A stretch of 64,000 nt of DNA from Bdellovibrio sp. (GTDB lineage Bacteria; Myxococcota; SpSt-1050). Location: the NCBI GenBank assembly GCA_020725805.1, contig DYEF01000074.1, positions 1 through 64,000 of the forward strand. Reading direction: 5' to 3'. The translations under genes and the position numbers were made by a program. The first letter of the stretch is position 1. Each line of letters starts with the position of its first letter. This document shows positions 1 to 64,000 of this stretch, piece after piece. The notes under the pieces were generated by a model. The model made no database searches, had not been told where the DNA came from, and saw nothing but the letters and a program-made list of their open reading frames with translations.

Positions 1-198
1 ATCCTCCTCCCAGAGCAAATCGGAACTGTCCCCATCTATGCTCTTATAAATACCGATTGAAAAGCTGAGATTACCGGTTACTCCGTTGCCGTCCTTATCC
101 GTAATATACCCCTGATGCGTTATCACCATAGGAATACCGGCGGCAGAAAGAACCACACCATATGTCAATAATAAAACCAGATAAAATACCTTCTTCAT
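1..198 (-). CDS. Partial secreted protein (N-terminal 66 residues)
   Basis: This gene runs off the left edge of the window, so only its first 66 codons are visible. It begins MKKVFYLVLLLTYGVVLSAA, a typical signal peptide with a short basic N-terminus and a hydrophobic core, so the product is exported. The mature start (residues about 21-66) contains a Gly/Asp-rich stretch, HQGYITDKDGNGVTGNLSFS, that resembles the start of a small beta-sandwich (transthyretin or Ig-like) domain, but the fragment is too short to name a family. A good ribosome site (GGAGGG) lies just upstream. The gene follows the lipoprotein gene by 20 bp and is probably co-transcribed with it. Confidence 0.75.
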   Translation of the reverse strand, partial: MKKVFYLVLLLTYGVVLSAAGIPMVITHQGYITDKDGNGVTGNLSFSIGIYKSIDGDSSDLLWEED

Positions 199-218
199 TA
201 TAAAGCCCTCCTGTCTGA

Positions 219-716
219 TTATTTGAATTTTGCACCTGAATTTACACTGAAATCCCCGTTACTCATTATGCTCATACCGGAGTATCCGCTCACACTTTTC
301 AGAAAGTATTCTTCATTTGAACACTCTCCGGCTGCACCTTCATATACAGAGATTATCCCCGCCCTAAACTCCTGCTGAATATCGGAAGTGTCTGTAATAT
401 CCGCAATATCCGCCCCGCCGTCCGTTATATCACCGGATTCCCCGTCGCCTCCGGTATCGGTTATTATATCAGGGGAAATATCTGCAGTATCAATATCGGA
501 GATTACGTCTGCTTCAGCATCTTTGGGATTCTTCTTTACACATATAGCATTCACGCACTCCTCATCCGCTCTGCACTGTGCCGAATTCCTGCAGGTCCTT
601 ATGCCTGTGTCGGCACCCGCATCATCTCCCTTCTCACCCTCCGTATCCGAGGAACAGTGGATAAAAAAACATACAAGAGAGCAAAAGATTAGATATATAA
701 ATAAACACCTGCTCAT
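219..716 (-). CDS. Lipoprotein with Cys-rich motif and Asp-rich tail
   Basis: I chose the ATG at 716 because it has an SD (GGAAGG) and opens directly into a lipoprotein signal (MSRCLFIYLIFCSLVCFFIHC) with the lipidated Cys at the end of a lipobox-like FFIHC. After about 20 residues comes a compact Cys motif (C-x5-C-x5-C-x4-C, CRNSAQCRADEECVNAICV) of the kind seen in Dickkopf-N-like repeats. A low-complexity region of about 60 residues follows, with repeated 'xDI/xDT' steps rich in Asp, Ile, Thr and Gly. The C-terminus (about 40 residues) has one more Cys. Function unknown; a surface or outer-membrane lipoprotein is inferred. The same Cys motif recurs in the lipoprotein at 48146-49330. Confidence 0.7.
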   Translation of the reverse strand: MSRCLFIYLIFCSLVCFFIHCSSDTEGEKGDDAGADTGIRTCRNSAQCRADEECVNAICVKKNPKDAEADVISDIDTADISPDIITDTGGDGESGDITDGGADIADITDTSDIQQEFRAGIISVYEGAAGECSNEEYFLKSVSGYSGMSIMSNGDFSVNSGAKFK

Positions 717-865
717 AAGATTTTCCTTCCTTTCATTCTGCCTATTATACAAAATATTTAATAATTTGTAAACATAGCTCTGCCGGACTCATAACTTTAA
801 TAGCCGGTTGCCAGTCAGAAACCCGGGACAAAAATCACAAGATTTAACAAATCAGTTAATTACAA

Positions 866-2863
866 TTACATAACAGCCGAAGGAGGTGGCGGTTCATCAG
901 GAGAACCTGCATTTTTAACAGGGAAATAAACAAGTATGAACGCAATTATTCCGAAAATAATAAGGCTTATTATATAAGTCGGATTTTCGAAGAGTGAAGG
1001 AATCTTTACATCAAAGAAAGCCAGAGCAGCAAATATAAGTCCCATAAGCGCCTCACCCGCAATAAGACCTGAGGCAAGGAGAACACCTACATTCGAACTT
1101 CTGATCTTCTGTGCATCGTTGAATTTTCTCTTTTCCGAGACCATATCATATATACCTCTGATGATTCCTCCTACAAAGATTGCCGCAGTGGTTTCAAAAG
1201 GCAGGTACATACCGACACATACAAGCATCGGACTTCTCACCTGAACAAGGATGAGTCCTATCGCCATCAGCATACCGACCACAATCAGAGGCCATGTCAT
1301 CGAACCTCCCACAATACCCTGTGCAAGAAGCGCCATAAGTCCGGCCTGCGGAGCCGGCAGCGCCTTACCGCCAAAACCTGTTCCTCCCATCTTGATATCC
1401 CCCACGTGCAGGATAAGGAGAGGGATAAACATCACGGCTGATGCAACAATTACTCCGATAATATCACCAATCTGCATCTTATATGGGGTACCGCCAAGTA
1501 TGTGTCCGACCTTCAGGTCCTGAAGCATTTCACCCGCCACAGCTGCTGACACACAAATAACTGCCGCAACACCGAGGACTGCAGCAACACCCTGTGTCCC
1601 TTCCATCCCGAGCACAACCATCAGAAGCGCTGCCACAATCAGTGTCGAGATCGTCAGACCTGATATCGGATTGTTCGAGGAGCCTATCATACCTACCAGA
1701 TAACCTGATACTGCTGCAAAGAAGAAACCCGCGATCACCATAACAATCGCCGCAACAAGTGCCGCCCCGAAACTCTGTGAGAAGTAATAATAAAGGGCAA
1801 ATGTCAGAACAGTTGCACCAAGCAGCGCCGGAAGAACATATTTCAGACTGATATCCTTTTCGGTCCTCTTGACCTCTGTCTGCGCCTGTGCAGACTTCTT
1901 GAGGTCGGATATCGAACGTTTGATTCCGTTTATCAGTGAGGTCCTCATTCTGTAGAGTGTAAATGCCGCGCTGACGAGCATCCCTCCTATCGCAATAGGT
2001 CTTACTATCGATTTCCACACGGCATATGAGATTGCTATCCAGTCGGCACTCTGCCCCTGAGCAATCAGATTCGCCTCAACCTTATCTCCCACAAAGTAAA
2101 GCATAAGAGGGACGAAGAGTCCCCACGCCAGAAGTCCGCCAGAAAAATTCAGGGCAGCCAGTTTCGGCCCTATAATATAACCTACTCCTATATACGCCGG
2201 CGATACACCGGGGGTGGTAAATAATGCTCCGCCACCGCCGTCGACATTTGTACCCGAGACCTTTACAGCCGATTTCGAAAATGTAATGAATTTCTCATAG
2301 ATTGCCGGAAAGACATTGAGTTTTCCCAGAAGCTGTATGAATGCGCCCGCTCCGAGTGCACCAAACAGAAACTTGGCCCCTGTTCCTCCGCCCCTTCCTG
2401 CCTTGTGAATCTCTGCTGCTGCAACTGATTCCGGAAACGGGAGGTCCTTGTCTTCTACCATCACCCTTCTGAGCATCGTCACAAAGAGAATACCGATAAT
2501 ACCGCCTATCGCCATAATTGCAGAAGATTCCCAGAAATGAGACATATCGAATTCGGGCCATATCTTCGCAATATAAAATGCAGGGATTGTAAATATAGCT
2601 CCGGCCGCAACCGACTCGCCGATTGAACCGACCGTACGAGCCATATTTTCCTCAAGGAGCGAACCCCTGAATAGTCTCAGAACAGCCATACCTATAACAG
2701 CCGCCGGATATGTAGCAGCAATTGTCATACCTGCCTTGAGTCCAAGATATGCATTGGCGGCACCAAGAACCACACACAATACAAGACCGATTAAGAGTGC
2801 CTTGAGGGTAAACTCCTTTACGTTATTAAGATTGTCATTGTTTGGAGAATTGTTCTCTGACAT
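866..2863 (-). CDS. OPT-family oligopeptide/metal-chelate transporter
   Basis: This is a 665-residue polytopic inner-membrane protein of the OPT superfamily (oligopeptide or metal-chelate/siderophore importers, proton-driven). The N-terminal helix pair contains NAYLGLKAGMTIAATYPA, and the middle holds the family signature GSSNNPISGLTI. About 15-16 hydrophobic segments span the length, the usual OPT topology, and the length is normal for bacterial members. The ATG at 2863 is preferred over an upstream codon because AAGGAGG lies 8 bases before it and translation opens with a polar Asn-rich tail. It follows the coiled-coil protein gene (stop at 2941) by 77 bp on the same strand. The substrate cannot be read from sequence. 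Confidence 0.9.
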   Translation of the reverse strand: MSENNSPNNDNLNNVKEFTLKALLIGLVLCVVLGAANAYLGLKAGMTIAATYPAAVIGMAVLRLFRGSLLEENMARTVGSIGESVAAGAIFTIPAFYIAKIWPEFDMSHFWESSAIMAIGGIIGILFVTMLRRVMVEDKDLPFPESVAAAEIHKAGRGGGTGAKFLFGALGAGAFIQLLGKLNVFPAIYEKFITFSKSAVKVSGTNVDGGGGALFTTPGVSPAYIGVGYIIGPKLAALNFSGGLLAWGLFVPLMLYFVGDKVEANLIAQGQSADWIAISYAVWKSIVRPIAIGGMLVSAAFTLYRMRTSLINGIKRSISDLKKSAQAQTEVKRTEKDISLKYVLPALLGATVLTFALYYYFSQSFGAALVAAIVMVIAGFFFAAVSGYLVGMIGSSNNPISGLTISTLIVAALLMVVLGMEGTQGVAAVLGVAAVICVSAAVAGEMLQDLKVGHILGGTPYKMQIGDIIGVIVASAVMFIPLLILHVGDIKMGGTGFGGKALPAPQAGLMALLAQGIVGGSMTWPLIVVGMLMAIGLILVQVRSPMLVCVGMYLPFETTAAIFVGGIIRGIYDMVSEKRKFNDAQKIRSSNVGVLLASGLIAGEALMGLIFAALAFFDVKIPSLFENPTYIISLIIFGIIAFILVYFPVKNAGSPDEPPPPSAVM

Positions 2864-2940
2864 TAAAATACCTCCTTGCCCTTGTCCACCCCTTATATTA
2901 GTTAACTGACCAAATTTCAAGTAAAAGAAGGCGAAGAGAT

Positions 2941-3909
2941 TTATTTCTTCTTTTCCTTAAACAGCTTCTCGAGTTCGGCGGCCCTCTTCTCTACATCAGA
3001 CCTTTTCAGCGAAAGCTCCTCATAGACCCTTTTTAAGAGCTCGATCTTCTCCTTTAATTCATCAGAGCCGGTATTGTTCAGGTCGATATCTATCAGCAGA
3101 GGTTTCTCCTTCCCTATATTCATCTGACTGACAAGACCGCTCTTTTCATAGGTTACCTCTATCCTTATCTTGATATCCTGAGAGGACGAGCCAGAGGAAG
3201 GGACAGTAGTAGATGTACCCACACTGCTGTCAAAACCCGTCTCAGTTACCGATTTTTCATCTTTGCCGCCTGACTGAACCTGTGATGCACTCTCCGAGAC
3301 ACCTTTGACATTCTTTTTGACGACGGCCATAACCGAATCTTCGTCAAAGAGTGACTGCTCCCTGATAAATGCCTGAGATTCCTCCTTAAGTCTCATCTTC
3401 TTTTCGGCGGCCTCAAGCCTTTCTATCTCCCTGAGAAGTTTATTCTCCTTGTCCTTAAGAATCAGAACCTTCTCCCTCAGTTCGGACGGTCCTTCAAAGT
3501 GATTTGCCCCCGAAATTCTGAGAGTCAGAACCTCCGGCTTTTCCTTTGGAATCTCCAGCCCGGCATTCTTCAGCTCCTCTATAACCTTCTCGAGTTCACC
3601 GTACTTTCTCTCGAGCTGAACAGAAATACTCTGCGCCTGTGCCATCAGACTCAGAAGCTCTGCCTCTTCCAGAATACTGAGGCTTTTCTTTGACTTCAGC
3701 TTGTTTATTTTTCCGGTAATCTCCTGATACTGCCTGTTCATAGATATCGCCGAGCTCTCGATCTCGCTCTTCGCCTTCAGAAGTTTCTCGGTCTTACTTT
3801 CGGAGGCCGAAAGGTATAAAGGTATAAAAGCGAAAAGTAGAATAAGAAGGACCGTCAGCCTTCCGGCCCTGATACCGCAAAAAAATCTTTTAAAAGACCC
3901 GAGATTCAT
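2941..3909 (-). CDS. Exported coiled-coil protein, unknown function
   Basis: The 322-residue product has an N-terminal hydrophobic segment (RLTVLLILLFAFIPLYLSAS) followed by charged sequence, so it is exported or anchored and acts in the periplasm. Residues about 38-190 and 280-322 are rich in Glu, Lys and Leu with heptad spacing, predicting coiled coils. Between them lies a Ser/Gly/Thr-rich linker (about 205-245) and a short beta-like stretch (IKIRIEVTYEKSG). No enzyme motif is visible. No SD precedes the ATG; instead a TATAAT hexamer (3926 to 3921) sits 11 bases upstream, so the message may have a very short leader. It may share a transcript with the downstream OPT gene. Confidence 0.65.
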   Translation of the reverse strand: MNLGSFKRFFCGIRAGRLTVLLILLFAFIPLYLSASESKTEKLLKAKSEIESSAISMNRQYQEITGKINKLKSKKSLSILEEAELLSLMAQAQSISVQLERKYGELEKVIEELKNAGLEIPKEKPEVLTLRISGANHFEGPSELREKVLILKDKENKLLREIERLEAAEKKMRLKEESQAFIREQSLFDEDSVMAVVKKNVKGVSESASQVQSGGKDEKSVTETGFDSSVGTSTTVPSSGSSSQDIKIRIEVTYEKSGLVSQMNIGKEKPLLIDIDLNNTGSDELKEKIELLKRVYEELSLKRSDVEKRAAELEKLFKEKKK

Positions 3910-4057
3910 AGCAAATTAGTATTATATATCAAGTTACGTTCCAGTAAGGAATGGAAAGTAGTCAATAATATCAACGAGATAACTGTTTATACCACCGGCA
4001 ACCATATATAATTATTCATTTTTTTGCGAAATAAACATATATTAGCCTTATTACCGA

Positions 4058-4564
4058 CTATTTGAGCCTCCCCCTTGTGCTCCCCTGATGCGTCAGGAAT
4101 TTATCGACTATAAAAATTCCTTCAATCTGATATTTTTCCTTATCGAGCGATTTTACAGTCAAAAGAGTACTTTTACCTTTTCTCAGATCCTCTGAAATAT
4201 TACTGCTGCCAAAAACGCAGGATACATTTACGGCCGCCTGTCTTATATCCTTCTGCAGAACGGATTCAAAATAATCGTCCGGTATTCCCTGGTCGGGGAC
4301 GATAAGCAGGACCGCTGTATTGTTTTCAGACGGAATTATCTTGATTTTGTACGTCTTGTTCCGGGGTTCGCAGAGAAAATAATCCACCTTCTCTCCCGAG
4401 AGCACGGCTGTACACCTGTTATCACTCTCTGCACTGACTTTCAGATGCTCAAAGACATCACCTGTCAGATAAGGTTTTTTCACACATCCGGCCGGAAAAA
4501 AACAGATAACAGGCAGGCATAGTGAAAAGAACAGAAAAACTGAATTTCCCGCAATCCTTCTCAT
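4058..4564 (-). CDS. Putative lipoprotein, last gene of a ten-gene run
   Basis: This is a 168-residue protein with a lipoprotein signal ending in FFPAGC (Cys27), so it is probably lipidated. The mature part is mixed alpha/beta with one paired Cys candidate (Cys near residues 44-65) and no motif I recognise. Its ATG sits two bases after the glpK stop (TGAGATG), so the two are translationally linked. It closes the run of minus-strand genes that begins at 16148. About 150 bp without a gene follow before the next transcript. Function unknown. Confidence 0.65.
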   Translation of the reverse strand: MRRIAGNSVFLFFSLCLPVICFFPAGCVKKPYLTGDVFEHLKVSAESDNRCTAVLSGEKVDYFLCEPRNKTYKIKIIPSENNTAVLLIVPDQGIPDDYFESVLQKDIRQAAVNVSCVFGSSNISEDLRKGKSTLLTVKSLDKEKYQIEGIFIVDKFLTHQGSTRGRLK

Positions 4565-4565
4565 C

Positions 4566-6047
4566 TCATACCCTCTTCAAGGCCTCTTTCCATCTTGATT
4601 TGATTTTCTTTACCTCTGAGGATTTCAGGGAAGGGAGAAACTCCTTCTTTATCCTGAAACTCTCCTTTAATGAGTTCAGGTCCTTGATATATCCCGAGCC
4701 GAGTGCTGCGAGCATTGCAGCACCCATTGCGGTTGTCTCGATTATCTCCGGACGATGAACCTTTCTGTTCGAGACCGAGGCCTGAAACGAGAGCAGATAA
4801 TCGTTGGCAGAGGCACCGCCGTCAACTCTTAAGACCCTGATTCTGCTCCCGAGGTCTCTCTCCATAGCCTCGATAATATCGTTCGACTGGAGGGCAATGG
4901 ATTCAACCGCGGCTTTTGCTATATGTGCTTCAGTCGTACCTCTCGTGATTCCCCATATAAGTCCCTTTGCCTCCTTCTTCCAGTGTGGAGCACCCAGACC
5001 TACAAATGCCGGGACTATTACAACACCTCCGGAATCCGGAACAGATGCCGAAAGACTCTCCACCTCCGAAGATTTTTCTATGAGTTTCAATCCGTCTCTC
5101 AGCCACTGTACAACCGCGCCCGCAATAAAGACCGAACCTTCGAGGGCATAGACAACCTTATTCCCGATCTGCCAGGCAATCGTCGTGAGCAGTCCATACC
5201 TCGAAGTTCTTATCTTCTCTCCTGTATTCGTAAGCAGAAACGCACCTGTGCCGTATGTAATCTTTGTTTCACCTGCGTTAAAACAGCACTGACCGAAGAG
5301 CGCCGACTGCTGGTCCCCTGCAATACCTGATATAGGGATACCATCGGGCAGAAAATCAAGTCCCTTTGTATATCCGAATATACCGGATGAAGGCATGACC
5401 TTCGGAAGTACAGACGACGGTATTCTGAATATCTTCAGCAATTCCTCATCCCAGCGCAAAGTACGGATATTGAAGAGCATCGTCCTCGATGCATTGGAGA
5501 CATCCGTAGCGTGTACTTCTCCTGAAGTGAGCCTTGAAAGGACGAATGAATCCGATGTCCCGAATGCAAGATTCCCGCTTTCGGCCATCTTCCTTATATC
5601 GGGTCTGTTTTCGAAGAGCCATATTATTTTGGTAGAGCTGAAATACGGGTCCAGTACGAGTCCGGTCTTCCCCTTGACTCTCTTCAGAAGGCCCTTCTTC
5701 TGGAGTCTGTTACAGATATCCGAACTCCGTCTGCACTGCCAGACAATTGCATTGTAAACCGGTTTCAGACTCACCTTATCCCAGAAGAAAGAGGTCTCTC
5801 TCTGGTTTGTTATTCCGATTGCGGCCACCTCTTCGCCCCTGATGCCGCCCTTTTGGAGTGCCTCATTAACGGAGTATCTGATGCTCTCCCATATATCTTC
5901 AGGATTGTGCTCGACCCAGCCCGGATTCGGATATATCTGTAAAAATTCCTTCTGACCCACACTTACAATTCTGAAATCCCGGTCAAACAGAATAGCGCGG
6001 GAACTTGTGGTCCCCTGGTCAATTGCAAGAAAATATCTCTTCTCCAT
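4566..6047 (-). CDS. glpK: Glycerol kinase
   Basis: The enzyme phosphorylates glycerol with ATP to sn-glycerol 3-phosphate in the cytoplasm (FGGY kinase family). Evidence: 493 residues, the family length; N-terminal phosphate-binding motif AIDQGTTSSRAILFD (residues 8-22); GWVEHNPEDIW (about 43-53); GDQQSALFGQ and YGTGAFLLTNTG in the middle; and the adenosine motif VDGGASANDYLL near residue 405. GGAGG lies 8 bases before the ATG. It is unusual in context: no glycerol facilitator or glycerol-3-phosphate dehydrogenase is adjacent, and it lies 11 bp after an esterase gene, so glycerol released from acylglycerols could be its substrate (inference). Confidence 0.96.
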   Translation of the reverse strand: MEKRYFLAIDQGTTSSRAILFDRDFRIVSVGQKEFLQIYPNPGWVEHNPEDIWESIRYSVNEALQKGGIRGEEVAAIGITNQRETSFFWDKVSLKPVYNAIVWQCRRSSDICNRLQKKGLLKRVKGKTGLVLDPYFSSTKIIWLFENRPDIRKMAESGNLAFGTSDSFVLSRLTSGEVHATDVSNASRTMLFNIRTLRWDEELLKIFRIPSSVLPKVMPSSGIFGYTKGLDFLPDGIPISGIAGDQQSALFGQCCFNAGETKITYGTGAFLLTNTGEKIRTSRYGLLTTIAWQIGNKVVYALEGSVFIAGAVVQWLRDGLKLIEKSSEVESLSASVPDSGGVVIVPAFVGLGAPHWKKEAKGLIWGITRGTTEAHIAKAAVESIALQSNDIIEAMERDLGSRIRVLRVDGGASANDYLLSFQASVSNRKVHRPEIIETTAMGAAMLAALGSGYIKDLNSLKESFRIKKEFLPSLKSSEVKKIKSRWKEALKRV

Positions 6048-6058
6048 AAAACCTCCGT

Positions 6059-6820
6059 CTATCTTTTAATAAATTCATAAATCTTTTCAAATACCACGCT
6101 GTTGCCATCCTCGAGGGTAATCAGATGTCCCATATTTTCGGGGATATAAACATATATATCCCTGCTCGAGACACCTGATACCATTTCAGAGAGATTCCCG
6201 AAACTCACGTCCCTGTCGGACTTTGAATAGACAAACATTATACTCTGACTGACGCTCTTAAGACTCTTTCTGGTGCTCTGCATCAGTTTATAAAATTCGT
6301 ATGAGGCTTTAGTCGGAACGCTCCGGTATGAGGGATTCTCAGTCCATATCTTCCGGTAACGTTCATCTGCGGGTTCAGGCTTCTTTACTGACCTTACGAG
6401 CATTCTGAAGAGCGGAATCCTGCAGGCACTGACAAAAAGACCGTTCTCGCCTGTCAGATAGAGCGGGGATGCGATTACAATAACCTTCTCTATATCCCTG
6501 TGCACAGAGGCGAGTTTGAGTGCAAGCAGCCCGCCCATAGAGAGGCCGAGCACGTATACCTTCTGAACCTTCTGAGCAAGGTAATTCAGCGCGGATTCCG
6601 CCGAACTGATCCAGTCATAAAAACTGCACCTGTCGAGCTCCTCTTCGCTCGTCCCGTGACCCGCAAGTCTCGGGCAGAGCACCGTAAATCCTTTTTTATG
6701 AAAATATTCACCGGCAGGTCTCATCTCGTAAGGAGTACCCGTAAATCCGTGCAGAAGGAGTATCCCGCCCTCCTTGCCGGACTCTAATTCGAAGCCGTCT
6801 CGTTTATCCATGTTATTCAT
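6059..6820 (-). CDS. Alpha/beta hydrolase, Est30-like carboxylesterase / monoacylglycerol lipase
   Basis: A cytoplasmic 253-residue esterase. It has the oxyanion motif LLLHGFTG (22-28), a nucleophile elbow GLSMGG with Ser94, a candidate acid Asp202/204 (YSKSDRDVSF) and His232 (MGHLITLED), an arrangement close to the Est30/COG1647 esterases. I place the start at 6820, where ATGAATAA overlaps the stop of the kinase gene by 8 bases, because the conserved fold begins about 18 residues later and an upstream extension would be Arg-rich read-through of the kinase frame. The following gene is glycerol kinase, 11 bp away, suggesting acylglycerol hydrolysis feeding glycerol phosphorylation (inference). 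Confidence 0.85.
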   Translation of the reverse strand: MNNMDKRDGFELESGKEGGILLLHGFTGTPYEMRPAGEYFHKKGFTVLCPRLAGHGTSEEELDRCSFYDWISSAESALNYLAQKVQKVYVLGLSMGGLLALKLASVHRDIEKVIVIASPLYLTGENGLFVSACRIPLFRMLVRSVKKPEPADERYRKIWTENPSYRSVPTKASYEFYKLMQSTRKSLKSVSQSIMFVYSKSDRDVSFGNLSEMVSGVSSRDIYVYIPENMGHLITLEDGNSVVFEKIYEFIKR

Positions 6821-8366
6821 ACTTAAGATAAATCCTGAATGTCGTCCCCTTATCCACCTCGCTCTCAACCTCAATCCTTCCGTTGTGCGCGGCAATGGCA
6901 TTTTTTACAATCGTAAGACCGAGTCCCACTCCCCCTTCGGATTTTCTGGTCGAGAAAAACGGGTCGAAAATCTTCTTTCTGACCTCCTCGGGCATACCCT
7001 TGCCGGTATCACTTATCGAAATAACGACTGTATCATTTTCGGCCTTTGCCTCGATATTCAGCCGGCCTCCCTCTGTCATTGCCTGAACCGCATTGGATAT
7101 CAGATTGACTATTACCTGCGAGAGCTGGTTCGGATAACAGGTCAGGAATATACTCTGGTCCACGGACATAACAGTCTCGATCTCCTTTTTCTCGATGAGA
7201 TACTGGCAGAAATACAGGGCCTGATTGAAGAGATTTGCAAGCCTGACCCGCTCCTTCTCTTCGGAAAATGGTCTCGCATATGTAACTATGGACTTTACGA
7301 AATACTGAATGCGGTCGATTGTCGTCTCTATCCTTTCGATCTTCTCAGATATATCCTGTACCGAAAAATTCCCTGAGGAGAGTCTCTTCTTGACATACTC
7401 AGCATAGACCTTGATGGATGTAATGGGATTATTCAGTTCGTGCGATATCTGTGATACAAACTCACCGATTGTTGCCAGTTTTCTTGCATCCTCATACTGG
7501 GTTTTGAGGTCCAGAAACTCCGTTACATCCATACCGATAGCAACGATATACTGAAGTTCTCCGACAGAATCTCTTAACGGGGTAAGAGTCATATTCATAT
7601 TGAATTCCCTATCGCCCTGCCTGAAAAAGAGTGAAAGATTTACACGGTCGAGCTTTTCGCTCTTGAGTCGCAAAAATGCCCTGTGGAGTTTCAGACGCTC
7701 GGATGCGGGGAAGAAACCTGCTACCGGCTGCCCTATTATCTCCCTGAATTCCTTACCGACTTTCTCCTTGAAGAATCTGTTAATGAGAACCACCTTTCCG
7801 TCGGCATCCACCACGGAGATAAGGACACCTGCATTATCAATTATACCGTAGAGAAACTTGCGGTATGTCTCCGTCCTGCCCAGAAGTCTGATATTGTTTA
7901 CGGAGACCGCGAGCTGATTTGCAAAGAGTATCATCAGCAGTTTATCCTCAGGCTTCAGCGCTCCCGAAGGACTCTCCAGATTTATTATGCCGACAAGTTC
8001 ACCCTTATATACAACCGGCGTACCTGTCCCGTCTGATGTATCCCTGAATATGTGATGATACTTTTCGGTATATTCCACCACTTGGGAATAAAGTCCGCCT
8101 GTTTTGTAAACTCCCATCTTTTTGGCCGTGTTCTCCTTGATTCTGATTATCTGCAGTTCAGAATGATTAACCGGCCCTTCTGCGATAGTGGAGGTTATCC
8201 TCCTCTCGTTCTCCGAAAAGAGTCTGATACTGTAATAATAGCCTCCGAATATTGCTTTGAGTGTATTGGCGGTAATTCTGAGCAGCTGCTCCTCATTGTA
8301 TACTGATATTATGCCTTTTGAAAATTCCTCAAAACTCGAGAGTTCCGAAGAGGTGAGAAACTCCAT
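6813..8366 (-). CDS. GAF-PAS sensor histidine kinase
   Basis: A 517-residue soluble kinase with no membrane segment. Order: GAF-like sensor (about 20-165), PAS (about 170-285), HisKA with phospho-acceptor His309 in QISHELNNPITSI, and HATPase_c (about 395-517) with the N box NLISNAVQAM, G1 ISDTGKGMP and G2 GGVGLGLTIV. All catalytic motifs are intact. It starts 5 bp after the preceding receiver/HisKA protein, which lacks an ATPase domain, so the two may work as a pair. It overlaps the downstream esterase gene by 8 bases. The signal sensed is unknown. Confidence 0.9.
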   Translation of the reverse strand: MEFLTSSELSSFEEFSKGIISVYNEEQLLRITANTLKAIFGGYYYSIRLFSENERRITSTIAEGPVNHSELQIIRIKENTAKKMGVYKTGGLYSQVVEYTEKYHHIFRDTSDGTGTPVVYKGELVGIINLESPSGALKPEDKLLMILFANQLAVSVNNIRLLGRTETYRKFLYGIIDNAGVLISVVDADGKVVLINRFFKEKVGKEFREIIGQPVAGFFPASERLKLHRAFLRLKSEKLDRVNLSLFFRQGDREFNMNMTLTPLRDSVGELQYIVAIGMDVTEFLDLKTQYEDARKLATIGEFVSQISHELNNPITSIKVYAEYVKKRLSSGNFSVQDISEKIERIETTIDRIQYFVKSIVTYARPFSEEKERVRLANLFNQALYFCQYLIEKKEIETVMSVDQSIFLTCYPNQLSQVIVNLISNAVQAMTEGGRLNIEAKAENDTVVISISDTGKGMPEEVRKKIFDPFFSTRKSEGGVGLGLTIVKNAIAAHNGRIEVESEVDKGTTFRIYLKYE

Positions 8367-8371
8367 CCCTG

Positions 8372-9997
8372 TTACTCCTTATCTCCCTCGTCATTATTTA
8401 TATCGATAATCTTTGCGGAACCGACATATTCCTTCGTCTTGTACCGCGTAATGTTTGCAATGTTTTTTATGATCTGTGCCATCCTCTCGCACTCCTGATT
8501 TATCGTCAGGAGATATTTATGCTCCAGTGTGCCTTCCTTGGCACGCTTTGTCAGAAGTTCAACATAGCCCATAATCGACTGCAAAGGCTGATTCATCTCG
8601 TGTGCCGCTGTACCCGCAAGGGCTGCCGTAAAAGCCTTCTTACGGGCGATTTCGAGATTCTCCGAAAGTTCAACGAGTTTTTCCTGAGCGTTTATCAGCT
8701 CCCTCATATCAATAAACTGCCAGATAATCCCTGTAAAATCATTGCTCCTGCCGATGAGTTTTGCATTCAGCATAACCGGAACCGCTTCTTTCTTCTTGCT
8801 TATGAAGAGTTTCTTTCCCATCGACACCATATTGCGGGAACCGAATCTCCTGTTGTGAAACTCATCTATGATATCTTCCGAATAGTCCTGAGGAAGAAGC
8901 TCCTGTATCCTCATCTTCTCAACCACCTCCGAACTCTGATATCCGAGCACCTTCTCCGTGGTCTTGTTGAAGACGAGAATCTGTCCGTCGACATTGGTAA
9001 TGATAATTCCTTCGATTGCCTCCTGAATCAGGTCGTTTAGGAAATCCCTGTCCTCCCTGAGTCTCGAAAGGGTAAATTCCATAGACTCAATCTCTGATGC
9101 CATACTCTTCGAAGCAGATTTCATCTCGCTCAGAAACTTTGAATTGTTGAAAAATATTCCGATTATCTCACCTACGAGAGTCATAAAATCAAGTTCGACC
9201 GAAGAGAGGTGCTGCTCCCTGTTGTCCCTGATGAAGATCACCCCCAGAAACTCGTTGATGTCGTTTATGGGGATAAGGCAGATGTACCTGATTCCGGCCT
9301 CCTTTAGATTTCGGTTGAAATCCCTTAGGATGGCAGATTTTTCGGTATTGCTTATCTCAAACGGCCTCCTCGTTCTGATAATCTCCTTTATCTCGGGATA
9401 CTTGTCGAGTTTTAAGGGCATTCTGAAGAGCTTGTCATTGTCAGAGGTAGAGACCATTATAAATTCGTGTTTGTTGTCGGGCACTACAATAATAGAACAC
9501 CTCATTACACCGAGATATTCGGCAATCCTCTTTGCAACGATATGAATGGTGTCGTAGAAATCCTCCGCCCTCGCAAGACTGTTTGCAATTTCCGAGAGCA
9601 GTCCGAAGTGCTCCACATTGCTGATACCACTCTTAAGAAGCCTCAGAAGTCTAATATTAAGCTTTATCTTGTACAGAAGGTGTTCTGGTTTGAACGGTTT
9701 ATTCAGATAATCGTCATAATAACCGAATTCCTTTTCGAGTACCAGCAGCTGGTCCACCTGAATAAGAATCAGAATCCTTACTGACTGGGAGATTTCTCTT
9801 GCGGCCCTTATCAGTCTGGCTGCCGCCTGTTTACCTCCTGAAAAGTCCACTACCAGAAGGTCGCATCCTGCTATATCGCCCGTCTTCTCGGGTGCATCAT
9901 CCCCGAAGACGAGTATCTCCGTATCCTCCTTCTGAAGTTCCTTCGATATCTTCTGCACTATCCCGTCGGGGACGAGTGCAAATGCAATCCTCATCAT
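8372..9997 (-). CDS. Receiver-GAF-PAS-HisKA protein lacking a kinase ATPase domain
   Basis: A 541-residue signalling protein. Residues 1-120 look like a receiver domain: candidate phospho-acceptor Asp in LLVVDFSG and the Lys of DYLNKPF, though the usual N-terminal acidic pair is weak. GAF follows (about 135-290), then a PAS domain (about 325-435), then HisKA with His466 in TAAHEMNQPLQSI. The protein ends 75 residues after that His, so the HATPase domain is absent; I see no frameshift, since the next gene starts 5 bp later with its own sensor domains. The ATG at 9997 overlaps the larC stop (ATGA). It could be phosphorylated in trans by a neighbouring kinase, or act as a phosphotransfer or dimerisation partner (inference). 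Confidence 0.8.
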   Translation of the reverse strand: MMRIAFALVPDGIVQKISKELQKEDTEILVFGDDAPEKTGDIAGCDLLVVDFSGGKQAAARLIRAAREISQSVRILILIQVDQLLVLEKEFGYYDDYLNKPFKPEHLLYKIKLNIRLLRLLKSGISNVEHFGLLSEIANSLARAEDFYDTIHIVAKRIAEYLGVMRCSIIVVPDNKHEFIMVSTSDNDKLFRMPLKLDKYPEIKEIIRTRRPFEISNTEKSAILRDFNRNLKEAGIRYICLIPINDINEFLGVIFIRDNREQHLSSVELDFMTLVGEIIGIFFNNSKFLSEMKSASKSMASEIESMEFTLSRLREDRDFLNDLIQEAIEGIIITNVDGQILVFNKTTEKVLGYQSSEVVEKMRIQELLPQDYSEDIIDEFHNRRFGSRNMVSMGKKLFISKKKEAVPVMLNAKLIGRSNDFTGIIWQFIDMRELINAQEKLVELSENLEIARKKAFTAALAGTAAHEMNQPLQSIMGYVELLTKRAKEGTLEHKYLLTINQECERMAQIIKNIANITRYKTKEYVGSAKIIDINNDEGDKE

Positions 9998-11187
9998 CTC
10001 TCCCAAGATTTTCCCTCCGAAGTCCAGTAAGCCATAACCGCCCTTCTGAAAACCTCCTTAAGAGGCACGCCGTTCTCCCTCGCAACCCTCACCACATCTT
10101 CGTATTCAGGATGCACATTGAGTATTTCAGAACCGGCCTTTGCAATCTTTACACGAATCATACCGAATTCGGTCTTCACATTCATTTCCTCACGGCTGAG
10201 TTTTACACGGTTTACGGTACTGTATCTCACACCAATTGTCGTAGTCTCCAGAAAGAGCAGCCCGAGGATATCATTCATTCTCCCGGGCTCTGCAATTACG
10301 GTGATATTCTGTGCAGGTCTCCCCTTCTTCATAATCACCGGTGTAATAAACACATCGCTTGCCCCCGTCTCAAAGAGCCTTTCCGTCAGATAAGTATAAA
10401 TCTGCGGATTCATATCATCGATTGTAGCCTCAATCTTGATATCGGTAAAACTCCTGACTTCCGAGAAATATTCGGTGTCATATACAACGAGGGCAGGAAA
10501 ACTCCCCTTCTTCCTGACACTCCCGAATCCGTATCCCCTCGCCTTTATCATAAGCGGCGGGATATCGCTCACGAATCTTGCAACAGATGCAAGAATCGCC
10601 GCGCCGGTCGGTGTAACCGTCTCGTACCCCCTGTTTTCGAACTTTACGGTGGTACCCCTGAGCAGTTCAATCACTGCAGGCGCCGGCAGAGGAATTACAC
10701 CGTGACGGCTCTTTACCGAACCGGTAGAGAGGACCGGCACAGTAGCGATTATCTCTTCACAGTTGAGATAATTTATGCAGACAGATGCAGCAACGATATC
10801 CACGATAGAGTCAACTGCACCTATTTCGTGAAAGACAACCTCTTCGGGTCTGACAAGATGTACGGCTGCCTCAGCGGCGGCAAGACGGCTGAAGATATCT
10901 ACCGCTATTCTCTTTGCCCCGTCACTTATCTGGGAATCAAGAATCAGCTTCTTTATGTCCGAAAATTTTCTGTGGACCTTCTCGCTCTTCTTTACCTCGA
11001 CATGGACAGAACAGCCCCCGACCCCGCTGACATTCTCCTCCTTTATGACAAACTTGTATCCGCGCAGTTTCAGAAGAGGGAGCTCACACTCAATCACGTC
11101 CTTCGGCACTCCCATATTTATAAGTGCCGCCACAAACATATCTCCGGATATTCCGTTCTGAAGGTCTATCAAAAGCACTCTTCCCAT
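9994..11187 (-). CDS. larC: LarC, nickel insertion protein for the nickel-pincer cofactor
   Basis: LarC inserts nickel into pyridinium-3,5-bisthiocarboxylic acid mononucleotide, the last step of nickel-pincer nucleotide cofactor synthesis (known for lactate racemase LarA and relatives). Evidence: 397 residues, full length as one uninterrupted frame (some species encode it as two pieces joined by frameshifting); N-terminal NGISGDMFVAALINMGVP; central VFHEIGAVDSIVDIVAA; and a C-terminal part with IEATIDDMNPQIY. The start overlaps the larB stop (TGATG), so B and C are coupled. LarE and any LarA-type client are not in this window. Confidence 0.93.
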   Translation of the reverse strand: MGRVLLIDLQNGISGDMFVAALINMGVPKDVIECELPLLKLRGYKFVIKEENVSGVGGCSVHVEVKKSEKVHRKFSDIKKLILDSQISDGAKRIAVDIFSRLAAAEAAVHLVRPEEVVFHEIGAVDSIVDIVAASVCINYLNCEEIIATVPVLSTGSVKSRHGVIPLPAPAVIELLRGTTVKFENRGYETVTPTGAAILASVARFVSDIPPLMIKARGYGFGSVRKKGSFPALVVYDTEYFSEVRSFTDIKIEATIDDMNPQIYTYLTERLFETGASDVFITPVIMKKGRPAQNITVIAEPGRMNDILGLLFLETTTIGVRYSTVNRVKLSREEMNVKTEFGMIRVKIAKAGSEILNVHPEYEDVVRVARENGVPLKEVFRRAVMAYWTSEGKSWER

Positions 11188-11873
11188 CAGCCACCTCGCT
11201 TATGGTTTATCAGAGAGGCAACACAGGCCGCACCGAAGCTGTTACCGATATTTACCACACAGACATTCGGCGAACAGGATGACAGCATCCCTAAAAGGGC
11301 GGCAAATCCGCCGGCCGATATCCCGTATCCGACAGGCGAAGGGACTGCAATCACAGGCACATTTACAATCCCTCCTATCAGAGACGGAAGCGCCCCCTCC
11401 ATACCGGCAATCACAATAACAGAGCGGGACTTTCTGAGAATCCTGATATACGGAAGAATCCTGTGTACTCCCGCTACTCCCACATCGCATATCTTGGCAA
11501 AATTATTACCGAGAAAATCAAGTGTAACACACGCCTCCTCGAGATATAACCTGTCCGAGGTCCCGGCACTCACAACGCTGACAAACCCCGTCTTCTTCCT
11601 CTTTCTCAAAGGCTTGTAGAGAATCTGAGCCTCAGGGACATAGAGAAGTCCTTTCAGGTGATTCAGAAGGAATTCTGCCTTTGCAGGATTTACACGGGTA
11701 AAGAAGAGAGGCGCCTTCCGTCTCAAAAGAGCCCTTGCAATATCCAGAAGAACCGGGGCTTCCTTGAATTCCGAATAGACGGCCTCGATTATACCGGTCC
11801 TCTCCCTCCTTCTGATATCCAGAGAGGAATGGGAGATATACTCAACAAGTGATGAAAGGTCCTTTCTCAGCAT
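11187..11873 (-). CDS. larB: LarB, carboxylase/hydrolase for nickel-pincer cofactor synthesis
   Basis: LarB carboxylates nicotinic acid adenine dinucleotide and hydrolyses it, the first step toward the nickel-pincer cofactor. The 228-residue protein has the AIR-carboxylase-like C-terminal domain with VVSAGTSD, DVGVAGVHRIL, VIAGMEGALPSLIGG and PVGYGISAGG. Two positions differ from what I recall as the family norm: PSPVGYG instead of PTSVGYG, and NIGNSFGAA where NIDNGFGAA is usual, so an otherwise conserved Asp is Gly. The N-terminal domain is short. SD GGAAGG precedes the ATG. It follows the GAF-GAF kinase by 12 bp and overlaps larC. Confidence 0.9.
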   Translation of the reverse strand: MLRKDLSSLVEYISHSSLDIRRRERTGIIEAVYSEFKEAPVLLDIARALLRRKAPLFFTRVNPAKAEFLLNHLKGLLYVPEAQILYKPLRKRKKTGFVSVVSAGTSDRLYLEEACVTLDFLGNNFAKICDVGVAGVHRILPYIRILRKSRSVIVIAGMEGALPSLIGGIVNVPVIAVPSPVGYGISAGGFAALLGMLSSCSPNVCVVNIGNSFGAACVASLINHKRGG

Positions 11874-11885
11874 CCGCCTTCCCTG

Positions 11886-13649
11886 TCATATATTTTCGAG
11901 TACAGGCATTCTTATCCTGAACGTTGTGCCCCTCTCGGGCGAACTCTCAAACTCAATCTCGCCCCTGTGCTCATCCACTATCTTCTTGACGATTGCAAGC
12001 CCGAGACCTGTCCCGGACTCCTTGCCGAACGTAACGAATGCCTTCCTGAAGAGTTTGTCCTTTATTGCCTCGGGAATACCTGTCCCTGAATCGGACACCT
12101 TCAGCACAAGGTAGTTGTCGACCCTCTCACTTGTAATCACAAGCCTTCCGCCGTGCGGCATCGCCTCTATTGCATTTCTGCCAAGATTAATCAGCACCCT
12201 CTTCATCTTTATGTCGTCAAATCTTGCAGGTCCGTCATATTTCATATCGATGACGAGCTCGATATTCTTCCCGGAGACCTCGGGGACAAAAATCTCCCTT
12301 ATCTCGTTCAGGAAATTCCCCACAAAAACCTTTCTGATGAGAATCTGTGAATCACCCCTCGCAAATGAGAGCACTTCACGAATCATATTGTTCATAATCT
12401 CGAACTGCTTCATGAGAAGGTCCGAAAATGCCATTCTCTTGGTCTTGTCCTCCTCGTATGCGATCAGTTGTGTATAGCCTGAGATAATCGTCATCGGGGT
12501 CTTGAAATCGTGCAAAAGACTCGAGAGCATCTGTCCTATGAGTGCAAGTCTCGAATTCCGTTCCTTCTCTTCCCTGCTCTGGAACATATCGACCGCGCGG
12601 CTGATCTGACCGGAGAAGAGTGTGAGCATCTTAAGGTCGTTCTCGTTAAAATCAAACATATTTGACTTGTTCAGAAGTTCGAATGCTCCGATAACCCTGT
12701 CTCCGTAGAGGAGCGGAACACAGATGATGTTGCGAGGCAGGTAATTTATGCTCTCTGCAATATATTTGAGATGTCTGTCGTCATTCTGCGGATTATTGGA
12801 AATGACTGGCATCCTGTTTGAGACCACCCACCCGGCTATTCCCTCCGAAGCCCTGAATCTCATCTTCTTGAGTTCCTCTCCCTTCTCACCGACTGCATCC
12901 TTGAAGTACAGATTTACACCATCCTCATCCAGAAGCAGAATCGAACCGGCCTCTGCACCTATTATAGATACTGCCTTTACAATGATTGCATTCAGAAGTT
13001 CGTCGAGCGAGTGTGCCTGTGAAATACTCTTTTCGATGTCATAAAGAAGGTCGAGTTCAAAATATTTTTTCTGAAGTTCATCCGACAATCTTACAAGTTC
13101 GACGTTCTTTTCGAGCAGTTTCTGATAGAGCTTGTTGTTCTCTATTGCAACTACTATCTGCGAACCGAGGGCCTTGAGCAGAGAGAGGTCGGTATCGTCA
13201 AAATCGGCATCTTTCTTGTTGAGCACCTGTAAAACACCCACAAGTTCGCGGGACTTATTAATCAGCGGAATACATATAACGGAACGTGTCCTGAAACCTG
13301 TAATTCTGTCTACACTGTCATTGAAACGTTCGTCTCTGTAGGCATCGTTTACAATAACAGGTTCCCAGGACTTTGCGACATACCCTGCTATACCCTCTCC
13401 GAGTTTCAGTCTGATTTCTCTCAGAGTGATCCCCTGAGCAAGCTTGCTGAACAATTCACCGGATTCATTATCCAGAAGAAAGAGAGTAGACCTCTCGGCC
13501 TGCATAAGTTCAGTGACCTTGCGCATTATAATATCGAGCAGAATGTCCAGATCCACAACAGACGACATTGCTATTCCGATGTCAGCCATCGCCCTGACTT
13601 TCTTCTCCTCACCTTCAAGCCGCTGAATATATGATATTGTGTCTTCCAT
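11886..13649 (-). CDS. GAF-GAF sensor histidine kinase
   Basis: A 587-residue soluble kinase. GAF1 spans about 20-175 (ends IPLINKSRELVGVLQVLNKK) and GAF2 about 200-355 (VPLLYGDRVIGAFELLNK), joined by a short helical linker. HisKA carries His380 in SSLLHDFKTPMTII, and HATPase_c (about 470-587) has NLGRNAIEAM, SDSGTGIP and GTGLGLAIV. AGGAGAG precedes the ATG. It starts 8 bp after the MglA-like GTPase gene, a close pairing that suggests the GTPase protein and the kinase act in one pathway (inference). No cognate receiver with an output domain is next to it; the only receiver in the run is on the 8372-9997 protein. Confidence 0.9.
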   Translation of the reverse strand: MEDTISYIQRLEGEEKKVRAMADIGIAMSSVVDLDILLDIIMRKVTELMQAERSTLFLLDNESGELFSKLAQGITLREIRLKLGEGIAGYVAKSWEPVIVNDAYRDERFNDSVDRITGFRTRSVICIPLINKSRELVGVLQVLNKKDADFDDTDLSLLKALGSQIVVAIENNKLYQKLLEKNVELVRLSDELQKKYFELDLLYDIEKSISQAHSLDELLNAIIVKAVSIIGAEAGSILLLDEDGVNLYFKDAVGEKGEELKKMRFRASEGIAGWVVSNRMPVISNNPQNDDRHLKYIAESINYLPRNIICVPLLYGDRVIGAFELLNKSNMFDFNENDLKMLTLFSGQISRAVDMFQSREEKERNSRLALIGQMLSSLLHDFKTPMTIISGYTQLIAYEEDKTKRMAFSDLLMKQFEIMNNMIREVLSFARGDSQILIRKVFVGNFLNEIREIFVPEVSGKNIELVIDMKYDGPARFDDIKMKRVLINLGRNAIEAMPHGGRLVITSERVDNYLVLKVSDSGTGIPEAIKDKLFRKAFVTFGKESGTGLGLAIVKKIVDEHRGEIEFESSPERGTTFRIRMPVLENI

Positions 13650-13657
13650 AGACTCTC

Positions 13658-15649
13658 CTATACACTCTTCTTGAGTTCTTCGAGCAGATTCTTCAGCTCT
13701 GACTGAAAGATGGCATCACGGTTCTCGGTTGATTCGGGTATCTTGGAGTCATATGCCTTCTTGAGTTCAACAAATACGGGGTTGTATTTCTTCTGGAAGG
13801 TACCCTCCTTAAGGGATGCTATCATATCGTCCCAGTATTTTAGTTTGAGATTCGAAATTATGGTCTTTGCAAGCATCTGCGGGCTGATAGTCTCGGTGGT
13901 TGTAGACGTCTTCGGCGGTTTCGATGCCCTGAGTTCCTCTATCTCCCTGATTTTGAGACTCAGTGACTCCTCGAGTTCCTTTATGCGGTCGTCTTTCTGG
14001 GCCATCTCAATCTGAAGGTTGACAAGTTCTGAAGACAATCTTCTGACTTCCTCATCGTTCGACGGAGCCGCTCTTCCGGCAAGTTCTGACGAGAGTGCCG
14101 CTATCTCTGCCTTCAGTTTTCCGGTCTCGCTCTCGCCGGCCTTTCTGAGCTCCTCGAGCTCTCTCTCCTTTATACCGAGGTTCGTCTGAAGTTCCTCGGA
14201 CTCGGCACGACAGGCAAGCATCTCTTCCTGAATCCTCGAATTCTCTTCATTTAACCGGTTCTTCTCTTCTTCGAGGGCCTTCAGTTTGGACTCCAGCACA
14301 ATTACCTTGTCGTCGAGGCTCCTCTTCTCAATCAACACCTTCTCCCTTTCGGTCTCCAGATTCTTTATCCTCTCCTTCAGCTCGTCTGTCTCAGTAATCT
14401 TTATCGCAAGAAGAGATTTGTTGTCCTGAATTATTCTGTCCCTCTCCGTAAGATTCCTCTCGGCCTCCGAAAGTTTCGATTTCAATTCCTCCGTCTTTCT
14501 CTTCTCCTCCTCGATAACCTTCTTCAACTCATCATTTGCCGCCTTTAAGGATTCGTTATCACGGCCGGACTCAAGTGCTCCCTCGTATAATGCCCTCATA
14601 TCAGAGAGTTTTCTGGAGAGTTCGCGGTTTTCCTCCCTCAATGCACCGTAAGCCCCCTGAATCTGTTCGAAAATCTGTCCGAGCGAGAGATATTCCCTCT
14701 TCAGATCCGAAATCTTGAGGGTAAAGAACTGAGATGCCTGTTCAACCTCATCTATCATCTTCGACAACTGACTTCCCTTGTCAGAGAGACCGGAAAAATC
14801 GAAGACCGGTGTCTTGACCTTTACAGTGCTCTCCTTCACCGGTTTTTCCTCCACCAGATCACTCAGTTCCTCGATATCATCCTCTTTGAGAGGAATCTCG
14901 GCCTTCCCCTCATCCTCGGCTGCCGGAGGCGGAGGAGGCATCTTTATCTCCTGTGTCTTCTTCTGTTCTTCCGGAGGATTCACTATCACACTGCTCTCGG
15001 CAATCTGTACTCCCGCCGGTCTGAAGACCTCGACAATTTCGAAGGCCTCTTCGATATTCTTCTTTCCTCCGAATTTTTCATAATCAGCCTGATGTTTCCT
15101 GAGACTCTCCTTCACCACATATCTGACTGCGGAGATAAAGGGAAGAATATCGGATAGTTCTCCTGAAAAGAATCTCAGATGAGCTGTATTGACCTTTCTG
15201 TCGAGCTCCTCAATAGCAATGTCGGATTCATACCTATTGTAAAATATTGCAACGGGGACCGAATACTCTCTCGGCCCGAAGTGAGTAAGATACTCCTGCA
15301 TCTTGTGAAGATACTCTGCAATCTGAGGCAGAAATTCGTTTTTCGCCCTGCACAGAAAAACCAGGCCGTCCACATCCTTGAAGATTGACTGCCAGATCAG
15401 CCCGTCTCCGCGTTTATCCCTTGCACCCATCATCTTGACCTGAAGATTGATATTTTCGGAGAATACAGACCTCACAATCGGGACAAAGGAGAAGACATCA
15501 CCGCTCTCGTCCGAAAACAACTGCATATTTCCCTGTGTCGACGTAATCTTACACATACTCTGAAGAAACGAATATTTACCCGATTTCGGTGTCCCGAAGA
15601 TTGCAACCTTTAAGCGGATACCTCTGAGATTCTGATTGACACTACCCAT
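13658..15649 (-). CDS. MglA-like small GTPase domain fused to a long coiled coil
   Basis: A 663-residue protein. Residues 10-200 form a Ras/MglA-like G domain: P-loop GTPKSGKYS (19-27), a beta3 strand ending VKMMGARDK where a DxxG would sit, and FYNRYESD in place of NKxD, so two G motifs are degenerate. Residues about 205-290 are a Pro/Glu/Lys-rich linker (includes PPPPPAAEDEG). Residues about 295-575 are one long coiled coil. A C-terminal helical domain (about 590-663) follows. GGAGG lies upstream and the start overlaps the protease gene by 8 bases. MglA proteins act in polarity and motility in Myxobacteria; whether this one hydrolyses GTP is uncertain. No MglB-type activator is visible nearby. 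Confidence 0.8.
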   Translation of the reverse strand: MGSVNQNLRGIRLKVAIFGTPKSGKYSFLQSMCKITSTQGNMQLFSDESGDVFSFVPIVRSVFSENINLQVKMMGARDKRGDGLIWQSIFKDVDGLVFLCRAKNEFLPQIAEYLHKMQEYLTHFGPREYSVPVAIFYNRYESDIAIEELDRKVNTAHLRFFSGELSDILPFISAVRYVVKESLRKHQADYEKFGGKKNIEEAFEIVEVFRPAGVQIAESSVIVNPPEEQKKTQEIKMPPPPPAAEDEGKAEIPLKEDDIEELSDLVEEKPVKESTVKVKTPVFDFSGLSDKGSQLSKMIDEVEQASQFFTLKISDLKREYLSLGQIFEQIQGAYGALREENRELSRKLSDMRALYEGALESGRDNESLKAANDELKKVIEEEKRKTEELKSKLSEAERNLTERDRIIQDNKSLLAIKITETDELKERIKNLETEREKVLIEKRSLDDKVIVLESKLKALEEEKNRLNEENSRIQEEMLACRAESEELQTNLGIKERELEELRKAGESETGKLKAEIAALSSELAGRAAPSNDEEVRRLSSELVNLQIEMAQKDDRIKELEESLSLKIREIEELRASKPPKTSTTTETISPQMLAKTIISNLKLKYWDDMIASLKEGTFQKKYNPVFVELKKAYDSKIPESTENRDAIFQSELKNLLEELKKSV

Positions 15650-16148
15650 TAATAGTTCCTCCGTCTAATCCCCCGTTATGCCTTTTTGTAAGCCTAAATC
15701 TCTCTATGTCTGCTGAAATAATTCCGGAAAGAGAAGTAATCGCAGACCTGACTTCATCGGATATATTCTCACTGAATTCCGTACTCTCACTAATCTCTAT
15801 GCCATAAATCTTTATGTCCGTCGGCATTTTCAGACCGAGCCTTCTGCCCAGTTCCACAGACATAAGAAGGTCAAAGTCGTGGAAACTCGCAATCCGTTTA
15901 GAATACTGTATCTCTTCCGGCTCGATTCTTACTATCTCCCCTCTCTTGTATCTGCCGGTACATATTGTATCGACGATAATAGCCATATCATATCCCTCGA
16001 TGCTCTCCATAACCTCAAACCCGGTCGAGAAGCACTTTCTGAAATCCGCAGAACCGTCAGATTCCGTACTGAGCATATCAACAACCTTCAGTCCGGCGGC
16101 ATCATCACCCATCAGTTCGCTTCCGAGTCCTACCACAACAAGTTTCAT
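15642..16148 (-). CDS. HyaD/HycI-type hydrogenase maturation protease (M52 family)
   Basis: A 168-residue cytoplasmic endopeptidase of the family that trims the C-terminus of the large subunit of NiFe hydrogenases. Metal (nickel) ligands fit the family pattern: Asp15/16 in GSELMGDDAAG, Asp60 in AIIVDTICTG and His90 in ASFHDFDLL. The start at 16148 is chosen because MKLVVVGLGSELMGDD is the canonical N-terminus and AGAGG is just upstream. No hydrogenase gene occurs in the window, and the gene leads a run that also contains larB/larC, so a nickel-related role or another client protein is possible (inference). Confidence 0.82.
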   Translation of the reverse strand: MKLVVVGLGSELMGDDAAGLKVVDMLSTESDGSADFRKCFSTGFEVMESIEGYDMAIIVDTICTGRYKRGEIVRIEPEEIQYSKRIASFHDFDLLMSVELGRRLGLKMPTDIKIYGIEISESTEFSENISDEVRSAITSLSGIISADIERFRLTKRHNGGLDGGTING

Positions 16149-16237
16149 CAGAATCCTCTTTACACCCCCATAATATTTTAACAAATATATCTATACCAAT
16201 ATGAGCAATAATGCAATACAAAAGAGGTCAGTCCGTA

Positions 16238-17860
16238 TTACTCCAGAGGCTGACAGATGCTCAGTTTTTTATCTATTACCGGCGACTCGATGCCTGCACA
16301 GTCAAGGAGGGAATAGAAGAGGTTGTCGTGACTGATATACTTCTCTTTGTTTGCCCGGAAATTTTCGTAGAAATCCCTATGCCGCTTTTTGTATTCATCG
16401 GTAACATAAACGAACCACGCAACAGACCTCTGCTCTGTTCTGTCGGTATTCTCAACCCAGTGTGTATAAATACCGTTTTCTCCCAGCGATTCCCCGTGGT
16501 CAGAAACAAAGAAGACTATTGCATTTCTGTTGCTCACCATCTTCATTATCTCGCTCACAACCCAGTCGGTGTACAAGAGAGAATTATCATAACTGTTGTA
16601 CAACTCCTCCTTACTGCACTTCTGCCCGAATTTGGATTTGCACACCGGGGTAAATTTTCTGAATTTTTCGGTGTAATGGTGTTCGTAGTACCAGTGACTC
16701 CCTATAAGATTGATTACATAGAACTCTTTTTCATTGTTTTTTGAAAGTAGGTTCTTAAATACCGGCAATATATTTTCATCCAGCACATCCTTGTCCTCGA
16801 ATGCACCGCTGATATTGACAAAAATCCTGTTTTTACTCTCGTTTATTACCGGTGTAATCGGTGTCTCGTGTTCACCCATAACCCCCTGATTGGAGATCCA
16901 GTATGTCTCGAACCCCAGTCCCTTAAATATACTGATTACCGATTTTTCTCTCTTCGAGACACTCTGGTTATTAAAAGTAGCTCTCGTCAGCATACAGGGC
17001 ACAGAGACCCTTGTAATCGTCCCGCAGGAATAGGCATTTTTGAAAGAAACAGCCCCAAGTGCCTTGAGATTTGGGTCTGTCTCACGCTCATATCCGTTCG
17101 ATGAATAGTTCAGCCCGCGTTCCGCCTCTCCTATAATCAGCACCACCGTAAGGTCACTGCCTTTATAGTCAAATCTGTACTTTTCAAAGAGGTCGACCCT
17201 TTTCCGGGACATTTTTACAGAATCTCTCTTCTCCTTCAGATAGAGTTTGCCGTATAGATACAGGTCGTTCGGAATTCCCCTGAACCTGAACGAGAAATAT
17301 TTCATAACAGGCAGATTCAGAAATAAAGACTGAAAGATAATCAGATAGATTATCGCCTTTTTCGGTATATTCCTGACATACTTTCTGTAATATAGCATAA
17401 AGAGTAAAGCAATCAGCACAGAGAGAATCACGGCAATTACCATCTCATAGCCTGTCACACCGGATGCCTCGTGGAGATTCGTCTCGAAGACAAGTGCGAC
17501 AGAATTCATATTGAGTTTTACCTTAAAATTCACAACGAGAAATGCCGTAACCGAAGAGAGAAAGAAGAGCGGCAGGAGAGCCAGATAGAACACAACTCTG
17601 AACAGAGAGAGGGCAGAAAATATCACATAATTCAGAAGGATTGTCAGAAAATAGGACTGTATCAGAAAAGACGAAGAGAAAAATCCCTCTTTCTGATAGA
17701 CATAATATATCGGAAGGTTAAAGAGTGTTGTATAGGTTATGCAGAGAACAAGATTGAATAAAAAGATATTGTTACCGGCAACGGACATGAAAAAATCACC
17801 CGGGCTCAGATATATTTTTCTGAAAAGACCGTAAAGATACTCTCTTTTAATAAACCCCAT
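16238..17860 (-). CDS. EptA-like phosphoethanolamine transferase
   Basis: A 540-residue inner-membrane enzyme. Residues about 30-185 hold five hydrophobic helices; the rest is a periplasmic sulfatase-fold domain. Catalytic features: Glu245 in IIGEAERGLNYSSNGY, nucleophile Thr281 in SCGTITRVSVPCML, and the metal site SDHGESLGENGIYTHW near residue 450. Relatives move phosphoethanolamine from phosphatidylethanolamine to lipid A or core sugars, which adds positive charge and can lower polymyxin binding. Length is typical. It is followed 89 bp later by the protease gene on the same strand, and is divergent from the PIG-L deacetylase gene. Confidence 0.9.
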   Translation of the reverse strand: MGFIKREYLYGLFRKIYLSPGDFFMSVAGNNIFLFNLVLCITYTTLFNLPIYYVYQKEGFFSSSFLIQSYFLTILLNYVIFSALSLFRVVFYLALLPLFFLSSVTAFLVVNFKVKLNMNSVALVFETNLHEASGVTGYEMVIAVILSVLIALLFMLYYRKYVRNIPKKAIIYLIIFQSLFLNLPVMKYFSFRFRGIPNDLYLYGKLYLKEKRDSVKMSRKRVDLFEKYRFDYKGSDLTVVLIIGEAERGLNYSSNGYERETDPNLKALGAVSFKNAYSCGTITRVSVPCMLTRATFNNQSVSKREKSVISIFKGLGFETYWISNQGVMGEHETPITPVINESKNRIFVNISGAFEDKDVLDENILPVFKNLLSKNNEKEFYVINLIGSHWYYEHHYTEKFRKFTPVCKSKFGQKCSKEELYNSYDNSLLYTDWVVSEIMKMVSNRNAIVFFVSDHGESLGENGIYTHWVENTDRTEQRSVAWFVYVTDEYKKRHRDFYENFRANKEKYISHDNLFYSLLDCAGIESPVIDKKLSICQPLE

Positions 17861-17951
17861 AGAATCATCTCTGTTAACACCGATTTATACAAAAATCAAA
17901 TAAGAGTAAATTTTTTATCCGGAAATAATATTTTGCAAATTCTATGATTTT

Positions 17952-18899
17952 ATGACAGATTTGCTTCAATCTTTCAGGGAGTCAGCAGATATGTTTTTAT
18001 CGAGGCCAAAAGACGGTGACAGATTCCTCAGGGAGAAAAACTACAAAAGACCTCTCTTTATTATCGCCCATCAGGACGACGAGCTGAATTATGCCGGGCT
18101 GATTCAGAGACTTGGCAAAAATACCCGTATCGTATGGCTCACAAACGGAGACGGTCTGTATTTCGAGATGGGAGTCACCCCTCAAGAATATGCTGAAATA
18201 AGACAGAAAGAGGCGGTCAACGCGGCTCAAGCGGTCGGAATCGGAGAGCAGAATCTCAAATGTCTCGGATTCTCGGAGGTCGAGATATACAGAAGATTCG
18301 CCGAACTACATCAGACTCCGTCGGACATTAAGAATCATAGAGACTTTTTTGAAAACATAAAAAGCGCGGTCAAAAAGGTTGTCTTTGATTACGAGCCCGA
18401 CGTCCTGATTACAGATGCCTGGCAGGGAGGACATCCTGAGCACGACCTTACGCACTTCTTCACTTATTGTGCCCTCAGGGATTATATAAAGGAGAAGAAC
18501 AGACCGGCGGACTTCATTCACCTGCCCGAATACGAATATACTATCCTGATTGCAATGAGATTTCATCCTCTCTACAAAGGAGAGAGGTACCGTCTGTACC
18601 TTACAGAAAATGAACTTGAGGCAAAGAGGAGACTTATCGAGGCATATCCTTCACAGAAGAGGCTCTTTGCAAAATTCGAAAAGCTTTTTACCTACATTGG
18701 TTATATCGGAAAGATTACCGGTGGCCCAAAATCGGCAATGGAATATCTATCTATAGAAGAGTTCGGGCCGGTGCCGGCAATCGACTATACGAAGAAACCG
18801 CACATCCACGATTTTTTTACCTATATGTTCGACGACTTCGAGAAAAAACCGGTAACATTCAGCGGTTCCCTGCTGCCAATAATCAGAGAGTTCATATAA
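17952..18899 (+). CDS. PIG-L (LmbE-like) deacetylase
   Basis: A 315-residue predicted zinc-dependent N-acetylglucosamine deacetylase family member. The zinc motif AHQDDE (39-44) and the second motif GGHPEHDLTH (159-168) are intact. The fold starts directly after the strand LFIIAH, as in the family. Bacterial relatives deacetylate GlcNAc-linked small molecules, antibiotics or cell-surface sugars; the substrate here is unknown. Adjacent genes for a lipid A-type transferase and an outer-membrane receptor suggest an envelope-related role (inference). It starts 91 bp from the divergent phosphoethanolamine transferase gene and ends 5 bp before the convergent TonB receptor gene. Confidence 0.85.
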   Translation: MTDLLQSFRESADMFLSRPKDGDRFLREKNYKRPLFIIAHQDDELNYAGLIQRLGKNTRIVWLTNGDGLYFEMGVTPQEYAEIRQKEAVNAAQAVGIGEQNLKCLGFSEVEIYRRFAELHQTPSDIKNHRDFFENIKSAVKKVVFDYEPDVLITDAWQGGHPEHDLTHFFTYCALRDYIKEKNRPADFIHLPEYEYTILIAMRFHPLYKGERYRLYLTENELEAKRRLIEAYPSQKRLFAKFEKLFTYIGYIGKITGGPKSAMEYLSIEEFGPVPAIDYTKKPHIHDFFTYMFDDFEKKPVTFSGSLLPIIREFI

Positions 18900-18904
18900 A
18901 AATA

Positions 18905-21538
18905 TCAGAAATTTACTGCCATAAATCCGTAGAATCTTCTCGGTATCGATGCACCGCCGATCACCTGCCCGAAGAGTTTTAGCCTCGGATATTCAATATG
19001 TCTTCCGCTCTGCAGTTTGGAAACAACATTCGGAGATGAAAATACAAAGCCATCATTTACGATATCGTCGGAGGTACCGAGCAGATTTTCAACACCAGCT
19101 CCGACCTTGACCTTGTTGAAGAAAAGATAACTCATATTCATATTCAGTATAAAATATGCGGGAACGTCGTTGGTACCGTAAGTCGGTTCCTTTGACATCT
19201 CCCTCAGTGATTTCTGAATGGTCAGTCCGGACAGATTCATCGTAATCGGCTCTGCTGCCATATTTGTAATGAAATTCTCCCTGTGGGTCTCGGAAACAAA
19301 ATGCCCATAGACATTATACCCGAACTTCTTTATCAGCAGATTCAGCCCCACATTTGCCTTGTGAACAGGATTTTCCTTATCAACAGTAGGTAGGTCTTCA
19401 TCGCTCGATATTCCGAGTTTGTCCTTAATCCTGTCCTTGTTCATTATATCAATCTTCTGAAAGGAATAGTTGGCAAAAAATCTCAAATAGCTTGTTATCT
19501 GGTAATCAAGCGAAAGTTCGAACCCGTAACTCTGCGCATCCACGAGATTGTAGAAATTAAATATTTTGTTGGCAATTTCAGGGTCATTGTTGTTGACATC
19601 CAGTGCCCTGATGAAATTCTGAACAGAACCGGAAAAGAGAATCAGTCCCTTCAGCTGCTCATAGAATATATCCAGATTGAGTCTCAGCTGTCTGAAGAAT
19701 TTCCCGCCATAACCCAAGTCCACCGTCACAATCTGCTCGGGGTCGAGCTCTCTGTTCCCGTAATAATCGATTCCCGTCTTTGAAACGGGCTGATTGACAG
19801 TTATATTCGAACCCCCAAGCGTTGCCTTCAGGTATTTTTCACCCTCGGGGACAATAACCGTCCGTATATCCGACTCAAAAAATGCAGGATTCCTGAACGC
19901 CGTACCTACCGCAAGCCTCAGATAGTGGTCCTCAACCGGCAGAAAGGTAAAGGAGGCACGCGGGGAAAAGTTGTATCTGTTCTTTTCGTCCTTAATTTCC
20001 TTGTTGTCATCATTTACATCCTGAATATCAAACCTGATACCGGCGTTGAGTATAACCTGCTTTACAGGTTTGTATTCATCCTGAATGAATGCACCGGCGA
20101 GGTGCTGATAAAATGTCTGATAACCGGGCTTAAGCTGTTCTGCATCAAAGGTAATCAGTCTGTAATTCCCGCCAATGAGCAGGTTGTTGTTCTGCGCAAG
20201 CCTGAAATTGTTCTGTGCCTCCAGATTGACTGTGTTCGAAACCCCGTGAACAACCGGCATATCGAATCCGAGACCACTCATATCCACTTCGGTCCCGTTC
20301 GGTATACCGGTCACGTTATTCAGCACAAGTGTTCTGGGGAACGGAAAATCCACATCCAGACCGGCATTCAGAAAATGATACCAGACTGTGGCACTGAAAT
20401 CACTGACAGAATAAGTAGAATGCAGATAGAGCTGATACGCATCGACCCCCACCGGACCTATCAGAGAGAAAATCTCCTCCGAATACGACTTGATAAAACC
20501 CGCACCCAGCCTCAGTGTACCTTTCGTGAGTTTATAATCCACTGTGCCGTCTCCGGAATAATTCTGTCCGTCCGTGTTGAATCTCTCGTCAAAGCTGTAT
20601 ATATTTCTGAAAGATGTCGAGACCCTGTAGGAATAGTTGTCGTTTGTATCTCCTGCCTGAAACGTTGAATAAACCCCGTTCTCCCCGCCTGAGACATAGT
20701 ATCTGCTCCCCTTTATATCCTCTCCGCTCTTCGTAAAGATACTTATCACTCCCGAAAAGGCATTTGCACCATACATAGTCGAGCCCGGACCTCTGATAAC
20801 CTCGATCCTCTTTATATCGTGCACACTTACCGGCAGAAACTCCCAGAATGTCATACCAAAGAGGTCCACATATACAGAACGGCCGTCTACCATAGTGAGA
20901 ATCTTGTTCGACCCCTCCCTGTTGAAACCCCTGATAGAAATCTCTGCATCACAGGGAGAGATACGCATCATATTGAGACCCGGTACAATTCTCAGTATAT
21001 CAGCAATGGACTCAGAACCGTAGTTCTCAATATCTTCCTGTGTTACAACAGATATCGCCGAGGGAGACTCGGAGAGTTTCTGCTCCCTTCTGGAGGCTGA
21101 TACCACGATATCCTCCTTCGAGAATATCTCCAGCGACTCCCATTTCTTCTGAACGACCTTCTCCCCTCCGGCCTTGCTCGCCGCACCTTCAATTACCGGC
21201 ACTGCCTGAGGATTACTCTCCGAACCGAAGATATCCTGACTCTGACCATTAGTATATGTAACCGAAATATAGTATTCGATTGCCGGAAAAGTTACCTGAT
21301 CCGACGGAATAATTGCCTCAAAGAGTTTACCCGTCTTGGTAGCAAATACAGACCTGTACGAGATTCCCCCTCTCTTCCTGTAAAAGACCTTCGAGTACTC
21401 AATATCCTTATATTCGTCGATTGTATAGCTTATCAGAAAATCTCTCTCGGGAGGGACCGAATTGGGAGGACTGTGATTGACGGCACCAAATGCAACCGCA
21501 CCATACAAAAGGATTACAGCAGATATTATTTGTTTCAT
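18905..21538 (-). CDS. TonB-dependent outer-membrane receptor
   Basis: An 877-residue outer-membrane transporter. A signal peptide (MKQIISAVILLYGAVAFGA) is followed by a beta-rich domain of about 110 residues (25-130) that looks like an Ig/FN3-type module. The plug domain comes next (about 155-275), with SAISVVTQEDIENYGSESIA and VIRGPGSTMYGANAFSGVIS. The 22-strand barrel ends in Phe (GFMAVNF), as expected for assembly by BAM. No TonB box typical of iron receptors is obvious. AAGGAGAG precedes the ATG. The substrate is unknown. No TonB/ExbBD genes are nearby. The 5' region has a small hairpin (21568-21586). Confidence 0.93.
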   Translation of the reverse strand: MKQIISAVILLYGAVAFGAVNHSPPNSVPPERDFLISYTIDEYKDIEYSKVFYRKRGGISYRSVFATKTGKLFEAIIPSDQVTFPAIEYYISVTYTNGQSQDIFGSESNPQAVPVIEGAASKAGGEKVVQKKWESLEIFSKEDIVVSASRREQKLSESPSAISVVTQEDIENYGSESIADILRIVPGLNMMRISPCDAEISIRGFNREGSNKILTMVDGRSVYVDLFGMTFWEFLPVSVHDIKRIEVIRGPGSTMYGANAFSGVISIFTKSGEDIKGSRYYVSGGENGVYSTFQAGDTNDNYSYRVSTSFRNIYSFDERFNTDGQNYSGDGTVDYKLTKGTLRLGAGFIKSYSEEIFSLIGPVGVDAYQLYLHSTYSVSDFSATVWYHFLNAGLDVDFPFPRTLVLNNVTGIPNGTEVDMSGLGFDMPVVHGVSNTVNLEAQNNFRLAQNNNLLIGGNYRLITFDAEQLKPGYQTFYQHLAGAFIQDEYKPVKQVILNAGIRFDIQDVNDDNKEIKDEKNRYNFSPRASFTFLPVEDHYLRLAVGTAFRNPAFFESDIRTVIVPEGEKYLKATLGGSNITVNQPVSKTGIDYYGNRELDPEQIVTVDLGYGGKFFRQLRLNLDIFYEQLKGLILFSGSVQNFIRALDVNNNDPEIANKIFNFYNLVDAQSYGFELSLDYQITSYLRFFANYSFQKIDIMNKDRIKDKLGISSDEDLPTVDKENPVHKANVGLNLLIKKFGYNVYGHFVSETHRENFITNMAAEPITMNLSGLTIQKSLREMSKEPTYGTNDVPAYFILNMNMSYLFFNKVKVGAGVENLLGTSDDIVNDGFVFSSPNVVSKLQSGRHIEYPRLKLFGQVIGGASIPRRFYGFMAVNF

Positions 21539-21774
21539 TGACTACTCTCCTTAAACTTTCCGGTCAAAGGGCAAAATCAGCGCCCTGATAACTTTGTTAA
21601 GGATAATTATAGGATAATAAGGGAATTTTCAAATAAAATCCACAAAGCAGAACCTGTAATTCCAAAAATCCGCTGTATTATACACCTGAGAGGGATTGCC
21701 GGCTCCGGAGCTGTTCTGCCTGTCTCTCATACCTTAATCAGAGTGGAAAAGAGCTCTTCCTGACTATCTGCCGA

Positions 21775-22653
21775 CTACTCTGTGAGTTTCAGGAATTCCT
21801 CAGGTACTTCCGTCCTCACATCGAATTCTCCCGGAAGCACAAGTCTGTATGCGTGCAGCATCATCCTTCCCTTAAAACTCTTGTCCCTGTTGTAAAGTTT
21901 ATCACCTAATATCGGAAAACCAAACCATGAGAGATGCGACCTTATCTGATGCATCTTACCACCGAGCAGCTCAATATCCAGAAGCGTATATTTCTTGTTT
22001 GCCCTGACAGGCTCGAAGAACGTTACATACTCAGGGTCCTCTGATGTCGAATCAATGAATACCTTGTAGGAGCCCTTAAACGGACTTATGATCTTTGCAG
22101 AAATCGCACCGCCCTTTTTGACAACCCCGCTGACTACCGCGTAGTAATGCTTCTTTACCTTCCCCGCCTTAAAGATATTCTTCAGCCTCTTGAACGACTT
22201 CTGGTTCAGGGCACAGAGCAGCAGTCCCGATGTATCATTATCCAGACGGTGGAGAAGACCTCCTTCATATCTCTTGGCATACAGTTCTCCGGCAGACGGA
22301 AATCTGCTGACGATGCCGTTTAACAGTGTGCCTTTCTCGAACGGGACAAGCGGATGAGTCTTGAGCCCTTCGGGCTTCAGTACGACTATATAGTCATTGT
22401 TCTGAAGAAGAATTTCGAAACTCACGGAGTTGTCGGGAAGCACGGAGAGCAGTTCATCCTCACTGAAGTAAAACTCGACTATATCATCGCTCTTTAAGGG
22501 ATAACCCTTCTTCACCATAAACCCGTTAATCTTCACCAGACCGTTCTCTATGAGATATTCCGAGAGCGACCTCGAACGTTCGGAGAGGTGTTCGGCGACA
22601 AAGACATCCAGCCTCGAACCCGAAAACCTTGAATCAACCTTTATCTTTTTCAT
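21775..22653 (-). CDS. RluA-family 23S/tRNA pseudouridine synthase
   Basis: A 292-residue RNA-modifying enzyme. An S4 RNA-binding domain occupies about 10-65 (SRLDVFVAEHL...LVKINGFMVKKGYPL). The catalytic domain contains HRLDNDTSGLLL (135-146), with catalytic Asp138, and later HQIRSHL. It converts uridine to pseudouridine in rRNA or tRNA; the site (RluD-, RluC- or TruC-type) cannot be settled by eye. The start overlaps the end of the MFS gene by 20 bases, so the two are coupled. It closes the five-gene operon that starts at 26567. Confidence 0.93.
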   Translation of the reverse strand: MKKIKVDSRFSGSRLDVFVAEHLSERSRSLSEYLIENGLVKINGFMVKKGYPLKSDDIVEFYFSEDELLSVLPDNSVSFEILLQNNDYIVVLKPEGLKTHPLVPFEKGTLLNGIVSRFPSAGELYAKRYEGGLLHRLDNDTSGLLLCALNQKSFKRLKNIFKAGKVKKHYYAVVSGVVKKGGAISAKIISPFKGSYKVFIDSTSEDPEYVTFFEPVRANKKYTLLDIELLGGKMHQIRSHLSWFGFPILGDKLYNRDKSFKGRMMLHAYRLVLPGEFDVRTEVPEEFLKLTE

Positions 22654-23809
22654 TTCTCACACTCATAAGTAAAAATGACGAAACCACGGCAAGCAAGGCG
22701 CCGAATCCGAGGGCATACAGCGAGCCGAATCTCTCCCACAGAAGTCCGCAGATAACTGAAGAAGGCAGGGCAAGAATCCCGACAATAAAATTGTACATTC
22801 CATAAGCAGTACCTCTTACCTCCTCACTCACAAGATCGGCGACAAACGCCTTTTCTACTCCCTCGGTCAAGGCATAGTAGAAGCCATAAATGCAAAACAG
22901 AGTCCATATATGCCACATTTTTGTGCTATATGCAAATCCAATATACACAGCCGCATAAATTATCCAGCCGGTAATAATTACCTTCTTCCGGCTGATTCTA
23001 TCCGAGACAATTCCGGCAGGAACCGAAAAGAGGGTCCTTACAAGACTCAGAAGCATCCAGAGAAGCGGAACGAATTTGTCAGCAATCCCGCACTCCTTTG
23101 CCTTGAGCAGGAGAAAGGCATCAGAGGAATTGCCGAGGGTAAATAGTCCCACCGTAAAAAGATACTTTCTGAAGTCCTTTTTGAATGGTTTAAGCGAGAG
23201 AGATACCTTTTTGGATTCCGTTTTTATATCGGCAGGTGTACTCTTTACGCCCAGTATCAGAGAAATCAGGGCAAAGATTCCCGGAATGAACACGAGGAGA
23301 AATATAGTCCTTATATCCAGACCCGCAACACTCATAAGCAAGAAGCCTGCAAAAGCCCCCAGCAGTGCACCCAGATTGTCCATCGAGCGGTGAAATCCGA
23401 ATGCCTTTCCCCTGCTCCCCTCATCGGTCACCGAGGCCAGTATCGCATCTCTCGGAGAAGTCCTCACCCCTTTCCCGATTCTGTCCGCAAACCTAAGTAA
23501 CAGAACAACAACGGGAGACGGAGCAAGTCCGATGAGAGGTCTTGCAATATTCGACACAAAATAACCCGAGAATGTCAGAACCTTCTTCTTCCCTGTCTTA
23601 TCCGAAAGATAACCCGAGAAAAGTTTCAGAAGACTCGATGTAGTCTCTGCAATCCCTTCGATAAGACCGACAAATGCAAAAGAGGCACCAAGAGTGCCGG
23701 TCAGAAACAACGGGAGAAGCGGATAGATTATTTCCGATGAAAAGTCGTTAAAGAGAGAGGTAACCCCCAGAAAAATTACTGCCGGATGCAGTCTGAGTAA
23801 TGCTTTCAT
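22634..23809 (-). CDS. Major facilitator superfamily transporter
   Basis: A 391-residue, 12-helix inner-membrane transporter. The signature loop between helices 2 and 3 (GYLSDKTGKKKVL) and the motif RFADRIGKGVRTSPRDA are those of the drug/organophosphate-type MFS subfamily in which DRxGKGxRxxPRDA is conserved. A second copy of the loop motif appears in the C-terminal half (GIVSDRISRKKVI). The substrate is unknown. Its ATG overlaps the stop of the diguanylate cyclase gene (ATGA). It is the fourth gene of the operon. Confidence 0.88.
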   Translation of the reverse strand: MKALLRLHPAVIFLGVTSLFNDFSSEIIYPLLPLFLTGTLGASFAFVGLIEGIAETTSSLLKLFSGYLSDKTGKKKVLTFSGYFVSNIARPLIGLAPSPVVVLLLRFADRIGKGVRTSPRDAILASVTDEGSRGKAFGFHRSMDNLGALLGAFAGFLLMSVAGLDIRTIFLLVFIPGIFALISLILGVKSTPADIKTESKKVSLSLKPFKKDFRKYLFTVGLFTLGNSSDAFLLLKAKECGIADKFVPLLWMLLSLVRTLFSVPAGIVSDRISRKKVIITGWIIYAAVYIGFAYSTKMWHIWTLFCIYGFYYALTEGVEKAFVADLVSEEVRGTAYGMYNFIVGILALPSSVICGLLWERFGSLYALGFGALLAVVSSFLLMSVRNEKDKG

Positions 23810-24822
23810 TGGGTACTTCTTTCTGTTCTGTTTCTCCCGTTCTGTTTGGCCATATAGAGCGCCCTGTCGGTATCCCTTATAAACTCCTCGGGTGTGAGAC
23901 CGAATCTGTACTGGGATACCCCAAGCGAGATGGTAATCTTAAGGTTCTTCTCCTCGAAAAGGAATTCTGTTTTTTCGATCTCCTGCCTTATCCTCTCGGC
24001 AATGGCAAAAGCATCATCGATTGCAGATTCGGGGGAAAGTATCAGAAACTCCTCGCCCCCGTACCTCACCAGCATATCCACCGACCTGATACTCTGCCTC
24101 ACCACTGTTGCGAGGTTCTTCAGAATATAGTCGCCGGCATTATGCCCGTATGTATCGTTGAACTTCTTGAAGTAATCCACATCGAAGAGAATCAGTGAAA
24201 GCGGCGTCTTGTATCTCGTAAAACGTGATATCTCCTCGGGAAGTTTGTTGTAGAGAAACTGCCTGTTATAGACCTTTGTCAGAGGGTCTGTAATCGAAAG
24301 TCTGTAAAGGCGGGCATTCTCTATATCCAGCACAATGGAATTCCCCAGAAGCGTAAGTATCGTTTCGTCCTGAATATCGAAGGCATCCTTCTGGCTATGA
24401 GTCGCGGTGAGCACCCCGATAATGTTGTTATGAACCTTAAGCGGTACCGCGAGCAGAGATGATATGACATTTACCTGATGCTCGGAAACCTTGAACCTTT
24501 CATCACAAGAGACGTCCGCAATCCTTGCGGAGATTCCGTTTCTCACCACCCAGCCCGCTACTCCCTCTCCCACCCGAAATATAATATTCTTCTCCTCCTC
24601 AGGAGTGAGTCCGAACGAGGCCTTCGAAAGGAGTTCAGTACCACTCTCATCCAGCAGCATAACGGAAGCCGTCTCGGCGTTCATCAGCGAGACAATCTCC
24701 CTCGACACGAACCTGAGAACATATTCAAGGTCTTTACCCGAATTAATGACCCGCGTAATTTCATACAAAGAGGCAACCGTTTTCTGATACTTGTCCTGAT
24801 TATTCTCGTTTCTCATTGTCAT
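23806..24822 (-). CDS. GAF-GGDEF diguanylate cyclase
   Basis: A 338-residue soluble protein that should make cyclic di-GMP. The GAF domain spans about 20-170 and the GGDEF domain 178-335. The active-site loop is RYGGEEF (253-259), metal-binding Asp is in LILFDVDYFKKFND, and an inhibitory I-site RxxD (RSVD, 246-249) is present five residues before the loop, so product inhibition is likely. The start at 24822 overlaps the preceding stop (ATGA). No c-di-GMP phosphodiesterase is nearby. It is co-transcribed with a transporter and an RNA-modifying enzyme, with no obvious common pathway. Confidence 0.93.
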   Translation of the reverse strand: MTMRNENNQDKYQKTVASLYEITRVINSGKDLEYVLRFVSREIVSLMNAETASVMLLDESGTELLSKASFGLTPEEEKNIIFRVGEGVAGWVVRNGISARIADVSCDERFKVSEHQVNVISSLLAVPLKVHNNIIGVLTATHSQKDAFDIQDETILTLLGNSIVLDIENARLYRLSITDPLTKVYNRQFLYNKLPEEISRFTRYKTPLSLILFDVDYFKKFNDTYGHNAGDYILKNLATVVRQSIRSVDMLVRYGGEEFLILSPESAIDDAFAIAERIRQEIEKTEFLFEEKNLKITISLGVSQYRFGLTPEEFIRDTDRALYMAKQNGRNRTERSTQ

Positions 24823-25874
24823 TTTACCTGTATCTTATCTTTGAATGTCTCTGTACCCTTGTCCCCCGAACTTATAATAATGATAGAAGTAATTATGGCT
24901 GCAGCCACAGTTCCGCCGGCGGCATAGAGCCACCATCCGTTTCCCTTATCCTCCTTCTTCCCTGCCTCCTCTGCCTTTATAATCTCGACCTTGATATTCC
25001 TTCCCAGAGCCTCTTCCTTCGATAATACCTTCCCTTCTCCGGTTATAAGACCGCTTCCGCTCTCCCTGCAAAATACCATCTCTTTGCCTGCATTAAGGTT
25101 CTTTGCTTTGACAAAACCGTCCTCGCTCAGAACCATATACACTCTGTTCTTACTGTAATTTCCCAGAAAGACCGGCGATGTCAGTTCATCCTCGAAATTT
25201 TTTATCAGTACCCTGTAATAATTGCTGTCATTTTCAATAATCAGAATATGCTTTCCCCTGACAATTGTATCAGGCACAGAAGTATATCCGTCAAAGAGGA
25301 TATTTATGCCCGGAGGAAAGGCTTTCTGCAAGAGAGCGGCCACCTCCTTACCCGCGGCGGATGTCCCTTTTACCGCTTCAAGATTAGCCGATAAAAAATT
25401 CCTCAGAGCGGGGTGAACCTTCTTGCTGTCAGACTTAAAAGGGCCGTATAGGTATATGTATTCCTTCAGCAATTCCTTTGCCCTTGATTCTTCTTTTTTT
25501 GAAAGGTGGATGAGCAACTTGTGCGAAATGACCTGTCCGAAAATATTGTAAATATCCTCGGGACTGCCCCCGAAGACAACCGCATCTGACAAATCAGTGA
25601 TAATATTTTCGAGAATCCTGTCTGAATCATGGATTTCGAGTCTGAAGAACTTCTCCTGAGCCTCTGCAAGAGAGGTATACAGCTTTTTGTATTCCAGAAT
25701 TTTTACACCCTCCTTCTTTGATGCCGTCTCGGAAAAGACCTTCAGTTCCTTCGAAAGTCCGATACAGGAATCGATTCTCCCTGTACTGTCCGTAATAATT
25801 ATATTCTGGGCATACAGAAATCCGGCAAAATTAACAAACAGTGAAAAGACCGGAAAAACCAATCTGTATTTCAT
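24819..25874 (-). CDS. Exported protein with C-terminal membrane anchor, unknown function
   Basis: A 351-residue protein. It has a signal peptide (residues 1-22, ending FLYAQ), a mostly helical domain (about 25-190) and a beta-rich segment (about 200-295; includes ILFDGYTSVPDTIVRGKHIL, reminiscent of PEGA-type surface domains). A single transmembrane helix lies near 310-333 (WWLYAAGGTVAAAIITS), followed by a short charged tail. I do not recognise the family. The architecture resembles the protein at 47074-48144, which also ends in hydrophobic segments. It lies 12 bp after the HTH regulator gene and overlaps the GGDEF gene. Confidence 0.7.
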   Translation of the reverse strand: MKYRLVFPVFSLFVNFAGFLYAQNIIITDSTGRIDSCIGLSKELKVFSETASKKEGVKILEYKKLYTSLAEAQEKFFRLEIHDSDRILENIITDLSDAVVFGGSPEDIYNIFGQVISHKLLIHLSKKEESRAKELLKEYIYLYGPFKSDSKKVHPALRNFLSANLEAVKGTSAAGKEVAALLQKAFPPGINILFDGYTSVPDTIVRGKHILIIENDSNYYRVLIKNFEDELTSPVFLGNYSKNRVYMVLSEDGFVKAKNLNAGKEMVFCRESGSGLITGEGKVLSKEEALGRNIKVEIIKAEEAGKKEDKGNGWWLYAAGGTVAAAIITSIIIISSGDKGTETFKDKIQVK

Positions 25875-25886
25875 ATTATTACCCGC

Positions 25887-26567
25887 TTAACCGGAGCGTA
25901 GATTTACACATAAATAATCAAAAATCAATACAGAAAATCCCTTAACCCCTATATAGTCACCCTTTACTTTGGAAAGAGGTATAACCTTACGGCCCTCGAT
26001 ATTCTCACCGCCGCATATATTGAGAACTATCTGAAAGTGGTCTCTCTTATCCTTTGACGTGTGTCTTCCGAAAATAAAGGAATCACATGTAAGATAGTTG
26101 TATTCATCTGCCTTCAGAACAGAGACCTCTTCATTTAAATAGTCAGAAAAGAATCCTGTCAAAAGAGGCAAGACACCTCCGTCTTTTAAAATATCGGCAA
26201 GAAACGAGATATTACCCTGAGAATTTTTGCAAAAGAAATCTATCTCGCTGTAGGTGTAGTATATGCCTCTCCGGTCAACAGATGGCCGGATACTTCTCAG
26301 GTCGATACAGGACCTGATGTACTCAAACAGGATATTCATATCTTTCAGCCTGTCTTTTATTCTTATGAGTTCATTCTCGTTCTCCCTCATATATCTGTAT
26401 CCGCGGTGAGATACCTCGATGTCAATTCCGTTCTTCCTTGAAATCTCAATATGATACGACACATTCTGAGGTGAGCAGTGTGCAATCCTTCCCAGTTCCT
26501 CTCCGCTTACAAAACCATTTATGCTCATCAGATATTCCAGAATTGAATCACGTTTTCCTGATTTCAT
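25887..26567 (-). CDS. HTH_11-type transcriptional regulator
   Basis: A 226-residue protein with an N-terminal winged helix of the BirA/HTH_11 type (residues 5-60; SILEYLMSINGFVSGEELGR, then SPQNVSYHIE as recognition region). The remaining 160 residues are mixed alpha/beta and I do not recognise them; no biotin ligase motif is present. I start at the ATG 26567 because the HTH begins within five residues; a GTG 84 bases upstream would add a basic, unconserved-looking tail. No SD precedes 26567, but TATATT ends 6 bases before it, so the message may be leaderless. It probably regulates its own operon through the upstream repeats. Confidence 0.7.
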   Translation of the reverse strand: MKSGKRDSILEYLMSINGFVSGEELGRIAHCSPQNVSYHIEISRKNGIDIEVSHRGYRYMRENENELIRIKDRLKDMNILFEYIRSCIDLRSIRPSVDRRGIYYTYSEIDFFCKNSQGNISFLADILKDGGVLPLLTGFFSDYLNEEVSVLKADEYNYLTCDSFIFGRHTSKDKRDHFQIVLNICGGENIEGRKVIPLSKVKGDYIGVKGFSVLIFDYLCVNLRSG

Positions 26568-26620
26568 AGGACAAATATAGTTTCTTTTAGTCTTAAATGC
26601 AAGTTTATATGTAAAACTCT

Positions 26621-26646
26621 GTTCAAACCGTCCGAACCGTTCAGAC
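26621..26646. promoter_or_regulatory. Candidate operator with AACCG direct repeats
   Basis: The segment between the HTH regulator (start 26567) and the divergent gene (start 26825) holds AACCG at 26626-26630 and again at 26635-26639, inside a 17-bp GTTC...GAAC partial palindrome (26621-26637), followed by another GTTC (26639-26642). Such clustered repeats are typical of autoregulatory sites. The link to the HTH protein is inference from position only. Confidence 0.3.
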
Positions 26647-26824
26647 ACCACCTCAATTGTTGCATTTTCGGGAGCCCGGAAAATTTTATTTTAACAGCAT
26701 AAACGGATAGCAAGAGTATCTTTCAGAGACCTGTTTTGAAACAGCCATATCAAATATTTTACCTTGCTTTTTTATAAGCGTTGGGATATCATCCTTTGAG
26801 CAAATTTTGAGGAGAGAGGTCTGT

Positions 26825-28096
26825 ATGCGTCTTTCAGGGATTTTAATAGGTTTTCTAATCTTAACTATATTTACTGCAGTCTCATCCGGAGAAGAGATTC
26901 CTCTTAAGCTGAACCAGAAAGAGGTCGACATCTCTGGAAAGACCGAAAAGTTTTATTCGCTCTTCCCCGACCCACCTGCAGAAGTCAAGGTACAGGGACC
27001 CGCAAAACTAAAAATCACGGTGCGCAAGATCATCGACAAAAAGAACCCTCTGACAAAGTTGCCGGTTACATTTTCGGTCAACCTTGGTGAAAAAAAGATA
27101 AAAGAGCTACTTCTCAACGACAGAGAAGGAACTGCAGTAATAAAGGATGCCACTATGTTCAATGCCGGCTCAGACAACAGCTTTGAGCTGGATATTCCTC
27201 AGGGCGAACAGATAATCAGGTTGTCAGTGACAAAATCCGCCATCAAAGGTCTTCTCATAAGGGTAGAAAAAGCAGGGGAAGAAAAACCAACGGTTGCAAC
27301 AACACCAGTACCCGAAAAGCAGACAAAGAAAGAAGCAGAATTTGTCCCGCCGATAATACCACCACTTGCACCGCTTGTTCCGGCAGCCGAAAAAAAACCG
27401 GTTGAAGAGCCCAAATCGCCTCCCCCGCAACCGGCCGAAAAGAAGCCGGAAGAGAAAAAAACGGAAGTCTCAGCAAAAGAAGCACCCCCGCCGGCGCCTC
27501 CGCAGACTACTACCAGACACGAAGAAACACCTAAGGTTACGGAAGGAGCCTCACATAAAAAGAAGGGATTCGGAGATATTGTTCTCCTCTCCGTCAAGGG
27601 AGGGACGATTCTGCCACTTGAATACGGCAATCCCGGAGGATTCGGTGAATTCAGTACATCTTTCGGAATTTACAGAGGGGTTATGGCAGGTATTTCGGTT
27701 GCGTCCTACAATATAAACAGGGACTATATAATCAACGACCCCAATACAGGGAACGCCATTCTCAAATATCACCTGCACGCGGTGCCACTCTCCGTCTTTT
27801 TTGGATACAAATATCAGATGCAGAACATACTGACAAAATTCGAACTCGGCTCGGGTGTAAATATGGTCGATATCGATATCAGACGCAAAAATACTGCAGA
27901 AAAGACAGACACAATCAATTCATTTCAGTTCAATACGGCCGCAGAACTCGGCTATATTACAAAATACGGCTCCTTCGGAATGGGTATCAGATACCTTTAC
28001 TCGATATCCGATAATGCAGATAAAGATAACGGATTTGCGAGTAATATTAACAGCGGCGGTCTTATTATCACCACCTGCTATAATTACGGATTTTAA
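26825..28096 (+). CDS. Exported protein with Pro-rich linker and C-terminal beta-barrel domain
   Basis: A 423-residue protein. The signal peptide covers about 1-22 ([16 protein letters not shown]). A domain of about 130 residues with beta character follows ([20 protein letters not shown]). Then comes a strongly Pro/Lys/Glu/Ala-rich linker (about 165-245), likely extended across the periplasm or peptidoglycan. The C-terminal 170 residues alternate polar and hydrophobic residues with Gly/Tyr/Phe, consistent with a small outer-membrane beta-barrel ending CYNYGF. I use the ATG at 26825 because GAGGAGAGAGG lies just before it. The ssb gene follows by 11 bp. Function unknown. Confidence 0.72.
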
Positions 28097-28107
28097 CGGA
28101 GGAAAAA

Positions 28108-28542
28108 ATGGGTAGTGTAAACAAAGTTATACTTGTCGGAAACCTCGGAAGAGATCCCGAGCTTCGCTACACACAGGACAGAAAACCTGTAGTCAATTTC
28201 TCACTGGCGACACAGGAGGTCTGGACAGGCAAAGACGGTCAGAGATCCGAAAAGACCGAATGGCATTCTATCGTGGTCTGGGGGAAACTTGCTGAAATCT
28301 GCAAGGACTACCTGACTACCGGTAGACAGATTTACGTAGAGGGGAGACTTACAACCCGCTCATATACAGACAAGAGCGGTCAGAAGAGATACAAGACAGA
28401 GATTGTGGCATCTCAGGTAGTATTTTTAGGCTCATCCCAGCAGGGAGGAGAACTCCCCAAAAACATTCCTCAGCCGGAAGACAAAGAACCTGCAGAAGAA
28501 GATATCAATGTACCGGTAGAGGAAGAGGACATCCCTTTCTGA
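28108..28542 (+). CDS. ssb: Single-stranded DNA-binding protein
   Basis: A 144-residue SSB that coats ssDNA during replication, repair and recombination. The OB fold spans residues 3-108 ([38 protein letters not shown]). An acidic tail ends in EEEDIPF, the protein-docking tip. SD GGAGG is 6 bases before the ATG. It lies in a plus-strand run with a signalling pair and AddAB-like genes, so recombination functions are loosely grouped. Confidence 0.96.
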
Positions 28543-28613
28543 TGATTGAAAACATACTGTACAGAACCATAAATTCCTTATATACCGATTATCCTTATTA
28601 AAGGAAGTCTCTG

Positions 28614-30665
28614 ATGTCCGAATTTGATTATAAATCACTATTTGAAAATACAGGAGTTGCCATCTGTATCTCAAGCAAGGAAGGAAAGATATTTCTGTAT
28701 AATCACCTGTTCGACAATCTGTTCGGGAAATTCAACATCACTAACATATGTGATATCCCGGAAGAAGGATACAGGGAGGCACTGCATAAGGTCATCGACA
28801 TTGCCAATGAGGGGTATGCAGGTGTTCCGTATCCTTTTACTTTCTGGACATCGCTTGGAGACAGCCGGAGAAAATATGAGGTGAATATTTCACGGCAACC
28901 CGGTACGGAACTGTTTATTATAACGATCTCTGACATTACACGACGGGCCGAGGCATACGAGGAACTCAACAGACGGAACAGGGAGCTTTCCTGTCTTATC
29001 AAGATTCACCAGCTTACGAGCAGTTCGTTCAGGCTCGATGACATTACCAGAACGACCATTACGGAGAGTTGCAAAATTTTCGATTTCCCTGTTGGCTTTA
29101 TTCTTATGCCCGACAACACAAAATCGCTCAGGATTGTATCACATTATTCCGAAAAACCTATAGATAAAGACTTTTTGAGCGAAGTTGAAAATATACTGAA
29201 CAACGGAAGAATCCTTATCTGGGCAAGAGATAAATTCAAGACCATTCTCGTCAGCGAAAGGGCAATAAGTGAGATTACTGAAAAAGAGGCAGAGCTTCTC
29301 GGCATTTTCAAGGTTTCTTCCATAGTTGCTGTCCCAATTGTGGTAAAAGGAGAGATATTCGGATTCGTTGTATTCGGTAGAAAAGAATCATACAGCCTCT
29401 TCTTCGATCAGGTCTCGATTCTCGAAACACTCGCACACCAGATAGGTATATCCATTCAGAACGCAATGCTCTTCAACTCATCCGAAAAGATCAAGGCAAG
29501 GGTCATTAAGCAGAACGAGAGTCTTAACCTGATTTACAAAATAGGTCTGATGTATTTTCAGAACCTGATATTCGGCGAACTTATGGAAGAGGCTGGCAAA
29601 GACATATTCCGGGTGACAGGCTTTGACGGAATGACTATTATCTATCAGAGAAAGGATAAACCCACGATTTACCATTTTGTCAGGGAACCCGGTCTTATGA
29701 AGGATTCTCACGGAGAGATAAACGAGACTCAGATTCTCGAATTTATGAAGACGCTCCTTTCGGATAGGAACTACATATTTATTGAAGACATAGATGAATC
29801 CGAACTTTTTCCACCTCAGATAAGAGAGAATATGAAACGTTGTAACATCAGGTCAATATTTATTACAGCAATCAGGGAGAAGGATGCCAGAATCGGTTTC
29901 ATTGCGGGGTTCTCGATAGATAAAAAGATTACCTGCTCAAATGAGGACATTTCACTCTGGACCTCGCTCACAGTCTTTATAGAATCTCTCTTAAACAATT
30001 ACGATTTCAGAAACGAACTCACTATCAGAGAGAAGGAACTGTCGAAACTCTCCAAAAAACTTATCAGCGCACAGGAAGACGAGAAGAAGAGGATTGCAAA
30101 GGAGATACACGACTCAATGGGACAGCTGATTTATACCCTCAATCTGAATATCGGAATTCTTTCACAGGACAACAGACTCTCAAATAATCCCGTTCTGGTC
30201 AAGACTCAGGAGATAATAAACCAGATACAGGAGGATATCAGAAAAATCTCGTACGAACTGAGACCACCGACGCTCGAGGAGATGGGACTTTTGTCTGCCC
30301 TCAGATGGCTCATCGACCAGATGAAGAATCCCTCAATAAAGATAAATCTGGGCACAAACCTCAAATCAGCCGTAAAATTCCCTTATCCCGTTCAGGTTCA
30401 GATATTCAGAATCGCACAGGAGGCACTTACAAATATCCTGAAACACTCACATGCAACGGAAGCAAATATATTTCTTTACGAAAACGAACAGACATTTTTT
30501 ATGGAGATATCCGATAACGGAGTGGGACTTCCCTCCGATGAAGAAGGCCGGAAGGGAATCGGCATTATCGGGATGAAGGAAAGAGCAATCTCTATCGGGG
30601 GGATACTGAAAATCAGTTCTACCGGAGAGACAGGAACCACAATTCTTCTGGAGATGCCAAAATGA
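28614..30665 (+). CDS. NarL/DegS-type sensor histidine kinase (PAS-GAF-GAF-HisKA_3)
   Basis: A 683-residue soluble kinase. Order: PAS (about 1-120), GAF (about 145-290), second GAF-like domain (about 305-460), HisKA_3 (about 485-555) with His499 in RIAKEIHDSMGQLIYTL, and HATPase_c (about 585-683) with EALTNILKHSHATEA, ISDNGVGLP and GIGIIGMKERA. This is the kinase class that pairs with NarL/FixJ-type regulators, and exactly such a regulator follows with an ATGA overlap. GGAAG precedes the ATG. The signal is unknown. Confidence 0.94.
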   Translation: MSEFDYKSLFENTGVAICISSKEGKIFLYNHLFDNLFGKFNITNICDIPEEGYREALHKVIDIANEGYAGVPYPFTFWTSLGDSRRKYEVNISRQPGTELFIITISDITRRAEAYEELNRRNRELSCLIKIHQLTSSSFRLDDITRTTITESCKIFDFPVGFILMPDNTKSLRIVSHYSEKPIDKDFLSEVENILNNGRILIWARDKFKTILVSERAISEITEKEAELLGIFKVSSIVAVPIVVKGEIFGFVVFGRKESYSLFFDQVSILETLAHQIGISIQNAMLFNSSEKIKARVIKQNESLNLIYKIGLMYFQNLIFGELMEEAGKDIFRVTGFDGMTIIYQRKDKPTIYHFVREPGLMKDSHGEINETQILEFMKTLLSDRNYIFIEDIDESELFPPQIRENMKRCNIRSIFITAIREKDARIGFIAGFSIDKKITCSNEDISLWTSLTVFIESLLNNYDFRNELTIREKELSKLSKKLISAQEDEKKRIAKEIHDSMGQLIYTLNLNIGILSQDNRLSNNPVLVKTQEIINQIQEDIRKISYELRPPTLEEMGLLSALRWLIDQMKNPSIKINLGTNLKSAVKFPYPVQVQIFRIAQEALTNILKHSHATEANIFLYENEQTFFMEISDNGVGLPSDEEGRKGIGIIGMKERAISIGGILKISSTGETGTTILLEMPK

Positions 30666-31318
30666 ACAAGAAGAGAATACTCCTTTGTGACGACCACGCC
30701 ATACTCAGGGAAGGTCTTAAGATACTGCTCTCAAAACAGCCGGACATAGAGATACTTGGAGAGGCTGCGGTAGGAGAAGAAATCATTGAGCTTGCAAGAA
30801 AACTCAGTCCCGATATCATCATTATGGATATATCTCTTCCGGGGATGAGCGGTATTTCGCTTACAAAGACCATAGTACAGGCAGACCCGAGAATAGCAGT
30901 ACTCATTCTTACAATGTATAATGACAAAGAATATCTTGTATCTGCCCTGAAGGCCGGAGCGAAGGGATATCTGATAAAGGAGGGAACGATAGATGAAATG
31001 ATAAATGCGATCAATATTGTATATAAGCATCAGATTTACATAGATAAGAGATTCGGGGAGGATACAATAAAGGAGGTCCTGCAGAAGCTAAAAGAGAAAA
31101 ACCTCGAAGAGAGTAATGATATTCTGACGCCGAGGGAGAAGGACGTTCTTGCACTTATTGCAGAAGGTAAGAGCAATAAGGAAATTGCAGCGGTATTAAA
31201 CATATCAGCCAAAACCGTAGATGTCCATCGCTCTAATATTATGCGCAAACTCGATGTCCACGACGCAATTTCACTGGTCAAAAAGGCTGCCCAGAAAGGG
31301 TGGATAAAAATAAAGTAA
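30662..31318 (+). CDS. NarL/LuxR-type response regulator
   Basis: A 218-residue transcription factor. The receiver (1-120) has acidic pocket Asp10/Asp11, phospho-acceptor Asp56 (IIIMDISLP), a Thr in LILTMYN and Lys106 in GYLIKEG. The LuxR-type HTH (about 155-212) includes LTPREKDVLALIAEG and the recognition region NKEIAAVLNISAKTVDVHRS. It overlaps the kinase gene by 4 bases and is certainly its partner. Target promoters are not evident from the sequence. Confidence 0.96.
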   Translation: MNKKRILLCDDHAILREGLKILLSKQPDIEILGEAAVGEEIIELARKLSPDIIIMDISLPGMSGISLTKTIVQADPRIAVLILTMYNDKEYLVSALKAGAKGYLIKEGTIDEMINAINIVYKHQIYIDKRFGEDTIKEVLQKLKEKNLEESNDILTPREKDVLALIAEGKSNKEIAAVLNISAKTVDVHRSNIMRKLDVHDAISLVKKAAQKGWIKIK

Positions 31319-31337
31319 CAAATCAGAGGGGAAAAAT

Positions 31338-34300
31338 ATGGATTATGAAAAGCTGATGAAAAAATATGGGAACGAGAATAATTTTATTGTCTATTCTGCC
31401 TCCGCCGGCACGGGGAAGACACACGCAATTACAAAGGAGGAACTGAGACACTTATTTGAGATAGGACATCCTGATTTTATCTCTATCACATTTACAAATG
31501 CCGCCTCAAAGGAGATGAAGGAGAGAATAATTGAGTATCTTACAGAGATTGCGGCATCAAGAGACACAAGGAAACCGAAAGACAATGCTTCATACAGGGA
31601 TATATTAGACGAATTAGAAAATTCCATTAAAAATTTTAACCGCAGGATGGCAGAAGAGATTCTGCTTGGTATACTCAACAACTATTCTTCACTTACAATC
31701 AGCACAATAGACTCACTTGCAGTAAAACTCCTGAAGGCATATCAGGACAAGACCGAACTCCCACTCGATATGAAAATACTACTTAACGAAGATGAGTTTT
31801 ATGATGAGTTGATTTTAAATTCACTAATTTATGATAACTACTTTGCATCACTAAAAGAGGCAGAGCAGATTGAATATATCAAACAGATTATAGAGAATAC
31901 TTGTAAATCAAAAAATGGTATAAATACTAACTTACTAAAGCAGATTAAAAGTAGTATAAAAGTCATAAAAAAACTACTAATTAACAATTCAGAAGAATCT
32001 TTCTATCCAGAACTAAACTTCGATCTGTCATTGATTTACAAAGAGGCGGAAAAACTCAAGAAAAAGCTGAAACAGATTCAGGAATATTATGACAATATAA
32101 AAGACGCCCCTAGAGATGCTCTTAATAATCTGGAAAATATTCTATCCGGAGAAAAGATAAACTTTGCTGAGATAGAACTACTGTATGATTATAAAGAGCG
32201 CTCTATGTTTAATAATTGTAAAGATGAAGCAATCCAAAGGAAAATAAGAGAACAATATACAAAGATCCGTCAGAGCGTAGCAGCTATTCACATTTTGTTT
32301 TCTGCCCATGTCAACACAACATTTTCAAAACTTTATAACAATTATCTTTCTCATCTTAGCAAGAATAAAAGCTACTTGTCCGAAATCCCCCTGAGTGATA
32401 TTTACCCTGAATTAATAAAAACAATAAGAGATAAAAACGAAATTCCACTAAGGTTTGGCAAGGATTTCTCGATGATTCTTATTGATGAGTTTCAGGATAC
32501 ATCTCTGATACAGTTTAAGGTGCTCTCGCATCTCTTAGATTATGTAATAGGCAGAAAAGGCAAAGCAGTTATTGTCGGAGACACAAAGCAGGCTATTTAC
32601 GGATTCAGAGATGGCGATTATAAAATGCTCTCAGAACTAATAGAAAAGAAGGAAGAAAAGATAATAACACTCGAAACGAACTTTAGAAGTAGAGAAGAGA
32701 TTGTAAGGTTTGTGGGCAATCTTTTTCCAAAAAAGAAGAATGTCGAGGAAATTTGTAATACTCTTGATTTTAAATTTGATGATAAGGATAAAGAAAAAAG
32801 AGATGCTTATAGTAAAGCATTTAATAAAATAGGTGCATTCGACCTTAACAAAATAAAGGTGGACAAAAAAGAAGGATATGTAGAAGTAAATGTATATGGT
32901 ATTGACTTTAAAAAGAAAGGTTCAAAGCATAAATTAGATGATGATGCATTTTCATCTTTCGAATTAGACTACATTCTTGATGAAATCAGAGAGAGAATCA
33001 CAGATCTTAAAAAAAGAGAATACTTATATAAAGATATCTGCATAATCACAAGAAAAAACGAGGACGTCATAGAGATCGCCTCATATCTTACGAGAAATAA
33101 AATACCCGTCAAATCATATAGTAGTTTAGATGCCAGAGAACGGAGTATTTCAAAGGAGATTATTGCCCTAATGAAATATTCACTGGACCCTGAAAACAAG
33201 AGTAGTCTCTATCAATTCTTTTCCGGCACCTTGCTTAGAAACAAAGTCAATTCACTTAGCTTAAAGAAAGGATATAGACAATTGCTTACTGATTTTGAAA
33301 AAGACACTAGCAAATTCAGGTTTGATAAAGACTCAAAACTCTATAAAGAGTGTTTTGAAGAGATACTCAGTAAAGCTAATACCCTCTCAGCCTATGATAT
33401 GCTAACGCTTATATATAAAACATTTGATATCACTTCTGACAGATATAAGGACGAACAGGCTGCCTATATGACACTACTTGATGCAGCAATAAAGCTTGAG
33501 AGGGAAGAAGATAATACTATAAAGACGTTTATGGAGAAGTTTGATGACAAGGGCAATCAGGAGGATTTTGATACACCTGATATCTGGAAAATGAATGTCT
33601 CTGAATCAATAGATGCAGTTACTGTGTCAACAATTCATAAGATGAAGGGATTAGGGTTTCCCGTTGTATTGTATATAGTCAAAAGGGGGGCAAAAGGTGA
33701 TAACAACCGCGAATTGGGTAAAATTAAGATAGAAGATAAAACATATCTGATAAAGAAAAACTCAGAAAATCTGGATGCACTGAAGACCATAGGAAGTTTT
33801 GATAAAAATATTGAGTATAATGAAGAGGATTTTATATCAGACACAGAAGAAGCGGCTGAAGCTATCAATAAGCACTATGTTGCACTGACCAGAGCCAAAG
33901 ATGAATTGTATGTGTTTTTGTATAATGAGATGAAAGACCGTAGTGGCAAGATAGGGACAAAGTGTATATTAACCTCGATGATATATAATCTATTTACTAA
34001 TGATGAGAATAAATGGAAACAAAAAGAAAATAATATATTAAGATACAGTGCGGGAAAGCAAAAACCAAAGGATGTTAGTGACAAAAAAGAGGAGACTGTT
34101 TACAATATTACCAACTTCCCGATTCCTGAGCAAAAACAGATATATTTAAAGAGTTTTTTAAACAGAGATGAGCAGGCGAGAATAGGAACGGTTGTCCATA
34201 ATGTGCTTTCAAAGATAATATTTGTCAAAGCTGATTCGGTTGATGAGGTAATTAACAGGGCGATTTCTGAGACAGAAAAGGAAGGAGTTGTCGTTTCGGA

Positions 34301-34625
34301 AAGAGATGAGATTACCAGTCAGCTCAAACAATTATTTTCAAACAATAATATGAAATGGATATTTGAGAAGAAAGACGGCAGGGAGATAAGAAATGAAATG
34401 GAGTTCGTTGATTCAACCGGAAATATGCTGAGAGCAGACAGAGTAATAATTGATAAGGATAAAGTATACGTAATAGATTACAAGACCGGTAATCCAAACA
34501 ACGAAGAAAGAAGGGAGTATAGGGCTCAGGTTAAGAGATACTGTGAGGTTTTGGGTGATTTGCTCAGGAAACCAGCTGATGGTTTTATACTTTATATCGA
34601 CAAAGGGGAGGTTGAGAAAATATGA
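31338..34625 (+). CDS. addA: AddA/RecB-like helicase-nuclease
   Basis: A 1095-residue UvrD-superfamily helicase fused to a RecB-type nuclease; with its partner it would process double-strand breaks for RecA loading. Motif I ASAGTGKTH (21-29), motif Ia SITFTNAASKEMKER, motif II LIDEFQDTS (near 381), motif III VGDTKQAIYGFRDGD, motif IV ETNFRS and motif VI HYVALTRAKDELY (near 844). The C-terminal nuclease has MEFVDSTG...ADRVIIDKDKVYVIDYKTGN (key Asp and Asp-Tyr-Lys near 1046). SD GAGGGG is present. The central part is more AT-rich than neighbours. The stop overlaps the next gene's ATG. Assignment to AddA rather than another RecB-like family is by domain order and partner. Confidence 0.88.
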   Translation: MDYEKLMKKYGNENNFIVYSASAGTGKTHAITKEELRHLFEIGHPDFISITFTNAASKEMKERIIEYLTEIAASRDTRKPKDNASYRDILDELENSIKNFNRRMAEEILLGILNNYSSLTISTIDSLAVKLLKAYQDKTELPLDMKILLNEDEFYDELILNSLIYDNYFASLKEAEQIEYIKQIIENTCKSKNGINTNLLKQIKSSIKVIKKLLINNSEESFYPELNFDLSLIYKEAEKLKKKLKQIQEYYDNIKDAPRDALNNLENILSGEKINFAEIELLYDYKERSMFNNCKDEAIQRKIREQYTKIRQSVAAIHILFSAHVNTTFSKLYNNYLSHLSKNKSYLSEIPLSDIYPELIKTIRDKNEIPLRFGKDFSMILIDEFQDTSLIQFKVLSHLLDYVIGRKGKAVIVGDTKQAIYGFRDGDYKMLSELIEKKEEKIITLETNFRSREEIVRFVGNLFPKKKNVEEICNTLDFKFDDKDKEKRDAYSKAFNKIGAFDLNKIKVDKKEGYVEVNVYGIDFKKKGSKHKLDDDAFSSFELDYILDEIRERITDLKKREYLYKDICIITRKNEDVIEIASYLTRNKIPVKSYSSLDARERSISKEIIALMKYSLDPENKSSLYQFFSGTLLRNKVNSLSLKKGYRQLLTDFEKDTSKFRFDKDSKLYKECFEEILSKANTLSAYDMLTLIYKTFDITSDRYKDEQAAYMTLLDAAIKLEREEDNTIKTFMEKFDDKGNQEDFDTPDIWKMNVSESIDAVTVSTIHKMKGLGFPVVLYIVKRGAKGDNNRELGKIKIEDKTYLIKKNSENLDALKTIGSFDKNIEYNEEDFISDTEEAAEAINKHYVALTRAKDELYVFLYNEMKDRSGKIGTKCILTSMIYNLFTNDENKWKQKENNILRYSAGKQKPKDVSDKKEETVYNITNFPIPEQKQIYLKSFLNRDEQARIGTVVHNVLSKIIFVKADSVDEVINRAISETEKEGVVVSERDEITSQLKQLFSNNNMKWIFEKKDGREIRNEMEFVDSTGNMLRADRVIIDKDKVYVIDYKTGNPNNEERREYRAQVKRYCEVLGDLLRKPADGFILYIDKGEVEKI

Positions 34626-37465
34626 ATAAATACTTCCTTGACCATAATCATGATGTCATTGAATATCTTATTTCTAATGTCGACCTATCAAGTCTCAATA
34701 AGTATCTGATTGTATTCCCCGGCAACCGTCCGAGACTCTTTCTTCTAAAGAAAATCGCAGAGAAATTAAACAGACCATTCGAACCGCCAGCTGTCTTATC
34801 GTTTGAAAATTTCATAAGATTTATTGCGGATAATGCCGGAAAGAATTACAAGATCGCATCTGAGACCGAACTATTAAATTTATTATACAATCTGAACCTG
34901 AAAAATAATAATCTTTACGCAAAACAGAAAAGCCACCTCTCGAGATTCCTGCCATTTGCACAGAAAGTAATTCAGGACTACTCGGTTATAATCAAGGCCG
35001 ATTGCATCGAGCTCTTAAAAAATGACAGAGATAAAATACTTGGTGGATTCGAAAAGACAGACCTTTACAATACGGTTACCGATTATATCGATATATTATG
35101 CCAGCTCAATGAGAATCTGGAGAAAAAAAATAAAATTGCTGATGCATCATTATTTAAAATTGCCTCTAACCTTAATGAATCGCAATTGAGAGAGATAACC
35201 AACAAGTATGAAAAAGTATTCCTGATTGATATTATCCCACTATTTATAACCGAATATAGACTCTTAAATAGTTTGAAAAATGAAAACAAGGTTGAATTCG
35301 TCTACCAAAAGAGCCAATATCTTGAGCACTTCAAGTATATTGGAAAACTTTTTGATACGAAAGAGATTAGGTCTGCTTTTGTTACAAAAGATATAAATGT
35401 CTTCGAATCACCTGATACTCACGGACAGATTCTGGCTCTCAAAGATATACTTTTTAAGCAGAACAAAGATAAGAAGTTCGACTCACCTGATACACTGGTT
35501 ATGCTCCCTGAGAGTGAGACACTGAGAATACTGACAAATCTGGTTTTAAATGAACTTGAGAGTGATAATTTCAATGTATCTATCGGGATTCCGCTCTCTT
35601 CTATGCAGATGACAAAGTTCTTCAATATCATCTTCGAGCTTTTATCTGAGAGTAATTCCAACTTAGAAGATATCAGGGCACCTCTGCTTTATACGCTATT
35701 AAGTCACGAGTACACCCAATCCTTAAGAGACAAGGATAAAAATAATCTTTATGCAATTAAAGAGAGTCTCTATGAGTTATTGAATAAAAAGGTATATGAA
35801 TATATTAGTATCGACGAACTCAGTAAACAAAAAGGGGCAAATCCGCTATTGTCAGAGTTTATTAACGAAACAATAAATAAGTCATTTAAAATCAAGACGA
35901 TTGGTGATCTCTCAGAATATATTTGTAATGTAATTACTTATATAGATAAAAATCAGGGTGGAAACCTAAATTACGGCTATTTCAATATAGAAGCGGCAAA
36001 GATATATCAGAGATTTAAAGAGATTTCCCAATCCGAAATCAAAGATATCAGTGTTACACCCAAAGAGTATGCATCGGTTTTTAATAATTTTGTTTATTCA
36101 ATTGAAATCAGACCCGAGGGTTCACCCCTCTCAGGTCTTCAGGTGCTCGGTGTATACGAATCGAGGGCACTAAGGTTTAAGAATGTATATATTCTGGACT
36201 TTAATGATGAGTCATTCTTTGATTACAATTTTGAAGACTCGTTTTTGCCATATAAGGTCAGAAACTTCCTCGGTCTCCCATCAAAATCCGACTACGATAA
36301 TTACATACTCTACTTTCTGGATATTCTCTTTGAACAGGGTGAAAAGATCAATCTCTTTTACAAGAGTACCGACAGATATTCAAAAAACAGGTATCTTTTG
36401 AGATATACATTTGAAAAGAAAAAGAAAGGAGAGGAATTAAAACCTGTTCCGGTATTCTACAACCTAAACCTCTCCACTCCTGATATAATATTGATTGCAA
36501 AGAATAAAGAGATGATTGATAAAATCATAAAAGATGGAATATCAGCAACCAAACTTAATACTTACTTAAATTGCCCCAAGAAGTTTTACTACTCAGCAGT
36601 ATTAGACCTTTCGGAGAGAGAAGAGATAGATGATACGGCAGAGGGAAGTATCTTTGGCGAGATTTTGCATGAGACATTTGAAGAATACTTTAAGAAATTG
36701 AAGGGTAATAAATGCAAAACAATTGATAAGAATAAAATATTCGAAATTCTTAAAGAAAAGTTCAAAAACAAAGTAAAGTTCAAAAGCAAAAAATACCTCT
36801 TTGACTATGCGATGCTCGAGGTGATACTTGAGAATTTTATTAAGAAGTGTGAAGAAAATGAATTGCTGAATAACGGGAAGATAGATTGCACAGAGAGTGA
36901 TCTTGAATTCTATTTTTCTATTGGCAATCAGAAAATAAAACTAAAAGGAAGGGTCGACAGGATTGATATTCTCGAGGATGGCACAATGCATATAATAGAC
37001 TACAAGTTTGCAGACGGCAAGTATTACAAAACGGTGAATAAGGAGATCACAACTACAAAGTCGAAAATTAAGGACGAAAAAGAATTAGTTGAGTTAATTC
37101 AAATGCGTGAGGAATATGTAAAAAAGAACAATAATATCCAGCTTCCGTTTTATATCTATCTTGCACAAAACAACAAAGACCTGAGTAAGAAGGCTAAGGA
37201 TTTCAAGGCAACATTTCTGTTTCTTAGAAATACCGATAAAGATTTTATTGATACTATACCTATCAAGCCAAAAACAGAGGGCAAAGGTAAATATAATAAA
37301 GAAGAAGAGGTTCTGAAATTAGACGATTATATAACCATAGTTGAATCTCTTATTAGTGAAATCCTAAATCCTGATATTCCGTTCTTCCCGGTTGAGACAA
37401 AAGGCTGTGAATACTGCGATTTCTACTCCCTCTGCCACAGAAATATAACTGAAGATAATCAATGA
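34622..37465 (+). CDS. addB: AddB-like PD-(D/E)XK nuclease with Fe-S cysteines
   Basis: A 947-residue partner of the upstream helicase-nuclease. The N-terminal two thirds look like a helicase fold without a Walker A motif (YLIVFPGNRPRLFLLKK at the start), as in AddB. The C-terminal nuclease (about 635-930) has SATKLNTYLNCPKKFYY, GEILHETFEEYF, GRVDRID and HIIDYKFADGKYY. Four Cys fit the AddB Fe-S cluster: one in NCPKKFYY and three in CEYCDFYSLC near the C-terminus. It is shorter than typical AddB (about 1150). It overlaps addA by 4 bases (ATGA). AddA-AddB order is the reverse of Bacillus. Confidence 0.85.
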   Translation: MNKYFLDHNHDVIEYLISNVDLSSLNKYLIVFPGNRPRLFLLKKIAEKLNRPFEPPAVLSFENFIRFIADNAGKNYKIASETELLNLLYNLNLKNNNLYAKQKSHLSRFLPFAQKVIQDYSVIIKADCIELLKNDRDKILGGFEKTDLYNTVTDYIDILCQLNENLEKKNKIADASLFKIASNLNESQLREITNKYEKVFLIDIIPLFITEYRLLNSLKNENKVEFVYQKSQYLEHFKYIGKLFDTKEIRSAFVTKDINVFESPDTHGQILALKDILFKQNKDKKFDSPDTLVMLPESETLRILTNLVLNELESDNFNVSIGIPLSSMQMTKFFNIIFELLSESNSNLEDIRAPLLYTLLSHEYTQSLRDKDKNNLYAIKESLYELLNKKVYEYISIDELSKQKGANPLLSEFINETINKSFKIKTIGDLSEYICNVITYIDKNQGGNLNYGYFNIEAAKIYQRFKEISQSEIKDISVTPKEYASVFNNFVYSIEIRPEGSPLSGLQVLGVYESRALRFKNVYILDFNDESFFDYNFEDSFLPYKVRNFLGLPSKSDYDNYILYFLDILFEQGEKINLFYKSTDRYSKNRYLLRYTFEKKKKGEELKPVPVFYNLNLSTPDIILIAKNKEMIDKIIKDGISATKLNTYLNCPKKFYYSAVLDLSEREEIDDTAEGSIFGEILHETFEEYFKKLKGNKCKTIDKNKIFEILKEKFKNKVKFKSKKYLFDYAMLEVILENFIKKCEENELLNNGKIDCTESDLEFYFSIGNQKIKLKGRVDRIDILEDGTMHIIDYKFADGKYYKTVNKEITTTKSKIKDEKELVELIQMREEYVKKNNNIQLPFYIYLAQNNKDLSKKAKDFKATFLFLRNTDKDFIDTIPIKPKTEGKGKYNKEEEVLKLDDYITIVESLISEILNPDIPFFPVETKGCEYCDFYSLCHRNITEDNQ

Positions 37466-37509
37466 TTTTTCTTGCCAAAAATTAATTTTGGCTCAAAATC
37501 GGATGCCCT

Positions 37510-38742
37510 ATGCCGTTTAGCATAATAGTATTATTTATTGTTTTTATTTTAATAGCCGTCCGCAGAATAGGAAATGTCCGTCTTGAACTCTATCAGATTA
37601 TGCTGCTCGGGGGTATCCTTGTCCTTATCACGGGCTCGATATCGCCCAAAAATGCACTTCTGTCGATAGATATAGATGTTATACTCTTTCTGCTTGGTAT
37701 GTTTATCATCGGAAGTGCAATGGAAGAGAGCGGACTTATCGAGCTTCTTGCAGCAAGGGCAGTCAACAGGGTCAAGACATCGGATAGTCTGGTATTAATA
37801 ATCCTTTTACTATCCGGTATCTCTTCCGCACTCTTACTCAATGATACGATTGCGGTAATCGGAGTCCCCCTGATTCTATCCATTTCCAAAACCAACAAAA
37901 TATCCCTGAAACTCCTTACAATGACACTCGCTATAGGAGTTACAACCGGTTCCGTATTAAGTCCTATAGGCAATCCACAGAATCTGCTGATAGCAGTAAA
38001 GTCAGAGATGAATAATCCCTTTGTTACATTTCTGAGATATCTCTTCTTCCCGACAACGATATCGCTACTCGTTGCTTTCATTATGCTGAGATTTTTTTAC
38101 AAAAGCGAATTTAATAAACCAATCAGAGAAATCAGGACACCGGAGATAAAAGATAAACCGCTTGCAAAGCTATGTAATTTTTCTCTTGGAATCGTAATAT
38201 TTATGATAGCCATAAAAAGCCTTTTATTTTTAACCCCGGTCCACATAAATCTGAGGCTGACATTTATCTCGGTTGGCGCCGCAATACCGATTCTATTGTT
38301 CAGTCCTAAACGAACTGAAATACTTAAAAAGACCGACTACAAAACCCTTATATTCTTTGCGGCAATGTTTATCCTTATGCAATCAGTCTGGGATTCGGGT
38401 TTTATCCAGAGAATAATAGAGAGTTCAGGCAGAGATATCGCTGACGTAAAGACAATCGTAATAATCAGCGTCCTTCTTAGTCAGGTCCTCTCAAATGTCC
38501 CTCTTGTGGCACTGATTCTCCCGATGTTGCTCTTAAGAGAACCATCAATGGAACTTTTATGTGCCCTTGCTGCCGGCTCGACCATTGCAGGAAATATGTT
38601 ACTTCTCGGTGCCGCAAGCAATATTATTATTGTTCAGAATCTCGAACAGAGGGGCGAAGAGGCCGTTACCTTTCTCGAATTTGCAAAAATCGGCATTCCC
38701 CTTACCTTTGTTCAGGTTGTGATTTATATGCTCTTTATCTAA
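37510..38742 (+). CDS. ArsB/NhaD-type ion permease (SLC13-like)
   Basis: A 410-residue inner-membrane transporter with about 11 hydrophobic helices and an internal two-fold repeat. Each half carries a conserved re-entrant loop: LLNDTIAVIGVPLIL and SPIGNPQNLLI in the first, LSNVPLVALILPM and GSTIAGNMLLLGAASNI in the second. This pattern fits the ion transporter superfamily (arsenite/Na+/dicarboxylate permeases). The substrate is uncertain. No arsenic genes are nearby. It starts 44 bp after addB and ends 4 bp before the convergent dehydrogenase gene. Confidence 0.85.
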   Translation: MPFSIIVLFIVFILIAVRRIGNVRLELYQIMLLGGILVLITGSISPKNALLSIDIDVILFLLGMFIIGSAMEESGLIELLAARAVNRVKTSDSLVLIILLLSGISSALLLNDTIAVIGVPLILSISKTNKISLKLLTMTLAIGVTTGSVLSPIGNPQNLLIAVKSEMNNPFVTFLRYLFFPTTISLLVAFIMLRFFYKSEFNKPIREIRTPEIKDKPLAKLCNFSLGIVIFMIAIKSLLFLTPVHINLRLTFISVGAAIPILLFSPKRTEILKKTDYKTLIFFAAMFILMQSVWDSGFIQRIIESSGRDIADVKTIVIISVLLSQVLSNVPLVALILPMLLLREPSMELLCALAAGSTIAGNMLLLGAASNIIIVQNLEQRGEEAVTFLEFAKIGIPLTFVQVVIYMLFI

Positions 38743-38746
38743 CCCG

Positions 38747-39856
38747 CTAACCCTCAAAAGGGAACTTATACTTTCTGAGCCCGGTCTCGTCACGCATTAC
38801 GATCATCTCTTTCTGCGTCTCGAGATTGACCGGAGCCCCCTTCTTTGCCCTTTCAAGAGAGGTGAGATATTCCTTCTCGCCCGCTGTATAGATTCTTTCG
38901 GCTCCCGGCATTTTTTTTGAACCTCTGAGTTCCCTCAGAATATTCCCTGTAATTTTGGCAAACTTTTTATAACTTATAAAAGATTCAACATTTATCGCAA
39001 TGAAGAAGTGTCCAAGATGATAAAAGGTCTTCTTCCCGTCTTTCACACCGGTCAGCATCTTCATATAAGCCCCGTCCTGAAGGGCAGCGGAGAGAATCTC
39101 CACAACTGTTGAATATCCATACCCTTTATATCCGGCTAGTTCTTCGCCGATTCCGCCGAGCGGGACGAGTGCTGCCGTCCCCTTGGTCAGGTCCTTTAAT
39201 ACCTCGTGCGGGTCTGTCTTGGAATTCCCGTTCTCATCTATTACCCATCCCTTTGGGAGAGGTTTATTCAGTTTTGCATAGACCTCGATTTTACCTCTTT
39301 GTGTAATTGAAGTGGCACAATCGAGCAGAAACGGAAACTTCTCGTCCGTAGGAATACCGAATGTCAGCGGATTGGTACCCAAAAGATTCTCTATGCCAAA
39401 AGTCGGAGCAACTGACGGCCTTGCATTTGTGCCGGTGATTCCTATCATCTTATTCTTTACGGCCATAAGCGGATAATACCCTGCAATCCCGTAATGGGTG
39501 GAATTCCTGACCACGGTCATACCAAGCCCGAACTTCTTTGCCTTCTTTATAGCCATATCCATCGCCCTGTATGCGATATAATGTCCCATTCCGTGATTTC
39601 CGTCTATTACGGCAGTAGTCTTTGTCTCCTTTACTATCTCAAACTTTGTAACAGGCCGCTGAATCCCCGCCCTGATTCTGTCATAATATATTGTCTTCAT
39701 TCTCGAGATTCCGTGCGAATCAAAACCCATTCTGTCAGCAGCAACAAGCACATTGGCGCATATCTTCGCCTCCTTAAGCGGCACCCCCACCTTAACGAAG
39801 ACATCTCTCATAAAATTTTCAAGCAGACTCAGTTTTACCCAGCATACTTCTTCCAT
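38747..39856 (-). CDS. Ldh-family NAD(P)-dependent malate/L-lactate/ureidoglycolate-type dehydrogenase
   Basis: A 369-residue cytoplasmic oxidoreductase of the Ldh/YbiC family (not the Rossmann-type lactate dehydrogenase). Conserved blocks: ADRMGFDSHGISRM (His48), NGNHGMGHYIAYRAM, VVRNSTHYGIAGYY with catalytic-type His, and NLLGTNPLTFGIP. It reduces or oxidises a 2-hydroxy acid; the substrate cannot be told by eye. I use the ATG at 39856 because AAGGAG lies upstream, whereas an in-frame ATG 24 bases earlier has none. It is convergent with the permease gene and divergent from pncC. Confidence 0.9.
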   Translation of the reverse strand: MEEVCWVKLSLLENFMRDVFVKVGVPLKEAKICANVLVAADRMGFDSHGISRMKTIYYDRIRAGIQRPVTKFEIVKETKTTAVIDGNHGMGHYIAYRAMDMAIKKAKKFGLGMTVVRNSTHYGIAGYYPLMAVKNKMIGITGTNARPSVAPTFGIENLLGTNPLTFGIPTDEKFPFLLDCATSITQRGKIEVYAKLNKPLPKGWVIDENGNSKTDPHEVLKDLTKGTAALVPLGGIGEELAGYKGYGYSTVVEILSAALQDGAYMKMLTGVKDGKKTFYHLGHFFIAINVESFISYKKFAKITGNILRELRGSKKMPGAERIYTAGEKEYLTSLERAKKGAPVNLETQKEMIVMRDETGLRKYKFPFEG

Positions 39857-40057
39857 AAAAAACTCCTTCTTATCCCCCATAAACTTTTGATTTTATACCA
39901 ACTAATTTTTGAAATATCAAAGGAAAATATAGAATTTAAGTTTTGTTTGTTTACTCTGTTTTCTGCCCATGCCAACCAAAAAACTCATCGTTTATAATGA
40001 GAAGTAATTACTTATTGTATTGCCAAAAAACACCATTCTACTTTATTTTGTCTCTCT

Positions 40058-40108
40058 TATTTTACTTTGCAAGCCTAAAGTAAAATATGGAAATTTATAT
40101 TTTACTTT
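40058..40108. repeat. Perfect 11-bp inverted repeat plus a third direct copy
   Basis: TATTTTACTTT at 40058-40068 and its exact reverse complement at 40077-40087 flank an 8-base loop. A further direct copy occurs at 40098-40108, exactly 40 bp after the first. A related sequence (TACTTTATTTTG) lies about 20 bp upstream. The hairpin could act as a terminator-like structure or as a binding site for a dimeric regulator. Confidence 0.6.
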
Positions 40109-40197
40109 TATGTGACATTGAAGAAGTTTTTGTTATTTACCCATAGCTCAATCATCACACAGATGATTTAATACTTTATCTGTAATAAATAGAATTA

Positions 40198-40275
40198 GGC
40201 CTTAAGGTGGAAGTCAACCTTATATGGAGACGCTAACGCACCCGGGTTGCCGGGCAGGATGACCTTAAGGTGCTT
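40198..40275. other. Possible structured RNA or regulatory element
   Basis: A GC-rich block in AT-rich sequence. CCTTAAGGTG occurs at 40200-40209 and again at 40263-40272. As RNA, 40200-40208 can pair with 40262-40270 to close a stem over a CCCGG-GTTG-CCGGG hairpin (40241-40254). The 5' arm can instead pair locally (AAGGT with ACCTT at 40217-40221), so two exclusive folds exist. It lies about 200 bp before pncC. I could not match it to a known riboswitch or ribozyme. Confidence 0.35.
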
Positions 40276-40473
40276 AAATATAATCATAAATACCCAAAAT
40301 TTTACTGTTTTTATAGCTTGTAAAATATAACCATCTTTACATAAAAATTCTTACTTAATAGGACAATATGAAGTAATATTATAATCAGTTTATTATGTTT
40401 TTCCGGTGTGTCTTGAATTGCAGGATAATTTTTATTTATTTTTTCGGTAATGTAATGTAAACAACCTCAAGTT

Positions 40474-40947
40474 ATGTTTAGACAGCTGAAAAATCTTACT
40501 GACATATTAAAATCAAAGAGACTGACAATCTCCACTGCCGAGTCCTGCACCGGCGGGCTTCTGGCAAAGTGTCTGACCGATATTCCGGGTTCATCTTCAT
40601 ATTTCAAAATAGGCGTTATTACCTATTCAAATGAATCGAAGATGAAGCTGCTCAAAGTAAGGGCGTCAACTCTTAAAAAACACGGTGCGGTATCGGAGCA
40701 GACTGCTATAGAGATGGTTAAAGGTTTGAAAAGATTAGCGAATACCGATATAGGGGTTTCGATTACAGGAATTGCAGGACCTGATGGCGGAAGCAGAGAG
40801 AAGCCGGTGGGAACTGTCTTCTTCGGAATTAGAATAAAAGAGAGGGTTCTTGTATATAAAAAGGTATTTAAGGGTAACAGAGCAAAAATCCGGGACCTAA
40901 GCGTCAGATTTGTCATCAACGAACTTATAAATAAGATTGGAGGATAG
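40474..40947 (+). CDS. pncC: Nicotinamide-nucleotide amidohydrolase (CinA C-terminal domain)
   Basis: A stand-alone 157-residue CinA-C domain that deamidates NMN to nicotinate mononucleotide in pyridine-nucleotide recycling. Motifs: STAESCTGGLLAKCLTDIPG (20-39, catalytic Ser region), GVITYSNESKMKLL and ITGIAGPDGGSREKPVGTV. Length is typical for stand-alone PncC. No clear SD precedes the ATG. aspS follows by 5 bp. Its product pool connects to NaAD, the LarB substrate, but that link is speculative. Confidence 0.93.
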   Translation: MFRQLKNLTDILKSKRLTISTAESCTGGLLAKCLTDIPGSSSYFKIGVITYSNESKMKLLKVRASTLKKHGAVSEQTAIEMVKGLKRLANTDIGVSITGIAGPDGGSREKPVGTVFFGIRIKERVLVYKKVFKGNRAKIRDLSVRFVINELINKIGG

Positions 40948-40952
40948 AATTT

Positions 40953-42722
40953 ATGGTAAAATCCAGAACACACAACTGCGGAGAACTGAGAACCAGTGAT
41001 GCCGGAAAAGATGTAGTCCTAAACGGATGGATAGACTCAATCCGCGATATCGGTAAAATTATATTCATCAATCTCAGGGACAGATACGGAATTACACAGA
41101 TTGTCATAGACAAAGATGAATTAATCAAGAAAGCAGGTCAGCTCAGAAATGAATCGGTGATAGCAGTTACCGGCAAGGTCAGAAAGAGAGAGGGAAATCC
41201 TAACCCAAAGATTTCTACAGGTGAGATCGAAGTGATTGCAGAGGATTTATCTGTATACTCGATTGCAGAGCCTACTCCGTTTGTAATTGAAAGTGATGTA
41301 AAGGCTACAGAGGAGCTCAGACTAAGGTATAGGTATCTGGATATCAGAAGAGAACCCATAAAAGAGAAGTTATTACTCAGACACAGAGCGGCGTTTGAGA
41401 CGAGGAGATTTTTGAGTGAGAATAATTTTGTTGAAACAGAGACACCTTTTCTGACAAAGAGTACACCTGAGGGGGCACGCGATTTTCTGGTCCCCTCCAG
41501 ACTGAACAAGGGGAAGGTCTATGCACTCCCTCAGTCTCCGCAGCTTTTCAAGCAGCTTCTGATGGTCTCGGGGATGGACAGGTATTTTCAGATTGTCAGA
41601 TGTTTTCGCGACGAGGACCTCAGACTCGACAGACAGCCCGAATTTACCCAGATAGATATCGAGATGAGTTTTGTCAACCAGAGCGATATTATGAGCCTTA
41701 CAGAAAATCTCCTGAGGCATGTATTCAGAAGTTGTCTTGATTATGAGATTAAGGAATTTATGCGTATGCCGTACTCCGAGGCAATGGAAAAATACGGCAG
41801 CGACAAGCCCGACCTCAGGTTTGATCTCAGGCTTTATGATATAACAGAGATTGTAAGGAAGATGAGTGGCAAGGTTAAGATGTTCGATGAGGCAATACAG
41901 AGTGGCGGGATTGTGAAGATATTGCCCTTGGATCCGAAATTCGCTCTGAGCAGGGCAGATATCGACAAGCTTGAGAGTGAGGTCAAATCAACCGGTGCAA
42001 AGGGACTGGCAAGATTCAAGATAAATTCCGAGACCGACTGGTCAATGGCCGGATGGGCAAAGGAGATACCGGAGGATATCAAAAAGGAGATACTAAATTA
42101 TGCAAATATCACAAAAGATTCGGTTGTCTTTGTTCAGTTTGGGGAGAAGAGGCTTGTAAATAATGTCCTCTCTTTTGTAAGAAATACCCTTGCAGATAAA
42201 TTTGAGCTTAAGAAGAAAGGAGAATTCAAGTTTGTCTGGATTTATGACTTCCCGATGTTTGAATTTTCTGAAGAGGATAATAAACTTGTAGCCTGTCATC
42301 ATCCGTTTACCTCGCCAAAGGAAGAGGATATCGGAATCATTGAGAAAGAACCATTAAACGTCAGGGCAAATGCCTACGATATAACTCTCAACGGATTTGA
42401 ACTTGGCGGAGGCAGCATCAGGATTCATTCGCCCGATTTACAGAGACGGGTCTTTAAGGCTCTGGGACTCGGTGAAGAAGAGATAAACTCCAAGTTCGGC
42501 TTTCTAATTGAGGCATTTAAGTATGGTGTACCACCGCACGGAGGTATTGCACTCGGATTCGACAGAATGATTATGCTTATGAGCGGGGCTGAATCCATCA
42601 GGGATGTAATTGCATTCCCGAAGACCACATCAGGGACCTGCCTTATGACCGACGCCCCGTCTGTACCAGACGAAAAGCAATTATTTGAAGCAGGGATAAG
42701 ATTTCTGGAGGAGAAAAAATGA
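40953..42722 (+). CDS. aspS: Aspartyl-tRNA synthetase
   Basis: A 589-residue bacterial-type class II synthetase that charges tRNA-Asp. Order: N-terminal OB-fold anticodon-binding domain (1-110), class II core with ETPFLTKSTPEGARDFLVPS, motif 2 FRDEDLRLDRQPEFTQID, a GAD insertion domain (about 285-415) and motif 3 GIALGFDRMIMLMSG. Whether it also charges tRNA-Asn is not decidable here. It forms an operon with pncC (5-bp gap) and the aminopeptidase gene (ATGA overlap). Confidence 0.97.
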   Translation: MVKSRTHNCGELRTSDAGKDVVLNGWIDSIRDIGKIIFINLRDRYGITQIVIDKDELIKKAGQLRNESVIAVTGKVRKREGNPNPKISTGEIEVIAEDLSVYSIAEPTPFVIESDVKATEELRLRYRYLDIRREPIKEKLLLRHRAAFETRRFLSENNFVETETPFLTKSTPEGARDFLVPSRLNKGKVYALPQSPQLFKQLLMVSGMDRYFQIVRCFRDEDLRLDRQPEFTQIDIEMSFVNQSDIMSLTENLLRHVFRSCLDYEIKEFMRMPYSEAMEKYGSDKPDLRFDLRLYDITEIVRKMSGKVKMFDEAIQSGGIVKILPLDPKFALSRADIDKLESEVKSTGAKGLARFKINSETDWSMAGWAKEIPEDIKKEILNYANITKDSVVFVQFGEKRLVNNVLSFVRNTLADKFELKKKGEFKFVWIYDFPMFEFSEEDNKLVACHHPFTSPKEEDIGIIEKEPLNVRANAYDITLNGFELGGGSIRIHSPDLQRRVFKALGLGEEEINSKFGFLIEAFKYGVPPHGGIALGFDRMIMLMSGAESIRDVIAFPKTTSGTCLMTDAPSVPDEKQLFEAGIRFLEEKK

Positions 42723-43726
42723 ACGAGTTTATTAGAAAATCAATCTTGAACGCACTTAGAATCAATATGGGTTATCAGGATGGTGAGAAGGTGGGGATTG
42801 TATATCAGAGGATAAACGAGGGATTCGATGAAAAGACAAAGGAGAAGATGAAGCCATCAATAGAACTTGCTGAAAAGATGTTTGAAATCTACCAATCCGA
42901 GGGAGTAGATGTTGAATTATTATCGTATGAACCACCAGAGCCGAGAAATGGAGTAGATGCAACTGATGAATTGTATGAAAAGACTGGCTATAAAGATATC
43001 CTCTTTCTCACAACCGCATTCTCACTCACCCATACGAAGTACAGAAAGATTCAGACTGAAAAAGGGACGCGCATCGCAAGTATGCCCGGCTTTACATTCA
43101 AGATGTTTGACCGCGGTGGCCCTATGGATGTAGATTACAATGAGATTCACCGGATTACCTGTGAGATTGCAGATAAACTTAAAAACTCAAGGTATATAAG
43201 AGTCACAGCAAAGGATACAGATATCAAGGTCGAAGTTGACCCGGCCCTTGTGCATATCTCGAGCGGAATGCTGAATACAAAGGGAAAATTTGGTAATCTG
43301 CCGGGTGCTGAGACTTACGTCGTCCCTGTATTTGAAGGAGACTCAGAGGGATACCTGACAGTTCCTAAAGGCTGGGGCGGGAGCGAACCATTGCCCTATA
43401 ATCTGAGATTCGAGATAAAAAAAGGAAGATTTGTCAAGGTCAGTTCCGACAGTATAGATGCGCAAGAATATATCAGGAAGAATATAAATCCGATTCTGTT
43501 TGAGCAGAAAGACTTCAATGTCCTTGCCGAACTCGGTATCGGGACCAATAAGAACATTACCGAAAAATACATAAAGGAACACGGCTGGAGTGCATTGATT
43601 GCAGAGAAGATATGGAACACAGCCCACTTTGCAAACGGGAACTCAAAGGGAATGGGCGGCACAAACGATGTCCCCGTTCATATCGACTGGGTTGTCCCGG
43701 ATGTAAAGATTGAGTATGTAAAATAA
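42719..43726 (+). CDS. M29-like leucyl aminopeptidase family protein
   Basis: A 335-residue protein related to the thermophilic aminopeptidase T/AmpS (M29) family, which binds two metals. Candidate ligands: Glu in NLPGAETYVVP, Glu in AELGIGTNKN, His in NTAHFANGNS, and His/Asp in VHIDWVV; GMGGTNDVPVHID is the family-like C-terminal block. It is shorter at the N-terminus than classical M29 enzymes (about 370-410). It is coupled to aspS by an ATGA overlap and converges with the transporter gene 26 bp away. Confidence 0.8.
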   Translation: MNEFIRKSILNALRINMGYQDGEKVGIVYQRINEGFDEKTKEKMKPSIELAEKMFEIYQSEGVDVELLSYEPPEPRNGVDATDELYEKTGYKDILFLTTAFSLTHTKYRKIQTEKGTRIASMPGFTFKMFDRGGPMDVDYNEIHRITCEIADKLKNSRYIRVTAKDTDIKVEVDPALVHISSGMLNTKGKFGNLPGAETYVVPVFEGDSEGYLTVPKGWGGSEPLPYNLRFEIKKGRFVKVSSDSIDAQEYIRKNINPILFEQKDFNVLAELGIGTNKNITEKYIKEHGWSALIAEKIWNTAHFANGNSKGMGGTNDVPVHIDWVVPDVKIEYVK

Positions 43727-43752
43727 AGCCTTAAAGAAACAACAACAAAACC

Positions 43753-45396
43753 TTAAAATATCAGTATCACCTGTGCCAGAATAATTTTCAGAATAGTTGC
43801 GAGAGGATAGACTGTTGCATAACCAATATTCGGTGCATCGAGTCTGCTCTGCTCGTTGGCAAATGCAAGGGCCGATGGCTGTGTATGAATTCCACTGACT
43901 ATTCCCGTCATAATACTGAACGGAATCTTCATAAACTTATATCCTATTATGAGTGCTGCACATACAGCTGTAATGGTAATAACAGCCCCGAGGAGAAATA
44001 TCAGCGGACCGTTCCCTTCCTTCAGTGTATTATAAAAAGCAAAACCCGAACGGGTCCCGACACCGGCCATAAAAAGAATTATCCCAATCTGCCTCAGAGT
44101 CAGATTTGCGTTATACGGTATCTGCCAGACTATATTGCCGGTCTTGCCGATTCTTCCGAGCACAAGTCCGGCAATCAGCGGACCTCCTGCAACCCCGAGC
44201 GTGAATCTTATTTCATCCGTCAGAGGTATCGGAATGCTCCCCACAAGAATTCCAAGCGCGATTCCAAGTGCAAACGGGACTATATCTATCTCCGAAACAG
44301 CCTTATAGGAATCTCCGAAGTATTTAGATATCTCATCCATTCTGTCTCTTGGCCCGAGCACCCTGATTCTGTCTCCGAGTTCCAAAACGGTATTTCCGTC
44401 AGGAATGAATTCAATATCGCCTCTTCTTACCCTTGTAATAAGTGCCCTGAATCTCTTGGGTATTTTCAGTTCCCGTATCGGCCTCTCCACTACCTCCTTA
44501 TTCGAGACAAGTATCCTTCTGAAATCCAGAAGTGTCCTGTCCATATCAATTGCGATATTGCTAACCTCTCCCATCAGCTGAACGGCCTTCATCACATCTC
44601 CTTCTTCACCCACTACCGTTATAAGGTCTCCCTTATTGAGGACGGTTTCACTATCTACAAGTTCAAGTATATCTCCTCTCTTATATCTCCCAAATATTAT
44701 CCTGAGATGCTTCGAATGGATAAAATCGGCGATTTTGATATTGCTCAGGTCTTCTTTCGTTATCCTTATCGTAAGATTGATTATCTTCTTCTGTCCGCCT
44801 ACCTGCTCGGGATACTTTCTCGCCTCCTCGGCAAAATCAATCTTAAACATTCTCTGAAACATATAAAAAGAGAGCAGAATTCCTATTACACCCATCGGAT
44901 AGGCAACGGAGTACCCAAAGACAGGTTCAGAGCTTGCAACAGAGACATCGCCATCACCCGCCGCACGTTTTATAGCCTCAATTACCGCTGCAAGTGCCGG
45001 GGTATTCGTAAAGGAGCCGCAAAAGAGCCCTGCTGCCACTCCGGACGAGAGGAGAAATATCTTCTTGACCAGTATGACAACAAACGAACCCAAAACGAGC
45101 ACACCACCCGCCAGTAAATTTTCGGAAAATCCCCTTCCTTTCAGTGAGGCAAAGAATCCCGGCCCGCTCGAAATGCCAATAGCATAGACGAATATTACAA
45201 GTCCCAGCATATGGACAATCTCAGGAAGTTTTATATCCTTATCGAGGGCACCGAAGAAGAGACCAACAAACAAGACAGCCGAAATCCCGAGGGAAAATCC
45301 TTTTATCTTTATATGACCGACCGCATACCCGAGTCCGGCAACAATAAATATAAGAAGGAGATGGTTGTGCTTCAGTGTTTCTATGATAAACGGCAT
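43753..45396 (-). CDS. AspT/YidE/YbjL-type transporter with two RCK_C domains
   Basis: A 547-residue inner-membrane protein. Five N-terminal helices (about 5-180, with SGVAAGLFCGSFTNTPALAA) precede two cytoplasmic TrkA-C/RCK_C regulatory domains (about 190-265 and 280-355, each with the 'L.GD.I.VVG' pattern). A second five-helix set follows, with GIVSGIHTQPSALAFAN matching the first-half loop. This duplicated layout is that of the AspT aspartate:alanine exchanger superfamily. I use the ATG at 45396 (GGGAG upstream) instead of a GTG 27 bases earlier. The substrate is unknown. Confidence 0.87.
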   Translation of the reverse strand: MPFIIETLKHNHLLLIFIVAGLGYAVGHIKIKGFSLGISAVLFVGLFFGALDKDIKLPEIVHMLGLVIFVYAIGISSGPGFFASLKGRGFSENLLAGGVLVLGSFVVILVKKIFLLSSGVAAGLFCGSFTNTPALAAVIEAIKRAAGDGDVSVASSEPVFGYSVAYPMGVIGILLSFYMFQRMFKIDFAEEARKYPEQVGGQKKIINLTIRITKEDLSNIKIADFIHSKHLRIIFGRYKRGDILELVDSETVLNKGDLITVVGEEGDVMKAVQLMGEVSNIAIDMDRTLLDFRRILVSNKEVVERPIRELKIPKRFRALITRVRRGDIEFIPDGNTVLELGDRIRVLGPRDRMDEISKYFGDSYKAVSEIDIVPFALGIALGILVGSIPIPLTDEIRFTLGVAGGPLIAGLVLGRIGKTGNIVWQIPYNANLTLRQIGIILFMAGVGTRSGFAFYNTLKEGNGPLIFLLGAVITITAVCAALIIGYKFMKIPFSIMTGIVSGIHTQPSALAFANEQSRLDAPNIGYATVYPLATILKIILAQVILIF

Positions 45397-45536
45397 AATG
45401 ATACTCCCGAAAGAGCCTGACACAATATAGTGGCGAAAAGGGATAATTCAACAAAAATATGCAATCCTTTTATTAACAGGCCGCTTCATAGGTCTGACTG
45501 CCGATATTATCATGTGTATATTGTTTAAGATTAGAA

Positions 45537-45564
45537 TTGATAAAATCCCAACAAGTGTTATATA
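45537..45564 (+). promoter_or_regulatory. Candidate sigma-70 promoter for the DUF2079 operon
   Basis: TTGATA (45537-45542) and TATATA (45559-45564) are separated by 16 bp, upstream of the ATG at 45584. The predicted start site near 45571 would leave a leader of about 13 bases. No other good pair is visible in the 187-bp divergent spacer. Confidence 0.4.
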
Positions 45565-45583
45565 GACACAACTGTTCTGAACT

Positions 45584-47077
45584 ATGATTGAGAAGTATTC
45601 CGAAAATCTGTTTAAGTCTGACGACACAAAAGAGCGGAATCTCGGACTTATCCTCTTTGCAGAGATGCTGCTTTTCATTCTTGTTTTCTCGTATCTGTCA
45701 ATACTCAGACACAACCGGCTCAACAGTGCAATATACGACTTGGGACTCTTCGACCAGATAATCTGGAATATAGCCCACGGCAGATTCTTTGAAAGTTCAA
45801 TCAAGGGGTTTAATTATCTGGGAGACCACTTCTCACCGATACTCGTTATCTTTGCACCCTTATACTGGATATGGGAAGATGTCAGGATACTTCTGATTGC
45901 ACAGACCGTTATTGTCTCCCTTGCAGGATATTATGCCGGACTACTGAGCTATCACCTGACCAGAGATATAAAGGTTTCTGCAGCATTCGGACTTGCGATA
46001 CTCGGAAATTCGAATGTCCTTCTTGTCGTTCTCTTTGATTTTCACCCTGAGGTTATTACAATTCCGCTATTTGCATATATCGTTTATCAGTTTGCCCTGA
46101 AAAAACATATTAAGGTATTTTTAGCCTCTCTGATTGCTCTCATTATTAAGGAGGATGTGGCAATTACCGTTACTCTGACCGGTATTGCATTTGCAATCAT
46201 CAGCAGGGAGAAGAAATATCTTATTCTATCCCTCGCCGGTTTCGTGTATTTCATAGTCGTCATGAAGGTATTAATCCCCCTTTTCAGACCAAAGACATTT
46301 ACAGGAGATTATCTCTACATCGAGAGATATTCGTATCTCGGGAAGAATATGAAGGAAGTGATTCTGAGCATTATCACAAATCCGTTCTACCCGATAGTAA
46401 AGATGTACAAATGGACAAAACTAAAGGTGCTGCTCAGACTCTTCTATCCGACGATCTTTCTCTCTTTCCTCTCGCCCGCATTCCTGATCGTAATACTGCC
46501 GGTCCTCTATATAAACTGGATTCCCAATTACCCGCCTCAGTTTGCACTCAAGTATCAGTACCTGAATATAGTAATTCCGTTCATAATTACCTCATCAATC
46601 TACGGATATCAGAAACTGAAAAGCATACTGAAGGATTCGGGCTTTTTATCCAGACACCTAAGCCTTTTTGCATCCTCGCTGATGCTGCTTTTTGTAATAG
46701 GAAATTCGATAATATTATATCACACCGTTGTCAGATTCAAATACTTCGAGAAAAACTACTACGAATCCTCCTTCTACAAGGCAAAATCCCTCATACCTGA
46801 GAACGCCTCACTTGCCACCGCAAACACATTCGGGCCACATTTTACCCACAGGGAGAAAATCGAATTTCCCGTCCCGTTCAACCTGCACATGTACCATTAT
46901 CAGAAGCTGGGACTGAAGATGTTCTCCGATGCAGAATATCAGTTACTTCTCACCAGAGGAGATACAACATCGGACCCCGAAATACTTAAAAACAGGATTA
47001 AGGATTTGATTGAAAAATACAATTATTCTGTTATATTTGATCAGGATGATATTCTGCTATTGAGGAAAAACCAATGA
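45584..47077 (+). CDS. DUF2079 polytopic membrane protein
   Basis: A 497-residue inner-membrane protein with about ten hydrophobic helices and a hydrophilic C-terminal domain (about 395-497). The N-terminal block LGLFDQIIWNIAHGRFF followed by NYLGDHFSPILVIFAPLY is the hallmark of the DUF2079 family, which resembles GT-C glycosyltransferases: the FDQ and DHFSP acidic/His loops would face the periplasm. Enzymatic activity is unproven. It leads a plus-strand operon in which the next gene overlaps by 4 bases (ATGA). Confidence 0.85.
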   Translation: MIEKYSENLFKSDDTKERNLGLILFAEMLLFILVFSYLSILRHNRLNSAIYDLGLFDQIIWNIAHGRFFESSIKGFNYLGDHFSPILVIFAPLYWIWEDVRILLIAQTVIVSLAGYYAGLLSYHLTRDIKVSAAFGLAILGNSNVLLVVLFDFHPEVITIPLFAYIVYQFALKKHIKVFLASLIALIIKEDVAITVTLTGIAFAIISREKKYLILSLAGFVYFIVVMKVLIPLFRPKTFTGDYLYIERYSYLGKNMKEVILSIITNPFYPIVKMYKWTKLKVLLRLFYPTIFLSFLSPAFLIVILPVLYINWIPNYPPQFALKYQYLNIVIPFIITSSIYGYQKLKSILKDSGFLSRHLSLFASSLMLLFVIGNSIILYHTVVRFKYFEKNYYESSFYKAKSLIPENASLATANTFGPHFTHREKIEFPVPFNLHMYHYQKLGLKMFSDAEYQLLLTRGDTTSDPEILKNRIKDLIEKYNYSVIFDQDDILLLRKNQ

Positions 47078-48144
47078 AAAGAGCCATTATTATAGTCATA
47101 ATCGCCTTCTCGTTAAACCTGTTTGCGCAGGAGAAAGGCCGGCTCGGTCTATTGAATGTCAGAAGCACCAATATAGACAAGGCCATTCTCAACGCAATAG
47201 ATAAAAACGTCAGACAGGAACTCAACCAGTCGAACAGGTATATACTTATTACACAGGAAGATATGCAGAAAGCCCTTGGATTCTCTCCCGTCGAGGCACT
47301 CGAAAACTGCAAGTCCGATATTATGTGCATCTCCCAGATGGGAGATATAGTCAAGGTTTACTGGCTCCTCTCATTATCCATAATGAAGGAGAAAGGAAAC
47401 GTGATTCTCAGGGGAATTCTATACAATATCCCGAATGCCAGAATAGACCTCAGACTCCTGAAGAGTTTCAAGATGAATGAAAATCTCGTAAAGGATACCG
47501 CAAAATATATAGAAGAGGCTCTCAAGAAGATCGGAACAGGTTCGGTCAATGTAAATGCACCGGAGGACTTTCAGGTATTCATCGACGGGACATTCTATTC
47601 CAATGCACCGGTAATCGTTGACGGACTTGCGAGCGGTATACACAAAGTCAGAATCAAGAAGGGAGATACTGACTGTAAAGTTGTGGATGTCAATGTAACT
47701 GCCTCCGAAATCAGCGAACTGAATTTAGACAGATGCGAAGATTCAGAGACATCGGGGCAGAACCTTGCGGCATCAGTTAAGAGTCAGAAGAAGAACAAGT
47801 TCTACGAAGAACCGCCATTTATAATATCCTCTTCCGCAGCGCTTATGCTTTTTTCAACAGGGATTGTGCTGGGTATTCTCTCCAATTCAGACGAAGCAAA
47901 GGTAAAGAACGCAAAATGTGACAATATAACCAGCCGGGATTCGCTCTGTGAACAGATAAACGCAAAGGAACTTCTGGACTCGGCAGATACAAAGGCCAAG
48001 GCGGCCAATATATCATTCGGACTCGCAGGTGTGGCAACGTTTACGGCAGCGGGTCTGGGTATTCATTATTATCTGAAAAGCAAAAAGGTGCCCGCAGCCG
48101 TATCTGTCAGTGGCTCATTTGTTAACTTCTATCTTTCCTACTGA
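47074..48144 (+). CDS. Exported PEGA-domain protein with C-terminal membrane segments
   Basis: A 356-residue protein. A signal peptide (1-18, ending NLFAQ) is followed by a domain (20-150) that looks like the CsgG/TolB-like sensor fold seen in many envelope proteins (GRLGLLNVRSTNIDK, then YILITQEDMQKALGF). A PEGA domain (about 165-220, GSVNVNAPEDFQVFIDG) follows. Two hydrophobic stretches (about 250-270 and 310-330) near the end flank a Cys-containing loop. Such proteins are common in Myxococcota. The function is unknown. It overlaps DUF2079 and is 1 bp from the lipoprotein gene. Confidence 0.75.
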   Translation: MKRAIIIVIIAFSLNLFAQEKGRLGLLNVRSTNIDKAILNAIDKNVRQELNQSNRYILITQEDMQKALGFSPVEALENCKSDIMCISQMGDIVKVYWLLSLSIMKEKGNVILRGILYNIPNARIDLRLLKSFKMNENLVKDTAKYIEEALKKIGTGSVNVNAPEDFQVFIDGTFYSNAPVIVDGLASGIHKVRIKKGDTDCKVVDVNVTASEISELNLDRCEDSETSGQNLAASVKSQKKNKFYEEPPFIISSSAALMLFSTGIVLGILSNSDEAKVKNAKCDNITSRDSLCEQINAKELLDSADTKAKAANISFGLAGVATFTAAGLGIHYYLKSKKVPAAVSVSGSFVNFYLSY

Positions 48145-48145
48145 G

Positions 48146-49330
48146 ATGAGATTTTATCTTCCGATATTTTTCGTTCTTTTTTTATTTACTGCCTGTTCTG
48201 TGGAGATAGAATTTGCCCCCTGTGAATCGAGCTTAAACTGCCCCAAAGACCAGTACTGCAGCAGAACCGACAAGAAGTGTCATAAAACCGATTTCAGAAT
48301 TTACTCCTGTGAGGAATCGGAGTGTAAGGAGAACGAGTTCTGCTATAATCCCGACAAGACCTGTCATCTGATTGACGAGAGCGGACTTGAGTGCAGTAAC
48401 TACTTCGACTGCCCGCCGGGTCAGATGTGCAAAGAGAACAACAAATGCGATATACCCTCCGAACCACAGTGTGAGAAACCGGATGACTGCATAAAGGAGA
48501 ATGTCTCATCTGCCCTCTGTCTCGGAGGAGTATGCAGAGTCGAAAAATGCAACATAGGTTACACCGATAAAGACCTCGACCCTACAAACGGCTGCGAAGG
48601 AATCTTACCCTGTTCTGAAGACGGGTTCAGTCCCTATGAGCAGTGCACAGGGAACAATGTCTGCAAATGCAATTCCGACTGTATAATACTTAGCGGATAT
48701 TACGGAGTCGAATATGACAAGGGACTCTGCATGCAGAGGTGTGCACCATCCGACATAAACAAGAGTTTCGGCAATATGCTCTGCACCTGCACATTGAGCG
48801 AGGTAGGAACCTGTAAGAAGGCCAACCTCTTCGAGACAGCAATGCTCTCCGGTCAGATAAAGGCGAAATTTCTCGGCAGTTGCGACGAATTTATGAAGGA
48901 CAGTGCATCTTTTGAGGAGATCTCCCTCACCCTTGGCGGTATCAGGTCAGGTTACAACAGAGGGACAGCCTGTAAGAAGATCGAAGACGGCAAACCTGTC
49001 ATCAACATTTCACTCTTCAAGATATGCACTATTCTCCCCTGTAAAGACATAATCAACATTACACTACCGCAGGATATCAAATCAAATCAGACACTGAAGA
49101 CCGATGAGGCCGGGGCACTCAAGGCCACTGTAAAGTACTCAATGGTAGACAACCAGATAATCATTCAGGAGATATGGTTCAATGCAATATCGGGGGCAGG
49201 CTCTATAATCGTAGAAGACAATGGCTCGGATGCGAATAAAACAATTATACTGAACCTGAATCTTAAGATGGTAAGATATGATGTGCCTTTCTGCGGAGAT
49301 ATCGTAAAAAAATCCTGTAAGGATATATGA
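48146..49330 (+). CDS. Cys-rich lipoprotein
   Basis: A 394-residue lipoprotein. The ATG at 48146 opens a signal ending LFLFTAC (Cys17). Residues about 25-165 carry at least four Cys modules of the type C-x5-C-x5-C-x5-C (for example CESSLNCPKDQYCSRTDKKC), similar to Dickkopf-N repeats; a second set of Cys pairs lies at 165-240. The C-terminal 140 residues are beta-rich with few Cys (SLFKICTILPCKDIINI). No enzyme motif is seen. Disulfide-stabilised surface binding is a guess. The stop overlaps the macro-domain ATG. Confidence 0.78.
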   Translation: MRFYLPIFFVLFLFTACSVEIEFAPCESSLNCPKDQYCSRTDKKCHKTDFRIYSCEESECKENEFCYNPDKTCHLIDESGLECSNYFDCPPGQMCKENNKCDIPSEPQCEKPDDCIKENVSSALCLGGVCRVEKCNIGYTDKDLDPTNGCEGILPCSEDGFSPYEQCTGNNVCKCNSDCIILSGYYGVEYDKGLCMQRCAPSDINKSFGNMLCTCTLSEVGTCKKANLFETAMLSGQIKAKFLGSCDEFMKDSASFEEISLTLGGIRSGYNRGTACKKIEDGKPVINISLFKICTILPCKDIINITLPQDIKSNQTLKTDEAGALKATVKYSMVDNQIIIQEIWFNAISGAGSIIVEDNGSDANKTIILNLNLKMVRYDVPFCGDIVKKSCKDI

Positions 49331-49851
49331 AAAGCATCAAAGACAGAATTGAGATTATAATCGGAGATATCACACAAATCGATACGGAGGCTATTGTCAA
49401 TGCGGCCAATAAATCACTGATGGGAGGCGGAGGTGTCGACGGCGCAATTCACAGGGCAGCAGGACAGATGCTCAAGGAAGAGTGCAGACGGCTTGGCGGC
49501 TGCGAGACAGGCGAGGCAAAGATTACCAACGGATACAACCTGAAGGCAAAATATGTGATTCATACAGTAGGTCCTGTTTATAGAGATGGCAGGCATAATG
49601 AACCGGAACTCTTGAGAAACTGTTATGAAAATTCACTTAAGCTCGCTATTGAGAATAATATTAAAACAATCGCATTCCCTTCTATATCAAAAGGGGCTTA
49701 TGGATATCCGATAAAAGAGGCGGCCCCGATTGCAATAAAGACTGTTGTTGATTTTTTGAATCGCCACAGTGAAATTGAGAAAGTAATTTTTGTCCTCTTT
49801 TCTCAGACAGATTTTGATACTTATAAAAGAGTATTGTCAGAATATATCTGA
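49327..49851 (+). CDS. Macro-domain protein (ADP-ribose deacylase/hydrolase family)
   Basis: A 174-residue single macro domain of the MacroD/YmdB type, which removes O-acetyl-ADP-ribose acyl groups or mono-ADP-ribose. Motifs: EIIIGDITQIDTEAIVNAAN, SLMGGGGVDGAIHRAAG, and IAFPSISKGAYGYP. The catalytic-site Asn and Asp (NAAN, GVDGAIH) are present. It overlaps the lipoprotein gene by 4 bases and is 1 bp from the DUF2905 gene. Its presence in an envelope-protein operon is unexplained. Confidence 0.93.
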   Translation: MKSIKDRIEIIIGDITQIDTEAIVNAANKSLMGGGGVDGAIHRAAGQMLKEECRRLGGCETGEAKITNGYNLKAKYVIHTVGPVYRDGRHNEPELLRNCYENSLKLAIENNIKTIAFPSISKGAYGYPIKEAAPIAIKTVVDFLNRHSEIEKVIFVLFSQTDFDTYKRVLSEYI

Positions 49852-49852
49852 T

Positions 49853-50065
49853 ATGCAGGAGCTCGGAAGAATACTCATACTGATTGCAGCAATCACCGGT
49901 ATTATAGGGTTGCTTTTATTCTTTTCAAACAAAATACCATTTATAGGCAGACTACCGGGTGATATAATTGTTCAGAAAAAGAACTTTACATTCTACTTCC
50001 CGCTTGCAACATCGGTAATTTTGAGCATAATTTTATCTATGTTCTTTAATTTATTCAGAAAATAG
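49853..50065 (+). CDS. DUF2905 small membrane protein (hybrid 3' end)
   Basis: A 70-residue protein with two transmembrane helices (about 5-25 and 46-66) around a conserved loop, KIPFIGRLPGDIIVQKKN, followed by FTFYFPLATS; this is the DUF2905 pattern. The start at 49853 is 1 bp after the macro-domain stop. The last 18 codons differ from the second copy of this gene end at 55881-55998, while the preceding 66 bp are identical, so this gene appears to have received a new 3' end when the downstream island arrived. Function unknown. Confidence 0.8.
   Translation: MQELGRILILIAAITGIIGLLLFFSNKIPFIGRLPGDIIVQKKNFTFYFPLATSVILSIILSMFFNLFRK
49948..50013 (+). repeat. Left 66-bp direct repeat (attL-like)
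   Basis: This segment of the DUF2905 gene is identical, base for base, to 55881-55946. Outside the 66 bp the two copies diverge on both sides, but the 3' parts still encode related C-termini (SVILSIILSMFFNLFRK here versus SIIISIILSLLFSIFKR at the right end). Confidence 0.9.
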
Positions 50066-50684
50066 ATAAGTATGTAATAATTCAAACAGAATAAATCGAA
50101 AATTCTCAAAAATTTTACGGTTATTGGAATGTATGAGAGCCTGAATTATTTATTTTCAACTATTTGAAAGCAATATTGCTCTCAAATCCCCTGATTTCAT
50201 TATGTTTGATTAATCTCTATAAATAAACTAATTGTATTTGTATAGTTTTAATCAAAGTTATATCCCAATGTTTTTCTGAGATTTTGAATCAGCTAAGTAA
50301 ATATATGGTTTTTGGATTAGGGGTAGTAGTAATGCTTTTTCGTATATAAGAATCTAAGGAAGAGGTATCAAGGGTGAGGGATATTTTGATAAATAAGTTA
50401 CATAGGACATATAAGATAACCCAAAGAGCCCAAGATTTGTTCTGTATTTATTATGGATTATCAGAAGTGCTTAAAATCATTATAAAAAGATTAAAGTTGA
50501 TAGAAACCAGTTAATACTTGGTTTTGTGGAGGATTTATGAAAAATTTTGGGGTATTTCCAGAGAGATAAAGAAATTACCTTGACATCAAGAATTCATTAG
50601 AGTATTAATATTATGTGAGAATATTAGTGATGACCTGTATATGTTAACTGAAATCTCTTTTTCACTATTATTTTTTTAAAGATT
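50066..50684. other. 619-bp AT-rich spacer at the left of the island
   Basis: No convincing gene. A GTG-started frame of 46 codons (50374-50514) and a 10-codon frame with SD GGAGG (50537-50569) are the only candidates, and neither shows a recognisable family. A promoter candidate is at 50580-50608. The region may contain decayed DNA from the insertion event. Confidence 0.5.
50580..50608 (+). promoter_or_regulatory. Candidate sigma-70 promoter for the restriction island
   Basis: A perfect TTGACA (50580-50585) is followed after 17 bp by TATTAA (50603-50608), which matches 4 of 6 consensus positions. It lies about 75 bp upstream of the first methyltransferase ATG, leaving a leader of roughly 70 bases. 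Confidence 0.45.
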
Positions 50685-51923
50685 ATGCTTGATATTAATA
50701 ACAGAGAAACTGTTATAAAAAAGGCTTTTGGGGGTAGAGTGGAACTTTTTCCAAGTGTTAATGAATTATTTGAATTAGAATTAGCTTATCTTGAGTTTAA
50801 AAGTTTATCAGACGAACAACTTTTAGAAAGAACAGCTTATATAAAGTCAGTTGACAATAAATTCTCAAAGCATTACTTATTATATTCAAATAATTCGAAA
50901 AAAATTCATGCTGACAGGTCATCAACGACACAGGCATATTTTGAAGAAGGACAATTTTCTACAGGATACGCCACTCATGGATTATTCCCTTATCGTGGAA
51001 AATTTCATCCACAATTAATAAAAGGTTTAATAAATATTTTAAACATTCAAAAAGGTGAAACTATTTTAGATCCAATGGCTGGCAGCGGTACAACAAACAT
51101 TGAAGCAGCTTTAATGGGAATTAATTCCAAGGCGATAGATGTTAATCCTTTTTGTCAATTCATGATTAAAACAAAATATGAAGCACTAACTATTGACCTG
51201 AAATTATTAGAACAAACAAAAATTGAAAACAAAAAATTGTTTGATTTTTTCAAGCAAGGTGATGTATTGAAGAGAATAAATAAGATTGGTGATGATAATA
51301 AAATCAAAATATACAATCTTGCATTTTTAGCATTTTTAGACGCTTTGGGTTATTCAAAAAGAGTTGTAAAATCAAATCACGAACAATTATTTGGCAAGGT
51401 TTTACCAAGATATATTGATACTGTAAAATCATTTTTATCTAATCAATATTTTGACCAGAAAAAAATTGGCAATTTGGAAGTTTTATCAGATTCCAATGCT
51501 TTAAACATCAAACTCGAAAGTAATTCCGTTGACTGCGTAATAACCTCTCCGCCATATTCGTTTGCAATTGATTATGTTGAAAATGATAAAGAGCAATTAG
51601 AATTTTTAGGTTATGATACCTATGAATTAAAGAAAAAAATGATCGGTTTAAAAGGGGAAACAAAATTTGAAAAACTTGAAAAATATTTTGCTGACATGGA
51701 TACTTTTTGCTCGCAAGTCTCAAAAGTTATAAAAAGGAAAAAATTTTTTGTTTTGATAATTGGTTCAAATACAAATCAAACCGGAGGAATAAGATTGGAA
51801 GAAAAAGTGATAGATTCAGCCAAAAAACATGATATGACTTTAGTAAAAAGCATATTGAAACCCATTAAGGGAATGAGAAATACAATGAAAGAAGAATATA
51901 TTTTAATTTTTCAAAAGCAATAA
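50685..51923 (+). CDS. DNA methyltransferase with FxGxG-first motif order (probable N4-cytosine/N6-adenine)
   Basis: A 412-residue amino-methyltransferase. The SAM-binding motif I is LDPMAGSGTTNIEAA (128-142) and the catalytic motif IV is ITSPPYS (286-292), so motif I precedes IV. A Ser in SPPY more often goes with N4-cytosine enzymes, but the target base is not certain. The N-terminal 100 residues may help recognition. It has no SD (ATG preceded by T-rich sequence). It is followed 11 bp later by the restriction endonuclease gene, so it likely protects the host from that enzyme. Confidence 0.88.
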   Translation: MLDINNRETVIKKAFGGRVELFPSVNELFELELAYLEFKSLSDEQLLERTAYIKSVDNKFSKHYLLYSNNSKKIHADRSSTTQAYFEEGQFSTGYATHGLFPYRGKFHPQLIKGLINILNIQKGETILDPMAGSGTTNIEAALMGINSKAIDVNPFCQFMIKTKYEALTIDLKLLEQTKIENKKLFDFFKQGDVLKRINKIGDDNKIKIYNLAFLAFLDALGYSKRVVKSNHEQLFGKVLPRYIDTVKSFLSNQYFDQKKIGNLEVLSDSNALNIKLESNSVDCVITSPPYSFAIDYVENDKEQLEFLGYDTYELKKKMIGLKGETKFEKLEKYFADMDTFCSQVSKVIKRKKFFVLIIGSNTNQTGGIRLEEKVIDSAKKHDMTLVKSILKPIKGMRNTMKEEYILIFQKQ

Positions 51924-51934
51924 TTTTAAATTAC

Positions 51935-52909
51935 ATGACAAGAAGCATTGAAGATAAATTTCAAACAGTAATTCAAAAGAACACATTTTATTTTTTCAAC
52001 TCTAAGTTTGAAGATAATTATGAAGGTTATATCAATTCACTAAAAGAAACCCTTTTAATAGTAAAAAACAAGGTTGAAACAGAAGGTCTAAAAAAAGAAA
52101 TTTTTGAATGGCTTTTGTCAGAGAAAGAAAACGGTTTAAAAGCACTATTAGCATTAACTGGGTTTTCCAATGAATATTTAAAACGACTTACAACAATAAT
52201 TCGCATAGTTGATAATCCTGAACTCAATAAACTTGTTTATAAAGAAAAATGGTATAATGAGAAAAATCCTAATAATATTCAGGAATGGTCTGATGAAATA
52301 ATTTTAAAACACATCAGAAAAAATGAATATTTTAGAAAAGGTATAATTAATATTTTCTTTGAAGGTGCATCCATACCTTTTTTAGCTAATACGATCCCAC
52401 TTTTTGAATTAAAAAAACTTAGCATTTCAAAACTAAAATTTGAAATTCCTGAGTTAATTGATACTCTTATTCGTTATAAGGAAAAAGGTAGTTATTCTGG
52501 AAAGAAAGAGAATAATCCAGAAACTGTTATTACCGAAATATTGGAAAAATTAAGTATTTCGTTTGAAACTGGAGATTTAAGTGAACTTATTGCTAATGCC
52601 CCAGACAGCAAGCGGACAATGGACTTTATTATTCCTAATAAGAAAAATCCATTAATAATAATTGAAAGTTCTTTTTTGGTTACCACATCTTCAGGACAGG
52701 GGGATAAATCTAAAACTGAGATTTCTGTTGATAATTTAATTAAAGAACACTATCCCAAAGCAAGTTTTATTGGCTTTGTAGATGGTATAGGTTGGTATGT
52801 TAGAAAAGGTGATCTAAAAAGAATGGTAACGGCTTATGAAGATGTGTTTACTTATCACAAAGATGAATTAAAAAGATTTGAAAAATTCTTAAAAGATAAA
52901 CTATTATGA
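51935..52909 (+). CDS. DpnII/MboI-like type II restriction endonuclease
   Basis: A 324-residue putative nuclease. The C-terminal part matches the DpnII-type PD-(D/E)XK core as I know it: KRTMDFIIPNKK (Asp230), LIIIESSF (Glu244) and SSGQGDKSK (Lys258 region), then FIGFVDGIGWYVRKGDL, like the DG-x-GWY segment of that family. The N-terminal 180 residues are helical and probably bind DNA. The recognition sequence cannot be predicted. No SD; the stop overlaps the next ATG (ATGA). An upstream methyltransferase and a second one downstream are the expected partners. Confidence 0.7.
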   Translation: MTRSIEDKFQTVIQKNTFYFFNSKFEDNYEGYINSLKETLLIVKNKVETEGLKKEIFEWLLSEKENGLKALLALTGFSNEYLKRLTTIIRIVDNPELNKLVYKEKWYNEKNPNNIQEWSDEIILKHIRKNEYFRKGIINIFFEGASIPFLANTIPLFELKKLSISKLKFEIPELIDTLIRYKEKGSYSGKKENNPETVITEILEKLSISFETGDLSELIANAPDSKRTMDFIIPNKKNPLIIIESSFLVTTSSGQGDKSKTEISVDNLIKEHYPKASFIGFVDGIGWYVRKGDLKRMVTAYEDVFTYHKDELKRFEKFLKDKLL

Positions 52910-54564
52910 GTGAAATTAAATATGAATTTATTGGCATTGGGACACTTATTAAAAACAAAAATCTTAAAGTGCCGACACATCAAAGACCATATTCCTGGCA
53001 AACTGAGCATATTGAAGATTTATTGTATGACATAAAGAATAATTTTAATGAGGATGAGTATTTTCTAGGAACAATAGTATTGACTGCTGGAGATAACAAT
53101 AAAAATGAAATTGTTGATGGACAACAAAGAATAACTTCTGTTTCGTTAATATACGCTTCAATTCGTGATCTATTGCAAAATAAAACAGATTCTGATGAAA
53201 TACACACTAAATATCTAAGCACCTATGATATTCGAACTAAAGAATATTTCCCCAAGTTAGAATTAAGCCAACAGGATAATGAGTTTTATAGAAATTTAAT
53301 AATTAATAAACAGAACAATGCTGAGGCAAGAAGGTTATCTAATACTTATTTAAAAGATGCTTATCATACAATTTTTAATTTTATTACGAGAGTATTAAAA
53401 AATCATAATAATGATGAAAATGTATTAATTGACTGGAAAGATTTTTTAGATGAAAAATTAAAAGTTGTGGTTATAACTGTACCTACAGATGTGAATGCTT
53501 TTACAATTTTTGAAACATTGAACGATAGAGGATTGGCACTAGCACAAACCGATTTAATAAAAAATTATTTATACGGAAAAGCGGATAATAGAATAGATGA
53601 AGTTCAAAGAGCTTGGATAGAACTTGTTTCAAAGATAGAAACAGAAGATGAATCATTATTATTAACTTATATTAAACATTATTGGTTTGTTAATTATTCA
53701 TTTGTTCGTGAAAGCAAAAATGAACTATACAAAGAAATTAAAAATAAAATAAATAACTCTACTCAAGTAACCACTTTTGTAAATAACTTAAAGAATGACA
53801 TTGATATATATTTAGCAATTCTCAATCCTAACTCTTCTTTCTGGAACAACTTTGATAATCTGTGTAAAAACTATATTGAAACTCTTAATTATTTCAGCTT
53901 AGAGCAATACAGACCTCTAGTATTTTCAATTCTTAAAAAATTTCAACCTATTGAGGTAAAGAAATCGTTAAAACTTATCGTTTCTTGGCTTGTTAGAAAC
54001 TTAATTGTTGGAGGTTTAGGAGGAGGTACATTAGAAAAAGCATACGCTGAAAAAGCACATGCAATTATTTCTGAAAATATTAAAAATGCATCTGAGCTAA
54101 GAAATTCCTTAAGCTCCATAATTCCACAAGATGAAACATTTAAAGAACAATTTAGCATAGCAAGTGTTAGTAAAGCAAAATACGCAAGATATTACCTTGC
54201 TGCCATTGAAAATTATAAAAGAGGCAAAGAACATCCAGAACTCATAGTAAACTTAAATCCTGACTCTGTAAATCTTGAACACATTCTACCTGAAAACCCT
54301 GAAAATAATTACCCCAACTTTACAGAGGAACAACATACTGTCTATTATAAGAGGATAGGGAATCTTACTTTGATGAAAACAAAAGAAAACAATGACTTCA
54401 AAAGTTCTAAGTTTTCAGATAAAAAGAAAAAATATACAGAATCTGAATTATGGATAACTAATTCTTTAAGAGAATATGATGATTGGACAATTGAAACAAT
54501 AAATGAAAGACAATCAATTTTAGCTGAATTAGCTTTAAATACATGGTCATTAAGATTTGAATGA
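52906..54564 (+). CDS. GmrSD-type nuclease (DUF262-DUF1524 fusion)
   Basis: A 552-residue protein. The N-terminal DUF262 domain has KVPTHQRPYSW (21-31) and IVDGQQRITS (69-78), the nucleotide-binding ParB-like signature. The C-terminal DUF1524 domain has the HNH-like nuclease block LEHILPEN (near 457) and RIGNLTLMKTKENNDF (near 483-498). Relatives are type IV enzymes that cut DNA with modified (for example glucosylated hydroxymethyl) cytosine. It is coupled to the restriction gene (ATGA) and 1 bp from the second methyltransferase, so it is embedded in the type II operon. Confidence 0.88.
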   Translation: MSEIKYEFIGIGTLIKNKNLKVPTHQRPYSWQTEHIEDLLYDIKNNFNEDEYFLGTIVLTAGDNNKNEIVDGQQRITSVSLIYASIRDLLQNKTDSDEIHTKYLSTYDIRTKEYFPKLELSQQDNEFYRNLIINKQNNAEARRLSNTYLKDAYHTIFNFITRVLKNHNNDENVLIDWKDFLDEKLKVVVITVPTDVNAFTIFETLNDRGLALAQTDLIKNYLYGKADNRIDEVQRAWIELVSKIETEDESLLLTYIKHYWFVNYSFVRESKNELYKEIKNKINNSTQVTTFVNNLKNDIDIYLAILNPNSSFWNNFDNLCKNYIETLNYFSLEQYRPLVFSILKKFQPIEVKKSLKLIVSWLVRNLIVGGLGGGTLEKAYAEKAHAIISENIKNASELRNSLSSIIPQDETFKEQFSIASVSKAKYARYYLAAIENYKRGKEHPELIVNLNPDSVNLEHILPENPENNYPNFTEEQHTVYYKRIGNLTLMKTKENNDFKSSKFSDKKKKYTESELWITNSLREYDDWTIETINERQSILAELALNTWSLRFE

Positions 54565-54565
54565 T

Positions 54566-55663
54566 ATGATTGAAAAATATATTAACCAAATTCATCATGG
54601 AGATTGTCTAGAATTATTCAAGAATATTCCAGACAATTCGGTAGATGTTACTTTTGCTGATCCACCCTTTAATTTAAAAAAGAATTACTCAAGTTATTCG
54701 GATAGTTTAGAATTTCAAGAATACCTGGATTGGTGTGAAAAATGGATCAGTGAAATGGTAAGGGTTACCAAACCAACAGGATCTATATTCGTTCATAACA
54801 TTCCTAAATGGCTAACATATTATGCTGCATTTTTGAATAAACACGCTTATTTTAAACATTGGATCGCTTGGGATGCGCCCACCGCACCGATGGGAAAATC
54901 TTTGCAACCGGCACATTATGGCATCCTATTTTACACTAAAAAAGAAAAAGGAGCAAAAATTTATGAGTTAAGGCATCCGCATAAGCGCGATAGGAAATTA
55001 GGTTATTTACTAAAAGATTATGGCGGTAAAAAAGATGGATTACATCCTTTTGGACCTTTAGTTTCAGATGTTTGGACGGATATTCACAGGATAAAACACA
55101 ATACAAAAAGAGATCCACATCCATGTCAATTGCCTATTCATTTATTAGATAGAATTATATTAATGACTACTGATGAAGGTGATATTGTTTTAGACCCTTT
55201 TGCTGGAACCGGAACAACAGCAATCTCTGCAAAACGCCTTGGAAGAAAATTTATTGGATTTGAATTAGATAAAAAATATGTAGAAATATCTCGACAAAAA
55301 CTTGAAAGAACGCTACCTAACTTTAAATTAGGTGAAAGCTGGGTAAGCTTTTATTTGAATGATATTGTTACGATTAGAAATAATGACTGGCATAATCTTG
55401 CAAAATACTTTTCTATACCGAATCCATTACGGAATATTGATTTTGAACGAGTAAAATTAATTGACAAGAAATTAATTCCCAAAGAACCCGATATTGAAAA
55501 AGATGACTTTGAAAAAGAAAGCAAAATAGCAGAAAAGCCATCGAAAATAAATGAGAAAAAAATTATCGAGATTGAAAGCCCAATGCTAAGTCAGCCACAT
55601 TTGCAGGTCGCTCAGAATAGCCTAAAACCAAATCCTACTAAAAACCTGCCTTTTAAAATTTAA
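54566..55663 (+). CDS. Beta-class DNA methyltransferase
   Basis: A 365-residue amino-methyltransferase. Motif IV ADPPFNLKKNY (near 31-41) precedes motif I LDPFAGTGTTAISAKR (near 209-224), the beta-class order. The last 100 residues are a charged Lys/Glu-rich extension with no motif I recognise. The ATG at 54566 follows the nuclease stop directly (TGATATG). Two methyltransferases of different motif order in one type II operon suggest an asymmetric target with one enzyme per strand, or a second protecting ssDNA (inference). Confidence 0.9.
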   Translation: MIEKYINQIHHGDCLELFKNIPDNSVDVTFADPPFNLKKNYSSYSDSLEFQEYLDWCEKWISEMVRVTKPTGSIFVHNIPKWLTYYAAFLNKHAYFKHWIAWDAPTAPMGKSLQPAHYGILFYTKKEKGAKIYELRHPHKRDRKLGYLLKDYGGKKDGLHPFGPLVSDVWTDIHRIKHNTKRDPHPCQLPIHLLDRIILMTTDEGDIVLDPFAGTGTTAISAKRLGRKFIGFELDKKYVEISRQKLERTLPNFKLGESWVSFYLNDIVTIRNNDWHNLAKYFSIPNPLRNIDFERVKLIDKKLIPKEPDIEKDDFEKESKIAEKPSKINEKKIIEIESPMLSQPHLQVAQNSLKPNPTKNLPFKI

Positions 55664-55845
55664 AGACAGAACTATATTCAGCGAAAAAGTGAAGACAAAA
55701 GGGCCCATTTGTAACAACGTGTATATATAAGGAGTTAAAGTCTGAAAGAGATAAAATCAAATAATTAAGTTGGCAAAAAACTGTCAGACGATAAATAATA
55801 AATATTAGACAAACCCTTTTTTCTCTTTTATAGTATGATTGGCAT

Positions 55846-55998
55846 ATGCATTTCTTCTTTATCGACAAGTTCTTTTGCATCAGACTACCGGGTGATATAA
55901 TTGTTCAGAAAAAGAACTTTACATTCTACTTCCCGCTTGCAACATCAATAATTATAAGCATTATTTTATCTCTTCTTTTTAGTATTTTCAAAAGATAA
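55846..55998 (+). pseudogene. 3' remnant of a DUF2905 gene
   Basis: An open frame of 50 codons whose residues 13-50 read IRLPGDIIVQKKNFTFYFPL followed by ATSIIISIILSLLFSIFKR, the C-terminal two thirds of DUF2905. The upstream part (FFFIDKFFC) still aligns loosely with FFSNKIPF of the intact gene, with one codon missing. The first helix is absent and no SD is present, so it is a gene fragment left or brought by the island. Confidence 0.75.
55881..55946 (+). repeat. Right 66-bp direct repeat (attR-like)
   Basis: Identical over 66 bp to 49948-50013, in the same orientation and codon frame. It marks the right edge of the defence island. Confidence 0.9.
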
Positions 55999-56013
55999 AC
56001 AAGATGCTGATTT

Positions 56014-57504
56014 TTATTCTATAAAATTGCAGCTGCAGGAGGAAGAAGAATCAGAAAGATGTGTATCTGCAATAGTGTCCAGTTTTGATATGTCTTCAAA
56101 AAACAGATTGTCCTCAATAACTGGTATGTCATTTGCTGACAGCCCATCTTCGGCAGAGGTATCGGATTTTGCCGGGATGTCTGAGAAAATAGTTGTATCA
56201 ACGTTTTCTGATGATTCATCTTCGGATAAAATATCTTCCTCTCTCATATCTTTTTCAACTCCGGCATCAATGCTCTCGTATTTTGCTATTATTTCCAGAT
56301 ACGGTCTTTTACTAATATCGGAGTATTCTTTTGAGTAAAATGCAGAACCATCGTCCGAAAGGGATATGATATTAAATGAATTTATTTCACCCTGCGAGAT
56401 AATAGACGTAACATCCCAGAAAACCATATCATTTACAGAAAAATATCCTTGATTTGATATAATATTTGTGTTTGGCACAGGCATATTATTGTATGTAAGA
56501 CTCTCCTCTTCCCAGTCATTATCAATCTGCCGGGATATGCCTCCCACATAACCCGAATTTGTCACATATGCCGACACTTTTGCTGAAATTATTTTATATC
56601 CCTTAAAATTATTTAGGTCAAACTTAAGAAAAATCACCCTTCCGTATGAACCACTTCCATCGCCGCCCACCTGAAAATTATCAAGACTGCCCTTTATAGA
56701 ATCAGGTTCTCCTTTTGATGTGAATGTGTCATCAATCGGGAGAATTCTCATTGTTATTATATGTCCAGTATCTTCTAATTGAGCGATATCATTACCAATA
56801 CCAGCATCTGTTGGATTACAAGGATTATTGATAAGTTTGGAATCTTCATTTACATATATCTTTATATTTTTATAGATAGTCCCGGGTTGTTCGCCGTAAT
56901 TTGGCTTTGTAGTCCTGTCTCTTCCAATAAGGATATAGCGGTAATAGGGTGGATAGATGTGAGTATATTCGTAGATTATATTGTTGTCCTTTATGACTTT
57001 AATATTTCCATTCAATTTCCATTCAACAATATACCTGTAGGTTGTGGTATAATCCCATTGATAGTTTGTCTCCACCCTTGCCTCATAATCTATCTCTGCA
57101 CCAGGCTCGCAGATAGGTCTTGTGAGGACCTTGTATTCACAGGGATCAAAATATCCGGTCCCGGTTCTTATAATAAAATAGGATTCTCCGGCAAGATGCA
57201 CCGAATCTCTCTCCTGTTTTTCTGTCTGATACATAGTTATTATATGACATTTCTCAGCATTTGGCTGCTGGCAGGGAAGGAAATTTTTTAGTTCTATCTC
57301 TAATCTTCCCTCACCATAAGCGACTCCAAGGTCATAGCTTATTCTTGAATCAGGACCAGAGGTTGCTACCCAGCCGTCCATTGTAAGCTCTCCGCCCTCC
57401 ATAATACCTTTTGTAGTACCTGAAAGCGGGTCATCGACCTTCAATACCTCTTCTGCAAAAATTAAAAGAGGTATAAAATTAAAAATAAAAATGTATTTTT
57501 TCAT
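56014..57504 (-). CDS. Secreted DNRLRE-type protein with acidic CxC tail
   Basis: A 496-residue exported protein. Signal peptide MKKYIFIFNFIPLLIFA; then a domain of about 200 residues shared with the divergent neighbour (GGELTMDGWVATSG here, GGEITSEGFRVTSQ there). Residues about 235-410 match the DNRLRE beta-sandwich (VIFLKFDLNNFKG, WEEESLTYNNMPVPN, FWDVTSII, YSDISKRPYLEII). A low-complexity tail of about 80 residues with repeated SDI/EDI/NDI steps ends SSSSCSCNFIE. The ATG at 57504 has no SD but sits 7 bases after a strong -10. It may be an adhesin or surface protein (inference). Confidence 0.75.
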   Translation of the reverse strand: MKKYIFIFNFIPLLIFAEEVLKVDDPLSGTTKGIMEGGELTMDGWVATSGPDSRISYDLGVAYGEGRLEIELKNFLPCQQPNAEKCHIITMYQTEKQERDSVHLAGESYFIIRTGTGYFDPCEYKVLTRPICEPGAEIDYEARVETNYQWDYTTTYRYIVEWKLNGNIKVIKDNNIIYEYTHIYPPYYRYILIGRDRTTKPNYGEQPGTIYKNIKIYVNEDSKLINNPCNPTDAGIGNDIAQLEDTGHIITMRILPIDDTFTSKGEPDSIKGSLDNFQVGGDGSGSYGRVIFLKFDLNNFKGYKIISAKVSAYVTNSGYVGGISRQIDNDWEEESLTYNNMPVPNTNIISNQGYFSVNDMVFWDVTSIISQGEINSFNIISLSDDGSAFYSKEYSDISKRPYLEIIAKYESIDAGVEKDMREEDILSEDESSENVDTTIFSDIPAKSDTSAEDGLSANDIPVIEDNLFFEDISKLDTIADTHLSDSSSSCSCNFIE

Positions 57505-57511
57505 AGTCAAA

Positions 57512-57540
57512 AGTATATCATCTGGCAAATGCTGTGTCAA
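57512..57540 (-). promoter_or_regulatory. Near-consensus sigma-70 promoter, apparently leaderless
   Basis: On the minus strand TTGACA (57540-57535), a 17-bp spacer and TATACT (57517-57512) form an almost ideal promoter. The ATG at 57504 lies 7 bases after the -10, where transcription would start, so the mRNA should be leaderless. This also explains the missing SD. Confidence 0.7.
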
Positions 57541-57554
57541 AACCTAGTTCAAAC

Positions 57555-57583
57555 TTGACGAAAAGATATTAAAGCTGTAGTAT
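57555..57583 (+). promoter_or_regulatory. Divergent sigma-70 promoter
   Basis: TTGACG (57555-57560), a 17-bp spacer and TAGTAT (57578-57583) precede the plus-strand secreted protein gene at 57612. Its -35 lies only 14 bp from that of the minus-strand promoter, so the two face away from each other and could share a regulator. Confidence 0.5.
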
Positions 57584-57611
57584 AAGCTTAGTCCCGGACG
57601 AGGTTTGTAAA

Positions 57612-58880
57612 ATGACAAACAGAAGATTTTTTTTATTCGTTAGTTTTTTAATGCTGATATCTTTAAGCTTGTATTCCTATGACCTATCTTTGTCTCTGAG
57701 TGACAGGAATGAACTTGATAGTTTGAACGCAATAATAAAAGGGGGAGAAATTACATCCGAGGGTTTCAGGGTAACTTCCCAGAATACAGGGTTGATTATT
57801 CCATTGCCTCAGGGAATCAATCCATCTCAGGGATATTTAAAAATAAAAATGACAAAATTTCCACAGAGCTGGCCGCATGAACCGGATATATGTCCAGATC
57901 CGGGAGTAGGGAGCCCTTGGGCAAAGACTGTATTCGGGATGGGGATATCTCCGGATAATTTATGGGAAGGTGAAGGAGGTCCTGGTTTTATTGAATCTCA
58001 TTATTTGAGGTGTGAGAATCCTTGTGACAGTGGATATCAGGGGGCATTCAGGCATAAGTTTAAAGGTGCTGGTGCTCAGGATACCTGCTGGGCTACAACT
58101 GTAATGTCTTATTACTTCTGTAATGACTCTGGACATATACTTGAAATAGAACACAGATGGGATATAAGCGGTCACTACTGGGTTCTTGAAGATGGTATTG
58201 AGAAGACGGCAAGAGGGGAATCGTGTGGAGTACTTGACAAGAATTTCAGATGGTATATTCATATTGCACATGGAAATGATAACGAATTCGCTACCAATGG
58301 AGATATAACAGGTGCGGTCTTTTTTGACCTTGTAGTTCATTTTGACGACGTGAATTCATTCTGCGGAGATGGGATTTGTAATGCAAATGAGAATTGTTCA
58401 GATTGTCCTCAGGACTGCGGCTGTAAATCGCCCTGTTATATTTGTAAACAAAACAAGTGTGAATGTAATTCCCCTAATTATGAATGTCCATCCTGTATAC
58501 CTTCCTGCAGTCAGAATGCTATTTTGAATCAGACAAGTACTTTATGCTGCGGTAAAAATAGCATTTGTGCCACAGGGAAGAGAGAGTTTGAGTCATATGA
58601 TTGTAATTTATGCTGTGAAGGGTTTGACTGCATAGTAGAGAATCTGAATGATGCAGGTGAAGGAGATACACCTGCAGAAGATATGGTAGAGAAAAATGAT
58701 CTGGATGAAAACAGTGATATAAATGGATTTGAAGATATATATAATGGGACGGAAGAAAGCATAGACCATGGTTCAGCAGTAGAGCTTACGTCAACTGATG
58801 TAGATGTTTTAAGATTTGATATATCATCTGGTTCTGAGAGCAGGGAGAATTCTGGCTGTAGTTGTGAATATTTGAAATGA
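57612..58880 (+). CDS. Secreted Cys-rich protein with CxC tail
   Basis: A 422-residue exported protein. The signal peptide (RFFLFVSFLMLISLSLYSYD) leads to a 200-residue beta-rich domain related to the N-terminal domain of the divergent gene. Residues about 255-345 are Cys-rich (CGDGICNANENCSDCPQDCG and following), like EGF or metallothionein-style knots seen in Myxococcota surface proteins. An acidic tail (EDMVEKNDLDENSDINGF...) ends SGCSCEYLK, mirroring the partner's SSCSCNFIE. GAGG precedes the ATG. Function unknown. Confidence 0.72.
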   Translation: MTNRRFFLFVSFLMLISLSLYSYDLSLSLSDRNELDSLNAIIKGGEITSEGFRVTSQNTGLIIPLPQGINPSQGYLKIKMTKFPQSWPHEPDICPDPGVGSPWAKTVFGMGISPDNLWEGEGGPGFIESHYLRCENPCDSGYQGAFRHKFKGAGAQDTCWATTVMSYYFCNDSGHILEIEHRWDISGHYWVLEDGIEKTARGESCGVLDKNFRWYIHIAHGNDNEFATNGDITGAVFFDLVVHFDDVNSFCGDGICNANENCSDCPQDCGCKSPCYICKQNKCECNSPNYECPSCIPSCSQNAILNQTSTLCCGKNSICATGKREFESYDCNLCCEGFDCIVENLNDAGEGDTPAEDMVEKNDLDENSDINGFEDIYNGTEESIDHGSAVELTSTDVDVLRFDISSGSESRENSGCSCEYLK

Positions 58881-59072
58881 ATCTCTTAATCTGATTTTTC
58901 CTGTCAGTAGATTTATTGCGTAATAGTTTGAAAAAAGATAAAAAGCTCATTGAGCTCTTGCAGGAAAAGTAACTTTGAATAAAAATTTATTAGTGTCATT
59001 TTTCAGTTTCATTCTTTTTATTGACTTAAACTCATTTGGTTGTAAATATTAACCCCGATTCAGGAGGTATGT

Positions 59073-62000
59073 ATGAATAAAGAATACAGCAACATATTCC
59101 GCAGCGAACTGAAAGATTTCGACAGAGATATCTTTCTTCTCTCTAAGGTTGAAGAGGAGAGACAGCTTCAGAAGATAGTCCTCATACCCTCCGAATCGAT
59201 TACGCCTTATCCGGTAAGGGAGGCACTCTCCACCGCCTTTGTAAGTATATATACGGAAGGTTATCCGCCGATAAGAATGACAAGGGAGGAAGAGAAGAAG
59301 GTCACCGATTATTACTATCAGATGGCAAGATACAGAAGGTATGCAGACAGGAGATTCTACAAAGGCTGTGATATTGCAAATCTCGTCGAGGTAATCGCCC
59401 AGAGGAGGGCAGCCAGATTATTTGCCACACCGAATCTTCCGGAAGATAAAATATACGTAAATGTCCAGCCGTTATCCGGTGCAGCGGGGAATAATGCAAT
59501 ATATGAGGCATTCGTTCAGCCCGGTGATGTGGTTATGGGTATGGCACTCTCTGAAGGCGGACACCTGACTCACGGCTCACCGTTCAACAGGTCGGGCAAG
59601 AGATATACGATAGTTTCGTATTCCGCCGACCCGAAGACCGAACTTCTGGACTACGACAGGATTATGCAGCAGGCAAAGGAGTCGAAGCCGAAGATGATAA
59701 TTGCAGGCTGGACCTCATACCCGTGGGCACCCGACTGGAAGAGATTCAGGGAGATAGCCGATGAGGTCGGGGCAAAACTTGTTGCAGATGTCTCACACCC
59801 TGCAGGACTCATTGTGGGAGGTGTCTATCCGAACCCGATTGAATACTGCGACGCTGTTATGTGCACGACACACAAGACACTCTGCGGGCCAAGAGGCGCG
59901 ATAATTCTTACAAAGGACGAGACGATTGCTGCAAGGATAGACAATTCCGTCTTTCCGGGTGAACAGGGCGGTCCTCACGTAAACAAGATGGCTGCAATGG
60001 CAATTGCATTTAAGATTGCCGATTCAGACCTCTTCAGGGAGATGATGAAACAGGTCGTGAAAAATGCATCAGCAATGGCAGACCAGTTTATAAAACGCGG
60101 GCTCAAACTCGCAAATAACGGGACAAACACACATATGCTCCTCATCGACCTGAACAAACTTCCGAATTCAAAGCCTCTTCCCGTCAAAGGCGAGATCGCC
60201 GCGAGGATTCTGGAACTCTGCGGGATTGTCCTGAATAAGAATACAATTGCCGGAGATCCAACAGCGGCACATGCCAGTGCCCTCAGAATAGGGACACCGT
60301 GGATTACGCAGCGTGGATACAGGGAAAAGGAGGTCAGAGAGCTTGCAGATATAATTACAGATATAATTCTGGACATAAAGCCGTTCTTCTATCAGGGTCT
60401 GACAGGACAGCTGCCGAGAGGGAAAGTCGAACACTCAACTATTATAAAAGGGAAAGAGCGGGTGCTCGGTCTAAATCAGTCAGTTGTGCTCAAATCCGAT
60501 GAGAAAATCGGTTATCCGTTTATGCCGTTTACACCTGTCAGAACCGAAAAGTCTGAGTATAAATACTCAGCAGAGACGGAAGTATTTCTGGAAATGAACA
60601 GATACGGCCTGTTCGAGATATCCGGTGAACGTCCGGGACACTTTTTGCATCAGGTTCTGACCGCCGATGTAATCAATATGAAGGCCGGAGAATCACTCGC
60701 ATCTCCGCTCTTTAATGCCGATGGAAAGCTTCTGGACTTTGTAAATATCTTCTGCGTATCCGATAAAAACGAAGATAAATTCATTATGGTCTGCAATCCC
60801 CACAGAAAAGATATGCTGCTCGAATACCTCCGGAATATATCAGACGGATATGTCGTATTCGACAGGGAAGATGTAACAAAGAAGATAGAGGGACCGGCAA
60901 ATATAATAGACCTTCAGGACGACCTCCTTCTCGAAAAGAAATTCAAGGGCCTTCTGTTTTCTCCAAAGGGACTGAAAAATGCCGAAAAGGTTCTGTCGAT
61001 GAATATCGGGGAAAAGGGCGGGTCATTCAAAGAGAATATTTATCTTTTTAACGTCACCGCTCTCAACGGAAACAGATATATAGCAGCGGTTATGACGGAA
61101 GATGTTTTCAAAAACACAAACTCCATGATAAAGGAAAGTGGCCTTGCTGAGACTGATCCAAACTCAATCTTACTTGTTGGCAAAGATGATGAACTGCTTA
61201 CCATAAAGGATTTTTATAAAAAATATCCCCAGTATTTCAAATCAGAAAAGGTATATTTTGCAGGCGAGCCGGTCATAAGGGAGGTTTTTGCCGCCAATTC
61301 AAAAAGTGTATCAAGGGAGAAATTCGTATTTGAGGAAAAGGAAGGCGAACTCAAGCGGACAGTCCTCTTTGACTGGCATAAGAAGAATGCACAAAAGGTA
61401 ATTCCGTTCGCAGGATGGGAGATGCCGGTATGGTACACAAGTATCCTCGATGAACACAATGTTGTAAGAAATGCAGCAGGGCTCTTCGATGTATCTCATA
61501 TGGGAGTTCTGGAGGTCAGAGGGAAGAACGTAGAGTCTTTTCTGAACATTCTGACTGCAAATTATGCCTCGTGGATACTGCCGGGACAATCCCAGTACAG
61601 CTATCTCTTCGACACAGAGGGAAATGTAATAGATGACATTATGCTTTACAGAAAATCCCGTGACTCATATATGATAGTTGTCAATGCAAGCAATGCGGAT
61701 AAAGACCTTGCGTGGATGAATTATGTAAATTCCGGAAAGGCGATTCTGTGCAGTAAGAGATCATATATCAACATCGACACACCGGTTGAAATCAGGAATC
61801 TAAAGGACAAAAGCAGTGGTAGTGAGATGAGAGTAGATATCTCCCTGCAGGGAAGAATGGCACTTCCGACCTTGCTCGATATTGCCGGCGCCCCCGACAG
61901 GAAGCAGAGAATCAGATCACTCAGGCGAACCGACTTTCTGGAGATAGAGATAGAGAAGGAGTCAGTAATCCTGTCGAGGACCGGATATACAGGCGAAGAG

Positions 62001-62582
62001 ATTGCATTTGAGCTTTATATACACCCTGATAAGGTTCTGAAAATCTGGGAACTTCTTCTTGATGCCGGCAAAAAATACGGGGTCAAACCCTGCGGACTCG
62101 GTGCAAGAGATTCACTCAGGACAGAGGCAGGACTGCCGCTCTATGGACACGAACTCGCAGGTCCGTACAATATCTCTCCTGCCGGCGCCGGATTCTCTCC
62201 GTATGTGAAACTCCACAAGCCGTTCTTCATCGGAAGGGATGCTTTCATCGAGTCAGAGAAGAAGAGGACAATGGAGATAATCAGGTTCATTATGACCAAC
62301 AAGATATCCCGGCCGGCAAAACAGAAGGATGTAGTAGTCAATGCACAGGGAGTTGCAATCGGTTATGTTACGTCCTCGGCGTTCAACGGAGAGGGGTATC
62401 AGGTCGGTCTTGCTTATGTTGACAGAAGACATATAAAGGAAGGTGCTAGAATCGGAATATATTGCTCACCATCTTCAAAGGCAAATGTAAATGTCGGAGA
62501 AGAGGTAAAAGTCGGGGACAGACTCGTTCTGCCTGAGCCCGCGACAATTCTCCCCAGATTCGAGAGGAAGAAGAAGAAGTAA
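59073..62582 (+). CDS. Serine hydroxymethyltransferase / glycine-cleavage T-protein fusion
   Basis: A single 1169-residue protein. Residues 1-460 are SHMT: Asp239 and His242 in VADVSHPAGL, PLP-Lys268 in CTTHKTLCGPRGA, GGHLTHGSPF (162-171). Residues about 500-610 resemble the N-terminal part of a GcvT fold (LFEISGERPGHFLHQVLTAD) but lack the catalytic VIDD, so are degenerate. Residues about 765-1165 are a complete GcvT: FDVSHMG, GNVIDDIMLYR with catalytic Asp, RTGYTGEEIAFELY and LGARDSLRTEAGLPLYGHEL. Both enzymes use tetrahydrofolate and glycine/serine, so the fusion could channel methylene-THF. SD AGGAGG is present. GcvH/GcvP are not in the window. Confidence 0.93.
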   Translation: MNKEYSNIFRSELKDFDRDIFLLSKVEEERQLQKIVLIPSESITPYPVREALSTAFVSIYTEGYPPIRMTREEEKKVTDYYYQMARYRRYADRRFYKGCDIANLVEVIAQRRAARLFATPNLPEDKIYVNVQPLSGAAGNNAIYEAFVQPGDVVMGMALSEGGHLTHGSPFNRSGKRYTIVSYSADPKTELLDYDRIMQQAKESKPKMIIAGWTSYPWAPDWKRFREIADEVGAKLVADVSHPAGLIVGGVYPNPIEYCDAVMCTTHKTLCGPRGAIILTKDETIAARIDNSVFPGEQGGPHVNKMAAMAIAFKIADSDLFREMMKQVVKNASAMADQFIKRGLKLANNGTNTHMLLIDLNKLPNSKPLPVKGEIAARILELCGIVLNKNTIAGDPTAAHASALRIGTPWITQRGYREKEVRELADIITDIILDIKPFFYQGLTGQLPRGKVEHSTIIKGKERVLGLNQSVVLKSDEKIGYPFMPFTPVRTEKSEYKYSAETEVFLEMNRYGLFEISGERPGHFLHQVLTADVINMKAGESLASPLFNADGKLLDFVNIFCVSDKNEDKFIMVCNPHRKDMLLEYLRNISDGYVVFDREDVTKKIEGPANIIDLQDDLLLEKKFKGLLFSPKGLKNAEKVLSMNIGEKGGSFKENIYLFNVTALNGNRYIAAVMTEDVFKNTNSMIKESGLAETDPNSILLVGKDDELLTIKDFYKKYPQYFKSEKVYFAGEPVIREVFAANSKSVSREKFVFEEKEGELKRTVLFDWHKKNAQKVIPFAGWEMPVWYTSILDEHNVVRNAAGLFDVSHMGVLEVRGKNVESFLNILTANYASWILPGQSQYSYLFDTEGNVIDDIMLYRKSRDSYMIVVNASNADKDLAWMNYVNSGKAILCSKRSYINIDTPVEIRNLKDKSSGSEMRVDISLQGRMALPTLLDIAGAPDRKQRIRSLRRTDFLEIEIEKESVILSRTGYTGEEIAFELYIHPDKVLKIWELLLDAGKKYGVKPCGLGARDSLRTEAGLPLYGHELAGPYNISPAGAGFSPYVKLHKPFFIGRDAFIESEKKRTMEIIRFIMTNKISRPAKQKDVVVNAQGVAIGYVTSSAFNGEGYQVGLAYVDRRHIKEGARIGIYCSPSSKANVNVGEEVKVGDRLVLPEPATILPRFERKKKK

Positions 62583-62592
62583 GTATATTAAA

Positions 62593-62640
62593 GGTGGCTG
62601 AGTAGTAAAATGTACCAAAGCCACCTAAAATATATTCTTT
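62593..62640 (+). terminator. Hairpin terminator candidate after the fusion gene
   Basis: AGGTGGCT (62593-62600) and AGCCACCT (62620-62627) form an 8-bp stem with a 19-base loop, 10 bp after the stop codon. The following sequence is A/T-rich but lacks a clean T run, so termination efficiency is uncertain. Confidence 0.4.
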
Positions 62641-62709
62641 ATTAATACTATTGTAAGCCTGAGTAAAAATGTGTCTTGTCTGAGGTTATAATTTAATTTG
62701 TAACATTCT

Positions 62710-63711
62710 TTATCTTGATTTTTTGAAAAGAACTAATTCTTCCGAATATTTCTTACTTCTCTTTATATCCTCTCTCTTCTGATAACTCAGTGTATTTCTC
62801 TCCCAGAATACGCCGTCTGAATATCCCTGTATTCTTTTATCGTTTTCAGCAAGTTCAAGCCTTTTCTCCGCAAGACAGCAATAATCAGTGTTTATCTCGA
62901 TCCCGCAGTAATTACGACCCAGCTTCTTTGCTACAACCGAAGTTGTCCCTGAGCCCAGAAACGGGTCAAAGACAAGTCCCCCCGCAGGAGAGCTTGCAAG
63001 AATGAGCTTTGCTATAAGTTTTTCGGGTTTTTGTGTCGGGTGGTCTGTGTTTTCGGGCATCGACCAGTAAGGGACTGTTATATCATCCCAGAAGTTCGAA
63101 GGATATGTAAGACGAAAATTCCCCTCTCCGGTCTCTATCCAGTCCTTTGGTTTGCCGTCTTCCCTGTAAGGTGCGATTACCCTTCTCTTCATCTTAACTG
63201 ACTCAACATCAAAGTAGTAATCATCAGATACTGTTGCAAACCAGATATCCTCGGTGCAGTTCTTCCAGTTCTTCTTTGCCCCTCTCCCCTTCTCTCTCTG
63301 CCAGTTAATTCTGTTTCTGACTATGAGATATTCTGAAACAACCTGATAAATGGCGGCAGTACACCTCCAGTCGCCGCAGATATAAAGACTGCCATTTGAT
63401 TTTAATAATCTCACTACCTTTGGAAACCAGCTCCTCAGATAACTGATATATGTATCGTTGTCGGATTTGCTGAATCTGTAACCTCCGAAATTCTTGTCCA
63501 GATTGTATGGCGGGTCGATTATCATCAGGTCAACTGATTTTTCAGGGAAGAGGTCTATTACTTCAAAGAGGTCGTTATTGAAGGTTTTGTTAATAATCTC
63601 TTTTAAACTCATCTTTCCGGTCGCAAATGCAAGGCGACTCTTGTAGAGTTCCTTCTCACTATCACTAAGAGTTATTGTCCTGTTTCTCGGAGCTCTCTCT
63701 TTTTCCGGCAT
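62710..63711 (-). CDS. Solitary beta-class DNA methyltransferase
   Basis: A 333-residue amino-methyltransferase. Motif IV IDPPYNLDKNFGG (near 65-77) precedes motif I FDPFLGSGTTSVVAKKLG (near 249-266). DPPY favours N6-adenine, and the motif neighbourhood (TDHPTQKPEKL) is typical. It has an SD (GAGGGG) and backbone-like base composition, unlike the island enzymes. No nuclease is adjacent inside the window, so it may be an orphan regulator-type methylase or part of a system that continues beyond 64000. Confidence 0.9.
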   Translation of the reverse strand: MPEKERAPRNRTITLSDSEKELYKSRLAFATGKMSLKEIINKTFNNDLFEVIDLFPEKSVDLMIIDPPYNLDKNFGGYRFSKSDNDTYISYLRSWFPKVVRLLKSNGSLYICGDWRCTAAIYQVVSEYLIVRNRINWQREKGRGAKKNWKNCTEDIWFATVSDDYYFDVESVKMKRRVIAPYREDGKPKDWIETGEGNFRLTYPSNFWDDITVPYWSMPENTDHPTQKPEKLIAKLILASSPAGGLVFDPFLGSGTTSVVAKKLGRNYCGIEINTDYCCLAEKRLELAENDKRIQGYSDGVFWERNTLSYQKREDIKRSKKYSEELVLFKKSR

Positions 63712-64000
63712 AATATTATCCCCTCTTATCCTGATAATGAAAAATCAACTCAGATGTATACTTTGCAACCTGTATTCTAATCAAGGCTATCCTCTACTTC
63801 TTCTTTAAGTGATTATAACACTATTATAAATACTCCAAAAGAATCGGCTAGTGAAATTATATAAGGCTATTTTCTAAAATTCAATACTTGATTAATTACC
63901 AATGTTTTTACCTAACCTCGGATTTATGAATAATATGTCATTTAGGATAGCTATGGGAAAACCCTAAGGTGACACTTAACTTTGCTTAATAATTTATGAA
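63712..64000. other. Right-edge non-coding segment
   Basis: AT-rich sequence upstream of the methyltransferase. I see no gene, and no promoter good enough to report. CCTAAGGTGACACTTAAC (63963-63980) is loosely similar to the GC-rich element at 40200, but the match is short. Confidence 0.4.

Follow-up and report, generated by a model that had tools for sequence, protein, structure and literature searches.

The closest described counterpart of the tail reported here is MYXO-CTERM, a tripartite C-terminal tag that includes a membrane helix and has been called universal in Myxococcota (PMC11980579). Its cysteine motif is GCGC, and its cleavage by the myxosortase MrtX is cysteine-dependent; in M. 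xanthus, 35 proteins are tagged in this way, all of them with signal peptides (PMC11980579). Cysteine lipidation and transport to the surface by type II secretion (T2SS) are the proposed steps adjoining myxosortase cleavage in this organism; both MrtX cleavage and, for the tagged protein TraA, surface localisation depend on the MYXO-CTERM cysteines, and a TraA from which the MYXO-CTERM is missing ends up in the medium (PMC11980579). We describe here a short cysteine tail found at the end of both proteins of a divergent gene pair, located at positions 56014-58880 of the window, i.e., the whole stretch of 64,000 nucleotides analysed.

A divergent gene pair with terminal CxC tails

Proteins A and B are encoded by two real ORFs of the window that are divergently oriented, with 107 bases separating their start codons. 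For protein A, the ATG at 57504 was preferred over the TTG at 57540 as initiation codon. Their features are as follows:

56014..57504, − strand: gene of secreted protein A (496 aa), an ORF with its ATG start picked by the signal peptide; its parts are a signal peptide, a GGE domain, a CBM96 domain, an acidic linker and a CSC tail
57454..57504, − strand: signal peptide of protein A, MKKYIFIFNFIPLLIFA, with a hydrophobic core of 2.64
57280..57417, − strand: N-terminal GGELT domain region of protein A, common to protein B and the same-genus protein L314 (sequence comparison)
56290..56751, − strand: CBM96/DNRLRE domain of protein A, residues 252-405 (CBM96, 66 bits; DNRLRE, 70 bits)
56044..56274, − strand: acidic linker of protein A, rich in D, S and E (sequence)
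56017..56043, − strand (stop at 56014-56016): C-terminal tail SSCSCNFIE of protein A, which ends SSSSCSCNFIE (sequence and profile match)
57612..58880, + strand: gene of secreted protein B (422 aa), an ORF; its parts are a signal peptide, a GGE domain, a Cys-rich segment, an acidic linker and a CSC tail
57612..57680, + strand: signal peptide of protein B, with a hydrophobic core of 2.72
57720..57860, + strand: N-terminal GGEIT domain region of protein B (sequence comparison)
58650..58850, + strand: acidic linker of protein B (sequence)
58851..58877, + strand: C-terminal tail SGCSCEYLK of protein B, which ends ENSGCSCEYLK (sequence and profile match)

An earlier note on this DNA had described two divergent ORFs with acidic linkers and a terminal CxC that no helix follows, and this description is borne out, both ORFs being present. 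The same note had given the two proteins a shared N-terminal GGE-(I/L)T domain; the direct match between the GGE(I/L)T regions of A and B turned out to be weak (about 30% over ~47 aa, E 0.02), but the same-genus protein L314 (GGEWTSDGWKVT), whose tail is NGCSCTTLSID, is similar to A as well as to B (E 8e-6 and 1e-7) and, thanks to this bridge, an N-terminal domain common to the two is likely. Outside the GGE region, A and B differ, A having the CBM96/DNRLRE domain and B the Cys-rich segment; protein B matched no Pfam or NCBIfam family.

As to the surroundings of the pair, three DNA-methyltransferase-like ORFs and a DUF262/GmrSD-like ORF (52906-54564) adjoin it at 50685-55663 and 62710-63711 of the window, a set that, judged by eye from the translations, resembles a restriction or defence cluster. 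A single ORF of 1169 aa at 59073-62582 (+ strand) fuses a serine hydroxymethyltransferase (PF00464) with a glycine-cleavage T protein region (PF01571, in two stretches).

Genome-wide occurrence of the tail and its carriers

The genome to which the window belongs is a draft assembly of 3.29 Mb in 115 contigs, 97.9% complete. Tail carriers were searched for with DNA patterns and a nine-position profile, followed by ORF reading, and their count is a lower bound. No fewer than 39 proteins encoded in the genome carry the tail, in the tag form …SGCSC-x-L-I-E. Its consensus is [S/D/E][G/S/A]-C-[S/G/A]-C-[S/N/T]-Φ-Φ-[E/D/F/Y], the second Cys standing nearly always exactly four residues before the end. 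When the genome was scanned for G/A-C-S(TCN)-C-N{9..12}-stop, 22 of the 29 matches had exactly four codons before the stop, the other spacings yielding 3, 1 and 3, and the reversed control of this pattern gave 12 matches in total; the tail is thus far more frequent in this genome than expected by chance.

Among the 39 tails, we counted G 32 times at position -8, C 37 times at -7, S 33 times at -6 and C 37 times at -5, followed by S/N/T in 32 tails at -4, L/F/I/Y/V in 34 at -3 and I/L/V/M in 36 at -2; at the last position (-1), two classes can be distinguished, E/D (23) and F/Y (12). The exceptions at -5 and -7 come from two tails offset by one residue, C-x-C itself being invariant, and the signature varies between GCSC, GCGC, GCAC and ACSC. 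The linker that precedes the tail is, across the tail set, rich in D (18.6%), S (11.4%) and T (9.5%). Since no NCBIfam model matched more than 3 of the 39 proteins, none of these models covers the shared tail. The genes frequently lie in adjacent pairs, tandem or divergent, as in the window (L069, L081, L088 and L091 of the same genome).

A signal-peptide-like N-terminus was detected by a crude hydrophobicity rule in all 37 tail proteins with a complete start, versus 16 of 39 control genes. The domains matched in the carriers include papain-like, subtilase (S8) and matrixin-like proteases, VWA, FG-GAP, kelch, SBBP, phosphatases and divergent InlB repeats; by these domain assignments, the carriers are surface or secreted types of proteins, otherwise mostly unrelated. 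Some of them have Cys-rich or MopE copper-binding motifs. Two tagged proteins (L075:190-5412 and L078:4017-6164) also have an N-terminal lipobox-like Cys and might carry a lipid at both ends. The T2SS secretin GspD is present in the genome (588 bits).

Conservation and distribution

The genus is represented by two independently assembled genomes, our own (G000) and a second one (G167), and the same tails are found in the latter. In the 16 reciprocal-best pairs between them, positions -8 to -5 are identical in every pair, pair-specific variants (GCGC, ACSC, SCSC) being also kept within pairs; the linker at -13 to -60 has a mean ungapped identity of 31% across the same pairs. Within the phylum, which the spread of MYXO-CTERM and myxosortases among its genomes indicates to be Myxococcota, only these two of 195 genomes have the tail above chance. 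Twelve other genomes with one profile match each were rejected as chance frames, mostly short ORFs devoid of linker. A GTDB-wide DNA scan for GC(TCN)C-S-L-[I/V/M]-E-stop, a pattern that covers the commonest form only, in a set that may omit the own genome or close ones, returned no match, and no description of such a helix-free tag turned up in the literature searches.

No helix form of MYXO-CTERM detected

The MYXO-CTERM model TIGR03901 has no match in either genome of the genus; it matches 30 of the 39 genomes searched, among them a genome of the same order. One has to bear in mind that this model overlooks some true tags (in G188 and G191, for example), so that its zero is not, alone, a proof of absence. 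A looser scan for helix tails was, therefore, also considered: in 404 kb of the own genome, its only match was a transporter-like end; 127 kb of G167 gave no match, whereas 22 tripartite tails were recovered from 28 homologous loci in other genomes.

The hydrophobicity of the C-termini of the tail proteins is low, with no hydrophobic helix after the signature, and the Arg-rich cytoplasmic end is absent as well, the proteins ending in x-Φ-Φ-E/D/F/Y. In the DNA downstream of the tail stops, no membrane helix is consistently encoded in any frame; the stops, hence, do not truncate a longer tail. Read-through of a stop codon or a frameshift concealing a helix was ruled out by this downstream DNA, considered in all frames.

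The myxosortase-dependent metalloprotease family NF041905 allows the two kinds of ends to be compared in homologous proteins. All the members compared have in common the domain end …DDI-x-G-x-C-x-I-Y…; homologues elsewhere continue with a Cys motif GC(x)C, a membrane helix and Arg residues, and the members of the two genus genomes continue with SGCSCSTISY and NGCSCSILSY, and then stop. Going by this comparison, the tail occupies the MYXO-CTERM position in one shared protein family. In the genus as a whole, it seems to have supplanted MYXO-CTERM, the myxosortase being kept.

A single myxosortase-like protease

Each genome of the genus encodes exactly one PF02517 (CPBP) protease, the core of the G000 enzyme (L136) being located at C2:42719-43027. 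The protease scores above the cutoff of 100 of the NF040914 Mrt_core model in both genomes (117.9 bits in G000 and 109.6 bits in G167), a model that matches 190 of the 195 genomes of the phylum, and falls under the specific cutoffs for MrtX, MrtC and MrtP (83.3/180, 135.7/195 and 160/250 as score/cutoff). The catalytic residues are invariant (PEExxxR, FxxxH and HxxxN; E127, E128, R132, F163, H167, H203 and N207). In the PDB, the CAAX protease Rce1 (4CAD) matches the AlphaFold model (pLDDT 95.8) best (prob 0.99, E 0.028), with a TM-score of only 0.45.

In a quick, preliminary tree, the protease pair of the genus (L136/L137) sits on an exceptionally long stem of 1.47 changes per column, unusual composition being flagged in both rows, and is not grouped with the protease of the same-order genome. 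Such a stem fits a changed specificity; fast evolution or composition could also be its cause. Neither a tail gene nor an obvious lipid transferase adjoins the protease gene. Its neighbours (CoA-dehydratase genes, ispDF and a TPR protein) were considered as partners and rejected, nothing indicating one.

Proposed mechanism and alternative explanations

We consider it rather probable that the tail is a helix-less, CAAX-box-like variant descended from the MYXO-CTERM/myxosortase system. Its probable function is to tag proteins for lipid anchoring, in a manner not previously described, since it resembles MYXO-CTERM minus the helix and the genome keeps a matching myxosortase; we infer lipidation, cleavage, surface location and the action of the protease on the tail, all four. 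It is quite possible, although we put this forward more tentatively, that we are dealing with a bacterial, helix-free system akin to the CAAX box, which lipidates and sorts exported surface proteins by their C-terminus, arose from MYXO-CTERM through loss of the helix and is served by a retuned myxosortase; it would stand, as a natural intermediate, between CAAX boxes and sortase tags of the helix type. Under the favoured reading, that of a helix-less MYXO-CTERM variant, Sec would carry the tagged proteins over the inner membrane and, as the last residues emerge, a Cys of GCSC would receive a lipid from an Lgt-like transferase or one not yet known, the same step as has been proposed for MYXO-CTERM; the only myxosortase, which is an intramembrane protease of the CPBP/Rce1 type, would trim x-Φ-Φ-x beyond the lipidated Cys, like Rce1 on the CAAX box, and the T2SS would then deliver the proteins, held by their lipid, to the cell surface. 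The tail would be the minimum for cysteine chemistry together with a short hydrophobic end, in the manner of a CAAX box (C-x-Φ-Φ-x vs. C-a-a-X).

The earlier note had suggested that a new signal for export or anchoring may be at hand, and for the most part this is borne out by the two checks it had proposed, a scan for more proteins with the tail (at least 39 in the genome) and its conservation in orthologues (16 of 16 pairs), sorting or anchoring being the best reading. The resemblance to MYXO-CTERM and the missing helix that it had pointed out both hold; the contrast it had drawn between the two is better read as descent, MYXO-CTERM having apparently been replaced.

Several observations speak against descent from MYXO-CTERM with retention of its protease: known myxosortase substrates are held at the enzyme by a membrane helix, which this tail lacks; the protease adjoins no tail gene or lipid transferase and lies under the MrtX/MrtC/MrtP cutoffs; and on the two tagged proteins with an N-terminal lipobox, a second lipid anchor would be redundant. 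The tail alone might, instead, be the lipidation or anchoring signal, an unknown enzyme modifying the cysteines after export, with the last four residues as mere recognition and the myxosortase serving other substrates. The missing helix, which would present the tail to an intramembrane protease, is in line with this, as are the very long stem (1.47) and the scores under the specific myxosortase cutoffs; we nevertheless hold it unlikely, as the protease is the sole CPBP protease in both genomes, with intact catalytic residues, and a myxosortase with other substrates would lack known ones, no classical substrate having been detected. CxC motifs close to C-termini bind copper in CCS-type chaperones, and this precedent, along with the Cys-rich or MopE copper-binding motifs of some carriers, would suit a redox or metal site, or disulfide cross-links among surface proteins; such roles are very improbable given that the carriers are unrelated, that the position equals that of MYXO-CTERM and that the hydrophobic end would be left without a role.

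The exact C-terminal position of the tail, its hydrophobic-acidic end and the presence of a T2SS might also be expected of a recognition signal for export across the outer membrane, by the T2SS or another route, in which nothing is covalently modified. This we regard as distinctly unlikely: two strictly conserved Cys exceed the needs of a docking peptide, the MYXO-CTERM equivalent relies on its cysteines for MrtX cleavage and TraA surface localisation, and the export of TraA is independent of the tag because TraA without MYXO-CTERM reaches the medium (PMC11980579). Finally, an artefact of assembly truncation, stop-codon recoding or gene prediction concealing an ordinary helix tail, as might be feared of a draft in 115 contigs, is hardly conceivable, since no helix is consistently encoded past the stops in any frame and the same tails occur in the independent assembly of the same genus.

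Significance and comparison with known systems

A genus with the Cys signature and a myxosortase but without the helix would make it possible to disentangle the role of the helix from that of the cysteines, and a nine-residue tag makes the cysteine-lipidating enzyme and the recognition by the protease directly testable. In exported bacterial proteins, the tail offers a parallel to the CAAX/Rce1 logic; it also provides a simple motif for annotating surface proteins overlooked by current models, and its use as a minimal tag for surface display is conceivable.

With MYXO-CTERM, the tail shares the phylum, a GCxC signature behind a low-complexity acidic linker, dozens of exported carriers with signal peptides, and the equivalent place in a homologous metalloprotease family; it differs in having no transmembrane helix, no Arg cluster and a fixed end of about four residues, and in being invisible to TIGR03901. 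Helix and Arg cluster having been tested and found absent, the tail is not classed as MYXO-CTERM. Like the myxosortases MrtX/MrtC/MrtP (NF040914 core, CPBP), the enzyme of the genus is a single CPBP protease above the Mrt_core cutoff, with PEExxxR and HxxxN, but it falls below the specific cutoffs, on a long stem, and its natural substrates would be helix-free. In GlyGly-CTERM/rhombosortase, PEP-CTERM/exosortase and JDVT-CTERM/MrtJ, a C-terminal sorting tag is likewise paired with a membrane protease of its own; a membrane helix and a basic end belong to those tags, unlike the present one.

The C-terminal CxC/CC of Rab-type proteins belongs to doubly prenylated cytosolic eukaryotic proteins; two C-terminal cysteines are the common point, whereas the cytosolic location, the eukaryotic host, the other enzymes and the lack of a Φ-Φ-x end set them apart. 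As for the CAAX box and Rce1 (eukaryotes, and archaeal MmRce1), the carriers here are exported instead of cytosolic, prenylation is not indicated, and the second Cys stands at -5 where a CAAX box has its Cys fourth from the end, the hydrophobic residues at -3 and -2 being as in a CAAX box; shared with that system are the very short C-terminal tail, in which a Cys is accompanied by two hydrophobic residues and the last residue varies, the presence of a CPBP protease, and 4CAD as the best fold match.
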